Positions 1-64,000 of a DNA stretch of 64,000 bases are shown here, piece after piece (the stretch's first letter is position 1; every line of letters begins with the position of its first letter). A model generated the notes under the pieces. It did not search any database, was not told the origin of the DNA, and saw nothing but the letters and a program-made list of their open reading frames with translations. Both the position numbers and the translations under genes were made by a program. Origin of the DNA: Brachybacterium alimentarium (lineage in GTDB: Bacteria; Actinomycetota; Actinomycetes; Actinomycetales; Dermabacteraceae); the NCBI RefSeq assembly GCF_002332425.1, contig NZ_NRGS01000004.1, positions 1 to 64,000 on the forward strand. The letters are read 5' to 3'.

Positions 1-93
1 ACCACTTCCAGGGACTTGACCGGCTCCCGCCCGGATCATCGCCACCGGATCGGTCAGCTGACTCCCAGGCCGGCGCCCGCGGCCCTCCCGCAC

Positions 94-882
94 TCACGGC
101 ATAAGTGTGAGCAGCGTCGCATCGTCGTGCGGCTTCCGCGGCCTCCGTGCCGCCGGAAGCGCCCGCTCCCCCGCTCGGAGCCGCGCGATCACAGCGCGCG
201 GCTCCTCGGCGAGCGCCCCGGCCAGCGAGACGCTGTCGTGCTGGCCCAGCAGCTCGATCGCCCGCGTGATCCCGTCCGAGACGAGGTGGGCCGCAGCGAG
301 CTCCGCGATCGGCACCTGCCCGGTCAGCGCCTGGGCGGCCGCCTCCTCTTCATGCCGGGCCACCCAGAATCCGCCCTCTGTGTTGCGCCGGGCCTCGATC
401 GCCTCGGAGGTGCGCTCCGCGGCGACGACCTCGTCGATCCGCAGGTCGGTGAGGCGCTCCACGCTCCCGTCGCGACGGCGCAGCAGCAGGGAGGAGTCGC
501 ACAGCACCAGGTGCTCGAGCATCTCACCGACGCGTCGCACCGCGACCACGGTCGCCGACGGGGAGCCCGCCGCCAGATCGCACTCCCCTTCGTGCAGGGC
601 GCGCACGCTGCGGATCGCGGCGGCCAGAGCCCGGCTGAGGGGCACGTCAGGATCCTGGGCGGCGGTGAGCAGATGGGCGGCGAGCGTGTGGGAGAACCAG
701 GCGACGCTGTGCCGGCACCCGGCCCGGAAGCGCTGAGGCAGCCCGGCTCCGTCCAGCAGCACGGCGACGTCGCCGAGCGCCCCGGCCGCGTCCTCGTCGG
801 CCCCGGGGATCGCCGGGTCGGACAGCATCATGATGTGCACGTCGCCACTGTAGGCAGAGGTCTCGTGCCCGTCGAGGGACAT
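94..882 (-). CDS. PP2C-like serine/threonine phosphatase
   Basis: About 262 residues, the size of a stand-alone PP2C (PPM) domain. Visible PPM signatures are a DEDAAG stretch followed by VAVLLDGAG near the N-terminus, CDSS in the middle (the usual GDSR region) and HDDATLLTL at the C-terminus; the aspartates are those that normally hold the two metal ions. It probably removes phosphate from Ser/Thr on proteins in the cytosol, and the kinase at 8146-9540 is a possible counterpart. I chose ATG 882; an in-frame ATG at 921 would add 13 residues. A TACGGT -10 box lies just upstream of ATG 882. It is divergent from the ParA-like gene. The family call is firm; the substrate is unknown. Confidence 0.8.
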   Translation of the reverse strand: MSLDGHETSAYSGDVHIMMLSDPAIPGADEDAAGALGDVAVLLDGAGLPQRFRAGCRHSVAWFSHTLAAHLLTAAQDPDVPLSRALAAAIRSVRALHEGECDLAAGSPSATVVAVRRVGEMLEHLVLCDSSLLLRRRDGSVERLTDLRIDEVVAAERTSEAIEARRNTEGGFWVARHEEEAAAQALTGQVPIAELAAAHLVSDGITRAIELLGQHDSVSLAGALAEEPRAVIARLRAGERALPAARRPRKPHDDATLLTLMP

Positions 883-975
883 ATCCGGGGAAGCGACCGT
901 AGAGTGGGGCCGAACCACCATGCCGTGCGGCCGTCCTCGGACGTGCGGAGCCCAGGATCCGGAAGGGACTCACTG

Positions 976-2640
976 ATGATCGCGCAGGCGCGGATCACCT
1001 CCGACACCACCGCCACCGTGCACCTCTCCGACGAGACCGTCGAGGTCACAGGGGTCGATCTGTCGGAGATCCGCAACCGGGTGAAGCAGGTCTTCATCAC
1101 CGCCGCCCGTACCGGCGAGGAGTCCGTGGACGTGGTGATCGTCGAGCCCGACGTGCGCCACCACCTGCGCGTCGAGCCCACCGGCCGGATCGTCGGTCGG
1201 GCGTCCGACGACCGCCCCCTGTTCGGCCCCGCGATCGATGCGCCGCTGATCGCGCCGTCCCTCGACGAGCTGCCCACGGACGACACCGTGGATCTCAGCT
1301 CGCTCGATGCCGCCCTTCTCGGGCAGTCCGCGCCCAGCCCGGCCACCGGCGAGCTCCCCGCGATGCACTCCCATCGTGCTCGTCGTCGCCGCGCCGCGCT
1401 GCCCTCCTCCTCGACGTCCGGCTCCTCCGTGTCCTCGGCTCCTTCCGCGGCATCGGCCGGTTCATCGCTCTCCCCCGCCTCGGCGACGTCCGCAGCGTCG
1501 GCACCGTCGGCCCCCACTGCTCCTTCCGCCGCGTCGGCCCCCTCCGCCGGGTCCGCGCCCTCCGCCCCCTCCGCTGCGGAGGCCCCCTCCGCGGACTCCG
1601 CTTCCCCCGCACACTCGGCGCCCACCGCGCCCTCCTCACGCCAGGACCCCATGAGCAACACCGAGAAGCGACCGCTGCCCCCGCGCACGGTCCCCACCGC
1701 GGATTCCCGCCCCACCCTGCAGGATCTGCAGTCCTCCACCTCGAAGCCCGAGAAGGTCAAGGCCACCCTCGGCTTCCCCGGCTTCATCACCAAGGTGACC
1801 GGAGGCGCGATCTCCCCGCGCCCGAACCGGCGCGAGCGCCTCGAGACCGAGCGCCTCGAGCGGATCCGTCGGCCCCTCGAGGGGCCGCGCAACATCGCGG
1901 TCGTGAACCTCAAGGGCGGCGCGCACAAGACCACCGCCTCGCTGATGATCGCGGCGACGCTCGGCGTGACCCGCGGCGGCAACGTGCTGGCCTGGGACAA
2001 CAACGAGACGCGCGGCACGCTGGGCTGGCGCGGGGTGCCCACCGATCACCACCGCACCGCCGTGGACCTGCTCACCGACATCGACGCGCTGCGCGCCCCC
2101 GATGCGAGCAACGCGGACCTGGATCCGTACGTGCGCCCCCAGGGCGAGATGCGCTTCGACATCCTCGCCTCCGACGAGGACCCGGGCTCGGCCGCCTCGA
2201 TCGACGAGAACGCCTTCGCCGAGCTCAACGACGCCCTCTCGCGCTTCTACCGGATCAAGGTCATCGACACCGGGAACAACGTGCGTGCCTCGAACTGGCT
2301 GGCGGCCGTGCGCAACGCCGATCAGCTCGTCATCGTCTCGACCGTGCGCGAGGACACCTTCAACGCGGCCGCCTGGATGATCGACGAGCTGCGGGCGACG
2401 GGCCTGGCCGAGCAGGTCGATCACGCGGTGACGATCCTGTCGCACTCCTCGAAGGGCAAGTTCGACCCCACCCTGCGCAGTCGCCTGATCGCCCACTTCG
2501 GCGCACACACGCGCGCCGTCACCGAGGTGCCCTACGAGCAGCAGTTCGTGGACGGCTCGCACCTGGACTGGGGCCGGATCTCGCCGAAGACCAAGGAAGC
2601 CTGGCTCGACGCCACGGCTCTCATCATCGACGGACTCTGA
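976..2640 (+). CDS. ParA/MinD-like ATPase with A/P/S-rich linker
   Basis: 554 residues. Residues 1 to about 130 form a folded N-terminal part, about 130-215 is a low-complexity Ala/Ser/Pro linker, and the P-loop ATPase occupies about 300-554. The ATPase begins NIAVVNLKGGAHKTTAS, a deviant Walker A with signature Lys 313 and P-loop Lys 318, but a His where ParA and MinD usually have Gly. WDNNETRGTLGW follows and fits the MinD/ParA switch region. ATG 976 is preceded by GGAAGG at proper spacing; the long open frame before it is antisense to the phosphatase. There is no parB, parS-like repeat or replication gene nearby, so a plasmid partition role is not supported. A membrane or pole positioning role, or a part in secretion, is inference only. 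Confidence 0.8.
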   Translation: MIAQARITSDTTATVHLSDETVEVTGVDLSEIRNRVKQVFITAARTGEESVDVVIVEPDVRHHLRVEPTGRIVGRASDDRPLFGPAIDAPLIAPSLDELPTDDTVDLSSLDAALLGQSAPSPATGELPAMHSHRARRRRAALPSSSTSGSSVSSAPSAASAGSSLSPASATSAASAPSAPTAPSAASAPSAGSAPSAPSAAEAPSADSASPAHSAPTAPSSRQDPMSNTEKRPLPPRTVPTADSRPTLQDLQSSTSKPEKVKATLGFPGFITKVTGGAISPRPNRRERLETERLERIRRPLEGPRNIAVVNLKGGAHKTTASLMIAATLGVTRGGNVLAWDNNETRGTLGWRGVPTDHHRTAVDLLTDIDALRAPDASNADLDPYVRPQGEMRFDILASDEDPGSAASIDENAFAELNDALSRFYRIKVIDTGNNVRASNWLAAVRNADQLVIVSTVREDTFNAAAWMIDELRATGLAEQVDHAVTILSHSSKGKFDPTLRSRLIAHFGAHTRAVTEVPYEQQFVDGSHLDWGRISPKTKEAWLDATALIIDGL

Positions 2641-2651
2641 GCCCGGGGCCC

Positions 2652-2681
2652 GGCCCGGCGCGTCGTCCACAGCGCCGGGTC
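2652..2681 (+). terminator. Probable terminator after ParA-like gene
   Basis: Inverted repeat with arms CCCGGCGC (2654-2661) and GCGCCGGG (2672-2679) around a 10-nt loop, 12 bp after the stop codon. There is no U-tract, which is common for actinobacterial terminators. Confidence 0.5.
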
Positions 2682-2709
2682 CCGCCCAGCGGCTGTCAGC
2701 CGCGAGGCC

Positions 2710-2715
2710 TAGGCT
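2710..2715 (+). promoter_or_regulatory. -10 box, leaderless SNF2 gene
   Basis: TAGGCT ends 7 nt before ATG 2723 and no Shine-Dalgarno sequence is present, so transcription should start at or next to the start codon. No good -35 is visible. Confidence 0.5.
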
Positions 2716-2722
2716 GGATCCC

Positions 2723-5700
2723 ATGCCCCTGCGTCGTCTGAGCCTCGTCGTCGACGACGACCTGGGCCCCGCCCTCTGGGTGCGCGAGCAGACCGCGCCG
2801 GGCCGGGCGAGAGCGCTCGAGGACCTCTCCGGCCTGCGCGCCGACGCCCCGCCCGCGATCGCGGAGGCCCTGGCGGACGCCCCGGACCACCTGCGTCATC
2901 GGGTGAGGATCCCCGGTCGCGACGGCGACCGCCGGGTGCCCGCCCTGCCGCTCGCCGGCACCTCTCTGACCGCGTTCGTGGGCGCCGCCGCGGAGCTGCT
3001 CCGCATCCGCTTCGGCGAGGATCTCACCGCCCAGCTCTCCGCCCTGCTCACCGACGGCGCCGCCGCCCGCCTCACCGGCGAGCTGGTCGCCATGCCCGAT
3101 CTGCTCGCCGCCATCGTGCTGGATCTGCGCGCCCGCGAGGTGGTGGACGGCCGGGCGATGCGGGTGCGGGCCCGCGAACGGTTCGGCCGCCCCGTGCTCG
3201 AATGGCGGGCCCCGGAGCGTGACGCCCCGGAGCTGCTGCACGCCCTGGTCGACGGTCACGCCCGCCCGGCCTTCGCCGAGCACCTGCGGCAGGCTCCGGC
3301 CCCGGCGGAGGACGCCGCAGGAGTGCTGTGGGCACTGGCGGACGACGGGGAGCTGCGCGCCGACCTGCCCGCCCAGCGTCGTCTCACCGCCGCTTTCGAC
3401 GCCTTCGTGGACTCCGGCCGGCCCGGCGTGCAGCTCGCCTCGACCGACAGCGAACTCGTGGTGCGCCTCTTCCAGCCGCCCGTGGGCACGGCCTGGCCGC
3501 TGCAGACCTGCCTGCGCGAGCCCAGCGGGGCCGTGCACCCCGTGGCGGACCTGCGCGCCGTCGGCGACCTCACCACCGCGGGCGCGGCCGAGACGTCGGC
3601 CGCCGTGATGCGGCTGGCCCCCACGGTGCGCGACGCCGCGGTCGACGACACCGGGGTGGACTGGCTGCTGACCACGGCCGAGGCCGGCGAGTTCCTCTCC
3701 CGGGACACCCCTGCCCTCGAGGAGGCCGGGGTGACGGTGCTGCTCCCGCGCGACTGGACCACCCAGCGCACCACGCTGCGCCCCCAGGAGGCCGAGGAGG
3801 AGAACGGCCAGGAGCGCGAGAAGAAGGCCTCCGGGGTGGGGCTCGGCGCGATGGCCTCCTTCCGCTGGCGGGTCGCCGTGGGCGACACCGAGCTCACCGA
3901 GGAGGAGATGGAGGAGATCCGCGAGGCCCAGAGCGAGCTGGTGCTGCTGCGCGGGCAGTGGGTGCGGCTGGACCCGACCACGCTGCGCGCCGCCGAACGC
4001 TTCCTGGACGCCTTCGCCTCCCGCACCCGCGGAGCGCGCCTGGCCACCGGGCCCGACGGGATCGCGCCGACCCCGAGCGGCCTCCCGCCCCGGCACGCTC
4101 CCGCCGGCTCGTCGGCCCCCGCACTGCCGGACCTGCCGCCGCGGCCGGCGGAGGTCGAGGGCCGGGCGCCCTGGCTGGAGATGTTCTCGATGATCCTCTC
4201 GCCCGACGCGGCCGACGTGGACTTCGGGATGTCCGCCCTGGTCTCCGGCGGTCGCCACGGGCTGGCACGGCTCCTGCCGGGAGCCGAGGGAGCATTCCCC
4301 CATCCCCCGCCCCGCAGCCTGCGGGCGACCCTGCGCCCGTACCAGCTCGACGGCGTGAACTGGCTGTGGGCGCTGGACCGGATGGGCCTGGGCGGGATCC
4401 TCGCCGACGACATGGGACTGGGCAAGACGATGCAGGTGCTCGCCCTGCTGTGCCGCGAGCGCGAGGGCACCCACCCCTTCGGCCGCGAGCGACCCGACGC
4501 CGAAGCCCATGAGGTCCCCGATGTCGCCTCCGCCCCGGCACCGGGCTCCCTGGGCCCCACCCTGCTGGTGTGCCCGATGTCCGTGGTCGGCGCCTGGCAG
4601 CGGGAGGCGGCGACCTTCGCCCCGGAGCTCTCGGTGCACGTGCATCACGGCGGGAACCGGCTGCGCGATGAGTCCTTCGTGGCCGGGGCCGCCGATCTCG
4701 ACCTGGTCATCACCACGTACTCCCTGCTCGCCCGGGACCTCGCGGTGCTCTCGGCGGTCCCGTGGCATCGCATCGTCCTGGACGAGGCGCAGCACGTGAA
4801 GACCCCCGGCACGCAGGTCACGCGCGCCGCCCGCACCCTCACCGCGCCGCATCGCCTGGCCCTGACCGGCACCCCGGTGGAGAACAAGCTCGCGGACCTG
4901 CACTCCCTCATGGAGGTCGCCAACCCCGGCCTGCTGGGCAGCGCCGCCTCGTTCCGCGACCGGGTCGCGACCCCGATCGAGGAGGACGGCGACAGCGGAG
5001 CGCTCAGCCGGCTGAAGCTCGTGACCTCGCCGTTCATCCTGCGCCGGGTGAAGACGGACCGCTCGATCATCAAGGACCTGCCGGAGAAGAACGAGCTCAC
5101 CCAGGTCGTGAACCTGACCCCGGAGCAGGCCGGGCTCTACCAGGCGCTGGTGGACGACCTGATGGTGAAGATCGACGGGGCCGACGAGAAGGCCCGTCGC
5201 ACCCTCGTGGTCTCGACGATCACCCGTCTGAAGCAGGTGTGCAACCACCCCGCCCACTACCTCGGCGACGGCACGCCGATGCTGCGGGAGGGCCAGCACC
5301 GCTCGGGCAAGCTCGAGCTGATCGACGACGTGCTCGGGGCGGCCTTCGCCGAGGGTGAGAAGGCCATCCTGTTCACCCAGTTCACGACCTTCGGCCGGCT
5401 GCTCGTCCCCTACTGGGAGGAGAGGTTCGCGGAGTACGGGATCAGCGTGCCCTTCCTCCACGGCGGCGTCTCCAAGCACGACCGCGATCAGATGGTCGCC
5501 GAGTTCCAGGGGCAGCGGGACCGGCCGGGCCTGATGCTGCTGAGCCTGCGGGCGGGCGGCACCGGGCTCACCCTGACCGCGGCCAACCACGTCGTCCATC
5601 TGGACCGCTGGTGGAACCCGGCGGTGGAGAACCAGGCCACCGACCGCGCCTTCCGGATCGGTCAGCGCAAGGACGTCACCGTGCACAAGCTGGTCAGCGC

Positions 5701-5848
5701 CGGCACGGTCGAGGAGAAGATCGACACGGTGCTCGCCGACAAGCAGTCCCTCGCCGATATGACGATCAGCCCCGGCGAGGACTGGCTCTCCTCCCTGGAC
5801 GACGACCGGCTGCTGCGTCTGCTCCGCCTGGACGAGGAGGACTCATGA
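2723..5848 (+). CDS. SNF2-family DEAD/DEAH helicase
   Basis: 1041 residues. The N-terminal half (about 1-530) has the length and position of the bacterial SNF2-associated region. The C-terminal half holds a complete SNF2 ATPase: DDMGLGKTMQ (motif I), DEAQH (motif II), LTGTPVENKL (motif III), FLHGG, then RAGGTGLTLTAANHVVHLD and DRAFRIGQRKD (motifs V and VI). It is an ATP-driven double-stranded DNA translocase; bacterial members are linked to DNA repair or RNA polymerase recycling, and the exact job here is not shown. It overlaps the SWIM gene by an ATGA junction, so the two are translationally coupled. Confidence 0.93.
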   Translation: MPLRRLSLVVDDDLGPALWVREQTAPGRARALEDLSGLRADAPPAIAEALADAPDHLRHRVRIPGRDGDRRVPALPLAGTSLTAFVGAAAELLRIRFGEDLTAQLSALLTDGAAARLTGELVAMPDLLAAIVLDLRAREVVDGRAMRVRARERFGRPVLEWRAPERDAPELLHALVDGHARPAFAEHLRQAPAPAEDAAGVLWALADDGELRADLPAQRRLTAAFDAFVDSGRPGVQLASTDSELVVRLFQPPVGTAWPLQTCLREPSGAVHPVADLRAVGDLTTAGAAETSAAVMRLAPTVRDAAVDDTGVDWLLTTAEAGEFLSRDTPALEEAGVTVLLPRDWTTQRTTLRPQEAEEENGQEREKKASGVGLGAMASFRWRVAVGDTELTEEEMEEIREAQSELVLLRGQWVRLDPTTLRAAERFLDAFASRTRGARLATGPDGIAPTPSGLPPRHAPAGSSAPALPDLPPRPAEVEGRAPWLEMFSMILSPDAADVDFGMSALVSGGRHGLARLLPGAEGAFPHPPPRSLRATLRPYQLDGVNWLWALDRMGLGGILADDMGLGKTMQVLALLCREREGTHPFGRERPDAEAHEVPDVASAPAPGSLGPTLLVCPMSVVGAWQREAATFAPELSVHVHHGGNRLRDESFVAGAADLDLVITTYSLLARDLAVLSAVPWHRIVLDEAQHVKTPGTQVTRAARTLTAPHRLALTGTPVENKLADLHSLMEVANPGLLGSAASFRDRVATPIEEDGDSGALSRLKLVTSPFILRRVKTDRSIIKDLPEKNELTQVVNLTPEQAGLYQALVDDLMVKIDGADEKARRTLVVSTITRLKQVCNHPAHYLGDGTPMLREGQHRSGKLELIDDVLGAAFAEGEKAILFTQFTTFGRLLVPYWEERFAEYGISVPFLHGGVSKHDRDQMVAEFQGQRDRPGLMLLSLRAGGTGLTLTAANHVVHLDRWWNPAVENQATDRAFRIGQRKDVTVHKLVSAGTVEEKIDTVLADKQSLADMTISPGEDWLSSLDDDRLLRLLRLDEEDS

Positions 5849-6582
5849 GCATCAGGCTCGTCTCCCGCCGCGGAGCGATCGGGAAGAGCTGGCATGCGGC
5901 CGCCCTGCGCGACGCCGCCGAGCGCCTGCTGGGCGTGGGCCGTGCCGGCAGCGGGAAGGCCGACGCCCGCGCCGGGCGCGTGCAATGGCTCGATGTGGAG
6001 GCCGGGACCGCGCGCGGCGACGTGCTCGATGCCGACGGCGAGCTCCACCAGGCCCGGCTCGACCTCCCCCCGTACTCGCCGGACGACCGCGAGGAGTTCG
6101 TGCGGATCGCCCGGTCCCGGCCCGAGCTGCCCGCCCGCCTCGCCGGCGGCATCTACCCCGAGGAGTTCGAGCGCACCCTCGCCGGCTCCGAGCTCTCCCT
6201 GCTGCCGCGCGACGCCTCCGAGCTCAGCCACGACTGCTCCTGCCTGGACTGGCCCGGTCCCTGCCGTCACGTCGCCGCGCTCACGTACGTGCTGGTCGAA
6301 GCGGTCGACGAGCATCCCGTGCACCTGCTGACCCTGCGCGGGCTCACCCTCGAGGACCTCGTCGCCCCGCGCGAGACCGCGGGATCCGGCGGAGCGGACC
6401 GCGAGGAGGAGCCGGCACCCCCGCTCCCCGCCTACGACCCCGCCCGCACCGACCCGGAGCTGCTCGCCGCCGCGATCGGTCCCGGGCCCGCGCAGATCAT
6501 CGCGGCGTTCTACGGGTCGCAGGATCGCGCCGGGTCCGAGGACCTCGCCGCTGACGACCACCCGCCCGACGACCTACAGTGA
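5845..6582 (+). CDS. SWIM zinc-finger protein
   Basis: 245 residues. The SWIM signature C-x-C-x6-C-x-H reads CSCLDWPGPCRH in the middle of the protein, followed by a helical HVAALTYVLVEAVDEHP segment. SWIM domains bind zinc and are thought to mediate DNA or protein contacts. In bacteria SWIM proteins are known to be encoded beside SNF2 ATPases, as here, and the ATGA overlap suggests equal production and a physical complex. The tail (about 185-245) is acidic, rich in Pro and probably disordered. No enzyme motif is visible. Confidence 0.88.
   Translation: MSIRLVSRRGAIGKSWHAAALRDAAERLLGVGRAGSGKADARAGRVQWLDVEAGTARGDVLDADGELHQARLDLPPYSPDDREEFVRIARSRPELPARLAGGIYPEEFERTLAGSELSLLPRDASELSHDCSCLDWPGPCRHVAALTYVLVEAVDEHPVHLLTLRGLTLEDLVAPRETAGSGGADREEEPAPPLPAYDPARTDPELLAAAIGPGPAQIIAAFYGSQDRAGSEDLAADDHPPDDLQ
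6575..6580 (+). promoter_or_regulatory. -10 box inside upstream stop region
   Basis: TACAGT overlaps the last codons of the SWIM gene and ends 7 nt before ATG 6588. It would give the serine hydrolase its own leaderless transcript despite the tight spacing. Confidence 0.45.
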
Positions 6583-6587
6583 GAGCC

Positions 6588-8132
6588 ATGCCCACCCGCA
6601 CCACCGCTCTTCCCCAGTCCGCCCTCACCGAGATCACCGCACTGTTCGACGATGCCGTCGCACAGCACCGGACGTCCGGGGTGACCTGGGCGATCGTCGG
6701 AGGCCACGGCGATGCGCAGGCCGTGCTGGCCCATGGCGCCGCCGGCCACCACGAGCTGCAGGACGGCTCCCCGGCGCCCGGCTCCTCGCCCCTGGACCGC
6801 GCGACCGTCTCCCGCATCGCCTCGATGACCAAGTCCTTCACCGCCGCGACGATCCTCGCCCTGCGCGACGAGGGCGCCGTGCGCCTGGACGACCCGGTCG
6901 CGCAGTACGTGCCCGAGGCGGCCGACGCCTTCGAGGTCGCCTCCGACGACCCCCGGATCACCCTGCGCCACCTGCTCACGATGGGTGCCGGCCTCGTCAC
7001 CGACAACCCGTGGGGCGACCGCCAGGAGGCGATGACCCCCGAGCAGTTCGCGGACACCCTGGCCGGCGGCCTCGGCCACGTGCACCGCCCCGACACCGGC
7101 TTCGAATACTCCAACACCGGATTCGCCCTGCTGGGCCGGGTCATCGACGAGGTGACCGGCTCGGACTATGCCGGCGAGATCCGCCGCCGCTTCCTCGACC
7201 CGCTCGGGCTCGAGGCCACCGGATGGTCCGCCGAGGAGATCGACACCGCGCATCTGGCCACCGGGCACCGCCTGGGCGACCGCGCCGACGCCACCCGCTT
7301 CGAGCCGGTGCCGCTGGACGCCCCCGGCGTCTACGGCGCGATGGCCGGGCTGTTCTCCACGGTCGACGACGTCGCCACCTGGATGCGCTTCCTCGCCGCG
7401 GCCGACGCTCCCGACGCCGCGGACCGGGACCAGGAGCTGCTGTCCACCGCCTCCCGCCGCGAGATGCAGCAGCTGAAGCGTCACCATCCGCTGCGCGCGC
7501 TCCCCGCCGGCGAGGACGGCCACTCCCCCGGCTTCGACCGGATCCGCGGCTACGGCTTCGGGCTGGTCGTCGAGCAGTTCCCCGACCTCGGGGACGTCAT
7601 CTCCCACTCCGGCGGCTATCCCGGCTACGGCTCCTTCATGGTGTGGAGCCGGGCCTCCGGCGTCGGCATCGTGGCGCTCGCGAACTCCAAGTACGCGCCG
7701 GCCGTGCCGCTGTCGATGCAGGCCCTGCGGATCCTGCAGCGTGAGTCACCGGCCCTGTTCACCCCCGCGCCGACGACCGCTGCGCCGCGCACCCTCGAGG
7801 CCGCCGACGGTGCTCTGACCTGGCTGCGCACTGCGGACGATGCCGTGGCCGACGCCTGGTTCGCTGACAACATGGACCTCGATACGTCACGGACGGAGCG
7901 TCGGCGCCGCCTGGAGACCGCCCTCGTGGCGACCGGCCTGACGAAGGAGTCCGTGGCGGCTCTGCGCGTCGAGGACGCGACCGTGCTGAGCCGGGCGCAG
8001 CTGCGCTGGGTGCTGCCGGGATCCGGGAAGGGCGAGGCGAGCACGCCGTCGTTGCGCATCGATCTGCTGATGGATCCGCGGCGCGAGGCGCTCATCCAAT
8101 CCCTGGACACCACGGCGGTCGTCCCCCGCTGA
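6588..8132 (+). CDS. Beta-lactamase family serine hydrolase
   Basis: About 514 residues. The class C beta-lactamase/DD-peptidase fold is shown by SMTK (catalytic Ser and Lys, about residue 82), EYSNTGFALLG (the YxN motif) and SHSGGYPGYG (the third H-x-G type motif). A C-terminal extension of about 110 residues after the catalytic domain resembles the extra domain of larger esterases and peptidases of this group. No signal peptide is visible, so it is probably cytosolic. ATG 6588 fits the leaderless -10 box; a GTG at 6579 overlaps the upstream stop and is the alternative. It is convergent with the kinase gene, with only 13 bp between. Substrate unknown. Confidence 0.88.
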   Translation: MPTRTTALPQSALTEITALFDDAVAQHRTSGVTWAIVGGHGDAQAVLAHGAAGHHELQDGSPAPGSSPLDRATVSRIASMTKSFTAATILALRDEGAVRLDDPVAQYVPEAADAFEVASDDPRITLRHLLTMGAGLVTDNPWGDRQEAMTPEQFADTLAGGLGHVHRPDTGFEYSNTGFALLGRVIDEVTGSDYAGEIRRRFLDPLGLEATGWSAEEIDTAHLATGHRLGDRADATRFEPVPLDAPGVYGAMAGLFSTVDDVATWMRFLAAADAPDAADRDQELLSTASRREMQQLKRHHPLRALPAGEDGHSPGFDRIRGYGFGLVVEQFPDLGDVISHSGGYPGYGSFMVWSRASGVGIVALANSKYAPAVPLSMQALRILQRESPALFTPAPTTAAPRTLEAADGALTWLRTADDAVADAWFADNMDLDTSRTERRRRLETALVATGLTKESVAALRVEDATVLSRAQLRWVLPGSGKGEASTPSLRIDLLMDPRREALIQSLDTTAVVPR

Positions 8133-8145
8133 CCTCACGCCCCGG

Positions 8146-9540
8146 TCAGGCGAAGCGGTGCACGGCGCCGTCGTCGGCCGCCGTGCAGGAGACGTAGGCG
8201 CCGTCGGGCGTGAGGGCGATGACCCCTTCATCCGTCGGCGCGCATTCCTGCCCCGCCTCGACCTCGGCGAACGACGGATCGATGCTGCTGTGCGAGGTCC
8301 CTTCGGTGCCGGGCAGCGCTGAGCCGGGGCGGGGGAAGACCCACAGCAGGGTGACCGCGACGATCGCGCCGAGCAGCACGGCCGCGGCGATGCCGATGCC
8401 CGCCGCGATCAGGGTGCTGCGGTGGGTCCCCGCCGGCCGGGCGGCCACCGGACCGGCGGGAGCCTGGGCCGAGGTGGTGGTCTGCGGGGAGCTCCGGCTC
8501 GGCGGCGTGAGCCCAGGACCTCCGCCGTACTGACCCGGCGCGCCCTGCTGCGGGCCGTGGCCGGGCGGCCCCGTCTGCGGGGAGGGCGAGCCCGAGGAGA
8601 AGCCCTGCTGCACCTGGCCCGCCCGGATCGCCTCCATCGAGGACGGCGCGAGCTCGGGGACGGGCCGCTCCGGGCGCACGGCGCCCGGGGCATCCGGCGG
8701 CAGCGGGTCGAGGGTGTCGACCAGGTCGAGCGGGGCGCCGTCGGCGTGGGTGAGCGGGTAGCCCGGCGGGACACGCGGCAGGTCACGGCGCACGGTGTCG
8801 GCGTCCTGGTAGCGCTCCTCCGGCTGAGCGGCGAGCAGGGTGCGGATCACCGCGGAGAGCTTGGGGGTCACGCCGCGCAGGTGCTGGGCGAGCTCGTCGG
8901 GCCGGAAGGCACCGTCGTGCAGCCTGATCCTGCCGTTCAGCGCGACCAGCGCGACCACTCCCGCGGCGTAGAGGTCGTGCGAGGGATGGGGTTCGGCCAT
9001 CGCGAACAGCTCGGGCGCCATGTAGCCGGGGGTGCCGTTGACCATGCCCACGTGGGTGAAGCGCACATCGCTCTCGTGCACGGCGATGCCGAAGTCCGCC
9101 AGTCGCGAGACGGGCGCGGCACGGCCGTGCGGCTCGAACATGATGTTCGCCGGCTTCACGTCGCGGTGGATCCACCCCTCGGCGTGCACATGGGACAGCC
9201 CGTCCAGCAGCTGATCGAGCAGGACCACCACAGCGGGCTCGGCGAGCCCGCCGCGCGTGCGCACCACGGAGTCGAGAGTGCCCCCGGCGGCCAGCGGCAT
9301 CGCGATCACCACGTGCTCGTCCTCAGCGCCCCAGCCGTAGGGGGTGAGCAGGTGGGGATGGTCGAAGCTGACGCCCTTCTCGCGCACGAACCGCATCAGA
9401 TCGGCCGAGTCGCGCTGCCTCAGCACCTTCGCCGCGCACAGCTCCCCGGCCTTCGAGTCCCAGGCTCGCCACACGGACCCGGAACCGCCCTTGGCGATCA
9501 GGTCGATGAGGGCGAAGCGCCCGACAATCACATCAGCCAT
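8146..9540 (-). CDS. Transmembrane Ser/Thr protein kinase
   Basis: 464 residues. The kinase domain spans about 8-270, with glycine-rich loop AKGGSGSVW, ATP-binding Lys 38, catalytic loop HRDVKPAN (Asp 127), DFG at 149-151 and GTPGYMAPE. A Pro/Gln/Gly-rich juxtamembrane linker follows, then one membrane helix (about 375-402) and an extracytoplasmic tail of about 60 residues with two cysteines (CAPTDE and VSCTAA) that could form a disulphide. The layout is PknB-like but without PASTA repeats. ATG 9540 is chosen because MADVIVGRFALIDLIAKGG is a typical kinase start; the longer open frame is antisense to the lipoprotein gene. The signal sensed is unknown. Confidence 0.93.
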   Translation of the reverse strand: MADVIVGRFALIDLIAKGGSGSVWRAWDSKAGELCAAKVLRQRDSADLMRFVREKGVSFDHPHLLTPYGWGAEDEHVVIAMPLAAGGTLDSVVRTRGGLAEPAVVVLLDQLLDGLSHVHAEGWIHRDVKPANIMFEPHGRAAPVSRLADFGIAVHESDVRFTHVGMVNGTPGYMAPELFAMAEPHPSHDLYAAGVVALVALNGRIRLHDGAFRPDELAQHLRGVTPKLSAVIRTLLAAQPEERYQDADTVRRDLPRVPPGYPLTHADGAPLDLVDTLDPLPPDAPGAVRPERPVPELAPSSMEAIRAGQVQQGFSSGSPSPQTGPPGHGPQQGAPGQYGGGPGLTPPSRSSPQTTTSAQAPAGPVAARPAGTHRSTLIAAGIGIAAAVLLGAIVAVTLLWVFPRPGSALPGTEGTSHSSIDPSFAEVEAGQECAPTDEGVIALTPDGAYVSCTAADDGAVHRFA

Positions 9541-9547
9541 AGCGGCC

Positions 9548-9583
9548 TCAGCATAACCGGCGGGTGGGGCACCGTTATGCTGA
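9548..9583. promoter_or_regulatory. Mirror-image divergent promoters
   Basis: Perfect 10-bp inverted repeat, TCAGCATAAC (9548-9557) and GTTATGCTGA (9574-9583), separated by 16 bp. Each arm carries a TATGCT -10 box, one reading left into the kinase (9 nt before its ATG) and one reading right towards the lipoprotein. Each -10 lies where the other promoter's -35 would be, so use of one should hinder the other, or one dimeric protein could cover both. Confidence 0.55.
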
Positions 9584-9648
9584 CCTCGATCTCTGTGGAC
9601 CCGGGAACGAGCCCGGGCGCCGCGGCGCCACGACCGGAGGGGGTTCTC

Positions 9649-10518
9649 GTGGTTCTGGCTGCACCTCTGCGGCGCCGTGACCTCGGCGGCCTGCTGTCCT
9701 GCGGTGCCGTGCTCCTCGGGGCGGGCTGCGCCCGGGGGCCGGCCGCGGTCGCCACCGCCGACGACGTCCCGCGGGATCCGCTCGCCCACCTGGACGAGGT
9801 GCGCTGGGACGGGCGCACCGCCGCCGACGTGCTCGCGCTGCCGATCCGCGGCGACGCCGCCGAGCTGGACTCGTGGGAACCGCTGGGCGATGACGACGCC
9901 GTCCTCGACCCGACCCGGACAGCCCTGATCGACTTCCTGGAGACCGCCTATCTCTCCCCCGAGGCGCTGGCCGGTCTCGACCCCGCCGCCGCCCTCGAGC
10001 TCGTGAGCGCCGCCGCGCCCTCGTACTGGCGCGAGCAGCTGGCCGAGGCCTGGGACGACGGCGAGCGCCACGTGCACGGCTTCGCCCTGGCTCCCGGCTT
10101 CGCGACCATCGGCCGGCCCGCGCTGGGGATGGACTGGTACCGGGCGGAGCTCGAGGGCGCTCCCGTGCTGCTGCTGGGCGGGACGATCGCCTGGTCCGTG
10201 GTCGACGTGGACAGTCATGAGGTGGGCGTGGTCGCCTATCGCACCGGCATCGTCGCGCACCTCGACACCGGGGAGGATCTCGGAGCGGCGACCTCGGCCA
10301 CCCTGCGGGTGACCGTGCACGGGCTCGACACCTGCGGGGTCCGGGAGGCCGACGGGCTCGTCGTGCCCGCGCTCGCGGACACCGCGGAGCATCACGCGGC
10401 GCAGCAGGAGACCACGGACTCGGTCATCGCCTCCCCGCGCCTCACGCAGGAGGACCTGCTGGATCCCGGGTCCCCGCTGCTGTCCGGGGACGACGCGACC
10501 AACGTGCTCTGCGCCTGA
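9649..10518 (+). CDS. Secreted lipoprotein, unknown function
   Basis: 289 residues. The N-terminus has RRRDLGG followed by a hydrophobic run and lipobox LLGAGC, so it should be lipidated and held outside the membrane. GTG 9649 is chosen because a GGAGGGGG ribosome site lies about 6 nt upstream and this start yields a compact signal peptide; ATG 9577 is the alternative. The mature part is acidic and has no motif I recognise, apart from repeated alpha/beta-looking segments such as APVLLLGGTIAWSVVDVD. It shares a divergent promoter region with the kinase, which may hint at a common signal, but no function can be assigned. Confidence 0.75.
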   Translation: MVLAAPLRRRDLGGLLSCGAVLLGAGCARGPAAVATADDVPRDPLAHLDEVRWDGRTAADVLALPIRGDAAELDSWEPLGDDDAVLDPTRTALIDFLETAYLSPEALAGLDPAAALELVSAAAPSYWREQLAEAWDDGERHVHGFALAPGFATIGRPALGMDWYRAELEGAPVLLLGGTIAWSVVDVDSHEVGVVAYRTGIVAHLDTGEDLGAATSATLRVTVHGLDTCGVREADGLVVPALADTAEHHAAQQETTDSVIASPRLTQEDLLDPGSPLLSGDDATNVLCA

Positions 10519-10540
10519 TCCCACCCCCTCTGATCCGGCC

Positions 10541-11941
10541 TCAGCGGGCCGCCGCCCACTGCGACCAGCCCGCGTAGCTGCCCTCGAGCTCGGCGACTTC
10601 GCAGCCGGCACGGCGCAGGGCCGCGGAGATGATGCCGGCCCGCAGCCCGGACTGGCAGTACACGACGATGCGGCCGCCCTCATGGAGCGCCTCGAGCTGC
10701 TCGAGCTCCCACAACGCTCGGCCCGCGTGGAGCTGCGCGGATCCGGGCACCGCGCCGAGGGCGTGCTCCTCACGGCCGCGGACGTCGAGCAGCAGGTCAT
10801 GCTCGTAGGCCGCGAGGTCGGCGGGGGCGACGGTCTCGGGCGTGAAGGAGCGCAGGCCCTCGGTGGTGGTCACATAGCCGGCCACCTCGTCGATGCCGAC
10901 CCGGAGCAGGTTGTCGCGCAGCTCCTCGGCCTGCTCGGCGTCGCGGGCCAGGAGGATCAGCGGCGTGTCCTCGCGCTCGGGATCGTAGCTCCAGGCCGCG
11001 AACGTGGAGCGCTTGGAGGAGGCGGGCACGGTGAGCGCGCCGCTCACCGAGCGGCGGCGCACGTCGGCGAGCTCGCGGGTGTCCAGCAGCACCGCGCTGC
11101 CGTCCGCGAGCTGCGCGGCGACGTCGGCCGGGGAGAGCTCGGCGAGCGGCTCGGCCGGGCCGCGCAGCGCGGGCCCGTCGCGGTTCTGGCGCTTCATCCG
11201 GGCGAAGTAGGCGTGGGCCTCGGGCTGGCCGTGCAGCAGACGGTCGATGAACCCCGCCTCGTCGCCGCTCTCGACGAAGGGCGCCCACCAGGCCACGCGC
11301 TTCTCGTAGCCGACGGTCGTGGCGGGCACCGCGCCGAGCGACTTCCCGCAGGCGGAGCCCGCCCCGTGGCCGGGGAGGACCAGCACGTGATCCGGCAGCG
11401 TCACGAAGCGGTCGCGCAGCGAGGCGAACATCGCGCGGGCGGAGTCCTCCCGGGTGTCCTCGCCGCCGGCGACCTCGTCCAGCAGATCCGGCCGGCCCAG
11501 GTCACCGGCGAAGACGAAGTCCCCGGAGAGCAGGTAGCCGGGCTGGTCGGTCATGCCGCCGTCGGTGATCAGGAAGCTGAGGTGCTCCGGGGTGTGGCCG
11601 GGGGTGGCCAGGACGCGCACGCGCACCTCCCCGAGCTCGATCTCGTCCCCGTCGCGCAGCAGCTGCGCGTCGTAGCCGTAGCTCCAGTCCGCCCCGCCGT
11701 GCCCGGAGACGTGGAGCGCGGCGCCGGCGGCCTCGGCCAGCTCGCGCGAGCCCGAGAGATAGTCGGCGTGGAGGTGGGTCTCGGTGACGTCGGTGATCTG
11801 GACACCGTGGGCCGCCGCGAGGTCGAGGTAGACCTGCACGTCACGGCGGGGATCCACCACGATCGCGCGTCGCGCGGCCGCGGAGGCGAGAAGATAGCTG
11901 GCCTGCGCCAGGTCGGTGTCGTACAGCCTCTCGAGGATCAT
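10541..11941 (-). CDS. CstB-like persulfide dioxygenase-rhodanese
   Basis: 466 residues in three parts. About 1-240 is a metallo-beta-lactamase fold with ETHLHADYLSG (His 56, His 58, Asp 60) and TPGHTPEHL, the pattern of ETHE1-type persulfide dioxygenases. About 265-355 is a rhodanese fold whose active loop lacks Cys (LLARDAEQ). About 370-466 is a rhodanese with intact VVYCQSGLR. This dioxygenase, inactive rhodanese, active rhodanese order matches CstB, which oxidises low-molecular-weight persulfides in sulfide detoxification. ATG 11941 has GGAAGG upstream; the earlier GTG frame is less likely. No CsoR/CstR regulator or sulfide quinone reductase is nearby. Confidence 0.85.
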   Translation of the reverse strand: MILERLYDTDLAQASYLLASAAARRAIVVDPRRDVQVYLDLAAAHGVQITDVTETHLHADYLSGSRELAEAAGAALHVSGHGGADWSYGYDAQLLRDGDEIELGEVRVRVLATPGHTPEHLSFLITDGGMTDQPGYLLSGDFVFAGDLGRPDLLDEVAGGEDTREDSARAMFASLRDRFVTLPDHVLVLPGHGAGSACGKSLGAVPATTVGYEKRVAWWAPFVESGDEAGFIDRLLHGQPEAHAYFARMKRQNRDGPALRGPAEPLAELSPADVAAQLADGSAVLLDTRELADVRRRSVSGALTVPASSKRSTFAAWSYDPEREDTPLILLARDAEQAEELRDNLLRVGIDEVAGYVTTTEGLRSFTPETVAPADLAAYEHDLLLDVRGREEHALGAVPGSAQLHAGRALWELEQLEALHEGGRIVVYCQSGLRAGIISAALRRAGCEVAELEGSYAGWSQWAAAR

Positions 11942-12033
11942 CTCTCGCCTTCCGATCGACTCCTCCGCGACCCGCACCCGGGCCCCGGTGCTACAGCGTC
12001 ATCCTCACACGGCGAGATGAATGCCGGGTCGCC

Positions 12034-12861
12034 TCAGGCGGACGGCGCGGGTGCCGCGTCGAGGCCGACGGCCTGTCGCACGGCGGCGATCTGGGTGCGT
12101 CGCGCGGACTGCGCGTCGGTCGTCGCGCCTGTGAGGGCTACGCTGTGACCTGCGCCGGGGATCTCCACGTACTCGACCGTGCCGCCGCCGGCGGCGATGC
12201 CCTCGCGCAGTCGGCGCGCATCCTGCACGACCTCGTCCTCGGTGCCGGTGACCAGGTGAACCGGCGGCAGGGAGCCGAGGTCGCCGCGGAGCGGGCTGAT
12301 GCGGGGGTTCTCCGCAGGGACCGCGCCGGCGTACAGGCGCGCAGCGGCATGGGAGAGCCCGCCGGTGGTGGCCGCATACTCCGTGAGGTCCGCCCAGGGC
12401 GACTCGAGCAGCAGCAGGGCGGGGGCGTCCCCGCCGGCGGCGGCGAGGGTCTGGGCGACGGCGAGCGCGAGCCCCGCGCCGGCGCCGTCCCCGGAGAGCA
12501 CCCAGCGCCCGGGGCGCAGCAGGGCCTGCTCGCCCATCGCATCGATCGCGTGCAGGACGTCCTCGATCGCAGCGGGGTACGGGTATGTCGGCGCCAGCCG
12601 GTAGTGGACCATCGCGGTGGCGGCCCCGGAGCGCCGCCCCACCTCTTCGAGCCATTCCCAGTGCGCCGTCTTCTCACCGGCGACATAGGACCCACCATGG
12701 AGGTGCACGATCGTGGCGGTCGAGGAGAGGTCAGCGTCGATCCAGGTCACAGGCACGTTCCCGTGCCGACGACGCGCGACCCTGCGCGGTGCCGCGAGAG
12801 CGCGGGGAGGCAGGGACGGGCGCTGGGAGGCGAGGATGCGCAGCGTGCGGACGATGCTCAT
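12034..12861 (-). CDS. Alpha/beta hydrolase, HSL type, Ser to Gly
   Basis: 275 residues with the hormone-sensitive-lipase family plan: oxyanion-hole HGGSY (about 55-59), HYRLAPTYPYPAAIED, the nucleophile elbow, TGTEDE (acid) and GAGHSVAL (His). At the elbow, where the family has GDSAGG, this protein reads GDGAGAG, so residue 126 is Gly (GGC) in place of the catalytic Ser. The Asp and His of the triad appear intact. It is thus probably inactive as an esterase, unless the nearby Ser 123 substitutes. It lies 81 bp upstream of the CynX-type transporter gene on the same strand. The fold is sure; any remaining function is not known. Confidence 0.82.
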   Translation of the reverse strand: MSIVRTLRILASQRPSLPPRALAAPRRVARRRHGNVPVTWIDADLSSTATIVHLHGGSYVAGEKTAHWEWLEEVGRRSGAATAMVHYRLAPTYPYPAAIEDVLHAIDAMGEQALLRPGRWVLSGDGAGAGLALAVAQTLAAAGGDAPALLLLESPWADLTEYAATTGGLSHAAARLYAGAVPAENPRISPLRGDLGSLPPVHLVTGTEDEVVQDARRLREGIAAGGGTVEYVEIPGAGHSVALTGATTDAQSARRTQIAAVRQAVGLDAAPAPSA

Positions 12862-12942
12862 GGGGGCATCTTCCCATGATTCTCCGGGCAGGTCCTCGCG
12901 GTGCCGACACCTCGTGCGCGGCAGCGCTGTGCGGCAGCGGGC

Positions 12943-14193
12943 TCAGGCGGTGATCTCGTCGTCGACGTACCGCGGCAGGGCCGCCCGGTATCCGGCGATC
13001 GCGAGCACGATCCCGGTGATCGCGAGGAACACCAGCACGGCGGGGAACGATCCGGTGAGGTCCAGCATGGTGCCGGCCGCGATGGGGCCGAGCGCGGCGA
13101 AGACATAGCCCAGCGGCTGCGCGAGCCCGCCCAGGCGAGCCGTCACCCGGGCGCTGCGGGTGCGGGCCGGCAGCAGGGCGATCGCGGTGGGGAAGGCGAA
13201 GCCGCCGATCCCGAGCACGCAGGCCCACAGCATCGGGCTCGCGGCCGGGGCGAGCCACAGGCCGAGATAGCCGATCGTGGTGAGCACCCCGAAGCCGGCG
13301 ACCAGCCACGGCAGGTGCCGGAAGCGGGCGATGACGGTGGGCATGACCAGGCCGCCCACGAAGCCCCAGCCGGAGATCACGGCGATCAGGAATCCCGCTC
13401 GTGTGGGGCTGATCCCGGAGGAGGTGAGGACCTGCGGGAGCATCCCGAACTGGGTGTAGGCGTTCGCGGACTGCACGCCGAACATGACGGTCAGCGCGAT
13501 CGCCGTCGGCGAGCGCAGCAGGGATCCGGGCAGATCGCCCTCCGCGGGGGCGGGCGGGAAGTCGTGGCCGGTGCGGGTGAGCACGAACGCCCAGATCACC
13601 GCCGGCACCGCGGCCGCGAGCGCCCACAGCTGCAGGGAGCCGCGCCACCCGTCGGCCGCCCCTCCGGCGAGCGGGACCGCGAGCGCGGCGCCCGCCGAGC
13701 CGCCGACGGCGAGCATCACGCTGTACAGGGTCATCAGGCCCACCGTGTGCGCGCTGCCGTGCTGCTTGATCCAGGCGGGCACCACCACGTTGCCGAGCGC
13801 GGGCCCCACCAGCACCAGCAGTGACAGCACCAGGAACATGCCGAAGCTGTCGGCCGTGGGGCGCAGCAGCAGACCGATCGCGACCAGCACGAACGAGGCG
13901 ACGACGGTGCCGGTCAGCCCCAGCCGTCGGGAGATCGGGACGGCGAGGAAGCCGAAGATGCCGAAGGCGATGCAGGGCAGCGCCGTGAGCAGACCGGACG
14001 CGATCGCGCCCTGGCCGTAGGCGCCCACCACGTCCTCCATGACCGGGCCGAGCGAGGTCGCCCCGGGACGGAGGTTCAGCGCGATCAGCCCGACGGCGAG
14101 GACGGCCAGGACGCCGCCGACGGCGGTCGCGCGCGCAGGCCGGGCGCCGGGCTCGGGACGGACGGTGGGCGGTGGGGTGGGGGTGCTGCTCAC
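12943..14193 (-). CDS. CynX/NimT-family MFS transporter
   Basis: About 416 residues with 12 predicted membrane helices. The first helix region LNLRPGATSLGPVMEDV is typical of the CynX/NimT branch of the major facilitator superfamily, whose named members handle cyanate or 2-nitroimidazole; the real substrate here cannot be told. GTG 14193 is chosen because MSSTPTPPP is a plausible cytosolic N-terminus and a near -10 (TACAAG) lies 6 nt upstream. ATG 14244 has no ribosome site. It is divergent from the NCS2 permease gene. Confidence 0.82.
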   Translation of the reverse strand: MSSTPTPPPTVRPEPGARPARATAVGGVLAVLAVGLIALNLRPGATSLGPVMEDVVGAYGQGAIASGLLTALPCIAFGIFGFLAVPISRRLGLTGTVVASFVLVAIGLLLRPTADSFGMFLVLSLLVLVGPALGNVVVPAWIKQHGSAHTVGLMTLYSVMLAVGGSAGAALAVPLAGGAADGWRGSLQLWALAAAVPAVIWAFVLTRTGHDFPPAPAEGDLPGSLLRSPTAIALTVMFGVQSANAYTQFGMLPQVLTSSGISPTRAGFLIAVISGWGFVGGLVMPTVIARFRHLPWLVAGFGVLTTIGYLGLWLAPAASPMLWACVLGIGGFAFPTAIALLPARTRSARVTARLGGLAQPLGYVFAALGPIAAGTMLDLTGSFPAVLVFLAITGIVLAIAGYRAALPRYVDDEITA

Positions 14194-14374
14194 CCGTCCC
14201 TTGTACCCTGCCGCGCCCCCTGCTGGCCATTGGTTGCCTCGCATGTCATGCGCCGGCGCCTCACGGGCCCGCAGCGTCCCACACTGTGGACGGCCGGGCG
14301 TGGAGTGCCTCTCGTCCGGCCCGACTGACCAGCCATGATGCGACCCCTTCGGGCGTGGGCCGCAGCCGTGGCCC

Positions 14375-14380
14375 TACGCT
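14375..14380 (+). promoter_or_regulatory. Possible -10 of NCS2 permease
   Basis: TACGCT about 57 nt before ATG 14437 would leave a leader of about 50 nt carrying the AGGA ribosome site at 14427-14430. No clear -35 is seen. The rest of the 243-bp divergent region 14194-14436 shows nothing else I can support. Confidence 0.3.
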
Positions 14381-14436
14381 GGTGCCCGCTGCCCAGCGGC
14401 CCCGCTCCCCACCCGATGGTTTCCCTAGGACGGCCC

Positions 14437-16368
14437 ATGACCACCGCCTCCCCCGCGCTCGAGACCTCCCCGAAGCATCCTGTGGACCAGGTCCCACCGC
14501 CTGCCCGGCTCGGCGTGCTGTCGATCCAGCACGTCCTGGCGTTCTACGCCGGCGCGGTGATCGTGCCGCTGCTGATCGCCTCGGGCCTGGGCCTGACGGC
14601 GGAGCAGACCATCCACCTGATCAACGCGGACCTGTTCACCTGCGGCATCGCGACGCTGATCCAGTCGGTGGGCTTCTGGAAGGTGGGCGTGCGCCTGCCG
14701 ATCATCCAGGGCGTGACCACCACGGCGGTGAGCCCGATCATCGCGATCGGTCTGGCCGCGACGGGCGGCGAGGGCGGCGCCGAGGGGCTGCCGATGATCT
14801 ACGGCTCGATCATCGTCGCAGGCCTGTTCACCTTCCTGGTCGCCCCGTACTTCGCGAAGATCCTGCGCTTCTTCCCGCCGGTGGTGATCGGCACGGTGCT
14901 GACCACGATGGGCATCACGCTGCTGGGCGTCTCCGCCGGGGACATCACCAACTACGCCGAGGGCGTCCCCGCGGGCCGCGACATCGCCTACGCCCTGGGC
15001 ACGCTGGGGATCATCGTGCTCGTGCAGCGGTTCTTCCGCGGCTTCCTGGGCACCATCGCCGTGCTGCTGGGGCTGGTGATCGGCACCGCCGTGGCCCTGA
15101 TCCTGGGCGACACCTCGTTCGGCGGAGTCACCGAGGCCTCCGCCTTCGGCGTCACCACGCCCTTCTACTTCGGCGTCCCCACCTTCTCGCTGACCGCGAT
15201 CATCTCGATGATCATCGTCATGCTGATCACGATGGTCGAGACCACCGGCGACGTCTTCGCCGCGGGCGAGATCGTCGGCCGGCGGATCCGGCCCCGGAAC
15301 ATCGCCGAGGCGGTCCGGGCCGACGGCCTCTCCACGCTGCTGGGCGGCGTGCTGAACTCCTTCCCGTACACCTGCTTCGCGCAGAACATCGGCCTGGTGC
15401 GCCTGACCCGTGTGAAGTCCCGCTGGGTGGTCGCCGGGGCCGGCGTGATCATGATCGTGCTCGGCGTGCTGCCCAAGGCCGGCGCGGTGGTCGAGGCGAT
15501 CCCCTCCCCCGTGCTCGGCGGCGCCTCGCTCGCGCTGTTCGCGTCGGTGGCGCTCGTGGGCATCCAGACCCTGTCCAAGGTGGACCTCACCGACAACCGC
15601 AACTCGGTCATCGTGGGCACCTCCCTCGGCCTGGCCATGCTGGTCAGCTTCAAGCCGGACATCGCCGGCGTGTTCCCCTCGTGGGCGCAGGTGTTCGTCT
15701 CCTCGGGCGTGACCGTCGGCGCGATCTCCGCGATCGTGCTGAACATCCTGTTCTTCCACATCGGCCGCCAGCGCGGTGCGATGGTCACCACCACGGCCGC
15801 CGGCGAGCGCATCGGGATCTCCGAGGTGGGCGAGATGGAGCGCGAGACCTTCGTGTCCACCTTCGGCTCCCTCTTCAACGGCGCCACCTGGCCTCTCGAG
15901 CGCGCCTGGGAGTCGCGCCCCTTCGCCGACGCCCCCGCCCTGCGCGCCGCGATCGAGGACGCCGTGCTCACCGCGGACCGCTCCCAGCAGGACGCCCTCG
16001 TGGAGAGCTATCCAGACATGGCCACGCTCATGACGGCCTCCGAGGAGCAGGCCGGCGTGATCAGCCAGGACGTCGGCTCCTTCGCGCTGGAGAACCTCAC
16101 CGAGGAGGACGTCGAGGCGGTGCGCGACCTCTCGGCCCGGTACGCCGAGAAGTTCTCGATGCCCTTCGTCTCCTACCTCGGTCGCACCGACTCGTTCGCG
16201 AAGATCATCGCCGACGGCGTGCGCCGCCTGGACCACTCCCTCGAGCACGAGCGCCGCGTGGCGCTGACCGAGGTCGCCGAGATCGCCGGGGACCGCTTCG
16301 GGATCATGGTGGCCGACGCCAATCCCATCGGCACGGCCTGGGTCCGCAAGTTCGAGTCGCTGCAATAG
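14437..16368 (+). CDS. NCS2 nucleobase permease fused to OHCU decarboxylase-like domain
   Basis: 643 residues, about 200 longer than a normal uracil/xanthine permease. About 1-455 is a complete NCS2 transporter (LSIQHVLAFYAGAVIVPLL, GVTTTAVSPIIAIG, TTGDVFAAGE, SFPYTCFAQNIGLV). About 460-640 aligns by eye along its length with OHCU decarboxylase of purine breakdown: AWESRPFADAPALRAAI, SEEQAG, ARYAEKFSMPF, GVRRLDHS. The catalytic His of the HPDL motif is Tyr 525 (SYPDM), so decarboxylase activity is doubtful, while the Glu and Arg positions look kept. The fusion suggests urate or a related oxopurine as substrate. ATG 14437 has AGGA 6 nt upstream. Confidence 0.88.
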   Translation: MTTASPALETSPKHPVDQVPPPARLGVLSIQHVLAFYAGAVIVPLLIASGLGLTAEQTIHLINADLFTCGIATLIQSVGFWKVGVRLPIIQGVTTTAVSPIIAIGLAATGGEGGAEGLPMIYGSIIVAGLFTFLVAPYFAKILRFFPPVVIGTVLTTMGITLLGVSAGDITNYAEGVPAGRDIAYALGTLGIIVLVQRFFRGFLGTIAVLLGLVIGTAVALILGDTSFGGVTEASAFGVTTPFYFGVPTFSLTAIISMIIVMLITMVETTGDVFAAGEIVGRRIRPRNIAEAVRADGLSTLLGGVLNSFPYTCFAQNIGLVRLTRVKSRWVVAGAGVIMIVLGVLPKAGAVVEAIPSPVLGGASLALFASVALVGIQTLSKVDLTDNRNSVIVGTSLGLAMLVSFKPDIAGVFPSWAQVFVSSGVTVGAISAIVLNILFFHIGRQRGAMVTTTAAGERIGISEVGEMERETFVSTFGSLFNGATWPLERAWESRPFADAPALRAAIEDAVLTADRSQQDALVESYPDMATLMTASEEQAGVISQDVGSFALENLTEEDVEAVRDLSARYAEKFSMPFVSYLGRTDSFAKIIADGVRRLDHSLEHERRVALTEVAEIAGDRFGIMVADANPIGTAWVRKFESLQ

Positions 16369-16407
16369 GAGCAGGGCTGCCGGGGCCGTCACACCTCGGA
16401 GCGCGGT

Positions 16408-17385
16408 TCAGCCGCCGGCGACGCACACGCGCAGCGCACCGGGGCGGAGACCGATCCGGGCGCTGCGGGCGAGGCCCACGCTGTCGCCGTCGAGCTGCAC
16501 CCCGTAGGGCGTCCCGAAGCGGACCTCGAACGTCCGTCCCCGGGCGTAGACCAGAGCGTGCAGCCCGGGGGCGAGCCGCAGCATGCTCCGGCCGAACCGC
16601 GACCGGTGCGCCACTCCCTGCGCCGTCAGACGGGCCCCGATCCGGGCCCATCCCAGGCGGCGCGCAGGGCGCAGCATGACCACGTCGAGGAGGCCGTCAT
16701 CGAGGGCGGCCTCCGGCAGCAGCAGCATGCCGCCGGTCAGCGTGCCGCAGTTGCCGATGATGACCGTGTGGGCGCGAGCCGTCCGGATGCGCCCGCCATC
16801 GATCCGATATCGCAGGTCCAGCGGCCGGTGCGCGAGGAGCGAGCGCGCGATCGGCGGCACATAGGCGAGCCAGCCGATGATCCGCTTCGCCAGCGTGCTC
16901 GTGGTGCGAGCCATCTCCGCATCGAGGCCTATACCGGCCATGACCAGGAACATCCGCGTGGTCCACTCCCCCGCCTCGTCCTCGAGCTCGGCGACCCCGA
17001 CGTCGACCGGACGCGTCGCCCCGGAGAACGCGGCGGCGACCGGCGCGGTGGGCTCCCCCAGCGGGAGGCCCAGGTTCCGCGCCAGCAGATTGCCGGTCCC
17101 GAAAGGCAGCAGGGCGAAGGGGGTCCCGCTGCCCAGCGCCGCCTCGGCGACGATGCGGGCGGTCCCGTCGCCCCCGGCCACGATCACGACCGACGGGGCA
17201 CCGGCGAGCGCGCGGGCCGCCGCGCCGCGACCCGAGTCCTCCCGAGCCGTCGCGAACCACTGCGAGGCGCCCCAGCCGTGGCGGCGCTCCTCCTCCTCGA
17301 CGACACCGCGCACCCGGTCCAGGGGCACCGTGACCGGGTTGTAGACGATCGCTGCGTGGTCGGCGGAAGGCCCGGCGGAGGACAT
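16408..17385 (-). CDS. Diacylglycerol kinase-family lipid kinase
   Basis: 325 residues. GGDGTARIVAEAALGS and LLPFGTGNLLARNLG are the nucleotide-binding and substrate motifs of the DAGK catalytic domain (DgkB/LCB5 branch). IGLDAEMAR and DDGLLDVVML follow as in bacterial members that phosphorylate diacylglycerol or a related lipid. There is no signal peptide; it is likely cytosolic or peripheral on the membrane. ATG 17385 is fixed by a TACGCT box exactly 6 nt upstream (leaderless). It is divergent from the AI-2E gene across only 43 bp. Confidence 0.88.
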   Translation of the reverse strand: MSSAGPSADHAAIVYNPVTVPLDRVRGVVEEEERRHGWGASQWFATAREDSGRGAAARALAGAPSVVIVAGGDGTARIVAEAALGSGTPFALLPFGTGNLLARNLGLPLGEPTAPVAAAFSGATRPVDVGVAELEDEAGEWTTRMFLVMAGIGLDAEMARTTSTLAKRIIGWLAYVPPIARSLLAHRPLDLRYRIDGGRIRTARAHTVIIGNCGTLTGGMLLLPEAALDDGLLDVVMLRPARRLGWARIGARLTAQGVAHRSRFGRSMLRLAPGLHALVYARGRTFEVRFGTPYGVQLDGDSVGLARSARIGLRPGALRVCVAGG

Positions 17386-17391
17386 GTTCGG

Positions 17392-17401
17392 AGCGTAGCC
17401 T
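17392..17401. promoter_or_regulatory. Overlapping divergent -10 boxes
   Basis: AGCGTAGCCT holds a minus-strand TACGCT (17392-17397), 6 nt before ATG 17385, and a plus-strand TAGCCT (17396-17401), 7 nt before ATG 17409. The two boxes share the same TA, so both promoters cannot be melted by separate polymerases at once. Confidence 0.55.
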
Positions 17402-17428
17402 CCTGACCATGTCGACGTCGTCGCCGCC

Positions 17429-18568
17429 GTGGTCGTCGGCCTGCTGTGGCTCCTGGCCCGGGTCGCCCTGGTCGTGGTCGCCGCGCTCGTGGCGCTCATC
17501 CTCGCCTCCGCGGTCCGCCCGCTGGTCGGCTGGCTGGTCCGCAAGCGCTGGTCCCCGTTGCTGGCCACCATCGCCACCTTCCTGGGCACGCTGGTCGTCC
17601 TGGGCGGGGTCGTGACCGGGGTCGTCTTCGCCGTGCGCAGCGACTGGGACGAGCTGTCCAGCTCGGCGGTCGGCGGCTGGCAGGAGCTCCAGCGCGTCCT
17701 GCGCACCGGCCCCGTGCCCGTCGACACGGCCTCCATCGACTCCGCGCTGCAGCAGGTCACCTCCTTCATCACCAGCGGGACGTTCCTCGGCGGCGCGCTG
17801 AGCGGGCTCGGTGCGGCCACCGGATTCGTCACCGGCGCGGTGCTGATGATCGTCGTGCTGTTCTTCTTCCTGAAGGACGGCCCGATGCTGTGGAACTTCA
17901 CGCTGCGCTGGTTCCACGGCCCGACCCGCGCCAAACTCGCCGAATCCGGCGACCGGACCGTCCAGCTGCTGGGCGGATACGTCCGCGGCACCGCGACCAT
18001 CGCCGCGGTCGACGCCCTCTTCATCGGGGTACCGCTGGCCTTCCTCGGGGTGCCGCTCGCGGTGCCCCTGGCCGTCATCGTGTTCGTCGGCGCCTTCGTC
18101 CCGATCGTCGGAGCCACCGTCGCAGGAGCCGTCGCCGCCCTGGTGGCCCTCGTGACCAGCGGCCCCCTCATCGCCCTGGTCGTGATCGCCATCGTCGTCC
18201 TCGTCAATCAGCTCGAGAGCAACCTGCTCCAGCCCATCGTCATGGGGCGTGCGCTGAGCCTGCACGCCCTCGTCGTGCTGCTTGCGCTGGCCGTCGGCAC
18301 GATCGTCAGCGGCTTCTTCGGCGCCGTCCTCGCCGTCCCCCTCACCGCCGTGGCATGGGCGGTGATCCAGGTCTGGACCGACACCTACCAGGTGGGCGAC
18401 GACCCGGTCCTGGGGAAGGACCCCCGCACCCCCACGAACCGGGCGTCGTCGAAGGCGACCATCGCCGAACGGTGGAAGTACCAGCGGATGCGGCACGGCG
18501 CGGCCGCGGTCGACGAGGACGAGGACGAGGACAGGCCGGGCGAGGAACCCGACCGTCTACAGTCGTAG
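17429..18568 (+). CDS. AI-2E family membrane transporter
   Basis: About 379 residues with eight or so membrane helices in the AI-2E (PerM/UPF0118) pattern: paired N-terminal helices, a soluble segment with WDELSSSAVGGWQELQRVL, then [36 protein letters not shown] and SGFFGAVLAVPLTAV. Family members are exporters or Na+/H+ antiporters; the substrate is not shown. The C-terminal tail is acidic (DEDEDED). The start is uncertain: GTG 17429 is the only usable in-frame start, yet the promoter points to ATG 17409, which is out of frame and meets a stop at 17615. Either translation starts at GTG 17429 or the N-terminus carries a frameshift. Confidence 0.83.
   Translation: MVVGLLWLLARVALVVVAALVALILASAVRPLVGWLVRKRWSPLLATIATFLGTLVVLGGVVTGVVFAVRSDWDELSSSAVGGWQELQRVLRTGPVPVDTASIDSALQQVTSFITSGTFLGGALSGLGAATGFVTGAVLMIVVLFFFLKDGPMLWNFTLRWFHGPTRAKLAESGDRTVQLLGGYVRGTATIAAVDALFIGVPLAFLGVPLAVPLAVIVFVGAFVPIVGATVAGAVAALVALVTSGPLIALVVIAIVVLVNQLESNLLQPIVMGRALSLHALVVLLALAVGTIVSGFFGAVLAVPLTAVAWAVIQVWTDTYQVGDDPVLGKDPRTPTNRASSKATIAERWKYQRMRHGAAAVDEDEDEDRPGEEPDRLQS
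18558..18563 (+). promoter_or_regulatory. -10 box, leaderless gene at 18570
   Basis: TACAGT lies inside the end of the AI-2E gene and ends 6 nt before ATG 18570, which has no ribosome site of its own. Confidence 0.5.
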
Positions 18569-18569
18569 C

Positions 18570-19490
18570 ATGCAGCCGATCCCCCGCCACTGGGCCACGG
18601 TCCGAGAGGTCCGCACCACCTCCGAGGGCCGCGAGTTCGACCTGACGATCCACGGCTCCTCGGACGTCTCGCCCGAGGACGCCCGCCGCGACGCCCAGGA
18701 GCGCCTCGAGCGCCTGATCGCCTCCGGAGGCCCCGGGGCCGCGGTCGGCTCGGACATCGAGTACTACCCCGCGCGCCGCCTGCCCGAGGAGCTGCTCGAG
18801 GAGATCCACGCCCCGAGCGGCGCCCTGATCGCCGCGATCACCCGCAACCGCTACGGCGCCGCAGTGCTGAACACCGATGCGGTGCTGATCAGCGACATCG
18901 ATCTGCCCGCCTCCTCACGCCCGCCCGCCCGCGGGAAGCGCGGACTGCTCTCGCGCCTGTTCGGCGGCGGCGGTGCCGACGCGGCCGCCGAACCGGATCC
19001 TGATGCCCTCGGCCTGCCCGGCCCGGGGGAACGGGGCGACGCGCACTCCCGCATCGTCCAGCGCATCGAGGGGTTCGCGCAGGCGCATCCCGAGCTCGGG
19101 ATGCGCAGCTATCGCACCCGCAACGGATTCCGTGTGCTGCTCACCGGCGCCGGGGCGGAGCCCACCGGCGACCGCGCCCAGGAGCTGATGGCCGAGCTGC
19201 ACAGCGACCGCCTCTACATGCTGCTGAGCCGCGTGCACGACAGCTACCGGGCACGCCTGACCCCCAAGCCCTGGCGGATCGAGGTGGACCGCTTCGAACA
19301 GCTCGGCAGCCGCACCGCGCAGGACAGCGTCCACACCGACTGGGTAGAGCGCTACCGCGCCGCCTCGCGGGAGGTCGCGGTGTGCCGCCTGCTCACGGCC
19401 ACCGGACCCGCCCCCACGGAGGTCGAGCAGCAGATCATCGACCTGCACGACCGCGCCACCCGGCACGACTCGGGGCTCGCCCTGGCCTGA
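18570..19490 (+). CDS. Conserved-looking protein, unknown function
   Basis: 306 residues, soluble, no signal peptide. It appears to have two folded parts: about 1-105 (starting MQPIPRHWATVREVRTTSEG) and about 150-306 (RSYRTRNGFRVLLTGAG, then a basic RLTPKPWRIEVDRFEQLG stretch), joined by a Gly/Ala/Pro linker. It begins 1 bp after the AI-2E stop codon but has its own -10 box. I recognise no family. Strong GC3 bias over the full length supports a real gene. Confidence 0.78.
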   Translation: MQPIPRHWATVREVRTTSEGREFDLTIHGSSDVSPEDARRDAQERLERLIASGGPGAAVGSDIEYYPARRLPEELLEEIHAPSGALIAAITRNRYGAAVLNTDAVLISDIDLPASSRPPARGKRGLLSRLFGGGGADAAAEPDPDALGLPGPGERGDAHSRIVQRIEGFAQAHPELGMRSYRTRNGFRVLLTGAGAEPTGDRAQELMAELHSDRLYMLLSRVHDSYRARLTPKPWRIEVDRFEQLGSRTAQDSVHTDWVERYRAASREVAVCRLLTATGPAPTEVEQQIIDLHDRATRHDSGLALA

Positions 19491-19502
19491 CCTCGACGAC
19501 TC

Positions 19503-21089
19503 TCAGTGCTCGACGGTGGCCTTCTCCGACCCGGCACCGGTCATCGAGCGCACCTCCATCTCGGCCTGCTTGAGCTCGTTGTGCTCGGAGGAGGTCACCG
19601 AGCCCAGCCAGCCGAGGAAGAAGCCCAGCGGCACCGAGACCAGCGCGGGGTTCGTCAGCGGGAACCACGCGAAGTCCACGCCCGGGATCATCGCGGTCTC
19701 CGAGCCGGAGACCACCGGGGAGAACGTGATGAGGAACAGGGCGCTGAACAGTCCGCCGTAGATGCTCCACACCGAGCCGCGGGTGTTGAACCGCTTCCAG
19801 TACAGCGAGTACAGGATCGAGGGCAGGTTCGCGCTCGCCGCGATCGCGAAGGCGAGCGAGACCAGGAACGCCACGTTCTGCTCGGCGGCGAGGATGCCGC
19901 CGACGATGGAGACCGCACCGATCACCACCGCGGTGCGCCGGGCGACGGCGACCTCCTTCTTCTGGTCGGCCTGGCCGTGCTTGATCACGCCGTTGTAGAT
20001 GTCGTGCGCGAAGGACGCCGAGGCCGTGATCGTCAGGCCCGCCACCACCGCGAGGATCGTCGCGAAGGCGACCGCCGAGATGATCGCCATCAGCACGGTG
20101 CCGCCGACGGCGTACGCGAGCGCGGGAGCCGCGGAGTTGGATCCGCCCGGGAGCCCGGCGATCACATCCACCCCCACCATGTACGCGGCGCCGAAGCCGA
20201 GCACCAGGGTGCACAGGTAGAAGAACCCGATCAGGGCGATCGCCCAGACCACCGAGCGTCGGGCCTCCTTGGCCGTGGGCACGGTGTAGAAGCGCATCAG
20301 CACGTGCGGCAGCCCGGCGGCGCCGAAGACGAGCGCGATCGCGAGCGAGACGAAGCCCAGCTTCGAGGAGCCCGAGGTGCCGTACTGGAGCATCGGCTCG
20401 AGGATGGCGGTCCCGTCCGGATGGGAGTTCACCGCCTGGCCGAGCACGGCCGAGAGGTTGAAGCCGTTCAGGGCGAGGATCCACACGGTGGTGACGCCGA
20501 CGGCCGTGATCAGCAGGACCGCCTTGATGATCTGCACCCAGGTGGTGCCCTTCATCCCGCCGATCATCACGTACGCGATCATCACGAAGCCCACCACGGC
20601 GATCACCAGCGACTGGCCCACGCGGCCCTCGATGCCGATCAGCAGGGACACCAGCGCCCCGGCGCCGGCCATCTGGGCGAGCAGGTAGAAGAAGGTGACG
20701 GCGAGGGTGGAGGTTGCCGCGGCGGTGCGCACGGGGCGCTGCCTCATGCGGAAGGAGAGGACGTCGGCCATCGTGTACTTGCCGGTGTTGCGCAGCGGCT
20801 CCGCGACGAGCAGCAGCGCCACCAGCCAGGCCACCAGGAAGCCGACGGAGTACAGCAGGCCGTCGTAGCCGTACAGGGCCACGGAGCCGACGATGCCGAG
20901 GAACGAGGCGGCCGAGAGGTAGTCGCCGGCGATGGCGATGCCGTTCTGGCGGCCGGAGAAGCTGCGACCGCCGTGGTAGAAGTCGCTGGCCTTGGTGGTG
21001 GTGCGGGAGACCCTGATGACGACCACCAGGGTGACGACCACGAAGGCGAGGAAGATCGCGATGTTCAGGATCGGATTGCCGAACTCCAT
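19503..21089 (-). CDS. actP: Cation/acetate-type SSS symporter
   Basis: 528 residues, about 13 helices, solute:sodium symporter family. FYHGGRSFSGRQNGIAIAGDYLSAASFLG near the N-terminus, GTTWVQIIKA, and DIYNGVIKHGQ are typical of ActP/MctC, which import acetate, pyruvate or propionate with Na+ or H+. Its ATG shares one base with the stop codon of the DUF485 gene, the usual DUF485-actP pair. It ends 12 bp from the convergent gene at 18570-19490. Which monocarboxylate is preferred cannot be seen. Confidence 0.92.
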   Translation of the reverse strand: MEFGNPILNIAIFLAFVVVTLVVVIRVSRTTTKASDFYHGGRSFSGRQNGIAIAGDYLSAASFLGIVGSVALYGYDGLLYSVGFLVAWLVALLLVAEPLRNTGKYTMADVLSFRMRQRPVRTAAATSTLAVTFFYLLAQMAGAGALVSLLIGIEGRVGQSLVIAVVGFVMIAYVMIGGMKGTTWVQIIKAVLLITAVGVTTVWILALNGFNLSAVLGQAVNSHPDGTAILEPMLQYGTSGSSKLGFVSLAIALVFGAAGLPHVLMRFYTVPTAKEARRSVVWAIALIGFFYLCTLVLGFGAAYMVGVDVIAGLPGGSNSAAPALAYAVGGTVLMAIISAVAFATILAVVAGLTITASASFAHDIYNGVIKHGQADQKKEVAVARRTAVVIGAVSIVGGILAAEQNVAFLVSLAFAIAASANLPSILYSLYWKRFNTRGSVWSIYGGLFSALFLITFSPVVSGSETAMIPGVDFAWFPLTNPALVSVPLGFFLGWLGSVTSSEHNELKQAEMEVRSMTGAGSEKATVEH

Positions 21090-21496
21090 CAGAGGGCCCC
21101 TTCCAGCTCGTCACGGATCCGGGAGGAGACGGGATCGAGGGACTTGTTCGCGTGGCGGATGTACAGCCAGGTGATCAGGAACGTCATGAGGAACTGGCTG
21201 AATCCCATGAGGATCCCGAGGTTCAGGTTGCCGAACACGTGGATCGACATGAAGCCCTCGGCATACGTGGACAGCAGCACGTAGGTGAGGTACCAGACCA
21301 GGAAGGTGATGGTCATCGGGATCGCGAAGCCGCGGAAGCTGCGGCGCAGCCCCCTGAACTCCTCGGACTGCTGGACGGCGAGGAACTGCTCGGGAGTCGG
21401 TTCGGACGTTCCGGCGGATGATCGAGGGTCGACGGCGTCCTGGCCGTCGAGAGGGTCCGGCCGGGGGCCTGAGGATCCCTGGGGAGGGGTGGACAC
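21089..21496 (-). CDS. DUF485 small membrane protein
   Basis: 135 residues, two membrane helices (about 60-85 and 95-118) with the DUF485 core RSFRGFAIPMTITFLVWYLT and GFSQFLMTFLITWLYIRHAN. DUF485 proteins accompany ActP-type symporters and probably help their assembly or regulation. GTG 21496 is chosen because AAGGAG sits about 9 nt upstream; the longer frame has no support. It is the first gene of a two-gene operon with actP. Confidence 0.88.
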   Translation of the reverse strand: MSTPPQGSSGPRPDPLDGQDAVDPRSSAGTSEPTPEQFLAVQQSEEFRGLRRSFRGFAIPMTITFLVWYLTYVLLSTYAEGFMSIHVFGNLNLGILMGFSQFLMTFLITWLYIRHANKSLDPVSSRIRDELEGAL

Positions 21497-21610
21497 GGGG
21501 CACAACTCCTTCGTTCTGCTCTGCTGCCCGGGCAAGGGGGCTCCCGGGCTCCAGGTGACCCTAGCAGCAGTGATCCATGCCATAGGCACGCTCGGGGAGG
21601 ACCGCATTGC

Positions 21611-21616
21611 TACGTT
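21611..21616 (+). promoter_or_regulatory. -10 box, leaderless uvrA-like gene
   Basis: TACGTT ends exactly 6 nt before ATG 21623 and there is no ribosome site, so a leaderless mRNA is expected. Confidence 0.5.
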
Positions 21617-21622
21617 GGCCGG

Positions 21623-24196
21623 ATGGCTCTCCCTGATCTCTCCCCGCTCGGCGCGGACGACGGCTTCGTGCACGTGCGCGGCGCCCACCTGCACAACCTG
21701 CGGGACGTCGGCGTGGACCTCCCGCGCGGGAGGCTCGTCGCGTTCACCGGCGTCTCCGGCTCGGGGAAGTCGTCGCTCGCCTTCGGCACGATCCACGGCG
21801 AGTCCCAGCGGCGGTACCTCGAGTCCGTCGCGCCCTTCGCCCGACGGCTGATCGGCAGCGCGGTGGATCCTCAGGTCGAATCCGTGACCGGCATGCCGCC
21901 GACGGTGGCCCTCGAACAGCGCACCAGCGCGGGCGGCGCGCGCTCCACCGTGGGCACCACCACGAACCTCTCCAACGCGATCCGCCTGCTGTACTCACGG
22001 GCCGGAGACCATCCCGCCGATGTCCTCGAGCACGGATCCGCACTCCACAGCGGCCGTCTGACCTCGGACTTCTTCTCCCCAAACACGCCCGACGGCGCGT
22101 GCCCCCGCTGCCACGGAGCCGGCGTGCTGCGGGAGCCGACGGAGTCCTCGATGGTCCCGGACCCCTCGCTCTCGATCGCCGAGGGCGCGATCGCGGCCTG
22201 GCCGGGCGCCTGGCTGGGCAAGAACTTCCGGGACATCCTCGGCACCCTCGGCGTCGACCTCCACCGGCCCTGGCGCGACCTGCCTCCCGAGACCCGCGAC
22301 TGGGTCCTCCACACGGACGAGCAGCCCGTGGTCACCGTGCATCCCGAGCGCGAGCCCGGGCAGACCCAGGGCCCCTATCGGGGCCGGTGGCGCAGTGTCG
22401 AGCGCTACCTGCGGGACTCGGTGTCGAGCTCGGCGGCGGAATCCTCCCGACGCCGCGCGCTCACCCACTTCTCGGTCTCCACCTGCCCGCTGTGCGAGGG
22501 CCACCGCCTGGGGCCGGATGCCCTGCGCGTCACCTATGTCGGGGTGCCGATCTGGCGGCTCGCCCAGATGCCCCTGGACGACGTGCTGGCCCGGCTGACC
22601 CATCGTTCCGAGGCCCTCCCCGACCGCGAGGGCACCCCCGAGGAGGAGGCCGAACGCCTCCTGCTGCCGACGGTGCTGCCCGTGCTGGGCACGATCGTGG
22701 GCCTCGGCCTCGGGCACCTCGCCCTGGACCGCCCGGCCGGCACGCTGTCCACCGGCGAGCTGCAGCGCCTGCGCCTGGCCGCGCAGCTGCGCTCGGGCCT
22801 GTTCGGCGTGGCCTACGTGCTCGACGAGCCGTCGGCCGGACTCCACCCCAGCGAGAAGGGCGTGCTGCAGCATCTGCTGGAATCGTTCCTCGCCGAGGGC
22901 AATTCGGTGCTGCTGGTCGAGCACGACATGACGCTGGTGGCCGACGCGGACTGGATCGTCGACGTCGGCCCCGGCGCCGGCACCGACGGCGGCGAGATCC
23001 TCTACTCCGGAGTGGTCGACGGGCTCGTCGACACGGAGGACTCGGTGACCGCCCGCTACCTCGGCGCCGGCCCCCTCGTCCTGCAGGACGCCGCGCAGGT
23101 GCGCGAGCCCTCGGGTCTGCTCGAGATCGACGCCCTGACCGCCCGCACCCTGCGCGACGTCGATCTGCGCCTGCCGCTGGGCTCCTTCACCGCGGTCACG
23201 GGCGTCTCCGGGGCGGGCAAGAGCACGCTGGTCACGCAGTGCCTGGGCACGATCCTCGGCGAGCGGGTGCGCACCACCGTGGCGGACGAGCCCGATCCGT
23301 CGGCCGAGACGGATCGCGCCCCGGACCCCGGCGAGGCGAGCGGGTCCCTCCTGGACGACGACGCCGTGCACCACGGTGCGGTGCGCGGCGCCGAGGGCAT
23401 CGACCGCCTGGTGCACATCACGCAGAAGCCCATCGGACGCACACCGCGCTCGTGCCTGGCGACCTACACCGGGTTCTTCGACCGCGTGCGGCGGCTCTTC
23501 GCGGACACCCCCGAGGCCCGTCGGCGCGGCTGGGGCGTGGGCCGCTTCTCCTACAACGTCACGGAGGGGCGCTGCCCCGAGTGCCACGGCACCGGCCAGA
23601 TCGAGGTCGAGCTGGTGTTCCTGCCCGGCTCGTACGCGACCTGCCCGCGCTGCCACGGCACCCGCTACGGTCCCGAGACCCTCGAGGTGCGCTGGAAGGG
23701 CCTCACCATCGCGGACGTGCTCGAACTGTCCGTCGCCCGGGCTCGAGAGGTGTTCACGGGCGATCCCCGCATCTCCCGGGCGCTGGACGCCCTCGCGGCG
23801 ATCGGGCTCGGCTATCTCACGCTCGGGCAGCCGGCGACCGAGCTCTCCGGCGGCGAGGCGCAGCGGATCAAGCTGGCCACCGAGCTGCAGCGCTCGGTGC
23901 GCGGCCACAGCCTGTACCTGCTGGACGAGCCGACCTCCGGCCTCCACCCCGCCGACGTGGACCTGCTGGTGAGCGAGCTGAACCGGCTCGTGGACGCCGG
24001 GCAGACGGTGGTCGTCGTCGAGCACGATCAGCGGGTGATCGCCCAGAGCGACCACGTGATCGACATGGGCCCGGGCGCGGGAGACAAGGGCGGGCGGATC
24101 GTCGCCCAGGGCGCGCCGGCCACGATCGCCGACGAGCCCGCCGGTATGACCGGCACCGCGCTGCGTCGCGCGGCGCAGGCCCCCGTGGCACGGTGA
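21623..24196 (+). CDS. UvrA-like ABC ATPase, class II
   Basis: 857 residues, about 100 shorter than housekeeping UvrA. It has two ABC modules: Walker [21 protein letters not shown] near 47-66 and [11 protein letters not shown] near 530, with [12 protein letters not shown] and [12 protein letters not shown] signatures and [10 protein letters not shown] and [10 protein letters not shown]. Zinc modules appear as CPRCHG, CPLCEG, CPECHG and CPRCHG. The short length and reduced UvrB-binding/insertion region fit class II UvrA (UvrA2/DrrC type), linked to tolerance of DNA-binding drugs rather than general repair. No uvrB or uvrC is nearby. It is convergent with the ABC ATPase gene, with a 6-bp gap. 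Confidence 0.88.
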
Positions 24197-24202
24197 GCGC
24201 GC

Positions 24203-25036
24203 CTACGCGGCGACCCTCGCCCCGGCGCGGGCCAGCCACCGGCCCTCGCGGCGCTCGATGACGATCGGATACGCGAAGCACTCGGTGATCTGCTCGGTGG
24301 TGAGCACCTCGGTCGCGGGCCCGGCGGTCTGCAGGTGCCCGTCACGCAGCAGCGCCGCATGGGTGGTGCTCTCGGGCAGCTCTTCGAGATGATGCGTGAC
24401 CAGCACCGTGGCGAGCGTGGGCTGGGTGCGGTGGAGGTCGTCGAGGGTCTGCAGGAACTGCTCCCGCGCCGCGACGTCGAGCCCCGTGGACGGCTCGTCG
24501 AGCAGCAGGAGCGCGGGATCCGGCAGCAGGGCGCGCGCGATGAGGGCGCGGCCCCGCTCGCCCTGCGACATGGTCAGCCAGCTGGAGGAGGCGATGTGCG
24601 CCAGGCCCAGCGCCTCGATCAGATAATCGGCGCGGGCCAGCACATCGGCGTCGGGCTCCCAGCGGGGCACCTTCTCCACGGTCCCGGTCGCCCCGGTGAG
24701 CACCACGTCCCGTGCGGTGAGCGGCGAGGCCAGCGGGTGGCGCGGATTGACGTGTCCGATCAGTGCGCGCAGCTCCCGGACGTACACGCGACCGAGCTGA
24801 TGCCCGAGCACGTGCACGGTCCCGCGGGTGGGATGCTCGACAGCGCCGCACAGGCTCAGCACCGTGCTCTTGCCGGCGCCGTTGGCCCCGATCAGCGCCC
24901 AGTGCTCCCCCGCGCGGACGGTCAGGTCGATCCCGCTGAGGATCGGGGTGCCCCCGCGCACGAAGTCGAGCGCGTCCAGGCACAGGACCTCTGCCCCGCC
25001 CGTGCTGCTGATGTGGTCAGCGCTGGTCACCGTCAC
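24203..25036 (-). CDS. Orphan ABC transporter ATPase
   Basis: 277 residues, one ABC domain: Walker [16 protein letters not shown], signature [16 protein letters not shown] (variant of LSGGQ), Walker [13 protein letters not shown] and switch His in VTHHLEELP. It resembles the YlmA/ModF type of stand-alone ATPases. No permease or binding protein is adjacent. Its GTG start overlaps the leuA stop (GTGA), so it is translated with leuA from the leucine-controlled transcript. That link to leucine supply is unusual and unexplained. Confidence 0.88.
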
Positions 25037-26853
25037 CGATCTGCCTCCTCCTGAGTCGTCCTGCGCATCTGCTCGTGGCCGTCCCCGCCCGGAGGGTCCG
25101 GAACCGCGGCGAGGCGGTTCGCCGCGGCGAGCACAGCGACCACGCTCGCGCGGAGCACCGAGCGATCACGACCGCCGGCCCAGGCAGACTCGCCCCGGCG
25201 ACGGTACTCCACGAACGTCAGAGCCTCCACGTCGTTCCCGGCCCCGACGCTGGTCTGGTGCAGCGAGAGCACATCGACGTCGGCTCCGAGCTCGTGCAGC
25301 GCAGCACCGAGCGCTTCCACCGGGCCCACACCCGCGTGCTCGGTGCGGTACTCCACCCCGTCGAGCGCCAGGACGATCCGGGTGCGCGACCCCTCATCCC
25401 CGTCGGCCGTGTCGCAGGCGACCAGGGCGAACCGGTCGCCGACCTCGCCGTCGGCCAGGTACGCCCGGTGCAGCACATCCCAGAGGCTCTCCGCGCTCAC
25501 CTCGCCGCCGGATCGATCCGCGTGCTCCTGCACGTGGCGGCTGAGGTCGATCTCCAGCCGGCGCGGCAGCTCGAGGCCGTACTCCTCCTCGAGGAGATAG
25601 GCGATCCCGCCCTTGCCCGACTGCGAGTTCACGCGGATCACCGCGTCATAGCTCCGGCCGATATCGGCCGGATCGATCGGCAGGTACGGCACACGCCAAT
25701 CCACGTCGCGCGGAGACCGGCCCTCGGAGGCGGCGCGAGCGCGATGCTCCGCGAGCCCCTTGCGGATCGCATCCTGGTGCGTGCCGCTGAAGGCCGTGTG
25801 GACCAGGTCGCCCACATAGGGATGGCGGGGATGCACCTCGAGCCGGTTGCAGTGCTCGACAGTACGGCGAACCTCGTCGATGTCGGAGAAGTCGATCATC
25901 GGGTCCACTCCCTGGGCGTGAAGGTTCAGCGCGAGGGTCGCGAGGTCGACGTTCCCAGTGCGCTCGCCGTTGCCGAACAGGCATCCCTCGACGCGCTGGG
26001 CCCCGGCGAGCACAGCGAGCTCCGCGCACGCGATCCCCGTGCCGCGGTCGTTGTGCGGGTGGACCGACAGGATCACGCTGTCACGACGTGCGAGATGTCG
26101 GTCCATGTGCTCGATCTGGTCGGCGTACACATTGGGCGTGGCGATCTCGACGGTGGCAGGGAGGTTGAGGATCACGGGACGCTCGGGACTCGCATCCCAG
26201 AGCTCGGTCATCGCATCGCAGACCTCCAGCACATAGTCGGGCTCGGTGAGATTGAAGACCTCGGGCGAGAACTGGAAGCGCACGTTCGACAGGTGTCCGG
26301 CGAGCTCCAGGACGTCGCGCCCGCCGGCGAGGATGAGGTTGCGCAGCTCGTCGCGGTCCTTGCGCAGCACGGTCTCCCGCCAGATCGGCGCGGTTGCGGT
26401 GTAGAGGTGGATGACGACGGGATTGGTGATCCCGCGGATCGAGGCGACGGTGCGCTCGATGAGATCCCGCCGAGCCGGGGTGAACACCACGATCGTCACG
26501 TCGTCAGGGGCGATGTCGCTCTCGGCGATCAGGCGCACGAAGTCGAGATCGGTCTGCGACGCGGAGGGATAGCCCACCTCGATCTCCTTGTACCCCATCG
26601 CCACCATGAGCTCGAAGAACCGACGCTTGCGCTGGGGATCCATCGGTTCGGCGAGAGCCTGATTCCCGTCACGCAGGTCCACGGGGACCCAGAGCGGCGC
26701 AACGCCGATCCGACGGTCGGCCCATCGGTGCTCGGTCGCCGGAACCTCGACGCGCTCGTGGGCGCCGGAGTAGCGGTGGGAGGGCATCGGGGAGGGCTGC
26801 TGGCGGTTCCAGGCCGGAGCCGGAATGGTGATCGGATGCTCGGTGAGAGTCAT
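25033..26853 (-). CDS. leuA: 2-isopropylmalate synthase
   Basis: 606 residues, the length of actinobacterial LeuA type 2. [15 protein letters not shown] holds the metal and acetyl-CoA site residues, [16 protein letters not shown] and [15 protein letters not shown] are the catalytic signatures, and the C-terminal 150 residues form the leucine-binding regulatory domain. It makes 2-isopropylmalate from 2-oxoisovalerate and acetyl-CoA, the first step of leucine synthesis. ATG 26853 has AAGGA upstream. The upstream leader peptide indicates leucine-sensed attenuation. Confidence 0.96.
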
Positions 26854-26968
26854 GATGCTCGGTCCTTGCTCAGTAGGAGGGGCGGGCCGGCGCACGTCTC
26901 GACACCGCGGAGGGGAGCCGGTCCTACAGGGCCCCGCCGTGGCGACGAAGGAGGAGATTCTGCTGCAT
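26854..26968 (-). promoter_or_regulatory. Leucine attenuation leader of leuA
   Basis: Transcribed leader between the leader-peptide ATG (26968) and leuA ATG. It contains the short Leu-rich ORF and about 70 nt of GC-rich RNA able to fold. The layout matches known actinobacterial leuA leaders, where ribosome pausing at Leu codons decides downstream folding. I cannot resolve the alternative folds by eye. Confidence 0.65.
26924..26968 (-). CDS. leuA leader peptide
   Basis: 14 codons: [14 protein letters not shown]. Three consecutive Leu codons (CTC CTC CTT) followed by two Arg codons form the sensing stretch, the pattern of Leu leader peptides upstream of actinobacterial leuA. The ORF starts about 115 nt before leuA. 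No ribosome site is seen before ATG; the AT-richer DNA at 26969-27000 is the likely promoter. Too short for ordinary ORF calls. Confidence 0.7.
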
Positions 26969-27139
26969 CACAGGTAAAGTTCTATCACAACTCCTCAGAC
27001 AAGTAGAGAGGTGTTCACCGACCTCACCGACCGGATCGGCACGCATGATGAGGAGGCGAAGGGACGCGGCGCTTCGTCTGTCACACCCCTCTGATGGACT
27101 GGGACCGACGATCAGAGCCGATGTCGGTTGGAGACCGCG

Positions 27140-28606
27140 ATGACCCTCAGTGTGATGCCCCCGCCCCTGCCCCCGAGAGTTCCCGAGAGCGAGCCCCCTG
27201 CCCCGCTCGACCGCGCCGAGGCCGAGGCTCTCGGCCAGCGCATCCAGCAGCAGGCAGCGGTGATCGCCGAGGCCACGTGCGAGCTGCTGCTCATGGTCGG
27301 CGACTTCGATGCCCGCGGAGGGCTCGGCTGGTTCGGCGGCCTGAAGTCCACCGCGCACTGGCTGTCCTGGGCCTGCTCGATGTCTCCGGGCACGGCCCGC
27401 GAGCACGTCCGGGTGGCCCGGGCGCTGCCGGAGATGCCGTCGACCGTGGCCGCGTTCCGCGCCGGGCGTCTGTCGTACTCGAAGGTCCGAGAGATCACCC
27501 GCGTGGCCGATCGCGTCGACGAGGACGTCCTCGTCGACCTCGCACGCTCGATGACCGCCTCACAGCTGGCGCGCACCATCTCCTCGTTCCGCGCAGTCGA
27601 CGGCAGCCGGCTCGGTCAGGACGCCGTGCGCCAGGCGCGCTGGCAGGTGCGCGAGGACGGCATGGTCGAGGTCCGTGCGGTGCTCCCTGCCGAGATGGGC
27701 GCCGAGGTGGTCACCGCCCTCGAGCTCGCCCTGGACCGCGACGGCACCGAGCCTCCCTGGGCGGACGACGCCATCGAGCGCGCCGCCGAGGTCACCTCGA
27801 CGCCGTCCCTCGAGCAGCGCAGGGCCGACGCCCTGCACAGCGTCGCGCGCACCTTCCTCGACACGGAACCCGATGATCGCTCGGGCGAAGATCGTCACCT
27901 GGTGATCGTGCAGGTCAGCGCCGAAGCTCTCACCCAGAACGTTCCCGCGGGAACGGATGCGCAGCCCGCGGACGACGGGCCCGTCAGCATCGACGTTCCC
28001 GCGGGAACGCTTTCTCGCTCCGCAGAATCGGCGGGGCAATGCGGAGTGCTGGGTATGGGGCCGCTCGAGCCTCGCACCGCGGAACGCCTGGCGTGCACGG
28101 GCAAGGTGGCGATCGCGATCACCGACGCCGGGGGCGAGATACTGCATCTGGGCAGGTCACAGCGGCTTGCGACACGGGCTCAACGTCGGGCGCTGCGGCT
28201 GCGCGACACCACTTGCACCTTCCCCGGCTGCCATCAGTCCCGGCATCTCGATGCGCACCACATCGTCCCCTGGTCGGAGGGAGGGCCGACGGACATCGAC
28301 GGGCTCGCGCTGCTGTGCCGCCGTCACCATGTGCTGGTCCATGAGGGCGGCCTGCGGCTCGTCCTGGACCCCTTCCGCACGGCGCCGCACCACCGGCGCT
28401 TCCTCGTGCTCGATGCCGACGGACAGTCCGTGCAGGCACGCTGGCCCGCCATGCTCGAGGAGGTCACGGTGCGCAGCATCACCGGGCCCGCGATCGACGT
28501 GACGCGCGATCCGGAGCGGATCGCCGCCACCACCGGAGGCGCCGGATTCCGCCTCGCGGACTGTGTGGACGCTCTCTGCCACCACGTCATGGAGCTCGCC
28601 GCCTGA
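27140..28606 (+). CDS. DUF222 / HNH endonuclease-like protein
   Basis: 488 residues. The N-terminal DUF222 region (about 20-290) includes GLGWFGGLKSTAHWLSW. A short variable linker follows, then a C-terminal HNH nuclease domain with CTFPGCHQSRHLDAHHIVPWSEGG and LCRRHHVLVHEGG, holding the zinc cysteine pair and the catalytic His. This is the 13E12-repeat family abundant in actinobacterial genomes, usually in many copies; the function is not established. The linker contains NVPAGT and DVPAGT encoded by two identical 16-bp palindromes. ATG 27140 has GGAG 7 nt upstream. It ends 14 bp from convergent dnaB. Confidence 0.9.
   Translation: MTLSVMPPPLPPRVPESEPPAPLDRAEAEALGQRIQQQAAVIAEATCELLLMVGDFDARGGLGWFGGLKSTAHWLSWACSMSPGTAREHVRVARALPEMPSTVAAFRAGRLSYSKVREITRVADRVDEDVLVDLARSMTASQLARTISSFRAVDGSRLGQDAVRQARWQVREDGMVEVRAVLPAEMGAEVVTALELALDRDGTEPPWADDAIERAAEVTSTPSLEQRRADALHSVARTFLDTEPDDRSGEDRHLVIVQVSAEALTQNVPAGTDAQPADDGPVSIDVPAGTLSRSAESAGQCGVLGMGPLEPRTAERLACTGKVAIAITDAGGEILHLGRSQRLATRAQRRALRLRDTTCTFPGCHQSRHLDAHHIVPWSEGGPTDIDGLALLCRRHHVLVHEGGLRLVLDPFRTAPHHRRFLVLDADGQSVQARWPAMLEEVTVRSITGPAIDVTRDPERIAATTGGAGFRLADCVDALCHHVMELAA
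27940..28009. repeat. Two identical 16-bp palindromes in HNH gene
   Basis: CGTTCCCGCGGGAACG occurs at 27940-27955 and again at 27994-28009, each a perfect palindrome in the same reading frame, encoding VPAGT. They flank 38 bp of linker sequence between the DUF222 and HNH domains. Confidence 0.85.
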
Positions 28607-28620
28607 GCAGGCGCGACGAG

Positions 28621-29997
28621 TCAGCTGCTGAAGCCGCCGGTGCCCGCCATGTCCTTGAACCGCGAGTAGTGGCCCTCGAAGGCGACGGGGACCGTCTTGG
28701 TGGCGCCGTTGCGGTGCTTGGCGACGATGAGATCCGCCTCGCCGGCGCGAGCGGACTCCTTCTCGTAGTAGTCCTCGCGGTGGATCAGGAGGATCAGATC
28801 GGCATCCTGCTCGATCGAGCCGGACTCGCGCAGGTCGCTCATCATCGGAGTCTTGTCGGTGCGCTGCTCGCTGCCACGGTTCAGCTGCGAGATCGCGATG
28901 ACCGGCACCTCGATCTCCTTGGCCAGCAGCTTCAGGGCACGGGAGAACTCCGAGACCTCCTGCTGACGGGATTCGACCTTCTTGCCCGAGCTCATCAGCT
29001 GCAGGTAGTCGATGACCACGAGCTTGAGATCGTGCTTCTGCTTCAGCCGACGGCACTTCGCGCGGATCTCCATGAGCGACATGTTCGCCGAGTCGTCCAT
29101 GAACAGCGGGGCGTCCGCGATACGGCTCATGGCGCGAGCCATGGCCTGCCAGTCGCGGTCATCCATCGAGCCGTCGCGCATACGGTTCATCGGCACCTGC
29201 GCCTCGGCGCTGAGCAGACGCATCGTGATCTCGGTCTTGTCCATCTCCAGGGAGAAGATGACGCTGGCTTCGCCGTTGTGGATCGAGGCGGAACGCAGCA
29301 CGTCCATGCCGAGGGTCGTCTTGCCCATGGCGGGGCGGCCGGCGAAGATGATCAGCTGGCCGCCGTGCAGACCCTGGGTGAGGTCGTCGAACTCCGCGAA
29401 GCCGGTCGGGACGCCGGTGACCTGGCCGCCGCGGTTCTGCGTCGCCTCGATCGTGTTGAGGGTCTCGTCGATGACCTCGCCCAGCGGCAGGAAGTCCTCC
29501 GACGCACCGCGCTCGGTCACCGCGTACACCTGCGCCTGAGCCTCGTTGATGGCCTCGTCGACCTCGCCGCCGTCGGCCGCATAACCGAGCTGGACGATGC
29601 GGGTGCCGGCCTCGACCAGACGACGCAGCTGCGCCCGCTCGACCACGATCTCGGCGTAGAACCCGGCGTTCGCGGCGGTGGGCACCATGTCGATCAGGTC
29701 GGCGAGATAGGCGCCGCCGCCCACCCGTGCGAGCTCACCGCGCTTGGAGAGCTCGTCGGAGACGGTGACGAGGTCGGCGGGCTCGCCGCGCCCGTAGAGA
29801 TCGATGATCGCCTCGAAGATCATCTCGTGCGCAGGGCGATAGAAGTCGTTGCCCTGCACCGTCTCCACGACGTCGGCGATGGCGTCCTTGGACAGCATCA
29901 TGCCGCCCAGCACGCCGCGCTCGGCAGGAAGGTCCTGGGGCGGCATGCGCTCCAGGTTGCGGTCAGGTCCAGCTTCGAAGGCCTCGGTAGATGTCAC
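28621..29997 (-). CDS. dnaB: Replicative DNA helicase DnaB
   Basis: 458 residues. The N-terminal collar domain reads PPQDLPAERGVLGGMMLSKDAI, and the RecA-like domain has Walker A GRPAMGKTTLGMD, LVVIDYLQLM (Walker B), ISQLNRGSEQR and DADLILLIHRED. It unwinds DNA at the replication fork as a hexamer. GTG 29997 is chosen because a TACACT box ends 6 nt upstream and the resulting N-terminus MTSTEAFEAGPDRNLERMPP is family-like; ATG 30027 is the alternative. No intein is present. The usual ssb-rpsR-rplI neighbours are absent. Confidence 0.96.
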   Translation of the reverse strand: MTSTEAFEAGPDRNLERMPPQDLPAERGVLGGMMLSKDAIADVVETVQGNDFYRPAHEMIFEAIIDLYGRGEPADLVTVSDELSKRGELARVGGGAYLADLIDMVPTAANAGFYAEIVVERAQLRRLVEAGTRIVQLGYAADGGEVDEAINEAQAQVYAVTERGASEDFLPLGEVIDETLNTIEATQNRGGQVTGVPTGFAEFDDLTQGLHGGQLIIFAGRPAMGKTTLGMDVLRSASIHNGEASVIFSLEMDKTEITMRLLSAEAQVPMNRMRDGSMDDRDWQAMARAMSRIADAPLFMDDSANMSLMEIRAKCRRLKQKHDLKLVVIDYLQLMSSGKKVESRQQEVSEFSRALKLLAKEIEVPVIAISQLNRGSEQRTDKTPMMSDLRESGSIEQDADLILLIHREDYYEKESARAGEADLIVAKHRNGATKTVPVAFEGHYSRFKDMAGTGGFSS

Positions 29998-30003
29998 CGG
30001 GCC

Positions 30004-30009
30004 AGTGTA
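30004..30009 (-). promoter_or_regulatory. -10 box of dnaB, leaderless
   Basis: TACACT on the minus strand, 6 nt (GGCCCG) before GTG 29997. There is no ribosome site, so a leaderless mRNA is expected. Confidence 0.5.
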
Positions 30010-30109
30010 GGAACCCTGGCTGACCATCGGGACGTGATCTGCGCCCGCTGGGGACGAGGGCTGCGTGGGGAGGGAGGGCTGCGTGGGGAGGAATGTCGGC
30101 ACCTGTCGC

Positions 30110-30115
30110 TACGGT
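30110..30115 (+). promoter_or_regulatory. -10 box of VOC gene, leaderless
   Basis: TACGGT, 6 nt (CGCCGC) before ATG 30122. Confidence 0.5.
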
Positions 30116-30121
30116 CGCCGC

Positions 30122-30562
30122 ATGCCCCAGCACACCCAGAACACCCAGAACACCCAGAACACCCAGAACGACGGGAGCGGCGCCCCCTCCGCGATCGCCC
30201 CGCTCGCGTCGATCTCGATCGATTGTCCGAGACCCGATGACCTCGTCCCCTTCTACAGCGCGCTCCTCGGCCTCGAGGAGGCCTTCGCGGCCGATGACCG
30301 CAGCGTGGTGTGCCTCGCGGGCGCCGGGCCGATGGTCACCCTGATGCGGGCCGACGAGTATGTCGCTCCGCAGTGGCCGGACGGCCCGCAGCATGCGCAG
30401 ATGCACCTGGACCTGGCCGCTGCGGATCTCGAGGATGCGGTCGCCGCCGCGCGGAGGATCGGTGCTCGCGAAGCCGGCGTGCAGCCCGACCCTTCGGCCT
30501 GGCGGGTGATGCTCGATCCCGTCGGCCACCCGTTCTGCCTGAGCGCCGTGCGCCCCGGGTGA
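30122..30562 (+). CDS. VOC/glyoxalase-fold protein
   Basis: 146 residues. After a low-complexity N-terminus of about 18 residues made of QNT repeats, a vicinal-oxygen-chelate fold follows: SISIDCPRPDDLVPFYSALLGLE, HLDLAAADLEDAVAAARRIGA and VMLDPVGHPFCLS. This is the pattern of small glyoxalase/bleomycin-resistance-like proteins. A metal site is not clear (His in HLDLA and an acidic residue elsewhere). It ends 9 bp from the convergent VTC gene. Substrate unknown. Confidence 0.82.
   Translation: MPQHTQNTQNTQNTQNDGSGAPSAIAPLASISIDCPRPDDLVPFYSALLGLEEAFAADDRSVVCLAGAGPMVTLMRADEYVAPQWPDGPQHAQMHLDLAAADLEDAVAAARRIGAREAGVQPDPSAWRVMLDPVGHPFCLSAVRPG
30133..30168 (+). repeat. 9-bp tandem repeat in VOC gene
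   Basis: Four perfect copies of CACCCAGAA encoding a Thr-Gln-Asn repeat right after the start codon. Copy-number change would lengthen or shorten the N-terminus in steps of three residues without a frameshift. Confidence 0.9.
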
Positions 30563-30571
30563 GCCCGAGGT

Positions 30572-31426
30572 CTAGACGGGCGCCGTCGCCGGGACCGGCG
30601 GAGTCACGTGCGGCCTGATCCGCTGGAGCGTGCGATGCCAGCGATTGGCCGGGAGCGACGGATCCAGCAGCGCCATCCCGGTGGCGAACTTCGAGATCCG
30701 CTGGGGTCGATGGTGCGCGCGCCAGAGGAAGCGGTCGATCGGGCCCGGGCTCGCCGACGACTTCGTCTCCAGGACCAGGAGATCGTCCATCCGATACCTC
30801 TGCAGTGCGGTCCCCCGCCAGGTCAGCGCCTGGTCCAGCGTCGCCCGGGAGCCTTCAGAGCCCAGCAGCAGGGTCGTGCGCCGGTATGCAGTCTCCATGA
30901 CGGGTCGGAGAGGCTGGGTCGGGGACTCGACGCCGGCATCGGCGAGTCGCGCATGCACGTACTCGAGGGACGCACCGGCCAGCGCCTCGCCGCCGGGCAG
31001 GGGCAGGTCCTCGCCGTAGAGCATCGGGACCTGCTCGCGGACCTTCACGGTGTCCCCGCGCCCGGTGCGGGTCTTCGCCTCCAGGAAGGCGGAGCCGGCG
31101 TCGACGTACTCGCGGCGCCGCACCTTGAAGCGACGACGCCTCTTGGTGGCAGCCGTGCGGTAGGCGTCCAGGTCAGGAGTGTCGTAATAGAGGGAACGGT
31201 AGGCGAATGTCCGTTCGCCGCCGATCTCGAGCACGTGGAGGTCCTCCCCCATCGCCTCGACGAGGTCGAGGGCGACGGAGGCGGGCACCAGGTACTTGCG
31301 GTCGACCCGCGTCATCAGCGCGGCCTGCTGCTCCATCGTCGCCAGGTCGATGCCCGGCAGCGTGGAGTACGCCGCGCCGAGCGCCTCCGATGCGCTCACC
31401 TCACCGCTGCGGGACATGACGGTCAC
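30572..31426 (-). CDS. VTC-domain protein (polyphosphate polymerase-like)
   Basis: 284 residues, VTC domain of the triphosphate tunnel superfamily. Tunnel residues are visible: TRVDRKYLVP, YDTPDLDAYR, KRRRRFKVRRREYVD, FLEAKTRTGRG and VLETKSS. VTC proteins build polyphosphate from ATP in yeast; bacterial stand-alone forms are annotated by homology only. GTG 31426 overlaps the stop of the DUF4956 gene (GTGA), making a tight two-gene unit. It is clearly paralogous to the protein at 32982-33755. Confidence 0.88.
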   Translation of the reverse strand: MTVMSRSGEVSASEALGAAYSTLPGIDLATMEQQAALMTRVDRKYLVPASVALDLVEAMGEDLHVLEIGGERTFAYRSLYYDTPDLDAYRTAATKRRRRFKVRRREYVDAGSAFLEAKTRTGRGDTVKVREQVPMLYGEDLPLPGGEALAGASLEYVHARLADAGVESPTQPLRPVMETAYRRTTLLLGSEGSRATLDQALTWRGTALQRYRMDDLLVLETKSSASPGPIDRFLWRAHHRPQRISKFATGMALLDPSLPANRWHRTLQRIRPHVTPPVPATAPV

Positions 31427-32010
31427 TGCGCCGCTCCTTCCGCGACGCGAGCAGCTCCCTTCTCGGGGCGACGGAAACGGACATCCACCACGGTGGTGTC
31501 GTTGACGAGGTCCAGACGGCTCACGCTGACCGCTCGGATCTCGGCGTCCAGCAGCTCGGCCAGATGCGCACGCAGCTCGGCCGGATCGGCGATCGCGCGG
31601 TCCAGGATGATCTCCTGCCTGCGGTTGCCGCCCAGCAGCCCCGGATGGTCGATCACGGCCATCGTCACCACCACGAGAACCATGAACACCAGCGACAGCG
31701 GCAGCGGCGCCGCGTCGAGGCCCCCGAGCAGGCCGAGGGCGAGCATCGCGAAGTAGTAGGCGATCTCGTGCTGGGCGAGCTCGTCGGAGCGCAGGCGGAT
31801 GATCGACAGCACGCCGAAGAGGCCGAGCCCCACGCCGGCGCCCACCTCGGAGTCCGCGAGGACTGCGGAGACCGAGAGGACCCCGACGTTGATCCCCATG
31901 AAGGCCACGACGAGATCACGGCGGTAATGCCGACGCCAATACAGTCCGAAGGTGAGCACGACGGCCGCGATCAGGTCCGCGACGATCAGCAGAGGTATCT
32001 CGATGTTCAC
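31423..32010 (-). CDS. DUF4956 membrane protein (copy 1)
   Basis: 195 residues with about four N-terminal membrane helices, then a soluble C-terminal part of about 85 residues ending RLDLVNDTTVVDVRFR. Shared with copy 2 are RRDLVVAF, GINVGVL, GVLSIIRLRSDELAQHEIAY and the ILDRAIAD region. DUF4956 proteins are often encoded beside VTC and CotH-type genes. GTG 32010 is chosen because AGGAG lies 5 nt upstream. Function unknown; a membrane anchor or channel for the VTC partner is inference. Confidence 0.86.
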   Translation of the reverse strand: MNIEIPLLIVADLIAAVVLTFGLYWRRHYRRDLVVAFMGINVGVLSVSAVLADSEVGAGVGLGLFGVLSIIRLRSDELAQHEIAYYFAMLALGLLGGLDAAPLPLSLVFMVLVVVTMAVIDHPGLLGGNRRQEIILDRAIADPAELRAHLAELLDAEIRAVSVSRLDLVNDTTVVDVRFRRPEKGAARVAEGAAQ

Positions 32011-32349
32011 GATCTCTCCTCGCACGGGACCGACGAGCGGTCCAGAGGTTCGGGGCAGGAAGGGAAGAGCAGCTCGGGGGTCCGATCGGCCGCTGGACCG
32101 CCCGTGACGGAGGGCGCAGGCCGAGCAGCAGCAGGCTCAGGGAGCCCCGCCGGAGCACGGCCGTCATCGTCCACGACGTCACAGCCTAGAAGGCGACGCA
32201 CCGGGAGTCACTGTCCGTGTAGGGCACCTCTCCACGAGTCCGCTGCGGCGCGACTGCTCACATAAGTGCACGACAGGGCAGACATAGGAGACCCAAAGGA
32301 AGACACCCGAGGCTTCTTCTCACATCACCCCGATCCGGAGGAGCATCTC
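32011..32349. other. Divergent intergenic region between DUF4956 copies
   Basis: 339 bp between two divergently read DUF4956 genes. GGAGGAG just before 32350 is the ribosome site of copy 2. The segment around 32200-32300 is less GC-rich (ACATAAGTGCACGACAGG) and is the likely promoter area. A 64-codon minus-strand frame at 32007-32201 has no support. No clear operator palindrome was found. Confidence 0.5.
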
Positions 32350-32985
32350 ATGTCCGCCTATGCCGTGTACGGCCTCGATCTCGTCGCCGTCCTCATCCTG
32401 ACCTTCGGCGTCTACTGGCCCCGCCACCGCCGCCGCGACCTCGTGGTCGCGTTCCTCGGCATCAACGTGGGCGTCCTCGCCGTGGCCGCCCTGCTCGCCG
32501 GTTCCGCGCTCTCCGCAGGGCTCGGCCTGGGACTGTTCGGGGTGCTGTCGATCATCCGCCTGCGCTCCGATGAGCTCGCGCAGCACGAGATCGCCTACTA
32601 CTTCGCGGTGCTCGCTCTCGGCCTCGTGGCCGGGCTCTCGGCAGCGCCCTCGTGGGCGGCCGTCGGCTTCATGGCCCTGATCGTGGCGACCATGACGGTC
32701 GTCGACCATCCCCGGCTGCTCGGCGCGCATCGCCGTCAGGTGATCGTGCTGGACCGGGCCATCGCCGACGAGCCGACCCTGCGGGCGCACCTCGAGGAGA
32801 TGCTCGGGGCCGACGTGACCGCGCTCAGCGTCCAACGGCTGGACACGGTCAGCGACACCACCTGGGTCGACGCCCGATACCGGCTGCGGGCCGGGCGCCG
32901 CCGCGCCCTCGTCGCAGAGGCGACGACCAGCCCGGTCACCGGGACCACGACCACGGCCCGCTCACCCGAGATGGCGACCCGATGA
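32350..32985 (+). CDS. DUF4956 membrane protein (copy 2)
   Basis: 211 residues. It has the same helix pattern and core motifs as copy 1, including RRDLVVAFLGINVGVLA and FGVLSIIRLRSDELAQHE, with a C-terminal extension rich in Thr. ATG 32350 has GGAGGAG 6 nt upstream. Its stop overlaps the ATG of the following VTC gene (ATGA), the same coupling seen in copy 1. Confidence 0.87.
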   Translation: MSAYAVYGLDLVAVLILTFGVYWPRHRRRDLVVAFLGINVGVLAVAALLAGSALSAGLGLGLFGVLSIIRLRSDELAQHEIAYYFAVLALGLVAGLSAAPSWAAVGFMALIVATMTVVDHPRLLGAHRRQVIVLDRAIADEPTLRAHLEEMLGADVTALSVQRLDTVSDTTWVDARYRLRAGRRRALVAEATTSPVTGTTTTARSPEMATR

Positions 32986-33755
32986 GCGCCATCGACACCC
33001 TGCCCGGGATCGACCTCGCGCGACTCACCGAGAGTGCGGCCCTCATGACCCGCGTGGATCGCAAGTATCTCGTGCCCCGCGACGAGATCGACGAGCTGAT
33101 CGGCGACCTCGCCGTCGACCTGCGGGTGCTCGAGATCGGGGGCCGACGCCGCTTCGCCTACCGCTCCACCTATTACGACACCTCCGACCTCGCGGCCTAC
33201 CGCGCTGCGGCCACCGGTCGTCGGCGCCGCTGGAAGGTGCGCCGACGCGACTACGTCGACACCGACGTCTCCTTCCTCGAGGTCAAGACGCGCACCGGCC
33301 GCGGGGAGTCCTCCAAGCTGCGGATCGCGCTGGATGACGACGGGGCCGACACCGGTGAACAGGCGGCGCCGCCGCTGGGAGGCGCCCCGCTCGACTTCGT
33401 GCGCACCTCCCTGGCCGACGCCGACTGCGTCGCGCCGACCGCTCCCCTCCTCCCGGTGCTCACCACCGCCTACGACCGCACGACCCTCCTGGTCGCTGCG
33501 GAGGATTCCCGCCTGACCCTCGATGACGCGCTCGTCTGGAGCGACCCCGCCGGCCGTGCCCGGCAGCTGAGGGACCAGGTGGTCGTCGAGACCAAGTCCG
33601 GCACCCGGGCCGGCAGCGTCGACCGGGTGCTGTGGCGCGCCGGTCACCGTCCGCAGCGGCTGTCGAAATACGCGACCGGGCTGGCGCTGCTGGACGCGGA
33701 TCTGCCAGCCAACCGGTGGCACCGCACCGTGCGCGCGGTATCCCGCGGCACCTGA
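32982..33755 (+). CDS. VTC-domain protein (copy 2)
   Basis: 257 residues. LPGIDLARLTESAALMTRVDRKYLVP is a close match to copy 1, as are FAYRSTYYDTSDLAAYRAAATGRRRRWKV in position and spacing, FLEVKTRTGRGESSK and VVETKSG. The shorter N-terminus lacks the 20-odd residues of copy 1. It should have the same triphosphate-tunnel chemistry, perhaps polyphosphate synthesis. The Cthe_2159-like lipoprotein lies 47 bp downstream. Confidence 0.88.
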   Translation: MSAIDTLPGIDLARLTESAALMTRVDRKYLVPRDEIDELIGDLAVDLRVLEIGGRRRFAYRSTYYDTSDLAAYRAAATGRRRRWKVRRRDYVDTDVSFLEVKTRTGRGESSKLRIALDDDGADTGEQAAPPLGGAPLDFVRTSLADADCVAPTAPLLPVLTTAYDRTTLLVAAEDSRLTLDDALVWSDPAGRARQLRDQVVVETKSGTRAGSVDRVLWRAGHRPQRLSKYATGLALLDADLPANRWHRTVRAVSRGT

Positions 33756-33802
33756 GCCCACAGCCCGCCGCCACCCGCAGAACGCCTCTGAAAGGACACA
33801 CC

Positions 33803-35197
33803 ATGCGTTCCACGATCACGACCGATCCCTCGACCTCCCGCCGCCGCGGCCTGCGTCGGCTTCCCGCCGCAGTCGTCGCCGGCGCTGCGACGCTCGCTCT
33901 GGCCGCCTGCGGCGCCGCCACCGCGGAGACCGGCTCGACGTCCGTCGCGGAGGCCGCCGAGGTCTCCCACGAGATGCTCTCCTCGCTCGATCTCACCAGC
34001 CTGGACACCCATGCCGACGAGGACGACCTCACCTGGGACGCGGCCGAGGAGCAGTCCATCGATCTCGCGGACTCCGGATCCGGCTCGAGCTCCTCCGACG
34101 TCACGGTGGAGGACTCGACCGTGACCATCACGGCAGGTGGCGTCTACCGCGTCTCCGGCAACCTCTCGGACGGTCAGCTCGTGGTCGCCGCTCGGGACGA
34201 CAAGACCGTCACCGTGGTCCTGGACGACGCTTCCATCACGAACAGCTCCGGCACCGGCATCGCGGTGAACAGCGCTGACGAGGTCACCGTGTTCCTCGAG
34301 GACGGCACCGAGAACGCCGTGAGCGACGGCTCCGGATACGAGGTCGCCGACGACGCCACCCCGGTGGCCGCGATCGCCTCCGCCTCGGATCTCACGATCG
34401 CGGGCTCCGGCGCCCTGACCGTCACCGGCACCAGCAACGACGGCATCTCCTCGAAGGACGGTCTCGCGATCCTGGGCGGCGATCTGACGGTGACCGCGGC
34501 CGACGACGCGATCCGCGGCAAGGACTACGTGACGATCTCGGGCGGCACGTTCGATCTCACCAGCGGCGGCGACGCGGTGAAGTCCGACAACTACGAGGAC
34601 ACCGACCGCGGCTGGGTGCTGATCACCGCCGGCGAGTTCTCGATCAGCGCCGGTGACGACGGGATCGACGCCGAGCAGGCCGTCGAGATCGTGGACGGCA
34701 CGGTGGACATCACAGAGTCCGTCGAGGGCATCGAGGCGCAGGACGTGATGCTCGAGGGCGGAACCGTCTCGATCACCGCCTCGGACGACGGCGTCAACGC
34801 GACCGCGGCGACCACCGCCGAGGAGGACGCCGACGAGACCGGCTCCGACCCGGGCGCTGGCGGCGAGATGGGCGGCGGGGAGAGCGACGACGGCTCGTGG
34901 CTCTCGGTGAGCGGCGGGACGCTCACGATCGACGCCGACTTCGACGGCCTGGACTCCAACGGGAGCGTCGCCCTGACCGGCGGAGACATCACGATCTCCA
35001 GCGCCGACAACGGAGGCGACTCCCCAGTGGACGCCAACGGCGAGATCACCCTCGACGGAGCGACCCTCAGTGCCGACGGCACCGAGATCACCTCGGCCGA
35101 TGACCTCGGCGGGGGTATGGGCGCAGGCATGGGCGGCGGTCCCGGCTCCGGCGAGCGCCCGGATGGCGGGCAGCAGCCGGATTCCGAGGAGAGCTGA
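33803..35197 (+). CDS. Cthe_2159-like carbohydrate-binding lipoprotein
   Basis: 464 residues. A signal peptide with lipobox LALAACG precedes a Ser/Asp-rich linker and a right-handed beta-helix-like repeat region (about 95-430). The rungs read alike: VYRVSGNLSDGQLVV, DDASITNSSGTGIAVN, GGTFDLTSGGDAVKSDNY, AGEFSISAGDDGIDAEQ, GGDITISSADNG. The matching family (DUF4353, Cthe_2159) binds cellulose or pectin-like polymers with Ca2+ through such acidic rungs. The tail is Gly/Met-rich. AAAGGA precedes ATG 33803. It probably belongs to the DUF4956-VTC operon and acts on the cell surface. Confidence 0.85.
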   Translation: MRSTITTDPSTSRRRGLRRLPAAVVAGAATLALAACGAATAETGSTSVAEAAEVSHEMLSSLDLTSLDTHADEDDLTWDAAEEQSIDLADSGSGSSSSDVTVEDSTVTITAGGVYRVSGNLSDGQLVVAARDDKTVTVVLDDASITNSSGTGIAVNSADEVTVFLEDGTENAVSDGSGYEVADDATPVAAIASASDLTIAGSGALTVTGTSNDGISSKDGLAILGGDLTVTAADDAIRGKDYVTISGGTFDLTSGGDAVKSDNYEDTDRGWVLITAGEFSISAGDDGIDAEQAVEIVDGTVDITESVEGIEAQDVMLEGGTVSITASDDGVNATAATTAEEDADETGSDPGAGGEMGGGESDDGSWLSVSGGTLTIDADFDGLDSNGSVALTGGDITISSADNGGDSPVDANGEITLDGATLSADGTEITSADDLGGGMGAGMGGGPGSGERPDGGQQPDSEES

Positions 35198-35213
35198 TCC
35201 GGGGAGCGGGCGG

Positions 35214-35723
35214 TCAGTCGCCGAGGGGCATCCCCAGCGCGTAGGCCGCCTGCGCGAGGTGCTGGATGGCGTCGTCGATGATGCTGACCAGGCGGGCGCC
35301 GCGGGTGACCGGCGGATCCCAGTCCTCGTCGATCACGTCGTCCAGCTGGGCGGCGGTGATGCCGTCGAGGTACGTGTCCACGGCGTCGAGGGCGGCGCCG
35401 AGGTAGCCCAGCAGCAGCTCGGGGTCGTCGACGAGGATCCGCCGTGCCTCCTCGGCGCTGTGGCCGTAGCCGACGCCGTCGCCCGCGGATCCCAGGGCGA
35501 AGCGCCCCGCGAAGTCCTGCGCGGTCCACAGCTGCTCCTGCCCGGTGAGATCGGCCAGCTGGGCGTCGATCTCCCGACCGCTGTGCCACAGCAGCCAGGC
35601 CACGGAGTTGTCATGGCCGCCGGGCCGGGCGTTCAGGGAGACGGGGTTGAGGTCCGGGCGCATCCGCTCGGCGGCATCGCGGGGGCGGGAGGTGAGGTCA
35701 CGGAGAACGTCGAGAGCATCCAT
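35214..35723 (-). CDS. DinB/DUF664 family protein
   Basis: 169 residues, a DinB-like four-helix bundle of the mycothiol transferase type. LLWHSGREIDAQ supplies the first metal His region and DDAIQHLAQAAYALGM the last; a middle His (GYGHSAEE) may complete the set. Related proteins transfer mycothiol or bacillithiol to electrophiles. A TAGCGT box 6 nt before the ATG suggests a leaderless transcript. Substrate unknown. Confidence 0.82.
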   Translation of the reverse strand: MDALDVLRDLTSRPRDAAERMRPDLNPVSLNARPGGHDNSVAWLLWHSGREIDAQLADLTGQEQLWTAQDFAGRFALGSAGDGVGYGHSAEEARRILVDDPELLLGYLGAALDAVDTYLDGITAAQLDDVIDEDWDPPVTRGARLVSIIDDAIQHLAQAAYALGMPLGD

Positions 35724-35729
35724 GGCTCG

Positions 35730-35735
35730 ACGCTA
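35730..35735 (-). promoter_or_regulatory. -10 box of DinB gene, leaderless
   Basis: TAGCGT on the minus strand, 6 nt before ATG 35723. Confidence 0.5.
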
Positions 35736-35755
35736 CGCCGTCGAGGGACCGGACG

Positions 35756-36085
35756 TCAGTCCTCGACCACGACGCCCTCGCGCTGCTCGGGGTGTCGTCG
35801 CAGCCAGCTCTCGATGAACGGGCAGATCACGAGGATCTGCTGGCCGGCCGCCCGCGCCTCGGCCAGCGTGGTGCGCACGAGCACGGAGGCCACGCCCTCG
35901 CCGCGATGCGCGGGATCGGTGACGGTATGGATCAGCTCGATGCGTCGCCGGGTGCGCTCGTAGATCAAGGTCCCCACGACCGTTCCGCGCCGCACGGCCT
36001 CGTAGCGCCCGGCGGCCGGGTTGTCGCGCACGGCGATCTGCTCGTCGATTCCGTCGTGTCGGTGATCATCGGGGTCGATCGACAT
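35756..36085 (-). CDS. YjdJ-type GNAT acetyltransferase
   Basis: 109 residues, the short single-core GNAT form. ELIHTVTDPAHRGEGVASVLV contains the acetyl-CoA pyrophosphate loop (RGEGVA) and ICPFIESWLRRHPEQ is the typical C-terminus of this subgroup. A GGAAGGAG ribosome site and an upstream TACGGT box support ATG 36085. Substrate unknown. Confidence 0.85.
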   Translation of the reverse strand: MSIDPDDHRHDGIDEQIAVRDNPAAGRYEAVRRGTVVGTLIYERTRRRIELIHTVTDPAHRGEGVASVLVRTTLAEARAAGQQILVICPFIESWLRRHPEQREGVVVED

Positions 36086-36157
36086 GGCGCGGGCTCCTTC
36101 CGGCCGATGATTCCACCGTACGGGACGGCCGACGACCTGCGACAGGGCGGGCCGGGG

Positions 36158-37906
36158 TCAGTCCTGTTCGAGGTGGGCGATCAGCAGGTCCACCCGGGCG
36201 ACGTCGTCGGGGCGCGCCAGATGGTCCCAGCCGGCACGGACCCGACGGGCGGCGCGCAGCGCGGGCAGGACCCTGCCGCGGTCGGCGAGCATCTGCGCGT
36301 GGCGGTCATCCACATACGCGGCCCAATACCGGGCGCGGTGGTCGTGCCCCGTCGGCACCCCGTCGATAACCTGCATCGCCGCCCGGCGCCGACGCTCGTA
36401 GAGCGCGGTGGTCGCCCCCTCCTCGCCGCGGTTCAGGGCCTCGCCGGCGGCGATGAAGCGAGCGACCTGGGCGTCGACGCGGTGGTCCCAGAGCAGTTCG
36501 GGGGGAAGCAGCGGGCGGCCGCCCTCGGGGCGGGCGCGGTGCTCTATCCCCTCCCCGGCCTCCTCGACGAGCTCGGTGCGGCCGAGATCCAGCGCCCGGC
36601 GCATCACGAGCGCCTGGGCGTTGAGCTCCATGCGCACCAGCTCCGCCCGGTGAGCGCGCTCGGTGGCCAGGTCGTCGGCCAGCCAGCGCGCCTCGGAGGC
36701 CAGCCGGCGCAGCTCGTGCAGCGCCCTGTCGTGATCACCGGTGCGCTCGTGGATGCTCGCCGCGAGCCGCGAGGCTTCGAGCGAGGAGCGGTGATCGCGC
36801 TGGTCACACGCGATCCGTCGGGCCTGTTCGAGGGGCACCCAGGCGGCCTCGTAGCGTTCTGCCTGCACGCGCTGGGCGGCGATCGCCAGCAGCGGCGCCG
36901 TGCGCAGCGCATCCCGCTGGAGGGTGCGCTGCAGGGAGGCGAGACGGCCTGCGGTGAAGGAGGCCTGCGTGATCGCCCCGGCGGCCATGAGGGCTCGCAG
37001 CAGATGGCTGATCAGGCCGACGCGCAGGGGCGGGTCGTCGACCTCGTGCAGGGCGGCGAGGGCATCGAGCGCGTGCCGAGCGCCCTGCACGGGGTGGTCG
37101 ACGCCGAGCGCGCGAGCGAGCACCGCATGCGCGGCGGTCGCGGTGCGACGGGGGTCCTGCACGGCGTCCTCGAGCGCGATCTCCTCCTGCTCGATCCGCT
37201 CGAGCACGTCGAGCGCCTCGGTGATGGCTCCGGCCCGGTCCCCCTGCAGCTCAAGGGCCTGGGCGAGGCTCACCCGCAGGGCCTTCTCCGGATCCACGGG
37301 CAGCTGATCGCGCACCGCGGGCAGAGCGGCGAGCGCGGTGCGCAGCCCGGCCACCAGGCGGCGTGGGTCGACGTCCCCGCCGCGGGTCCCGGCCTCGCCC
37401 GCCACGGCGTGGTCGTCCAGGCCCCGCACCACGGCGAGCAGCTCGGCCGGAGGTTCCGTCGGCCGGCCCCGTCGTCGGCCCCGCGGGACCGCCGAGGCGC
37501 CGCCCGGCAGGGCCCTGCGCTCGTGCAGCACCGTCACCAGCGCGGAGGCCAGCTCGCGATATCCGTCGTCGGTGAGCAGCGCGACCATGTCCCCCACGTC
37601 GCGTTCGACCTGCTCGGGGTCCGCGACGCGCAGCGCACCGCGCAGACCGGCATGCAGCAGGGCCAGCCGGTCGGCCGACGGTGCAGGGCGCGCGCGGAAG
37701 GCGTCGACGAGTCGACGGGCATCGCGATATCTCTCGGCGTGCAGCAGATCACCAGCCCGGCGGGCCGCCTCGATCACCTCCCGGGGGTATGGCAGCGGCA
37801 GAGCCGGCGGCCGCAGCGCCACCCTCAGCTCCTCCAGACCGGGGAGCTCGCCCTGGTCGTGCCGAACCTCCAGACCCGACAGGGAGGCCGCACCGGAAAT
37901 GTCCAC
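36158..37906 (-). CDS. Large helical (TPR-like) protein, unknown function
   Basis: 582 residues, almost wholly alpha-helical and rich in Ala, Arg, Leu and Glu, with repeated helix pairs such as AERYRDARRLVDAF, TGDHDRALHELRRLASEARWL and VLPALRAARRVRAGWDHL that suggest tetratricopeptide-like units. It has no membrane segment, no signal peptide and no enzyme motif I know. A basic patch GRRRGRPTEPP lies near residue 140. GTG 37906 is fixed by a TAGGTT box 7 nt upstream; ATG 37924 is the alternative. It is divergent from the ferritin-like pair. No function assigned. Confidence 0.72.
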   Translation of the reverse strand: MDISGAASLSGLEVRHDQGELPGLEELRVALRPPALPLPYPREVIEAARRAGDLLHAERYRDARRLVDAFRARPAPSADRLALLHAGLRGALRVADPEQVERDVGDMVALLTDDGYRELASALVTVLHERRALPGGASAVPRGRRRGRPTEPPAELLAVVRGLDDHAVAGEAGTRGGDVDPRRLVAGLRTALAALPAVRDQLPVDPEKALRVSLAQALELQGDRAGAITEALDVLERIEQEEIALEDAVQDPRRTATAAHAVLARALGVDHPVQGARHALDALAALHEVDDPPLRVGLISHLLRALMAAGAITQASFTAGRLASLQRTLQRDALRTAPLLAIAAQRVQAERYEAAWVPLEQARRIACDQRDHRSSLEASRLAASIHERTGDHDRALHELRRLASEARWLADDLATERAHRAELVRMELNAQALVMRRALDLGRTELVEEAGEGIEHRARPEGGRPLLPPELLWDHRVDAQVARFIAAGEALNRGEEGATTALYERRRRAAMQVIDGVPTGHDHRARYWAAYVDDRHAQMLADRGRVLPALRAARRVRAGWDHLARPDDVARVDLLIAHLEQD

Positions 37907-37913
37907 GGAGCGA

Positions 37914-37919
37914 AACCTA
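37914..37919 (-). promoter_or_regulatory. -10 box, leaderless helical protein
   Basis: TAGGTT on the minus strand, 7 nt (TCGCTCC) before GTG 37906. Confidence 0.5.
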
Positions 37920-37981
37920 CCAAGCATGGGCTGTGCGCCACAGAGGGCGCCCCGTCCCATGCGCCGCTCGGCCGTACTCAT

Positions 37982-37987
37982 TACACT
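37982..37987 (+). promoter_or_regulatory. Possible -10 of ferritin-like operon
   Basis: TACACT about 64 nt before GTG 38052; the resulting leader carries a GAGAGGTG ribosome site next to the start. No clear -35. Confidence 0.35.
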
Positions 37988-38051
37988 GTTCACGGCCCTG
38001 AAGGGCGATGACGCACTGTCCTCGCCCGCGTACGGCCGGGAGAGGTGAAGC

Positions 38052-38969
38052 GTGGTCCTAGGTGCGGCTGTGGGCACGAGCAGTGCTGCTCCGGGCACGG
38101 AATCGACGCCACGATCGACGGGGGCCCATCCCGGCCATCTCCATCTGGACGACTCGATCACGCCCGTGGTGGTCACCGATTTCGACGTCGCCGCGTACAC
38201 CCGGCGCGGCACGTCGCGCCTGCCCGTGGACAGCGCCCTGCACGCGCAGCAGACCCCGCTCCCGCAGGACGTGCGCCTCGCCCTCGGTGCGCTGCAGCGC
38301 CTGGAGTCCTCGGCGCTGGCCGAATCCCGGTCGATGCTCGCCACCGCGACCGGCCACGAGGCCCGGATCACCGCCTTCCTCGCGACCTGGCTGGTCGATC
38401 GCTTCTGGCAGTCCCGCGCGCTGCGCGACCTGCTGACCGGTGATCACCCCGTCGACCGCCCCGAGCAGCACCACCGCCTGCACCCGCTGCGCGCGCTGCG
38501 CCGCATCCACGTCGACCGTGTCCAGCCGCTGCTGTCCCCGCTGTGGGGAGCCGTGACCGGCGAGGGCATCACCGCCGCGCACATGGGGCGCATGGCGATC
38601 CAGGAGGCCTCCCTCCGCGGTGCGCTCGTGGCGCTGTCCCGACGGCTCGACGGCGAGGCCCGACGGGTGCTCGACGAGGTCGCCGCCCGCCACGACGCGG
38701 CGGTCGAGTTCTTCACCGCCGAGGCGATCGCCCGGATCACCCGGTCCCGCGGCGAGGCCGCCACCACCCGCCTCGTGCTCGCCCTGACGTCCCCGCTCGA
38801 CGGCGGCGGGAGCGCCGATGCGGACATCCGCGCCGCGCTGGCGACAATCGGGGCCGACGTGCGCGACCGTGCCGCGCTGCACCGGGCGCGCTACGAGATC
38901 ACCCGGCTGCTGCCGGGACCCGACCTGCCGGACCCGCTGCTGTCCGCCCTATCTCGACCAGGAGCGTGA
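38052..38969 (+). CDS. Degenerate ferritin-like paralogue
   Basis: 305 residues, soluble. Its core aligns by eye with the next gene product: FLATWLVDRFWQSRALRDLL against FMTMWNREEFWHGEALAKVL, and AAHMGRMAIQEASLRGALVALSR against the AVHMVWGAANELSAVAAYRRLS region. The di-iron ligands are gone: the first ExxH is RxxQ and the second (ETRH) is HDAA, though one helix Glu (QEAS) remains. It therefore probably cannot hold the metal centre and may be a structural or regulatory partner of the intact protein. GTG 38052 has GAGGTG 5 nt upstream. It ends 1 bp before the next ATG. Confidence 0.75.
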   Translation: MVLGAAVGTSSAAPGTESTPRSTGAHPGHLHLDDSITPVVVTDFDVAAYTRRGTSRLPVDSALHAQQTPLPQDVRLALGALQRLESSALAESRSMLATATGHEARITAFLATWLVDRFWQSRALRDLLTGDHPVDRPEQHHRLHPLRALRRIHVDRVQPLLSPLWGAVTGEGITAAHMGRMAIQEASLRGALVALSRRLDGEARRVLDEVAARHDAAVEFFTAEAIARITRSRGEAATTRLVLALTSPLDGGGSADADIRAALATIGADVRDRAALHRARYEITRLLPGPDLPDPLLSALSRPGA

Positions 38970-38970
38970 G

Positions 38971-39759
38971 ATGGCCTTCGACCTCGACCAGTTCGCCGAG
39001 ACGTCGGTCCCCGTCAAGTACGAGGACCTCGACTTCTCCCTCTTCGAGACCCAGCCTCTGGATGCCCAGACCCTGCGCTCCCTGCGGTATATGTGCGACG
39101 TGGAGTACCACACGTCGTGCTTCCTGCGTGATCTGCTGGTGACCCCCTCGCACCGCGAGGAGGCCGCCGGCGGCTTCATGACCATGTGGAACCGTGAGGA
39201 GTTCTGGCACGGCGAGGCGCTCGCGAAGGTGCTCGCCCAGCACGGCATCGTCGTGGACTACGACGAGCTGAAGGCCAAGCGCGTGAAGCTCGGCTGGAGC
39301 AACGCCCTGGGTCCGCTGAAGCAGTCGGTCATGAGCAACCTGGCCGGCAAGGACTTCGTCGCCGTGCACATGGTGTGGGGCGCGGCCAACGAGCTCTCCG
39401 CGGTCGCGGCCTATCGTCGGCTCTCCGCGATGACCGACCATCCCGTGCTCTCCCCGCTGCTCAAGCGCATCGCCCAGCAGGAGACCCGGCACGTCGCCTT
39501 CTACACCACCCAGGGCCGCGAGCGGCTGCTCGCCTCCGAGGCGGCGCAGAAGATCGTGCGCCTGGTGATGGGCCGCGTCTGGAAGCCGGTGGGCAGCGGC
39601 ATGATGGACGAGTCCGAGGTCAAGCACGTGATGGGGCACCTGTTCGCCGGGCGGTCCGACGAGCTCGACAAGCTCGACAAGCGGGTCCAGAAGCTGCCGG
39701 GCCTGGACGGCCTGACGATCTTCCGCAACGCCTTCGCGCGCCTCGGCATCCCCGCCTGA
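38971..39759 (+). CDS. Ferritin-like di-iron protein
   Basis: 262 residues. Four-helix-bundle ligand pattern: Glu 45 (DVEYH), Glu 77 and His 80 (EEFWH), Glu 141 (ANELS), Glu 171 and His 174 (ETRH). This resembles the acyl-ACP desaturase and related ferritin-like oxidases, so it may be a desaturase, oxygenase or oxidase with O2. No electron donor gene is nearby. It follows its degenerate paralogue by 1 bp and is surely co-transcribed. Start ATG 38971; GGAG lies close upstream. Confidence 0.83.
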   Translation: MAFDLDQFAETSVPVKYEDLDFSLFETQPLDAQTLRSLRYMCDVEYHTSCFLRDLLVTPSHREEAAGGFMTMWNREEFWHGEALAKVLAQHGIVVDYDELKAKRVKLGWSNALGPLKQSVMSNLAGKDFVAVHMVWGAANELSAVAAYRRLSAMTDHPVLSPLLKRIAQQETRHVAFYTTQGRERLLASEAAQKIVRLVMGRVWKPVGSGMMDESEVKHVMGHLFAGRSDELDKLDKRVQKLPGLDGLTIFRNAFARLGIPA

Positions 39760-39801
39760 GCCCAGCGGCCCGGCCCGGGGCACCCCGCTCAGCGGCGCCG
39801 A

Positions 39802-40287
39802 TCAGTCGTCATCATCGTCGTCATCATCATCGTCGTCGTCATCGTCATCGTCATCGTCATCGTCGTCGTCGCATTCCCAGCCGTCGTCGTCGTCCCACTC
39901 GCACGTGCTGCGGGGCTTCTGGGGCGTGGCTCCCGAGCCGTCGTCGGTCGCGGAGCCATCGCGCGCGCTGGAGCTGGTCGGCGGGGCCGGGGTGGTCGGT
40001 GCGGGGGTGGTGGCCGGGGGCTCGGGGGACGCCGGGGCCTCGTACTCCATGCCGGCCGAGCCGCTGTCGGGGTGCGCGCCGTCGGCTCCGCCGTCGCTGA
40101 CGGACGGGAGCGAGACCGCGTCCCCGCCGGCGAGCACGTCACCGCCCGCGTCGGACGCCGCCGAGGCGCCGCCGACCACGATGCCCGGCTGGGCGGCCGG
40201 GGTGTCGTCGGCCGAGGGCAGCAGGGCGACCCCGATCGCCACGAGGGCGACGGCGAGGATGATCCCGGCAGTGCGCAGAGCCTTCAT
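39802..40287 (-). CDS. Secreted acidic protein with poly-Asp tail
   Basis: 161 residues. The N-terminus MKALRTAGIILAVALVAIGVALL is a signal peptide or membrane anchor. A Gly/Ser/Ala then Pro/Thr-rich stretch follows, and the tail reads CEWDDDDGWEC followed by 22 consecutive Asp and the stop. Two Cys around WDDDDGWE could form a disulphide loop. Such a tail should bind Ca2+ or other cations or the cell wall. ATG 40287 is chosen because GGAGG is 9 nt upstream; ATG 40296 overlaps it. It lies 87 bp after the response regulator gene on the same strand, so it may belong to that operon. No family recognised. Confidence 0.7.
   Translation of the reverse strand: MKALRTAGIILAVALVAIGVALLPSADDTPAAQPGIVVGGASAASDAGGDVLAGGDAVSLPSVSDGGADGAHPDSGSAGMEYEAPASPEPPATTPAPTTPAPPTSSSARDGSATDDGSGATPQKPRSTCEWDDDDGWECDDDDDDDDDDDDDDDDDDDDDD
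39805..39870 (-). repeat. Trinucleotide tract encoding 22 Asp
   Basis: 22 uninterrupted GAC/GAT codons. The mix of codons (about half GAT, rare in this genome) makes a GTC/ATC pattern on the plus strand; slippage could alter tail length. Confidence 0.9.
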
Positions 40288-40374
40288 GCGGGTCATCCTC
40301 CGATTCCTCGATGAGATGGCCGTGAACCCGTCATGAGAGGTCTCTCATCTGCCGGGGACCGGCATCGACGGGCC

Positions 40375-41064
40375 TCATGCAGCGGGGTCGACGAGCTTGT
40401 AGCCGGCGCCGCGCACGGTCACCAGGCGCTTCGCGCCGAGCTTCCCGCGCAGGTAGCCCACGTACACGTCGACCACGTTGGAGGCGCCGTCGTAGTCGAA
40501 CCCCCACACCTTGGACAGCAGCAGGTCGCGGGTGAGCACCTGGTTCGGATTCTCCAGGAACACCCGCGCCATCGTGAACTCGCGGGAGGACAGCTCCACC
40601 GAGCGCTCCTCCGTCTCGGCCCAGAAGGTCGCGATGCGGGTACGCAGGTCGAGCTGGAGGTCGCCGAGCCGAAGCGCGTCGGAGCTGACCGCACCGGCCC
40701 CGGAGGTCGCCTCGCGGGCGCGCAGCTTCACCCGGGCCAGCAGCTCCTCGAAGCGGAAGGGCTTGGCGATGTAGTCGTTCGCGCCTCCTTCGAGCCCCTG
40801 CACGGTGTCGTCCACGCCGGTGCGCGCGGTGACCATGAGGATCGGGATCTGCACGTCCATCTCCCGCAGCGCCTTGAGCACCTGGAAGCCGTCCATCCGC
40901 GGCAGGCCGACGTCGAGGATCAGCAGGTCGAAGTCGCCGCTCGAGGCCAGGTCCAGCGCGCTGATCCCGTCCTCGACCACGGTGCACGCGTAGCCGTGGG
41001 CCTTCAGCCCGCGTTCGACGAATCGGGAGATCCGCGCCTCGTCCTCGGCGATCAGGATCCTCAT
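40375..41064 (-). CDS. OmpR-family response regulator
   Basis: 229 residues. Receiver domain 1-120: acidic pocket AEDE, phospho-acceptor Asp in LLILDVGLP, Thr in MVTAR and Lys in YIAKPF, all present. Winged-helix DNA-binding domain about 130-225 (VELSSREFTMARVFLENP, VDVYVGYLRGKL, VRGAGYKL). The start codon overlaps the sensor kinase stop (ATGA). Likely targets are its own cluster: the RND pump and the poly-Asp protein. Confidence 0.94.
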   Translation of the reverse strand: MRILIAEDEARISRFVERGLKAHGYACTVVEDGISALDLASSGDFDLLILDVGLPRMDGFQVLKALREMDVQIPILMVTARTGVDDTVQGLEGGANDYIAKPFRFEELLARVKLRAREATSGAGAVSSDALRLGDLQLDLRTRIATFWAETEERSVELSSREFTMARVFLENPNQVLTRDLLLSKVWGFDYDGASNVVDVYVGYLRGKLGAKRLVTVRGAGYKLVDPAA

Positions 41065-42602
41065 GAACTGCTCCTCGGGGTGCTGTCGGGGTCGGTCGGC
41101 TCGCGCGGGACGTCGGCCGCCCGCTCGACGAACTGCGGGAGGACGAGGGTGAAGGTCGAGCCGTGCCCGGGCTCGGAGTGGAGACGCACGGTGCCGCCGT
41201 GCCCCTCGGCGATCGCGCGCACGATCGGCAGCCCCAGTCCTGAGCCGGGGCCGCGCGAGCCGTCCCCGCGGGTGAAGCGCTCGAAGATCCGCTCCTGGTC
41301 CGACGGGGCGATGCCGACGCCCTCGTCCTCCATGCTGACATGGATCTCGGGCCCCGACGGCCCCAGCACCCGGTCCACCCCGAAGCGGATCGTGCTGCCC
41401 TCGTCGCTGTAGCGCACGGCATTGGCGGCCAGCTGGACGACCGCCTGGGTGAGGCGCTGCTCGTCGGCGTCTGCCGGCACGGACGCGGTGCGGGCGAGCA
41501 CCCACTCGCGCTCGGCGATGTGCTCGATGCGGGCGAAGGCGGAGCGGGCGAACTCCTCCATCTGGACCGGGCGCGCCCGCACGTAATCCGGACGCACCGA
41601 GGCGGCCAGCTCGGAGAGGTCGCCCACCAGACGGCCCATGCGGTCCAGCTCGTCCATCGCGATCTCGTGCGCCTCGCGCACATCGGCCGGGTCCTCGACG
41701 TCGGTCGTCTCGAGGGTGCCGCGCACGATGGTCAGAGGGGTGCGCAGCTCGTGCCCGACGTCGCTCATGAAGCGCCGCTGCTCGGCGAAGCCCGCCTGGA
41801 TGCGCTCGAGCATGCGGTTGAAGTTCCGGGCCAGTGCGGAGATGTCGTCCCGCCCTCGGGGCACCGGGATGCGGTGCTCGAGGTCGTCGACGGTGACCTG
41901 CTCGGTGGCGGACCGCAGCGACACCAGCGGGCGCAGCAGTCGCCCGATCACCCCGTGCGCCACCCACCCCGCGACCAGGAGCGTCACCACGGACAGCGCG
42001 GAGAAGGTCAGCACCGACCGCCACAGATCGGCCTTCTGGGCCCCGATGTCGCTGGCGATCACGTAGATGCCCTCGGTGTCGTCCCCCGCCACGGCGACCG
42101 ACGCGATCAGCAGCCGCAGCTCACGGCCGTCGACCGTCATCGACGTGGTCACGGTGCCGCCCGGCTCGTGCGCGGCGATGAGCTCCTCGAGCACCTGCTG
42201 GGACTGCGCGGACTGGTCAGGGACCAGCTCGAAGCTCTGGGAGTACGGCTTGTGCGCGGGCCGTCCGTCAACGAGGGCGAGGACGGACTCGTGATCCGAG
42301 GGCGCGGCCGAACCGGTCGCCGTGCTCAGCACGGAGTCCACCGTGGTGTGCACGAAGCTGCCGTCCGCCTGCTTCTCGTGTGCGACGAGATCGAGCTCGC
42401 GGTACTCCTGGTGGAGATCTGCCTCGACGTTCTCGTCGAGCACCCGGAACTGGGCTGCATAGGTGAGCACGCCGATGATCGCGACGCCGCCCACCATGAA
42501 GGCCAGCACCGTGGCGAGCACACGGGTGCGCACGGTCCACCCGCGCCGCGACGAATCGGCGACGCGCTCGGCGACGGCGTCGCGGGTCCTGGTCACGGCC
42601 AT
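41061..42602 (-). CDS. Sensor histidine kinase
   Basis: 513 residues. Membrane helices at about 25-50 and 200-222 enclose a periplasmic sensor of about 150 residues rich in acidic residues. HAMP follows (about 222-275), then HisKA with SDVGHELRTPL and HATPase with QLAANAVRYS, EDEGVGIAP and GSGLGLPIV. A TACGAT box 6 nt before the ATG gives it a leaderless promoter of its own, although the RND gene ends only 37 bp upstream. The ligand is unknown. Confidence 0.93.
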   Translation of the reverse strand: MAVTRTRDAVAERVADSSRRGWTVRTRVLATVLAFMVGGVAIIGVLTYAAQFRVLDENVEADLHQEYRELDLVAHEKQADGSFVHTTVDSVLSTATGSAAPSDHESVLALVDGRPAHKPYSQSFELVPDQSAQSQQVLEELIAAHEPGGTVTTSMTVDGRELRLLIASVAVAGDDTEGIYVIASDIGAQKADLWRSVLTFSALSVVTLLVAGWVAHGVIGRLLRPLVSLRSATEQVTVDDLEHRIPVPRGRDDISALARNFNRMLERIQAGFAEQRRFMSDVGHELRTPLTIVRGTLETTDVEDPADVREAHEIAMDELDRMGRLVGDLSELAASVRPDYVRARPVQMEEFARSAFARIEHIAEREWVLARTASVPADADEQRLTQAVVQLAANAVRYSDEGSTIRFGVDRVLGPSGPEIHVSMEDEGVGIAPSDQERIFERFTRGDGSRGPGSGLGLPIVRAIAEGHGGTVRLHSEPGHGSTFTLVLPQFVERAADVPREPTDPDSTPRSSS

Positions 42603-42608
42603 GAGCGC

Positions 42609-42614
42609 ATCGTA
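42609..42614 (-). promoter_or_regulatory. -10 box of sensor kinase, leaderless
   Basis: TACGAT on the minus strand, 6 nt (GCGCTC) before ATG 42602, in the short gap after the RND gene. Confidence 0.5.
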
Positions 42615-42639
42615 GGCGACCTACCCGGACCGGTCGGGA

Positions 42640-45600
42640 TCACTCACCGCGGAAGCGGCGCCGGACGACGCCGACGATCCCTCCGCGCTCCTTGAGCGAG
42701 CGACGCCGGCCGTGGTGGCCGGGCCCGTCCGGACCGGTGGCGTCCGGGGCGGTGACGGCCTGCGCCTCCTCGGGCGCGACCGCTGCCTCCCGCTGCCGCT
42801 CCTGCTCGGCGCGGTGGGCGGCACGCTTCTCGGCGGCCGCCTGCTCACGGGCGTCGCGCAGCTCGGCGTCATGGGCCTCCTGACGGAGACGGCGGCGCTC
42901 GCCCGGGCCCTCGGCGAGACGGTAGAGCACCGGCACGATGAGCAGGGTCAGCAGGGTCGAGGAGATAAGACCGCCGATCACGACCACGGCGAGCGGCTGA
43001 GCGATGAATCCGCCGTTGCCGGTGATGCCGAGCGCCATCGGGAGCAGCGCGAAGATGGTCGCGGCGGCGGTCATGAGGATCGGGCGCAGACGCTTGGCGG
43101 CGCCGGCATGCAGCGCCTCGTCCAGGCCCATCCCGCGACGTCGGTACTGATTGACCAGGTCGATCAGCACGATCGCGTTGGTGACCACGATGCCCACCAG
43201 CATCAGCAGGCCGATCATCGAGGGCAGGCCCAGCGGCACGCCGGTGATGATGAGCAGGCCGAGCGCGCCGGTCGCCGCGAACGGGATCGACACCAGCAGG
43301 ATCAGCGGCTGGATCAGGGACTTGAAGATCCACACCAGCAGCACGTACACCAGCAGGATCGCGGCGAGCATGGCGATGCCGAGCTGGCCGAACGTCTCGT
43401 CGATGTCCGCGGCGGTGCCGCCGACGCTGGCCTCGACGCCCTCGGGCAGGTCCGCATCCTCGATCGCGGCGTTCGCGGCCTCGGTCGCGGGAGAGACGTT
43501 CTCGCCGTCGGGCGCGAGCGAGACGGTCACCGTCTCCAGGCTGTCCTGGGTGGCGATCGAGGGCCGCGAGGCCACCTCGTCGATGGAGGCCACATCGGTC
43601 AGCGGCACTCCCCCGGCAAGCTCGATGTCCGTGAGCTCGTCGAAGGTCTCGATGCCGTCGCCCTGCTCGACGTAGATGCTCAGCTCGGTGTCATCGAGGG
43701 TGACGGTGCCGATGGCGCCCGGGTACATCTGCCCGGCGACCATGCCGATCACGGCCTCCTCGGTGAGCCCGAGCTGCGCCGCCTTCTCGCGGTCGACGGT
43801 GACGACCGCAGTGGGCTTGTCGGCCTCGAGGTCGCTGGTGACCTCCGTGACGCCGCTGGGGACCGGGTCGAGCTCGGCAAGGATCGCGTCGTTCGCGTCC
43901 TTGCGATCCTCGGCCGTGGGACCGGTGATGAGGATGTCGATCGAGCTGGAGCCCGTGGGCGAGGCGACGTCCGCCGCCTCGATGGTGCCGGCATCGGGCA
44001 GGTCCTCGAGCGCGGCGACCATCGACTCCTGCAGGGCGGTCTGGTCCGCATCGGGATCGGTGGTGATCGAGAAGCTGACCTCGTTCTCGGCGCCGCCGCC
44101 GCCCATGCCGAACTGGCCGCCGCCGATGGTGGTCTGGACCGTCTCGACGCCGTCGAGGTCCATCAGGGCCTGCTCGCTCTCCTCGGCCTTGTCCTCGGAC
44201 TGCTCGAGACTGGTGCCCGCCGGGAGCGACTGGGTGAGCGAGGCGATGTTCTGTCCGGTGTCACCGAGGAAGTTCACGTTGACCAGCGGGTACAGGAAGG
44301 CGGTGCCCACCAGTACGAGGATCGCGGCACCCACGGTGAGCAGGCGGCGCGGCAGCGAGTCGGTGACCAGACGCAGCAGCGGCGCGTAGAGGCGGTGCAG
44401 CCAGGAGCGCTCCTCCGTCGCCTCGGCCTCCGCACGGATCCGGGCGACCTGCTCGGCGTCGTCGGGGTCCACGACCCCCTGGCTCTTCGGGGCGCGCAGG
44501 AACCAGTAGGCGAGCACGGGCACGATCGTCAGCGCGACCAGCAGCGAGCTGAGCATCGCGATGCCGACGGTCAGGGCGAACGGTCGGAACAGCTCGCCGG
44601 CCATGCCGGAGACGATCGCGATCGGCAGGAACACCACCACGGTCGCGAGGGTCGAGGCGGTGATCGCTCCGGCCACCTCGCCGACGGCGTCGAGGATGGC
44701 GCGCATGCGGGTCTTGCCGTAGGCGAGGTGGCGCATGATGTTCTCGATCACCACGATCGAGTCGTCGACCACGCGGCCGATGGAGATCGTCAGCGCCGCG
44801 AGGGTCAGCATGTTCAGCGTGTACCCGGTGACCAGCATGCCGATGAAGGCGATCAGCAGCGAGGTCGGGATCGAGATCGCGGTGACGACCGTGGGCCGCA
44901 CGCGGCGCAGGAACAGCAGGATCACGCCGACGGCGAAGACCAGGCCCAGCAGGCCCTCCTCGGCGAGCGCGAGGATCGACTCCTGGATGAAGGGCGCCTG
45001 GTCGAAGACGATCGCGCTCTCGGCGTTCCCGCCGACGCCGGGGAGGGTGTCCGCCAGGACGTCGTCGACGCCGTCGGAGATGTCCACGACGTTGCCGTCG
45101 GCGGTGGCAGTCACCATGACCACGAGCGATTCGCGGCCGTCGGTGCGGGAGATCGAGGTGGGGTCCTCGGTGGTGCGCTCGACGGTCGCGACGTCGGAGA
45201 GGGCGACCGGGGAGGGCTGCTGGCCCGCCTGCTGCCCGTCGGCCGCATCACCCTCCTGGGGCATCAGCATGATGCCCTCGAGGCTCTCGAGGCTGTCGAT
45301 GGACTGGCCGAGCACGACGTCCATGGTGCGGTCGCCGTCGGTCACGGAGCCGCCGGGCAGGGAGAGCCCGTTGGCGTCCAGCGCGGTGGAGATGTCGTCC
45401 TCGGTCAGGCCGTTCTCGGCGAGCTTCGCCTCGTCCGGGGTGATCTGCACGATCTCCTCGGGGGCGCCGATCACGGCGACGGAGGAGACGCCGTCCACGC
45501 GCTCGAGGTCGGGCGTGACCACGGAGTCCAGGCGGGCGCCGAGCTCGGAGGGCTCCAGGTCGGAGGAGACCGAGAGCACGACGGCCGGGAGGTCGCTCGT

Positions 45601-45996
45601 GCCGCCGGCCATGACGTCGGGGTCCGCGTCCTCGGGGAGGTCGTCGGAGATGCCGCTGAGGGCCGCTTCGATCTGGTTCGAGGAGCGTGCCGTGTCGGTG
45701 CCGTAGGTGAGCTCGACCGTGACGATGGAGACGCCGGCCTGCGAGGTCGAGGAGGTGCTCTCGACGTTCTCGAGCCCGCTGACGGCCTGCTCGACGGGAC
45801 GGCTGATCCGCTCCTGGACCTGCTCCGAGGAGGAGCCGGGCGAGCTGGTCATCACCTGCACCTGCGGCAGCGAGACCGAGGGGATGAGCTCCTGGCGCAT
45901 CGTCGTCATCGCGAAGGCGCCGATGATCGACACGGCGATGCACACCAGGGCGATGAAGGACCTGTTGTTCAGGCTCAGACGGGCAAGGCGGTTCAT
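42640..45996 (-). CDS. RND efflux pump permease (SwrC/AcrB-like)
   Basis: 1118 residues. Hydrophobe/amphiphile RND topology: helix 1 at the N-terminus (RSFIALVCIAVSIIGAF), a large extracytoplasmic loop, helices 2-6 with GRVVDDSIVVIENIMRHL (proton-relay Asp pair), a second loop with Gly-rich GGGQFGMGGGG, then helices 7-12. A charged cytosolic tail of about 80 residues rich in Ala, Glu and Arg follows. In Gram-positives such pumps act without an outer-membrane channel, as SwrC does for surfactin. ATG 45996 has GAGGAG upstream. It forms a cluster with the two-component system behind it. Substrate unknown. Confidence 0.93.
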   Translation of the reverse strand: MNRLARLSLNNRSFIALVCIAVSIIGAFAMTTMRQELIPSVSLPQVQVMTSSPGSSSEQVQERISRPVEQAVSGLENVESTSSTSQAGVSIVTVELTYGTDTARSSNQIEAALSGISDDLPEDADPDVMAGGTSDLPAVVLSVSSDLEPSELGARLDSVVTPDLERVDGVSSVAVIGAPEEIVQITPDEAKLAENGLTEDDISTALDANGLSLPGGSVTDGDRTMDVVLGQSIDSLESLEGIMLMPQEGDAADGQQAGQQPSPVALSDVATVERTTEDPTSISRTDGRESLVVMVTATADGNVVDISDGVDDVLADTLPGVGGNAESAIVFDQAPFIQESILALAEEGLLGLVFAVGVILLFLRRVRPTVVTAISIPTSLLIAFIGMLVTGYTLNMLTLAALTISIGRVVDDSIVVIENIMRHLAYGKTRMRAILDAVGEVAGAITASTLATVVVFLPIAIVSGMAGELFRPFALTVGIAMLSSLLVALTIVPVLAYWFLRAPKSQGVVDPDDAEQVARIRAEAEATEERSWLHRLYAPLLRLVTDSLPRRLLTVGAAILVLVGTAFLYPLVNVNFLGDTGQNIASLTQSLPAGTSLEQSEDKAEESEQALMDLDGVETVQTTIGGGQFGMGGGGAENEVSFSITTDPDADQTALQESMVAALEDLPDAGTIEAADVASPTGSSSIDILITGPTAEDRKDANDAILAELDPVPSGVTEVTSDLEADKPTAVVTVDREKAAQLGLTEEAVIGMVAGQMYPGAIGTVTLDDTELSIYVEQGDGIETFDELTDIELAGGVPLTDVASIDEVASRPSIATQDSLETVTVSLAPDGENVSPATEAANAAIEDADLPEGVEASVGGTAADIDETFGQLGIAMLAAILLVYVLLVWIFKSLIQPLILLVSIPFAATGALGLLIITGVPLGLPSMIGLLMLVGIVVTNAIVLIDLVNQYRRRGMGLDEALHAGAAKRLRPILMTAAATIFALLPMALGITGNGGFIAQPLAVVVIGGLISSTLLTLLIVPVLYRLAEGPGERRRLRQEAHDAELRDAREQAAAEKRAAHRAEQERQREAAVAPEEAQAVTAPDATGPDGPGHHGRRRSLKERGGIVGVVRRRFRGE

Positions 45997-46293
45997 CCTG
46001 CTCCTCGGGAGATGCTGCGGGCGGGGTCGACACGGCGACATCCCGCGTCCGAGGGCACGGCACCGAGCCCTCCGACGCACTGTTCCATACGAGCCCGTAT
46101 CGAGATATACGACCTCCGTAGGAGATTCGTCCCCCGGCCTGGGAAATACCCGACAGCCAGGTGCTCTCTGGCGGGGAGCCCACCGGCGGACGGCTCGTTG
46201 CACGCTGTGCGCAGTGGCGCCCGCCACCACGGACGAGCCCGGCACGAGGCTCCCGGTCGACACGTGTGCGCCGACGGGGCCGACAATGGGTCC
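45997..46293. other. Divergent region RND / MATE with half-site array
   Basis: 297 bp. At 46087-46111 three alternating half-sites ATACG, CGTAT, ATACG are spaced by 4 and 6 nt in DNA poorer in GC than its surroundings, upstream of the RND gene. This could be a regulator or response-regulator site. The remaining sequence shows nothing else beyond the MATE -10 box. Confidence 0.4.
46282..46287 (+). promoter_or_regulatory. -10-like box of MATE gene
   Basis: GACAAT, 6 nt before GTG 46294, no ribosome site. First base departs from TANNNT, so weaker evidence than the others. Confidence 0.4.
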
Positions 46294-47655
46294 GTGCCCG
46301 TCTCCGCCTCCGCTCCACCGCCCGTCTCCCCCGCTGCCGCGCGCCGGGCAGTGGACCGCGACATCCTCAGCCTGGCGGTCCCGAGCCTCGGCGCCCTGAT
46401 CGCCGAACCGCTCTTCCTCATGGCGGACTCCGCCTTCATCGCCCGCGTGAGCACCGTCTCGCTGGCCGGGCTGGGCCTGGCCTCCGCGATCCTCACCACC
46501 GTCATCGGGCTGTCGGTGTTCCTCGCCTATTCCACGACGGCCTCGGTCGCTCGGGCGTTCGGGGCGGGCCGGCGCCGCGAGGCGATCGCCCGCGGGGTCG
46601 ACGCCTGCTGGCTGGCGCTGATGATCGGCGCGGGCGCCGTGCTGGTGCTGCTGCTGGGCGGGGCCTGGATCCTGTCCCTGTTCGGCCCGTCGGCCGAGGT
46701 CCTCTCCGAAGCCGTCACCTACCTGCGGCTCAGCGCGCTGGGCGTGCCGGCCATGCTCACCGTGCAGTCCGCGACCGGGCTGCTGCGCGGCCTGCAGAAC
46801 GCACGGCTGCCGCTCGTGGTCGCGGTCTCCGGCGCGGTGGTGAACATCCCGTTGAACTGGCTGCTGATCTTCGGACTGGACCTGGGGATCGCCGGCAGCG
46901 CGATCGGCACGGTCATCGCCCAGTGGGGCATGGCGATCGTGCTGCTCGTGCTGGTGGCGCGGGCGGCCCGCCACCACGATGTGCCGCTGCGCCCGCACCT
47001 GGGGCAGGTGGCCTCCGCGGGCCGCGAGTCGGTGCCGATGTTCGTGCGCACGATCTCCCTGCGGGTGGTGCTGCTGGCCGGCACGCTCGTGGCCACCCGG
47101 CTCGGGGACGTGCAGCTGGGCGCGCATCAGATCGCGCTGACCGTCTTCACCCTGCTCTCCCTCGCGCTGGACGCCCTCGCGATCGCCGGGCAGGCGCTCA
47201 CCGGGCGGTTCCTGGGTGCGGCCGACGCCGTCGCCGTGCGCGCCGTGACCCGTCGGCTGATGCTGTGGGGCGTGGGCGGCGGCGTGGTCACCGGCGTCCT
47301 GCTGCTCGCCGCCAGCTACGTGATCCCGGGCCTGTTCACCCCGGACGTCGCCGTGCAGGAGAACCTGCGTGCGGCGCTGTGGGTGCTCATGGTCGCCCAG
47401 CCGGTGGCCGGATACGTGTTCGTGCTGGACGGGGTGCTGATGGGCGCCGGCGACGCCCCGTACCTCGCCAGGGTGGGCGTGCTCAATGCCGCGGTCACCC
47501 TGCCTTTCGCGGCGCTCGTGTACGTCTCCGGCTGGCAGGGGCCGTGGGCGCTGGCCGCACTGTGGGTGGCGTGCACGCTGATCTTCCTCATCGCCCGCGC
47601 GGTGACCCTGGGGCTGCGCGTGCGCGGTGACGCCTGGATGCGCCTGGGAGGGTGA
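46294..47655 (+). CDS. MATE/DinF-family efflux transporter
   Basis: 453 residues, 12 helices in two six-helix halves. The N-terminal half begins LAVPSLGALIAEPLFLMADSAFIARV, typical of the DinF branch of MATE transporters, which export drugs or organic cations with H+ or Na+. The matching second half starts at MFVRTISLRVVLLAGTLVATR. GTG 46294 is the only sensible start. It stands alone between the RND gene and the haem operon. Substrate unknown. Confidence 0.9.
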   Translation: MPVSASAPPPVSPAAARRAVDRDILSLAVPSLGALIAEPLFLMADSAFIARVSTVSLAGLGLASAILTTVIGLSVFLAYSTTASVARAFGAGRRREAIARGVDACWLALMIGAGAVLVLLLGGAWILSLFGPSAEVLSEAVTYLRLSALGVPAMLTVQSATGLLRGLQNARLPLVVAVSGAVVNIPLNWLLIFGLDLGIAGSAIGTVIAQWGMAIVLLVLVARAARHHDVPLRPHLGQVASAGRESVPMFVRTISLRVVLLAGTLVATRLGDVQLGAHQIALTVFTLLSLALDALAIAGQALTGRFLGAADAVAVRAVTRRLMLWGVGGGVVTGVLLLAASYVIPGLFTPDVAVQENLRAALWVLMVAQPVAGYVFVLDGVLMGAGDAPYLARVGVLNAAVTLPFAALVYVSGWQGPWALAALWVACTLIFLIARAVTLGLRVRGDAWMRLGG

Positions 47656-47710
47656 CGTGCGCCATGCTCGACGGTGGTACGCGACTCTCATCACGGTGAC
47701 ACGTTTACAG

Positions 47711-47729
47711 TGAGGCCAGCCTTGCCTAA
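47711..47729 (+). promoter_or_regulatory. Probable DtxR/IdeR iron box
   Basis: Read on the minus strand, TTAGGCAAGGCTGGCCTCA matches 14 of 19 positions of the DtxR/IdeR consensus. It lies 80 bp upstream of hmuT, next to a TACAGT -10 candidate, so iron-loaded repressor would block the operon. Confidence 0.65.
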
Positions 47730-47808
47730 CCTCCAAGGTCTCCCCTGCATCAGCCTTCGCGTGCCGTCGCCTCAGAGGTCTCCGGCATGCCCGAGCACAA
47801 GGACCCCC

Positions 47809-48858
47809 GTGCACCTCTCCCGTCGTCGCCTCGTCACCACCGTCCCGGCCCTGGCCGCCCTCGCCTCCCTCGCGGCATGCAGCTCCTCCGCGAGCGAGCA
47901 GAGCTCCGGCGCCTCCGATGCGGGCGGCGGCGCGGTCGCGCCGGGCGCTCCCGCGGACCTGCCCGACGGCTGGACCTGGGTGGAGGGCACCGACGTCCCC
48001 ACCGCCGACGCCTCCCCGTCGCTCCCGGTCACCGTGACCGACGGAACCGGCACCGAGGTCACCATCGAGGATCTCTCCCGCACCATCGTCGGCGGCGAGG
48101 ACGTGGCCGACATGATGGCCGCTCTGGGCCTCGCCGACCTGATCTACGCCGCCCCCACCAACTCCGTGGCCCAGGCCGCTCTGGACGCTCCCGAGCAGTA
48201 CGAGTTCTCCCAGCAGACCGGCACCGAGGGCCTGCTCTCGGTGGACGGCACCTGCTTCATCGGCAACAACGTCAAGCGTCACGGGGACGTCGCCGAGCAG
48301 TTCCGCTCGGCGGGGCTCTCCGCCGCAGTGGTCGACGACCAGCAGGCGGTGGTGGACAAGATCCGCAGCATCGGCGAGCTCATCGGGGACCCCGAGGCCG
48401 GCGAGGAGCTGGCCGCCGCGGTCGAGGCGCAGCTGGCCGAGGCCTCCGACTCCGCCGGTGACGGCGCCAAGGCGCTGCGGGTGCTGGTGGTGACCTCCTC
48501 CGGTGCGGGCGGCGCGAACGCCGTGGTGGGAACCGGCACCGCCGCCGCGGACATCCTCGAGGCCGTGGGCGCCGTGAACTGCGGGGTCGAGGCAGGGCTG
48601 CGCGGCTACTCCGTCGAGTTCAGCGACGAGGGCCTGCTGGACCTCGCCCCGGACGTCATCATCACCGGCACCGGCGACCTCGAGGAGTGGGGCGGCTTCG
48701 AGGGGTTCCTGGAGGCCTTCCCGACCCTCGCGCAGACCCCGGCCGGCCAGGCGAACAGCTTCGTGCTCATGCCCAGCGAGCAGATCAAGGTCTCCGGCTC
48801 CGCGGTCGGCGCGGGCGCCGTGGCGCTCGCGGCCGCACTGGCGGACCTCGCGGCGTGA
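47809..48858 (+). CDS. hmuT: Haem/iron ABC substrate-binding lipoprotein
   Basis: 349 residues. Signal peptide with basic MHLSRRRL and lipobox SLAAC. The two-lobed class III binding fold (about 70-349) contains SRTIVGGEDVADMMAALGLAD, TGTEGLLSV and LAPDVIITGTGDLEEWGGFEGFL. The TEGLLSV pattern is typical of haem-binding HmuT rather than siderophore binders; this is inference from family memory. GTG 47809 has AAGGA 6 nt upstream. First gene of a three-gene operon with GTGA overlaps. Confidence 0.87.
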   Translation: MHLSRRRLVTTVPALAALASLAACSSSASEQSSGASDAGGGAVAPGAPADLPDGWTWVEGTDVPTADASPSLPVTVTDGTGTEVTIEDLSRTIVGGEDVADMMAALGLADLIYAAPTNSVAQAALDAPEQYEFSQQTGTEGLLSVDGTCFIGNNVKRHGDVAEQFRSAGLSAAVVDDQQAVVDKIRSIGELIGDPEAGEELAAAVEAQLAEASDSAGDGAKALRVLVVTSSGAGGANAVVGTGTAAADILEAVGAVNCGVEAGLRGYSVEFSDEGLLDLAPDVIITGTGDLEEWGGFEGFLEAFPTLAQTPAGQANSFVLMPSEQIKVSGSAVGAGAVALAAALADLAA

Positions 48859-49910
48859 AGCGAGCGCTCACCGAGCGCACACGCCGCGTCCCGCTGGGCG
48901 CGGCGCTGCCGGTGGTGGCCGTCGTGCTGGCGATCGCGATCGTGGTGGCCATCGGCTCCGGACCGATCGAGCTGACCCCGCGCACCGTGCTCGCGGTCGC
49001 CGGTCACGAGATCCTCGGCCTCGGCCCCGGCGCCGGGCCGCTCGAGACGACCGTGGTGATGGACCTGCGGATGCCGCGGGTCCTGTTCGGCGCGCTCACC
49101 GGCGCCGCCCTCGCCGTCTCCGGTGCGGCCCTGCAGAGCCTGTTCCGGAACCCGCTGGCCGATCCCGGCATCATCGGCGTGAGCGCCGGCGCCTCGACCG
49201 GTGCCGTGGGAGCGATCGTGATGCTGCCCCCGATCACCGGTGCCCTGGTGGCGTGGGTGGTGCCAGCCTCCGCCTTCGTCGGCGGCCTGCTCGCCACCGC
49301 CCTGATCTACGCGCTCGCCCGCCCGTCGGCGGGGACCGGCACCGCGCGCCTGCTGCTGGTCGGCATCGCCGTCGGCGCCGCGTTCAGCGCCGCGACCGGG
49401 TTCTTCACCTTCGCGGCCGACGACGACGAGCTCGAGTCCGTCGTGTTCTGGCAGATGGGCTCGCTGGGCTCGATCAGCTGGCTGCGCCTGGCGATCGTGA
49501 CCCTCCCGGTTCTGCTCGGGCTGGGACTGCTGATGAGCCTCGCACGGCGGCTGGACCTGCTGACCCTCGGCGAGCGCCAGGCCAAGCACCTCGGACTGGA
49601 CGTCAACTCCACCCGGCGCCTGGTCATCGTGATCACCGCGCTGCTCACCGGCGCGACCGTCGCCTTCACCGGCACGATCGGGTTCATCGGCCTCGTGGTC
49701 CCGCACATCGTGCGCCTGCTGTGCGGGCCGGGCCATCGCGCCCTGCTGCCCGTCTCCGCAGTGCTCGGGGCGCTGCTGATCGTCGTGGCCGACACCCTCT
49801 CGCGGGTGGTCGCTCCCCCGGCGGAGGTGCCGATCGGCCTGTTCACGGCGCTCATGGGCGCGCCGTTCTTCCTCGCCCTGGTGATGCGGTCCCGGGCGGT
49901 GCAGCTGTGA
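48855..49910 (+). CDS. hmuU: Haem/iron ABC permease (FecCD family)
   Basis: 351 residues, about 10 helices. RMPRVLFGALTGAALAVSGAALQSLFRNPLADPGIIGVS is the classic FecCD signature in position and wording, and GFIGLVVPHIVRLL precedes the coupling helix. It forms the dimeric channel for the substrate delivered by the binding protein. The start GTG overlaps the hmuT stop. Confidence 0.93.
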   Translation: MKRALTERTRRVPLGAALPVVAVVLAIAIVVAIGSGPIELTPRTVLAVAGHEILGLGPGAGPLETTVVMDLRMPRVLFGALTGAALAVSGAALQSLFRNPLADPGIIGVSAGASTGAVGAIVMLPPITGALVAWVVPASAFVGGLLATALIYALARPSAGTGTARLLLVGIAVGAAFSAATGFFTFAADDDELESVVFWQMGSLGSISWLRLAIVTLPVLLGLGLLMSLARRLDLLTLGERQAKHLGLDVNSTRRLVIVITALLTGATVAFTGTIGFIGLVVPHIVRLLCGPGHRALLPVSAVLGALLIVVADTLSRVVAPPAEVPIGLFTALMGAPFFLALVMRSRAVQL

Positions 49911-50728
49911 GCGCGCGTCAGCACGGCCCCGTGCCCCAGGACGGTCCGCCGTCGGGTCCCCGGCCCTCGCCCACTCCCTGCCTCGAGGTGCACGGCGCGG
50001 GGTTCACGATCGACGGCGCCCGACTGCTCGAGGACGTCTCCTTCACCGCCTCCCCCGGAGAACTGGTGGCGATGGTCGGTCCGAACGGGGCCGGGAAGTC
50101 CACCATGCTGGCGCTGCTGGCCGGGGACCTCGTGCCCACCACGGGAGAGGTCACCCTGGCCGGCATCGCACCGCATCGGTGGACGGCGAAGGCCCTGGCC
50201 CGCGAGCGCTCGGTGATGACCCAGCAGCACGGCCAGGCCTTCTCCTTCACCGTGCGCGAGCTGGTGGAGATGGGCCGCGCTCCGCACGACGCCTCCGACG
50301 AGGACGACGAGATCGTCGCCGCGGCCCTGGTCGATGCGGAGATCGCGGACCTCGCCGAGCGCGACGTGACCACGCTGTCCGGCGGCGAGCTGGCCCGCAC
50401 GGTCTTCGCCCGCACCCTCACCCAGAGCGCCGCCATCGTGCTGCTCGACGAGCCGACGGCGCCGCTGGACCTGCGGCACCAAGAGCTGCTCATGCAGCGG
50501 GCCCGCGAGCTGGCCGACGAGGGGCGCTGCGTGCTGGTGGTGCTGCACGACCTGTCGCTCGCGGCCCGCTTCTGCGACCGGGTGGCGATGTTCTCGGCAG
50601 GACGGCTCGCCGCGCTCGGCGCGCCCGAGTCGGTGCTGACCCCGGAGCGGATCGAGGACGTCTACCGGCAGAAGGTCGCCGTCCTCGCGCACCCGGTCAC
50701 CGGCCGCCCGCTCGTCGTGCCGGTCTGA
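49907..50728 (+). CDS. hmuV: Haem/iron ABC ATPase
   Basis: 273 residues. Walker A GPNGAGKSTML, signature LSGGELARTVFAR, Walker B IVLLDEPTAPLD and switch His in VLHDLSLAARF. The FSFTVRELVEMGRAPH segment resembles HmuV. It starts by a GTGA overlap with hmuU and ends before a strong bidirectional terminator. Confidence 0.93.
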   Translation: MSARQHGPVPQDGPPSGPRPSPTPCLEVHGAGFTIDGARLLEDVSFTASPGELVAMVGPNGAGKSTMLALLAGDLVPTTGEVTLAGIAPHRWTAKALARERSVMTQQHGQAFSFTVRELVEMGRAPHDASDEDDEIVAAALVDAEIADLAERDVTTLSGGELARTVFARTLTQSAAIVLLDEPTAPLDLRHQELLMQRARELADEGRCVLVVLHDLSLAARFCDRVAMFSAGRLAALGAPESVLTPERIEDVYRQKVAVLAHPVTGRPLVVPV

Positions 50729-50745
50729 GCAGACCCGCTCGGCAG

Positions 50746-50774
50746 CCCCGCCGGGTCCGAGCGACCCGGCGGGG
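50746..50774. terminator. Bidirectional terminator
   Basis: Perfect 12-bp inverted repeat, CCCCGCCGGGTC and GACCCGGCGGGG, with loop CGAGC. It lies between the convergent hmuV stop (50728) and the membrane protein stop (50805). Confidence 0.8.
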
Positions 50775-50804
50775 ACATGGCCGCTCGGGTCCGGTCAGGC
50801 CGGG

Positions 50805-53800
50805 TCACCACCAGCCGTCGTCGAACTCCACGGCCATTGTGCCGTCCTCGCCGACGGTCACGGTGCCCGAGACCGAGAACGAGGATTCGTCGGTCTCGTC
50901 GGTGGGCTCGTCGTCGGACCCCCAGCCCTCCTTCTGGTAGGAGTACGTGGCCGCGCCGGCGGACGAGGACGAGCCGAAGTACCAGCCCTCCTCGCCCTCC
51001 TCGACCTCCACCGTGGGATAGGAGTCGATCGTCCAGGAGCCGCTGTCCTCCACGACGCCGTAGGCGTAGGCGCGGAACGGGCAGCCGTCGGGGCTCTCCT
51101 CGGTGCTCGTCGCGCACTCGTCGAGCAGCGCGTCGACCTGGGTCTGGACCTCCTCCATGCCGGACTCGGAGAGGCTGTAGCCCGGGGCGGCGTACAGCTC
51201 GTACCAGTCGTCCGGATCGGCCGAGACGTAGGCGACGCTCTCGACGGCGGCGACGAGCTCGGAGGACTCCGGCAGCGTCACCGTGTACTGCCCGGGCAGC
51301 ACGGCCGCCGGTGCGTAGTAGCCCTCGGAGGTGTCGAGATCGGAGACCGCGACCTCCTGGCCGTTGACCAGGAGGGTGGCCGCCCCGTCCGGGATCATCA
51401 GGGCGAGCGTGGCGTACTCGGTCTCGGCCATGGTCCAGTCCGGGAACACCACCGCGGTGCGTCCGCTGCGGTCGACCCGGTAGGTGCGCGTGGTGGTCAC
51501 GCCGTCCTGGGTGACCTTCGCGGTGACGGTCGCGCTCTTCGAGCCGCTCTCCTCGGAGCCGACGATCTCGAAGTCGCTGATGCGGTTCTCCGCAGCGCCC
51601 GCGATGTCGTTGGTGAGCAGCGCCTGCTGCGCGGTGGGCACGTTCGGCGCAGCGATCTCGAGCGCCTGCTCGGCGTCGCCCGCCTGGACGGCGCCGAGGT
51701 AGGCCTCCACGCGCTTCTCCGGGGAGAACACGGTGTTCGAGAGGACCACGAAGGTGACGATCAGGCCGATGACCAGCACGATCCCGGCGCCGACGACGAC
51801 CGCCCCGGCGAGGACCAGCTTCCGAGTCCTCGGGGACAGCGACGCGGCGGCCGCGGTGATCTTCCCGGTGGAGTTCCCGGCGGCGCCGGGCTCGGCGGTC
51901 GAACCGTCGGCCCCTGCAGCGCCACCGGCACCACCGGCACCAGCGGCACCAGCAGCACCCGCAGCACCCGCAGCACCCGCAGCACCCGCAGCACCCGCAG
52001 CACCCGCAGCACCCGCGAAGGAAAGTGCCCCGGCGGTGGCTCCGATCGGCATCGTGGCATAGCGCCCGGCGGCAGCGGTTCCGTCGGCCGACGTCGGCAC
52101 GGCCTCGTGCGCCTGAGCCTGCCCGGCATGCTGGGCGGAGACGGTTCCGGCCTCGACGACGCCGTCGGCGTTGATATCCGTCGGGATCCCCTGCGCCGAG
52201 GGCGCGAGAGAGAAACCGCCGTCGGGTGCGGCCCCTGCGAGAGGTGCGGAGTACGTGAGAGGCCCGGAGCCGGCCGGACCGGCTGCCGAAGAGGCGCCCG
52301 CCGCGCCGACGGCACCCGAGGTCACGCCCGCGGCGGCGGGAGCCAGCGGCCTGCGGAACCAGGACAGTGCCGCGGACGGCAGGAACGGGGTGAGGAACGG
52401 GGCGACGAAGCGGCTCAGCAGCTCGACGATCACGCCGGCCATCATCGCCAGGAGCGGCGTCCACGCGGCCAGGCCCACGGAGGCCCCGATCCGCATGTCG
52501 CCGAAGAAGAAGCCCCCACCGGAGAGCCGGGCCGCGACGGACGCCTGCGAGAGCACCAGCAGCACGAGACCGCCGAGGAAGTACGCGGCGGGCAGCGCGA
52601 TCCACGAGACTCCGAGCGAGACGACGTGATGCGGGACGATCCGGCGCTGATGCTGCCAGAGCAGGGAGGCGAGCAGCAGCGCGAGGCCGCCGAGGAGCAG
52701 CCCGCCGAGCCAGGTGTACCAGGGCAGGGAGAACATCGTCGCCCGTTCCGTCCCGTTCATCCCGTCCATGAGGTAGCTCAACGCGCCCGCACCGTCGATG
52801 TTCGCGGTGGCCGCGGACAGCATGTCCAGACCCGTGACGAACGACAGGACATGGCCACCGATCAGCGGCAGCAGCAGGAGCACGTAGATCATCGGAGGCG
52901 TCTCGCCGTCGATCAGTGCCTGGATGGTGCTGACGATGGTCACCCCGCACAGGCCGAGCACGGTGACGATCAGGGCGTGGGAGACGGCGAGCTTGAAGGC
53001 GGCCGGGAGGTCCGCGACCAGCGGCCACCAGCTCCGGCGCGCGCGCACGGTGAGCCGACCGAGGGCGAGCGACAGGGTGATCAGGGCGAAGGCGCCGAAG
53101 AAGGTGTCGAATCCGGCTGCGTGCAGACTGATCGAGGCACCCGCCTCGGCCGGGACGCGCTCGGCGAGGATGAAGGCGGAGAGCACGGTGAACAGCGCCA
53201 CCCCGAAGCCGGTGAGGACCGACGTGGTCCAGATGCCGAGGAGACCGGCCCGCTGGCGCTTCTGCACGAAGCGCCCGCCGTAGAAGGCCAGCAGCACCAT
53301 GACCAGGGTGATCCCGAACGGGAGGATGCGGAGACCCGCTCCGAAGCTCACGCCCTCGATGGTGCCGTCGACGTCGAAGGACCCGAAGGTCGCCATGGCG
53401 ACGAGCTGGAAGGGCAGGCGCAGCAGGGAGGCGACGCCGCTCCCCGCCTCGGCCTGGTCCATGTCCACGGACTCCAGCGCCGAATCCACCGGGTTGCCCA
53501 GACCGTTGACGACGATGGCGACCACCGACAGCACCACGGCGACGATTGCCATCAGGAACGCCCCGGCGTATGCGATGGCGCCCACGGCCAGGGACTGCAG
53601 CGGATTGACCAGGCCGACCTCGCCGAGCTTCCGGGTGATCTCCTCGGGCGTCATGCCGGGGGCTGGCGCGGCGGGGGCGGTGTGCTCGGCGGAGGTGGGG
53701 CCGGCGGCGCCCTGCGGGGCGGGCGACCCCGCCCAGGCCGACGAGCCGTAGGGCGCCGGCGAAGCCTGTTGCGGAGCCGACGATCCGTAGGGTGCCGGCG

Positions 53801-54044
53801 ATCCATAAGGGGCGGGCGAGGCCTGTTGCGGAGCCGGAGACCCATAGGGTGCCGACGAGCCGTAGGGTGCGGGTGACCCATAGGGTACGGGCGATCCATA
53901 AGGGGCGGGTGACTCATACGGCGCCGACGCATTCTGCGGAGCCTGTTCCGGCGGAGTCGACGGTGGATACTGCGGCGACTGCCCTGCGCCTCCGTCGTGC
54001 TGCGGCGGATCCTGCGGACCCTGCTCCTCACCAGGCACAGTCAT
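50805..54044 (-). CDS. 1079-residue multidomain membrane protein
   Basis: Residues 1 to about 130 are cytosolic and disordered, with repeated APYGSPAPYGS and PQQASPAPYG units. About 150-590 carries 12 or so membrane helices. About 590-725 is an Ala/Gly linker including seven GAA repeats. One further helix lies near 740-770 (LVLAGAVVVGAGIVLVIGLI), and the last 300 residues are outside the cell: SPEKRVEAYLGAVQAGDAEQAL, a PEGA-like segment (VNGQEVAVSDLDTSEGYY) and two Cys (DECATS, DGCPF). The tail resembles wall-stress proteins such as TcaA in layout only. ATG 54044 has GGAGGGG upstream. Function unknown. Confidence 0.82.
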   Translation of the reverse strand: MTVPGEEQGPQDPPQHDGGAGQSPQYPPSTPPEQAPQNASAPYESPAPYGSPVPYGSPAPYGSSAPYGSPAPQQASPAPYGSPAPYGSSAPQQASPAPYGSSAWAGSPAPQGAAGPTSAEHTAPAAPAPGMTPEEITRKLGEVGLVNPLQSLAVGAIAYAGAFLMAIVAVVLSVVAIVVNGLGNPVDSALESVDMDQAEAGSGVASLLRLPFQLVAMATFGSFDVDGTIEGVSFGAGLRILPFGITLVMVLLAFYGGRFVQKRQRAGLLGIWTTSVLTGFGVALFTVLSAFILAERVPAEAGASISLHAAGFDTFFGAFALITLSLALGRLTVRARRSWWPLVADLPAAFKLAVSHALIVTVLGLCGVTIVSTIQALIDGETPPMIYVLLLLPLIGGHVLSFVTGLDMLSAATANIDGAGALSYLMDGMNGTERATMFSLPWYTWLGGLLLGGLALLLASLLWQHQRRIVPHHVVSLGVSWIALPAAYFLGGLVLLVLSQASVAARLSGGGFFFGDMRIGASVGLAAWTPLLAMMAGVIVELLSRFVAPFLTPFLPSAALSWFRRPLAPAAAGVTSGAVGAAGASSAAGPAGSGPLTYSAPLAGAAPDGGFSLAPSAQGIPTDINADGVVEAGTVSAQHAGQAQAHEAVPTSADGTAAAGRYATMPIGATAGALSFAGAAGAAGAAGAAGAAGAAGAAGAAGAGGAGGAAGADGSTAEPGAAGNSTGKITAAAASLSPRTRKLVLAGAVVVGAGIVLVIGLIVTFVVLSNTVFSPEKRVEAYLGAVQAGDAEQALEIAAPNVPTAQQALLTNDIAGAAENRISDFEIVGSEESGSKSATVTAKVTQDGVTTTRTYRVDRSGRTAVVFPDWTMAETEYATLALMIPDGAATLLVNGQEVAVSDLDTSEGYYAPAAVLPGQYTVTLPESSELVAAVESVAYVSADPDDWYELYAAPGYSLSESGMEEVQTQVDALLDECATSTEESPDGCPFRAYAYGVVEDSGSWTIDSYPTVEVEEGEEGWYFGSSSSAGAATYSYQKEGWGSDDEPTDETDESSFSVSGTVTVGEDGTMAVEFDDGWW
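51952..52014 (-). repeat. 9-bp tandem repeat, seven copies
   Basis: Seven perfect copies of GCAGCACCC (plus strand) encoding Gly-Ala-Ala repeats in the linker before the last membrane helix of the large membrane protein. Copy change would alter linker length in frame. Confidence 0.92.
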
Positions 54045-54360
54045 GTGCTTCCCCTCCGGGTCGTCGAATGTCTCGAATCGACGTGGTCCCCAGAGCTGGC
54101 CCGTCGGCAGCACCCGTCGCACTCTCGTACTCAGGTTTTATCCGGATGGCCCCCACGCCGCTCTCAGGTTATCGACAGACGACCAGAAGGCCAAGGGGTC
54201 ACCGCCCGATGGGACGCGCTCCTCACCCTCGCTGTGGCAGCGCTGACGGCGGGACAGCTGGCAGGGCTGGCAGCGGGGGACGAACAGGTGCGGGAGCGGG
54301 CGGCGCGAACGGCGCGAACGCTGCGAACGGCGCGAAGCCTGAGGCGTGGGGCGGTGAGCC
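54045..54360. other. Intergenic region before large membrane protein
   Basis: 316 bp between the PHP gene stop and the membrane protein start. It holds a 9-bp repeat (54302-54337), a weak hairpin CTGAGGC/GCCTCAG at 54339-54364 overlapping the PHP stop, and somewhat AT-richer DNA at 54130-54180 that may be the promoter. Short frames here have no coding support. Confidence 0.5.
54302..54337. repeat. 9-bp tandem repeat, intergenic
   Basis: Four copies of GGCGCGAAC or close variants. Confidence 0.85.
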
Positions 54361-55212
54361 TCAGCGCGTCCAGAGGTCCCGAGGATCCGAGCCAGCCCGG
54401 AACCCGACGCTCTCGACCATGGCGACGGCCTCGGGGAAACCGTGGGCGAGGCTGTGCGGAGCATGCGAGTCGCTGCCGAAGCTGATCGCGCGCCCGCCCT
54501 CCTCGCTCCACCACTGCGGCATCCAGGGCCACAGTCGGCGCGTGTTCATCTCGAGCGCCCGTCCGCTCTCGGCGATCGCACGCATCGCCGCCCGGAACTC
54601 CTCCTCGACATCCCGGGGGTCGAGGGGGCCGCGGGCCTCCTCCGGCCAATACCGCAGGGCGTAGTCGAGGTGGGTCACGACCTCGAAAGGCTCGTCACCC
54701 GCCACCAGGGCCGGGATCTCGGCGAGGTAGCGGCGGACCACCTCGTCGGCCGGAAGTCGGCGGAACAGGGTGTTCGGCTCGGCCCGACGGCCCTCGAACT
54801 CGAGGGTGTGCAGAGAGCCGATGATCCGGTCGAAGCGCGAAAGGTCGAGCTGCCGGCGAGCAGCCCCGACGCGCAGGTGGGGCTGGCCGAACTCGAGGCC
54901 CGTACCGATGCGCAGCTGCGGGTAGGCCGCACGGCAGCGCTCGATGCTCTCGAAGTAGCCGTCCACGTCGAAGCGCGGGACAGTGACGATCCCGTCGTCC
55001 CCGAGCAGATGGGCCTCGTGTGCGCCGAAGTCCTCGGAATCGCTGAACCAGGCGTCCTCGAGGTCGAGGTGCTCGGTGAAGAACAGGGCAGGCAGGCCGA
55101 TGCGCACGGCGCGAGCGCAGGTGGCGTCCATGGTGCCGCGAGCATCGGAGTCGGGGCCGCCCGTGTCCCAGGAGAACTCGCTGTGCACGTGGCTGTCGGC
55201 GGGGAGGTTCAT
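54361..55212 (-). CDS. PHP-domain phosphoesterase (HisK-like)
   Basis: 283 residues. PHP metal motifs are ADSHVHSEFSWDT (motif I), FFTEHLDLED, THLDYALRYWPEEARGP and GSDSHAPHSL at the C-terminus. The set matches histidinol-phosphatase of the HisJ/HisK type, which removes phosphate from histidinol phosphate. No other his gene is nearby, so the substrate is inferred from the family only. ATG 55212 is chosen because MNLPADSHVHSEFS is a typical start; the upstream extension is encoded by the 15-bp repeat and is unlikely to be translated. A CAGGCT box lies 6 nt upstream. Confidence 0.85.
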   Translation of the reverse strand: MNLPADSHVHSEFSWDTGGPDSDARGTMDATCARAVRIGLPALFFTEHLDLEDAWFSDSEDFGAHEAHLLGDDGIVTVPRFDVDGYFESIERCRAAYPQLRIGTGLEFGQPHLRVGAARRQLDLSRFDRIIGSLHTLEFEGRRAEPNTLFRRLPADEVVRRYLAEIPALVAGDEPFEVVTHLDYALRYWPEEARGPLDPRDVEEEFRAAMRAIAESGRALEMNTRRLWPWMPQWWSEEGGRAISFGSDSHAPHSLAHGFPEAVAMVESVGFRAGSDPRDLWTR

Positions 55213-55232
55213 GGGTCCAGCCTGCCATGACG

Positions 55233-55288
55233 CGGTGCTCGTGGACACGGTGCTCGTGGAGACGGTGCTGGTGGACACGGTGCTGGTG
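55233..55288. repeat. 15-bp tandem repeat upstream of PHP gene
   Basis: 3.7 copies of CGGTGCTCGTGGACA with few changes, just before the PHP start, in the region 55213-55609 that contains no gene. Confidence 0.88.
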
Positions 55289-55333
55289 CCCAAGAACCGG
55301 GGCAGCTCGCCGCGCCCTCTCTGCCTCGCCACA

Positions 55334-55400
55334 GGCCGGGCCGGGCCAGGCCGGGCCAGGCCAGGCCGGGCCGGGCCAGGCCGGGCCAGGCCAGGCCGGG
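55334..55400. repeat. GGCCR satellite with 30-bp higher unit
   Basis: GGCCG and GGCCA units arranged as two perfect 30-bp blocks (55334-55363 and 55364-55393) plus a 7-bp partial. Confidence 0.92.
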
Positions 55401-55402
55401 AG

Positions 55403-55459
55403 CAAATGTGAGCTGTGGACCTATCCGCTCGGGCTGGATAGGTCCACAGCTCACATTTG
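55403..55459. repeat. Perfect 24-bp hairpin
   Basis: Inverted repeat with perfectly matching 24-bp arms (55403-55426 and 55436-55459) and a 9-nt loop GCTCGGGCT. The left arm begins CAAATGTGAGCTGTGG. The arms are clearly poorer in GC than the flanks and no U-tract follows on either strand, so it is not a typical terminator. Confidence 0.92.
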
Positions 55460-55515
55460 TCGCGTGAGGCCGTGCCGCGTCGGGCGGCAGGCGTCGGAGG
55501 GCCGGTTTGCTGCGC

Positions 55516-55575
55516 GAGGCCGTGCCGCGTGAGGCCGTGCCGCGTCGGGTCGTGCTGCGTCGGGTCGTGCCGCGT
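55516..55575. repeat. 15-bp tandem repeat after metE
   Basis: Four 15-bp units, two GAGGCCGTGCCGCGT then two CGGGTCGTGCYGCGT, directly downstream of the metE stop. A further copy lies near 55467-55481. Confidence 0.85.
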
Positions 55576-55609
55576 CGGGCGTCGGGAGGCAGGCGCCTGG
55601 TGTCGGGTG

Positions 55610-57943
55610 TCAGAGGGCGGCTGGGGCTTCGACCTCGGCGCGCACCTCGCGGGTGGCCTGGACGAGGTGGCGCAGGCTGGCCTCGGTCTCGGCGTAGCCG
55701 CGGGTCTTCAGGCCGCAGTCGGGGTTCACCCACAGCCGCTCCGGGCCCACGGCCGCGCGGGCGCGGCGCAGCTGGTCGGCGATCTCCTCGGCGCCGGGCA
55801 CGCGCGGGGAGTGGATGTCCCAGACGCCCGGGCCGATGCCGCGGGGGAAGGCACCGGGGTCGATCGCCTCGAGGATCTCGCCGCGGGAGCGGGCCGACTC
55901 GATCGAGGTGACGTCGGCGTTCAGGGCGTCGATCGCGCCGACCACCACGTTGAACTCGCTGTAGCAGAGGTGGGTGTGGATCTGCGTGGCCGCCTCGACC
56001 CCGGAGGTGGCCAGGCGGAAGGAGCGCACCGACCAGTCGAGGTAGTCGTCGTGCTCGGCCGTGCGCAGGGGCAGCAGCTCGCGCAGGGCGGGCTCGTCGA
56101 CCTGGACGATGCGGATCCCGGCGGCCTCGAGGTCGGTGACCTCGTCGCGCAGGGCGAGGCCCACCTGGGCGGCGGTGTCGCCGAGGGGCTGGTCGTCGCG
56201 CACGAAGGACCAGGCCAGGATGGTGACGGGGCCGGTGAGCATGCCCTTGACGGGGTGCGGGGTGAGGGACTGGGCGTAGGTCGACCAGCCCACCGTGATG
56301 GGGGCGGGGCGGTGCACGTCGCCGAACAGGATCGAGGGGCGGGTGCAGCGGGAGCCGTAGGACTGCACCCAGCCGTGCTCGGTGGTCGCGAAGCCCTCGA
56401 GGTTCTCGGCGAAGTACTGGACCATGTCGTTGCGCTCGGGTTCGCCATGGACGAGGACGTCCAGCCCGATCTCCTCCTGCAGGGTGATCACGCGGGCGAT
56501 CTCGTCCTTCATGGCCTGCTCGTAGCCGGCGTCGTCCAGCGTGCCCCGGCGATGCGCTGCACGTGCCGCGCGCACCTCTCCGACCTGCGGGAACGAGCCG
56601 ATCGTGGTGGTGGGCAGGTCCGGCAGGCCGAGGGTGCGCCGCTGCGCCTCGGCGCGGACGGCGTACTCGTCGCGCTCGGTGTCGGCCGGTCCGGCCGCCG
56701 CGACGCGCTCCCGCACGGAGTCCACGCGCACGCCGTCGAAGGTGCGCGGCACGGACCGAGGACCGTCCACGGAGCCGGCCTCGACCTGGCCGCCGGCCAG
56801 GGTGACGATCTCCGCGATCTTCTCGTCGGCGAAGGCGAGGGTGGCCACGAGCTCCGCGGCCAGCGAGGTCTCGAGCTCCAGCGTGTGCGGGACGTGCTGG
56901 AGGGAGACGGAGGTGGACACGGAGATCGTGTCGGCCGCTCCCCCGGCCTCGGCGACCCGTGAGCGCAGCTCGGCCAGGCGCGCGGCGGCCGTGGGCAGCT
57001 CGGTGCGCCACACGGAGCGGCCCTCGACGAGACCCGCGACCAGCTGGGTGGAGCCGATGCCGGCGAGCTGGTCGGTGGTGGGCAGGTCGCCGCGGGTGAG
57101 GTCGATGTGCGCCGCTTCGACGCCGGTGGCCAGCAGTGCGGGAAGGAGGTCCCCGATGCCGCCGTAGGGCGTGGTGACCAGCAGCTGCGGGCGGTCGGCG
57201 CCCTCGGCGAGGCGGCCGACGGAGCGCTGCAGGGCGTCGGCCAGCTCGGTGGCGGACAGGCGCTGATCGGCGGCGAGCGCGGGCTCGTCCAGCTGCACCC
57301 AGGGCGCTCCGGCGGCGGCGAGCTGCGCGAGCAGCTGCGCATACACGCCCACGACGTCGTCGAGGCGCTCGAGCGGGTCGAAGCCCTCGGGCGCACCGTC
57401 CTGCGCCTTGGCCAGCAGCAGCAAGGTCAGGGGGCCGACCAGCACGGGGCGGGTGCCGGCGCCGTCCTCGAGCGATTCGCGGAAGAGGTCCACCACGCGG
57501 GCGGAGGCGAGGTGCAGGTCGGTGTCCGGGCCGATCTCGGGGACCAGGTAGTGGTAGTTGGTGTCGAACCACTTGGTCATCTCCAGCGGCGGCTGCTCGG
57601 CAGTGCCGCGGGCGAGCGCGAAGTAGCCGTCGTCGTCGACCGTGCCGTCGGCCCCGATCACCGAGGCGAAACGGTCCGGGACGAGGCCCACGGCGAGCGC
57701 GGCGTCGAGCACCTGGTCGTAGAGGGAGAACGACTCGGGTGCGGCGGCCGCGGCGGAGAGGCCGAGCTCGGCGAGGCGGGCACGGGTGGCGCGGCGCAGC
57801 TCGCGGGTGCGGCGGGCGAACTCGGCATGGTCGATGCGACCGGCCCAGTAGGCCTCCTCGGCCTTCTTCAGCTCACGGCCCGGGCCGATCCGGGGGTAGC
57901 CGACGGGGGTCGCGGCGGGAAGCGGGGTGGTCTGGGCGGTCAT
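55610..57943 (-). CDS. metE: Cobalamin-independent methionine synthase
   Basis: 777 residues, the usual MetE length, two related barrels. GYPRIGPGRELKKAEEAYW is the N-terminal folate side; TTTIGSFPQVGEVRAAR, HGEPERNDMVQYFAENLEG, HTHLCYSEFN and WVNPDCGLKTRGYAET carry the zinc and homocysteine residues of the C-terminal barrel (His, Cys, Glu, Cys). It transfers methyl from 5-methyl-tetrahydropteroyl-glutamate to homocysteine. Its ATG overlaps the metF stop (ATGA), so the substrate-making enzyme comes first in the operon. Confidence 0.96.
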   Translation of the reverse strand: MTAQTTPLPAATPVGYPRIGPGRELKKAEEAYWAGRIDHAEFARRTRELRRATRARLAELGLSAAAAAPESFSLYDQVLDAALAVGLVPDRFASVIGADGTVDDDGYFALARGTAEQPPLEMTKWFDTNYHYLVPEIGPDTDLHLASARVVDLFRESLEDGAGTRPVLVGPLTLLLLAKAQDGAPEGFDPLERLDDVVGVYAQLLAQLAAAGAPWVQLDEPALAADQRLSATELADALQRSVGRLAEGADRPQLLVTTPYGGIGDLLPALLATGVEAAHIDLTRGDLPTTDQLAGIGSTQLVAGLVEGRSVWRTELPTAAARLAELRSRVAEAGGAADTISVSTSVSLQHVPHTLELETSLAAELVATLAFADEKIAEIVTLAGGQVEAGSVDGPRSVPRTFDGVRVDSVRERVAAAGPADTERDEYAVRAEAQRRTLGLPDLPTTTIGSFPQVGEVRAARAAHRRGTLDDAGYEQAMKDEIARVITLQEEIGLDVLVHGEPERNDMVQYFAENLEGFATTEHGWVQSYGSRCTRPSILFGDVHRPAPITVGWSTYAQSLTPHPVKGMLTGPVTILAWSFVRDDQPLGDTAAQVGLALRDEVTDLEAAGIRIVQVDEPALRELLPLRTAEHDDYLDWSVRSFRLATSGVEAATQIHTHLCYSEFNVVVGAIDALNADVTSIESARSRGEILEAIDPGAFPRGIGPGVWDIHSPRVPGAEEIADQLRRARAAVGPERLWVNPDCGLKTRGYAETEASLRHLVQATREVRAEVEAPAAL

Positions 57944-58878
57944 CGGGTCTCTCCTTGGGTGGTGGACCAGCGGTCCAGGTCGAGGTGGTCGAGCACGTCG
58001 AGCGCGTCGCCGTGGGAGTTGAAGGTGAACAGGTGCAGTCCGGGGGCGCCGGCGTCGAGCACCCGACGGGCGAGGTCGACGGTGAAGCGCACGCCGATGC
58101 GGCGTCGCTCGACGTCGTCGGAGGCGATCTCCAGCTGGTGGAGGAGGTCGCGCGGCGCCTCGACGCCGCTCATCTCGGCCAGGCGCTCGAGACGTCGAGG
58201 ATTGGTGGCGGGGACGAAGCCGGGCACGAGGGGCAGACGGATGCCGGCGGTCTGCGCCCGCTCCAGCAGCCGGCAGTAGGCGGAGGCGTCGAAGAACACC
58301 TGGGTGATCGCGAAGTCCGCGCCGGCCCGCTCCTTGGCCACCAGCACTTCGGTGTCGTGGCTGGTGGTGGCCGATTCGGGGTGGCGGTGAGGGTAGGCGG
58401 CGACCCCGATGCTCACGCGACCGCCGGCCAGGGTGGCGGTGCGCTCGCGCTCGATCTCGCGGATCAGCTCGACCAGCGGGCGGGCGAAGGGGATCTCGTC
58501 GTCCTCGAGCCGGTGCCCCTCGGGCTGGTCTCCGCGCAGGGCGAGGATGCCGCGCACCCCACGGTCCAGCAGAGCATGGATGATCGTGGTCAGCTGGGCC
58601 CGGGTGGAGCCGATCGAGGTGAGATGCACGAGCGGTCGCAGCGCGGTCTCGGCGAGGACGTGCTCGGTGACCTCGAGGACCCGTGCGAGGTTGCCGTGGC
58701 CGGCCCGGCTGGTCACGGAGACGTAGTCCGGCGCGGTGGCCTCGAGGTGGCGGATGGTCTCGCGGAGCCGCTCGAAGGACACGTCCGACCGCGCCGGGAA
58801 CAGCTCGTAGCTGAGCGCAGGACGGTGGCGCACCGGGGCGGTGCGTTCGAGCTCGGGCAGCGTGGTGGTCGCGGACAT
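57940..58878 (-). CDS. metF: 5,10-methylenetetrahydrofolate reductase
   Basis: 312 residues. SYELFPARSD at the N-terminus with the family Glu, DYVSVTSRAG, GILALRGDQPEG, IGVAAYPHRHPES, FAITQVFFDA and LVPGFVPATNPRR. It makes the methyl donor used by MetE, using FAD. A TAGCTT box 7 nt before ATG 58878 predicts a leaderless mRNA, leaving no room for a SAM riboswitch. Confidence 0.95.
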   Translation of the reverse strand: MSATTTLPELERTAPVRHRPALSYELFPARSDVSFERLRETIRHLEATAPDYVSVTSRAGHGNLARVLEVTEHVLAETALRPLVHLTSIGSTRAQLTTIIHALLDRGVRGILALRGDQPEGHRLEDDEIPFARPLVELIREIERERTATLAGGRVSIGVAAYPHRHPESATTSHDTEVLVAKERAGADFAITQVFFDASAYCRLLERAQTAGIRLPLVPGFVPATNPRRLERLAEMSGVEAPRDLLHQLEIASDDVERRRIGVRFTVDLARRVLDAGAPGLHLFTFNSHGDALDVLDHLDLDRWSTTQGETR

Positions 58879-58885
58879 GCCCGGA

Positions 58886-58891
58886 AAGCTA
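58886..58891 (-). promoter_or_regulatory. -10 box of metF-metE, leaderless
   Basis: TAGCTT on the minus strand, 7 nt (TCCGGGC) before ATG 58878. Confidence 0.5.
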
Positions 58892-58989
58892 CGGTCGCGC
58901 CCGGCACGAAGGGAAGGAAGATGTTCCCGTATGAACCCCCGCGAAGCAGGACTCGACCGGCCGATGCGCAGGGGTCATCCGGGATCATG

Positions 58990-59054
58990 CACGGCGGCCC
59001 GGCACGGCAGCCCGGCACGGCGGCCCGGCACGGCAACCCGGCACAGCGGCCCGA
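58990..59054. repeat. 13-bp tandem repeat, five copies
   Basis: CACGGCGGCCCGG and one- or two-base variants, five units end to end, just after the stop codon of the MFS gene. Confidence 0.9.
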
Positions 59055-59060
59055 GGCGGC

Positions 59061-60578
59061 TCAGACGCGCGGACGCAGGGTCCGATGGGCGAGGACGGCG
59101 GCGATCACCATGAGGACCGCACCGATGGTGCTGGTCAGCACGACGCCGGAGTCGAAGGCGGTGCGTGCGGACTCCAGCAGCGGCCCGGCGATGTGCTCGG
59201 GCAGGTCCCGGGCGACGGCGGTGGCCCCGCCGAGGGTCTCGGAGGCGGCCTCCCGCTGGGTGCCGGTGAGACCGGCGGGCAGCGCGATGTGGTGACCGTA
59301 GGCCGCATTGAGCAGGCTGCCCAGCACGGCGGTGCCGAGCACGGCGCCGGTCTCGTAGGCGGTCTCCGAGATCGCCGAGGCAGCTCCGGCCTTCGTCGGC
59401 GGCACCGCGGCGAGGATCAGGTCGTTGCTGAGGGTCTCGGCCGCGCCGATCCCTGCGCCGAGCAGGCAGAAGGCACCCAGCAGCACCAGGTCGCTCCCCC
59501 AGGTGCCGGTGACGGCCACCAGGGTGAAGGCGACCGCGTTCAGCGCGAGGCCGCAGGTGATCACGACATGGACGGGCACGCGGCGCACGATCCGCACCAC
59601 GAGGAGTCCGGCGACGATCGTCACCAGCAGCCCGGGCACGAGCACCAGCCCGGCGTCCATCGGTGAGCGCCCGCTGACCAGCTGCAGGTGCTGGGAGATG
59701 TAGTACAGGAAGCCGACCAGGGAGAACACGCTGAGCAGGTTCGCGAGCACGGCTCCGGTGAACACCGGCCGTGTGAACAGGGAGACGTCGAGCATCGGCG
59801 AGGGCCGGGACAGCTGCCGGCGCACGAAGGCGACACCCGCTGCGACGGCCACCGCCAGGCAGGCCACCACGGGCAGGCTCGGACCGCTGGCCGCGAGGGT
59901 CTTGATCGCGAACACCAGCGGGGTCATGGCGCCCAGCACCAGCAGCACGCTCAGCGGATCCACCGGACCCGGGGCAGGATCCTTCGATTCCGGGATGAGG
60001 GCGGGGCCCAGGATCAGCAGCGGCAGCATCACGGGCACGGCCAGCAGGAACACCGCACCCCAGGCGAAGTGCTCCAGCAGGAGGCCGCCGACGACCGGGC
60101 CGAGCGCCGCACCGCCGGAGAAGGCCGCCGCCCAGATCGCGATGGCGGTGCGGCGCTGGGTGGGGTCGGCGAAGAGGTTCCGGATCAGCGAGAGCGTGGC
60201 GGGCATCAGCACGGCCCCGAACAGTCCCATCAGCGCGCGCGCTGCGATCAGGGTGCCGGCATCCGGGGAGAGGGCGGCCAGTGCGGAGACCACCGCGAAG
60301 CCGGCGCTGCCCACGAGCAGGAGGCGGCGACGACCGAAGCGGTCCCCCAGGGAGCCCATGGGGACCAGCAGCCCGGCGAGCACGAGCGAATAGATGTCCA
60401 CGACCCACAGCAGCTGCTGGCCGCTGGGGGCGAGGGCCTCGCTGATCGCCGGCAGCGCGAAGGACAGCACCGTGTTGTCCACGGAGATCAGCAGCACGGG
60501 GAGCATCAGCACCACGAGCGCCGCCCAGGTGGATCGCGTGGCGCGGGCGGGCGCGGAGCTCTCGAGATCGGGCAGCAC
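59061..60578 (-). CDS. DHA2-type MFS drug efflux pump
   Basis: 505 residues, 14 helices, QacA/EmrB branch (DHA2). LPVLLISVDNTVLSFALPAI holds the membrane-embedded Asp of helix 1, GDRFGRRRLLLVGS is motif A, and GGAALGPVVGGLLL is motif C of antiporters. It probably exports cationic or hydrophobic drugs with H+. GTG 60578 is chosen because GGAGG lies 5 nt upstream; GTG 60584 overlaps the ribosome site. It is divergent from the TetR gene, with a palindromic operator between. Confidence 0.91.
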   Translation of the reverse strand: MLPDLESSAPARATRSTWAALVVLMLPVLLISVDNTVLSFALPAISEALAPSGQQLLWVVDIYSLVLAGLLVPMGSLGDRFGRRRLLLVGSAGFAVVSALAALSPDAGTLIAARALMGLFGAVLMPATLSLIRNLFADPTQRRTAIAIWAAAFSGGAALGPVVGGLLLEHFAWGAVFLLAVPVMLPLLILGPALIPESKDPAPGPVDPLSVLLVLGAMTPLVFAIKTLAASGPSLPVVACLAVAVAAGVAFVRRQLSRPSPMLDVSLFTRPVFTGAVLANLLSVFSLVGFLYYISQHLQLVSGRSPMDAGLVLVPGLLVTIVAGLLVVRIVRRVPVHVVITCGLALNAVAFTLVAVTGTWGSDLVLLGAFCLLGAGIGAAETLSNDLILAAVPPTKAGAASAISETAYETGAVLGTAVLGSLLNAAYGHHIALPAGLTGTQREAASETLGGATAVARDLPEHIAGPLLESARTAFDSGVVLTSTIGAVLMVIAAVLAHRTLRPRV

Positions 60579-60682
60579 AGGCACCTCCGGGCGCGGGCGG
60601 GGAGTTCGATCAGCGGGTCTGTCAGGGTGTCGGTCAGGAGGTCGAGAGGGCGCTGGCGGCCTCGCGACCCGACCTAAGCTAA

Positions 60683-60696
60683 ACCGTCCGGACGGT
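60683..60696. promoter_or_regulatory. TetR operator palindrome
   Basis: Perfect palindrome ACCGTCCGGACGGT between the divergent MFS and TetR genes. It touches the TACAGT -10 of the TetR gene and lies next to TTAGCT on the minus strand, the likely MFS -10, so bound repressor would shut both promoters. Confidence 0.75.
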
Positions 60697-60701
60697 ACAG
60701 T
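60696..60701 (+). promoter_or_regulatory. -10 box of TetR gene
   Basis: TACAGT, 7 nt before an in-frame GTG at 60709, allowing a leaderless longer form of the regulator. Confidence 0.45.
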
Positions 60702-60741
60702 TCAAGGGGTGGCGGAGCGGTTCACCAGTAAGGTCGGTCTC

Positions 60742-61281
60742 ATGTCAGCTCGCGATGCACTGCTCGACGCCTATCAGTCGCTCCTCCTCACCGAGGGTCA
60801 GCGCGCCACCACCCTCACCGCCGTCGCCGCCGAGGCCGGGGTCTCCAAGGGCGGCCTGCTCTACCACTTCGCCTCGAAGGAGGCGCTCGCGGAAGGCCTC
60901 CTGGAGCGGCTCGACGAGCTGCTGGGAGAGGACCTTGCCGAGATGGCCTCCGCGGCGGACGGACCCTCCCGCTACTACGTGCGCACCTCGGTATGGACCG
61001 GCGGCGCCCTCGACCGGGCCTTCGTCGCGGTCTCGCAGCTGGCTCAGGAGGCTCACGCGGGGGCCCGCGAGGCGATGAACCGCGCCCGCCGGCGCTGGCT
61101 GGACCTGATCCGGGAGGAGGTGGGCGAGGAGGTCACCGCCCAGGCGATCCTGCTGCTCGGCGACGGCCTCTACTTCGACGCCGCACTCAGCGGCGGCACG
61201 GACCCGGAGCGCGAGGACGTGTTCTCCGCCATGGACCTGCTGCCGATCGTGGACCGGCTGCTGGCCGCCGCCCGCGCCTGA
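60742..61281 (+). CDS. TetR-family repressor
   Basis: 179 residues. The helix-turn-helix at the N-terminus reads TTLTAVAAEAGVSKGGLLYHFASKEAL, as in many TetR regulators that control an adjacent drug pump; a ligand-binding helical domain fills the rest. ATG 60742 has AAGG 8 nt upstream. The promoter spacing would equally favour GTG 60709, which adds 11 residues. It most likely represses itself and the divergent MFS pump through the palindrome at 60683-60696. Confidence 0.9.
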   Translation: MSARDALLDAYQSLLLTEGQRATTLTAVAAEAGVSKGGLLYHFASKEALAEGLLERLDELLGEDLAEMASAADGPSRYYVRTSVWTGGALDRAFVAVSQLAQEAHAGAREAMNRARRRWLDLIREEVGEEVTAQAILLLGDGLYFDAALSGGTDPEREDVFSAMDLLPIVDRLLAAARA

Positions 61282-61495
61282 GGATTCGTCAGCACGCCCC
61301 GCCGCACCAAGGCGTCGAGCACTGCGCCACGATCACGGCGTTGAGCCAGAAACCCTCATCGAATCCTCGTGAGCGGCCGACTCTCATCTTCCTGGCGACC
61401 CTCGTTGCAGCATGGTGGCCGTTTCATGGGTTTCGCTCGTCAAACGCCTTCAAGCACTTTGCGGCGCGCTTACCTATCCGCGTGGACCGGACCGA

Positions 61496-61531
61496 AGAGC
61501 CGGTGCGTGCCACGTCGTACGCACCGGCTCT
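61496..61531 (-). terminator. Terminator of the rpf gene
   Basis: Perfect 13-bp inverted repeat (AGAGCCGGTGCGT and its complement) with a 10-nt loop, 15 bp after the rpf stop on the minus strand; it may also serve the convergent TetR gene. The rest of 61282-61546 is less GC-rich and shows no gene I can support. Confidence 0.75.
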
Positions 61532-61546
61532 GTGACGAATCGGTCG

Positions 61547-62790
<1,244 letters not shown>

Positions 62791-62904
62791 GCATTCTTTG
62801 TCATGGTTTTGCCGAAAGTACGATTTTCGAGAACAACACCGGTGGATTTACCGAGTACAAGTCCGCATCCGACCGCTCGCACCGCTCTCACCGCTCTCAC
62901 CGGC

Positions 62905-63648
62905 TCAGATGACGGAGCGGCCCCCATCGATGCGCACGTTCTCCCCGGTGATCATCGCGGAGTCCTTCCCGGCCAGGAAGAGGGCCAGCGAGGCGATCTC
63001 CTCGGGCGTCACGAAACGTCCGGCAGGAATCTGCGCGCGGGCGTTCTCGCCCTTCTCCCCCACCCAGATCTCCCGTGCGAGCGCGGTATCGGCGATGGTC
63101 GGCGAGATGGCGTTGATGGTGACCCCGCGGTCTGCCCATTCCACGGCGAGCACGCGGGTGAATCCGAGGACTCCGGCCTTGCTCGCGGAATAGGCGGCAT
63201 GCTCGGGCAGCCCGATCTCCGCGGCCTGGGAGACGATGTTGACGATGCGTCCGTAGCCGGCCTCGAGCATGGCGCGGCCGGCAGCCTGGGCCATGAAGAA
63301 GCTGCCGGAGAGGTTCACGGCGAGGGTCGAGCTCCAGTCCTTCTCGGAGAGGTCCTCACCGGGAGCGAAGCGGCCGATGCCGGCGGAGTTCACGAGGATG
63401 GTCGGGGCGCCGATCTCGGCGACGACACGATCCACCGCGCCGGCGGCCTCCGAGGCGTCGGCGATGTTCGCGCTCACGGCGAGATGGCCCTCCCCGGGAA
63501 GGCCGCCGATGGCGTCGGCGAGCGCGGGCGCGATGTCGACCCCCACGATCCGGGCGCCCTGCTCGGCGAGCCGGGCGGCGACGGTGTGGCCGATCCCGGC
63601 CGCTGCGCCCGTGACGATGGCGATCTGTCCGGTGAAGTCGGTGCTCAT
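62905..63648 (-). CDS. Short-chain dehydrogenase/reductase
   Basis: 247 residues, classical SDR. VTGAAAGIGHTVAARLA (TGxxxGIG cofactor motif), VDIAPA with an Asp that favours NAD(H), NSAGIG, a catalytic Ser in IVSQAA, then YSASK (Tyr, Lys) and INAISPT. The ending ENVRIDGGRSVI is typical of 3-oxoacyl reductase or polyol dehydrogenase-like members. GGAGACG precedes the ATG. Substrate unknown; no neighbour helps. Confidence 0.9.
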   Translation of the reverse strand: MSTDFTGQIAIVTGAAAGIGHTVAARLAEQGARIVGVDIAPALADAIGGLPGEGHLAVSANIADASEAAGAVDRVVAEIGAPTILVNSAGIGRFAPGEDLSEKDWSSTLAVNLSGSFFMAQAAGRAMLEAGYGRIVNIVSQAAEIGLPEHAAYSASKAGVLGFTRVLAVEWADRGVTINAISPTIADTALAREIWVGEKGENARAQIPAGRFVTPEEIASLALFLAGKDSAMITGENVRIDGGRSVI

Positions 63649-63763
63649 GGGAGCGTCTCCTGTCCTGCGGCGGCGGGCCCGGTGCGCGCATCCCGGTGGT
63701 CAGGATCCGCGGCGGCCGATGACTGCGTGCTCGCGATGTGATTGCCTTGTGCTTCCATTGTCC

Positions 63764-63817
63764 CTCTTCCCTCTCTTCCCTCTCTTCCCTCTCTTCCCTC
63801 TCTTCCCTCTCTTCCGT
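63764..63817. repeat. 9-bp tandem repeat, six copies
   Basis: CTCTTCCCT, five perfect copies and one with a single change, in the 219-bp intergenic region upstream of the last gene. It forms a pure polypyrimidine strand. Confidence 0.93.
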
Positions 63818-63867
63818 CTCCCGGTCAGCCCTGCCCGTCTGCCGCTTGCCCGACGTCCCGCCTCCCG

Positions 63868-64000
63868 ATGGAGCTGCCGATGCCTCTGCCCGCCTCCGAC
63901 GATCTGCTGTTCCCCGCCGCGCTGTGGCAGCCCCGCCCTCGCTCCGGCGGCCCGGAGGAGCCGCTGCCGATCACACGGCGGGACGAGCTGGGGATAGAGA
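63868..64000 (+). CDS. Partial gene at window end, unknown
   Basis: Open frame from ATG 63868 to the window edge (44 codons), MELPMPLPASDDLLFPAALW and on. Third positions are almost all G or C, which supports coding. It is cut by the window end. No family recognised; ATG 63880 is an alternative start. Confidence 0.5.
   Translation, partial: MELPMPLPASDDLLFPAALWQPRPRSGGPEEPLPITRRDELGIE

Follow-up and report, generated by a model that had tools for sequence, protein, structure and literature searches.

A permease gene of Brachybacterium alimentarium encodes, in one reading frame, an NCS2 purine permease and a tail with the fold of OHCU decarboxylase, from which the catalytic His and Glu of that enzyme have been lost. 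The gene lies in a window of 64,000 nucleotides (contig NZ_NRGS01000004.1, positions 1 to 64,000), which is the whole stretch of DNA analyzed here. Fused domains of this kind have a single origin and are retained across the phylum even where the rest of the urate pathway is missing, so the dead-enzyme tail probably serves the transporter rather than the pathway. Our preferred explanation, held with moderate confidence, is that the tail is an ancient pseudoenzyme domain that works in cis on its attached transporter, comparable to the STAS domains of SLC26/SulP transporters.

The fused gene and its two halves

The frame of 643 amino acids is open and intact, and in 92 relatives permease and OHCU domain likewise share a single frame (Table 1). 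Its start at the ATG is supported by an AGGA sequence 6 nt upstream and by the conservation of ribosome-binding site and ATGACC in Brachybacterium relatives, whose sequence further upstream diverges. Within the window, no Rfam match to a riboswitch or other known RNA was found upstream of the gene. Its neighbors encode an MFS transporter, an AI-2E family transporter, and a sodium:solute symporter. A local purine operon was considered and rejected, as the probe set used detected no purine catabolic gene in the window, and a long frame on the opposite strand of the locus was set aside because it lacks support and is of a kind expected in high-GC DNA. In Brachybacterium sp. Z12 (L103 / L035), the fused-gene frame is broken within the permease, by a frameshift or a sequencing error, and the domain part is intact.

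Table 1. Positions of the fused gene and its features in the window.
Feature	Position	Strand	Basis or remark
Fused gene: NCS2 (NAT) permease with C-terminal OHCU-decarboxylase-like pseudoenzyme domain, 643 aa	14437..16368	+	Open frame; both halves matched by Pfam and NCBIfam
Likely ribosome-binding site AGGA, 6 nt 5' of ATG	14427..14430	+	Sequence; kept in Brachybacterium relatives
Permease domain PF00860, residues 27-408	14515..15660	+	E 6e-98; nearest solved relatives UraA and UapA
NAT signature QNIGLVRLTR, residues 316-325	15382..15411	+	Sequence and alignment; Gln316 in the window's branch, Glu in the pathway branch
OHCU-decarboxylase-like domain, residues 466-621	15832..16299	+	PF09349 E 2e-29; AlphaFold2 model matches 2o70
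Tyr525 codon TAT, replacing the catalytic His of HPDL	16009..16011	+	Alignment to the zebrafish enzyme and 99 distinct fused domains
Former catalytic loop, residues 542-546: Ile542 (for Ser84), Asp545 (for Glu87), Val546 (for Gln88)	16060..16074	+	Alignment; model
Arg620 codon CGC (Arg161 equivalent)	16294..16296	+	Only former catalytic residue retained in all fused domains examined
C-terminal ADANPI motif, residues 626-631, past the enzyme domain	16312..16329	+	Sequence comparison

Profile matches identify the first 440 residues as a PbuX-type NCS2 permease, the fused protein scoring 487 bits with the PbuX profile TIGR03173 (cut-off 414). The transport residues His32, Gln91, Glu268, Asn317, and Gly319 are present in all 34 rows of the permease alignment, and a model of the full-length protein (pTM 0.63) has UapA and UraA as its best structure matches, with SLC26 transporters next. 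Judged from its sequence, the permease half looks like a working, xanthine-type NCS2 purine permease. The PbuX-type profile, which does not separate xanthine from urate, does not establish urate as the substrate, and the gating of urate uptake that an earlier note on this DNA had proposed is not supported for this organism.

The tail is matched by PF09349 (OHCU_decarbox) with 103.5 bits against a cut-off of 24. The domain was modeled with AlphaFold2, the input being 40 sequences from the window and from fetched loci (pLDDT 82.9). OHCU decarboxylases are the only significant structure matches of this model, including the zebrafish enzyme 2o70 (TM-score 0.84 over the target, Foldseek E 5e-8), and no STAS match was reported for this C-terminal domain. 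Together with the PF00860 match, these results bear out the earlier note's description of an NCS2 permease fused to an OHCU decarboxylase domain. With the enzyme equivalog TIGR03164, the whole protein (77.1 bits) and the domain alone (81.2 bits) score below the cut-off of 96.25 bits.

In zebrafish numbering, we take His67, Glu87, and Arg161 to be the catalytic residues of OHCU decarboxylase and Ser84 and Gln88 to be ligand-binding; the zebrafish reference sequence was taken from an alignment, and a few end residues supplied in addition affect no cited column. The earlier note had recognized the domain as degenerate from Tyr525 in place of the His of HPDL, correctly so, and had missed two further changes, the catalytic Glu to Asp545 and the neighboring ligand-binding Gln to Val546. 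Residues 544-550, a stretch that covers the former catalytic loop, are modeled at pLDDT below 50. The fused domain is presumably without decarboxylase activity. Past the enzyme fold, an ANP motif is found in all 80 fused proteins listed and is absent from stand-alone enzymes and from Rubrobacter fusions.

Distribution and origin of the fused domains

We compared 99 distinct fused domains, all from Actinomycetota, drawn from contig-scan loci and genome loci. At the position of the catalytic His, 84 have Tyr, 15 have Phe, and none has His; Arg is present in all, the Glu87 position is acidic in most and substituted in several, and the full catalytic set, whose retention in related fusions would by the earlier note have counted as a refutation, occurs in none. 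The 15 Phe domains are of the mycobacterial type. The contig scan contributed 80 loci (Brachybacterium, Dermabacter, Corynebacterium, Actinomycetaceae, Nocardioides, Kribbella, Mycolicibacterium, Rhodococcus, Phycicoccus, and others) and used one peptide pattern, with a possible bias to one fused-domain type. Because such a scan could favor one type, unbiased PF09349 surveys were run on 38 genomes of the genus and on 150 genomes spread over the phylum, and they agreed. Within the genus, every fused domain has Tyr, no frame loss occurs within the fused domain, and complete stand-alone enzymes retain HHPRIG or HHPPIG. Across the phylum, permease-fused proteins again have Tyr, including nine of the Rubrobacter type (eight distinct), and the stand-alone OHCU proteins examined have His, except for one in genome G443.

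That exception (L224, an ORF around locus 7330-7788 on the plus strand) is an unfused OHCU-decarboxylase-like protein on a long tree branch, with Tyr at the catalytic His (AYPHVG). Second OHCU-like ORFs of 198-230 aa occur in three genomes of family f20 (G428, G508, and G527; for example G527:C1:3868914-3869330). PF09349 matches them at both ends only, and the middle stretch with the catalytic residues is unmatched; they are possibly further degenerate stand-alone copies.

Conservation of this kind bears on whether the domain might still be an enzyme, catalyzing decarboxylation or a related reaction via Tyr, Asp, and Arg. The prevalence of Tyr, the usual acidic residue, and the invariant Arg are compatible with such an altered enzyme, which we nevertheless regard as highly improbable: Phe replaces Tyr in the mycobacterial group, so the hydroxyl is not needed there and catalysis by Tyr is unlikely, the acidic residue is not universal, the former catalytic loop is disordered in the model, and no genome examined depends on the fused copy.

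A tree computed from 71 OHCU domains groups all the fused ones in a single clade (support 100/99, present in all bootstrap trees), nested in zebrafish-type stand-alone enzymes of Rubrobacter-like bacteria and Deinococcus. The window's domain belongs to a 13-row subclade of Dermabacteraceae, Corynebacteriaceae, and Actinomycetaceae (support 100/100). Because all fused domains are one clade, the Tyr and Phe counts may trace to one event rather than to independent ones, and the argument for a domain that serves its transporter therefore draws its weight from how long the domain has been kept and from the co-occurrence counts given below, not from the number of domains.

In the permease tree, one clade (support 100/100) unites 21 permeases that carry the domain with a single unfused permease from Streptomyces, and two Rubrobacter fusions group with permeases that lack it, so in parts of the family the domain can be dispensed with or swapped. 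The Streptomyces protein (Streptomyces sp. BHT-5-2, L232:3001-4434) carries a 41-residue acidic/proline tail without the domain, an apparent domain loss. One fusion and at least one loss or swap fit both trees. In the history that we favor, a zebrafish/TIGR03164-type OHCU decarboxylase would have been fused once to a xanthine-type permease, at an early stage of Actinomycetota and within or close to a urate operon; the fused domain would have lost its catalytic His at or near the base of the clade and been inherited since. The adjacent permease and uraD genes of Deinococcus, which overlap by 4 nt, are the kind of arrangement from which such a fusion could start.

Domain and permease have been co-inherited under purifying selection. 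Over 170 pairs in and near the genus, median dN/dS is 0.32 for the OHCU-like domain and 0.13 for the permease, and the domain is thus kept by selection, though less tightly than the permease. Its faster evolution and the at least one apparent loss are what a functionless, decaying remnant of an accidental fusion would show, but the dN/dS value itself, single-frame retention across many families, and the intact domain frame throughout the genus survey make such a passenger very unlikely.

The urate pathway and gene neighborhoods of the fusion

The genome of the window, a draft assembly in 67 contigs with a listed completeness of 100%, holds one OHCU domain only, the fused one. Searches of it with PF01014 for uricase and with PF00576 for HIU hydrolase found neither, and no molybdenum xanthine dehydrogenase was found; candidates for an HpxO-type urate oxidase were rejected, being just distant 28% FAD monooxygenase matches. 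Since uricase, HIU hydrolase, and xanthine dehydrogenase were not found, OHCU appears not to be makeable by known routes in this genome. Among the control genomes, Corynebacterium glutamicum shows this pattern too: it has a PF09349 match but no match to uricase, HIU hydrolase, or MoCoBD_1.

Co-occurrence across 45 fusion genomes is without exception. HIU hydrolase is present in 23, all of which have a separate OHCU decarboxylase (23/23), and absent from 22, in all of which the fused domain is the sole OHCU domain (22/22). By branch, HIU hydrolase is present in 20/20 genomes of what we call the pathway branch vs 3/25 of the window's branch. Because a separate OHCU decarboxylase tracks HIU hydrolase in this way, the fused copy appears never to act as the enzyme, and real OHCU decarboxylase activity would come from the separate gene wherever the pathway exists.

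Gene order places the fusions of the pathway branch within urate or xanthine operons. The order in Intrasporangiaceae is malate synthase, regulator, uricase, fusion, uraD, and HIU hydrolase, then glyoxylate genes and allantoinase; Mycolicibacterium and Rhodococcus have fusion, uraD, HIU hydrolase, uricase or FAD urate hydroxylase, and xanthine dehydrogenase; Nocardioides and Kribbella have fusion, xanthine dehydrogenase, and guanine deaminase, and a separate unfused permease adjoins uricase in Nocardioides. The fusion is usually isolated from pathway genes in the window's subclade, as in the window itself. In Phycicoccus sp. Soil748 (L088, L147), the urate operon contains two NCS2 permease genes in tandem, the first unfused and the second, directly downstream, fused.

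OHCU decarboxylases are dimers, and in Intrasporangiaceae, Mycolicibacterium, Pseudonocardia, and Rhodococcus a stand-alone gene lies directly 3' of the fused gene. Both points count toward a docking platform, in which the fused domain would pair with the neighboring active decarboxylase of the same fold and anchor urate enzymes at the transporter. We judge this role improbable. It is not applicable to the 22 of 45 fusion genomes, or to the window's genome, that have no second OHCU domain and hence no neighboring enzyme to dock, and in many cases the neighboring enzyme belongs to a distant type (HPRIG clade), a long branch apart.

Somewhat less improbable, though still unlikely, is a ligand sensor that binds OHCU, allantoin, or urate without turnover and gates the permease by feedback. 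Sensing is possible in the pathway branch, judging by operons of the uricase-uraD-HIU hydrolase or xanthine dehydrogenase-guanine deaminase kind and by its non-mycobacterial members, most of whose domains retain Ser84, Gln88, and Arg161 without the His (33 rows). In Mycobacterium smegmatis, nitrogen limitation induces the xanthine/uracil permease gene msmeg_1293, a neighbor of the OHCU decarboxylase gene msmeg_1294, about 4-fold and together with the urate genes (PMC4617892), which would also favor sensing if msmeg_1293 is a fusion of this type. Against it, Ser84 and Gln88 are gone from the domains of the window's branch and of mycobacteria, and the window's genome cannot make the proposed ligands by known enzymes, yet retains the domain. 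For this organism, the absent pathway enzymes and the loss of Ser84 and Gln88 thus leave the earlier note's suggestion that the tail channels or senses a late urate intermediate without support; OHCU decarboxylase, which the note had placed two steps after urate, is the third enzyme, following uricase and HIU hydrolase.

The fused family also divides in two by the substrate-site residues of the permease (window 15382-15411 and 14683-14754), along the line between genomes that lack the urate pathway and those that have it. Throughout the 34-row alignment, TM10 reads QN[IV]G and TM3 reads QGVTTT in the window's branch, against ENVG in TM10 and QGVTF or QGITF in TM3 in the pathway branch. Pathway loss, the altered permease site, and the disappearance of Ser84 and Gln88 from the domain occur together; mycobacteria break the domain part of the pattern, having the pathway yet lacking both residues. 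From what is known of UapA and XanQ, the permease-site changes may alter the substrate. A tentative and rather doubtful extension is that the fusions are a phylum-wide transporter family of single origin regulated by a built-in pseudoenzyme, in whose Dermabacteraceae-Corynebacterium-Actinomycetaceae branch the substrate site would have changed on loss of the urate pathway (TM10 Glu to Gln316, TM3 QGVTF to QGVTT) and the domain would have found a new use in the sensing of something that is not a urate intermediate.

Comparison with known systems

The explanation we prefer, a pseudoenzyme acting in cis, draws on the retained fold with its catalytic residues gone, the ANP motif of the fused clade, and the conserved transport residues; the faster evolution of the domain, the domain-less Streptomyces permease, and the placement of the Rubrobacter permeases count against it. 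We infer both the action in cis and a structural or regulatory role of the domain, which would most likely be a cytosolic accessory module that stabilizes or couples the transporter dimer or modulates transport.

OHCU decarboxylases (UraD, HpxQ; PF09349, TIGR03164; 2o70, 3o7h, 2o8i) share with the fused domain the fold, an alignment over the full length, and Arg161, and the fused domain is nested inside them. It differs from them in lacking the catalytic His, in having Asp for Glu, in the loss of Gln in the window's branch, in scoring below the TIGR03164 cut-off, in being always fused to a permease, and in never being the sole OHCU domain where HIU hydrolase is present. Like the NCS2/NAT permeases PbuX, UapA, and UraA, the fused protein has a complete permease half, a TIGR03173 score above cut-off, and the NAT signature with its key residues; unlike them, it carries a cytosolic pseudoenzyme domain of 180 residues that is absent from all matched solved NCS2 relatives. 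SLC26/SulP transporters share the transporter fold (5da0 vs the full-length model, E 3.5e-9) and a folded cytosolic C-terminal domain, but the STAS and OHCU decarboxylase folds are not related, which makes this a parallel and not domain kinship. The urate operons of Deinococcus and Priestia have the same order, permease then uraD, but as separate genes and with the His in uraD, and such a pair is likely what the unfused arrangement looks like.

No published description of a permease-OHCU fusion was found in the open-access literature that was searched. If the preferred explanation is right, the family would be a clear example, from nature, of how a metabolic enzyme became a permanent module of a transporter, with the states before and after visible in living bacteria as separate genes, fusion inside the pathway, and fusion without the pathway, and the regulation of transporters by pseudoenzymes would become directly testable by removing the domain. 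It also matters for annotation: if OHCU domains are simply counted, Corynebacterium and Brachybacterium genomes would seem to possess a urate enzyme that is apparently missing there, and automatic pipelines call a Rubrobacter radiotolerans fusion 'uraD'. This plasmid-borne fusion (L228:3953-5950) lacks the catalytic His and also carries a urate catabolism term, likely a misannotation.

Two further genes of the window deserve mention. One (10541-11977, minus strand) fuses a metallo-beta-lactamase fold to a rhodanese domain and is probably of the persulfide dioxygenase type; the other (21623-24196, plus strand) encodes an 857-aa ABC protein that resembles UvrA, includes the DNA-binding domain of UvrA, and may be a paralogue of the UvrA2 type.
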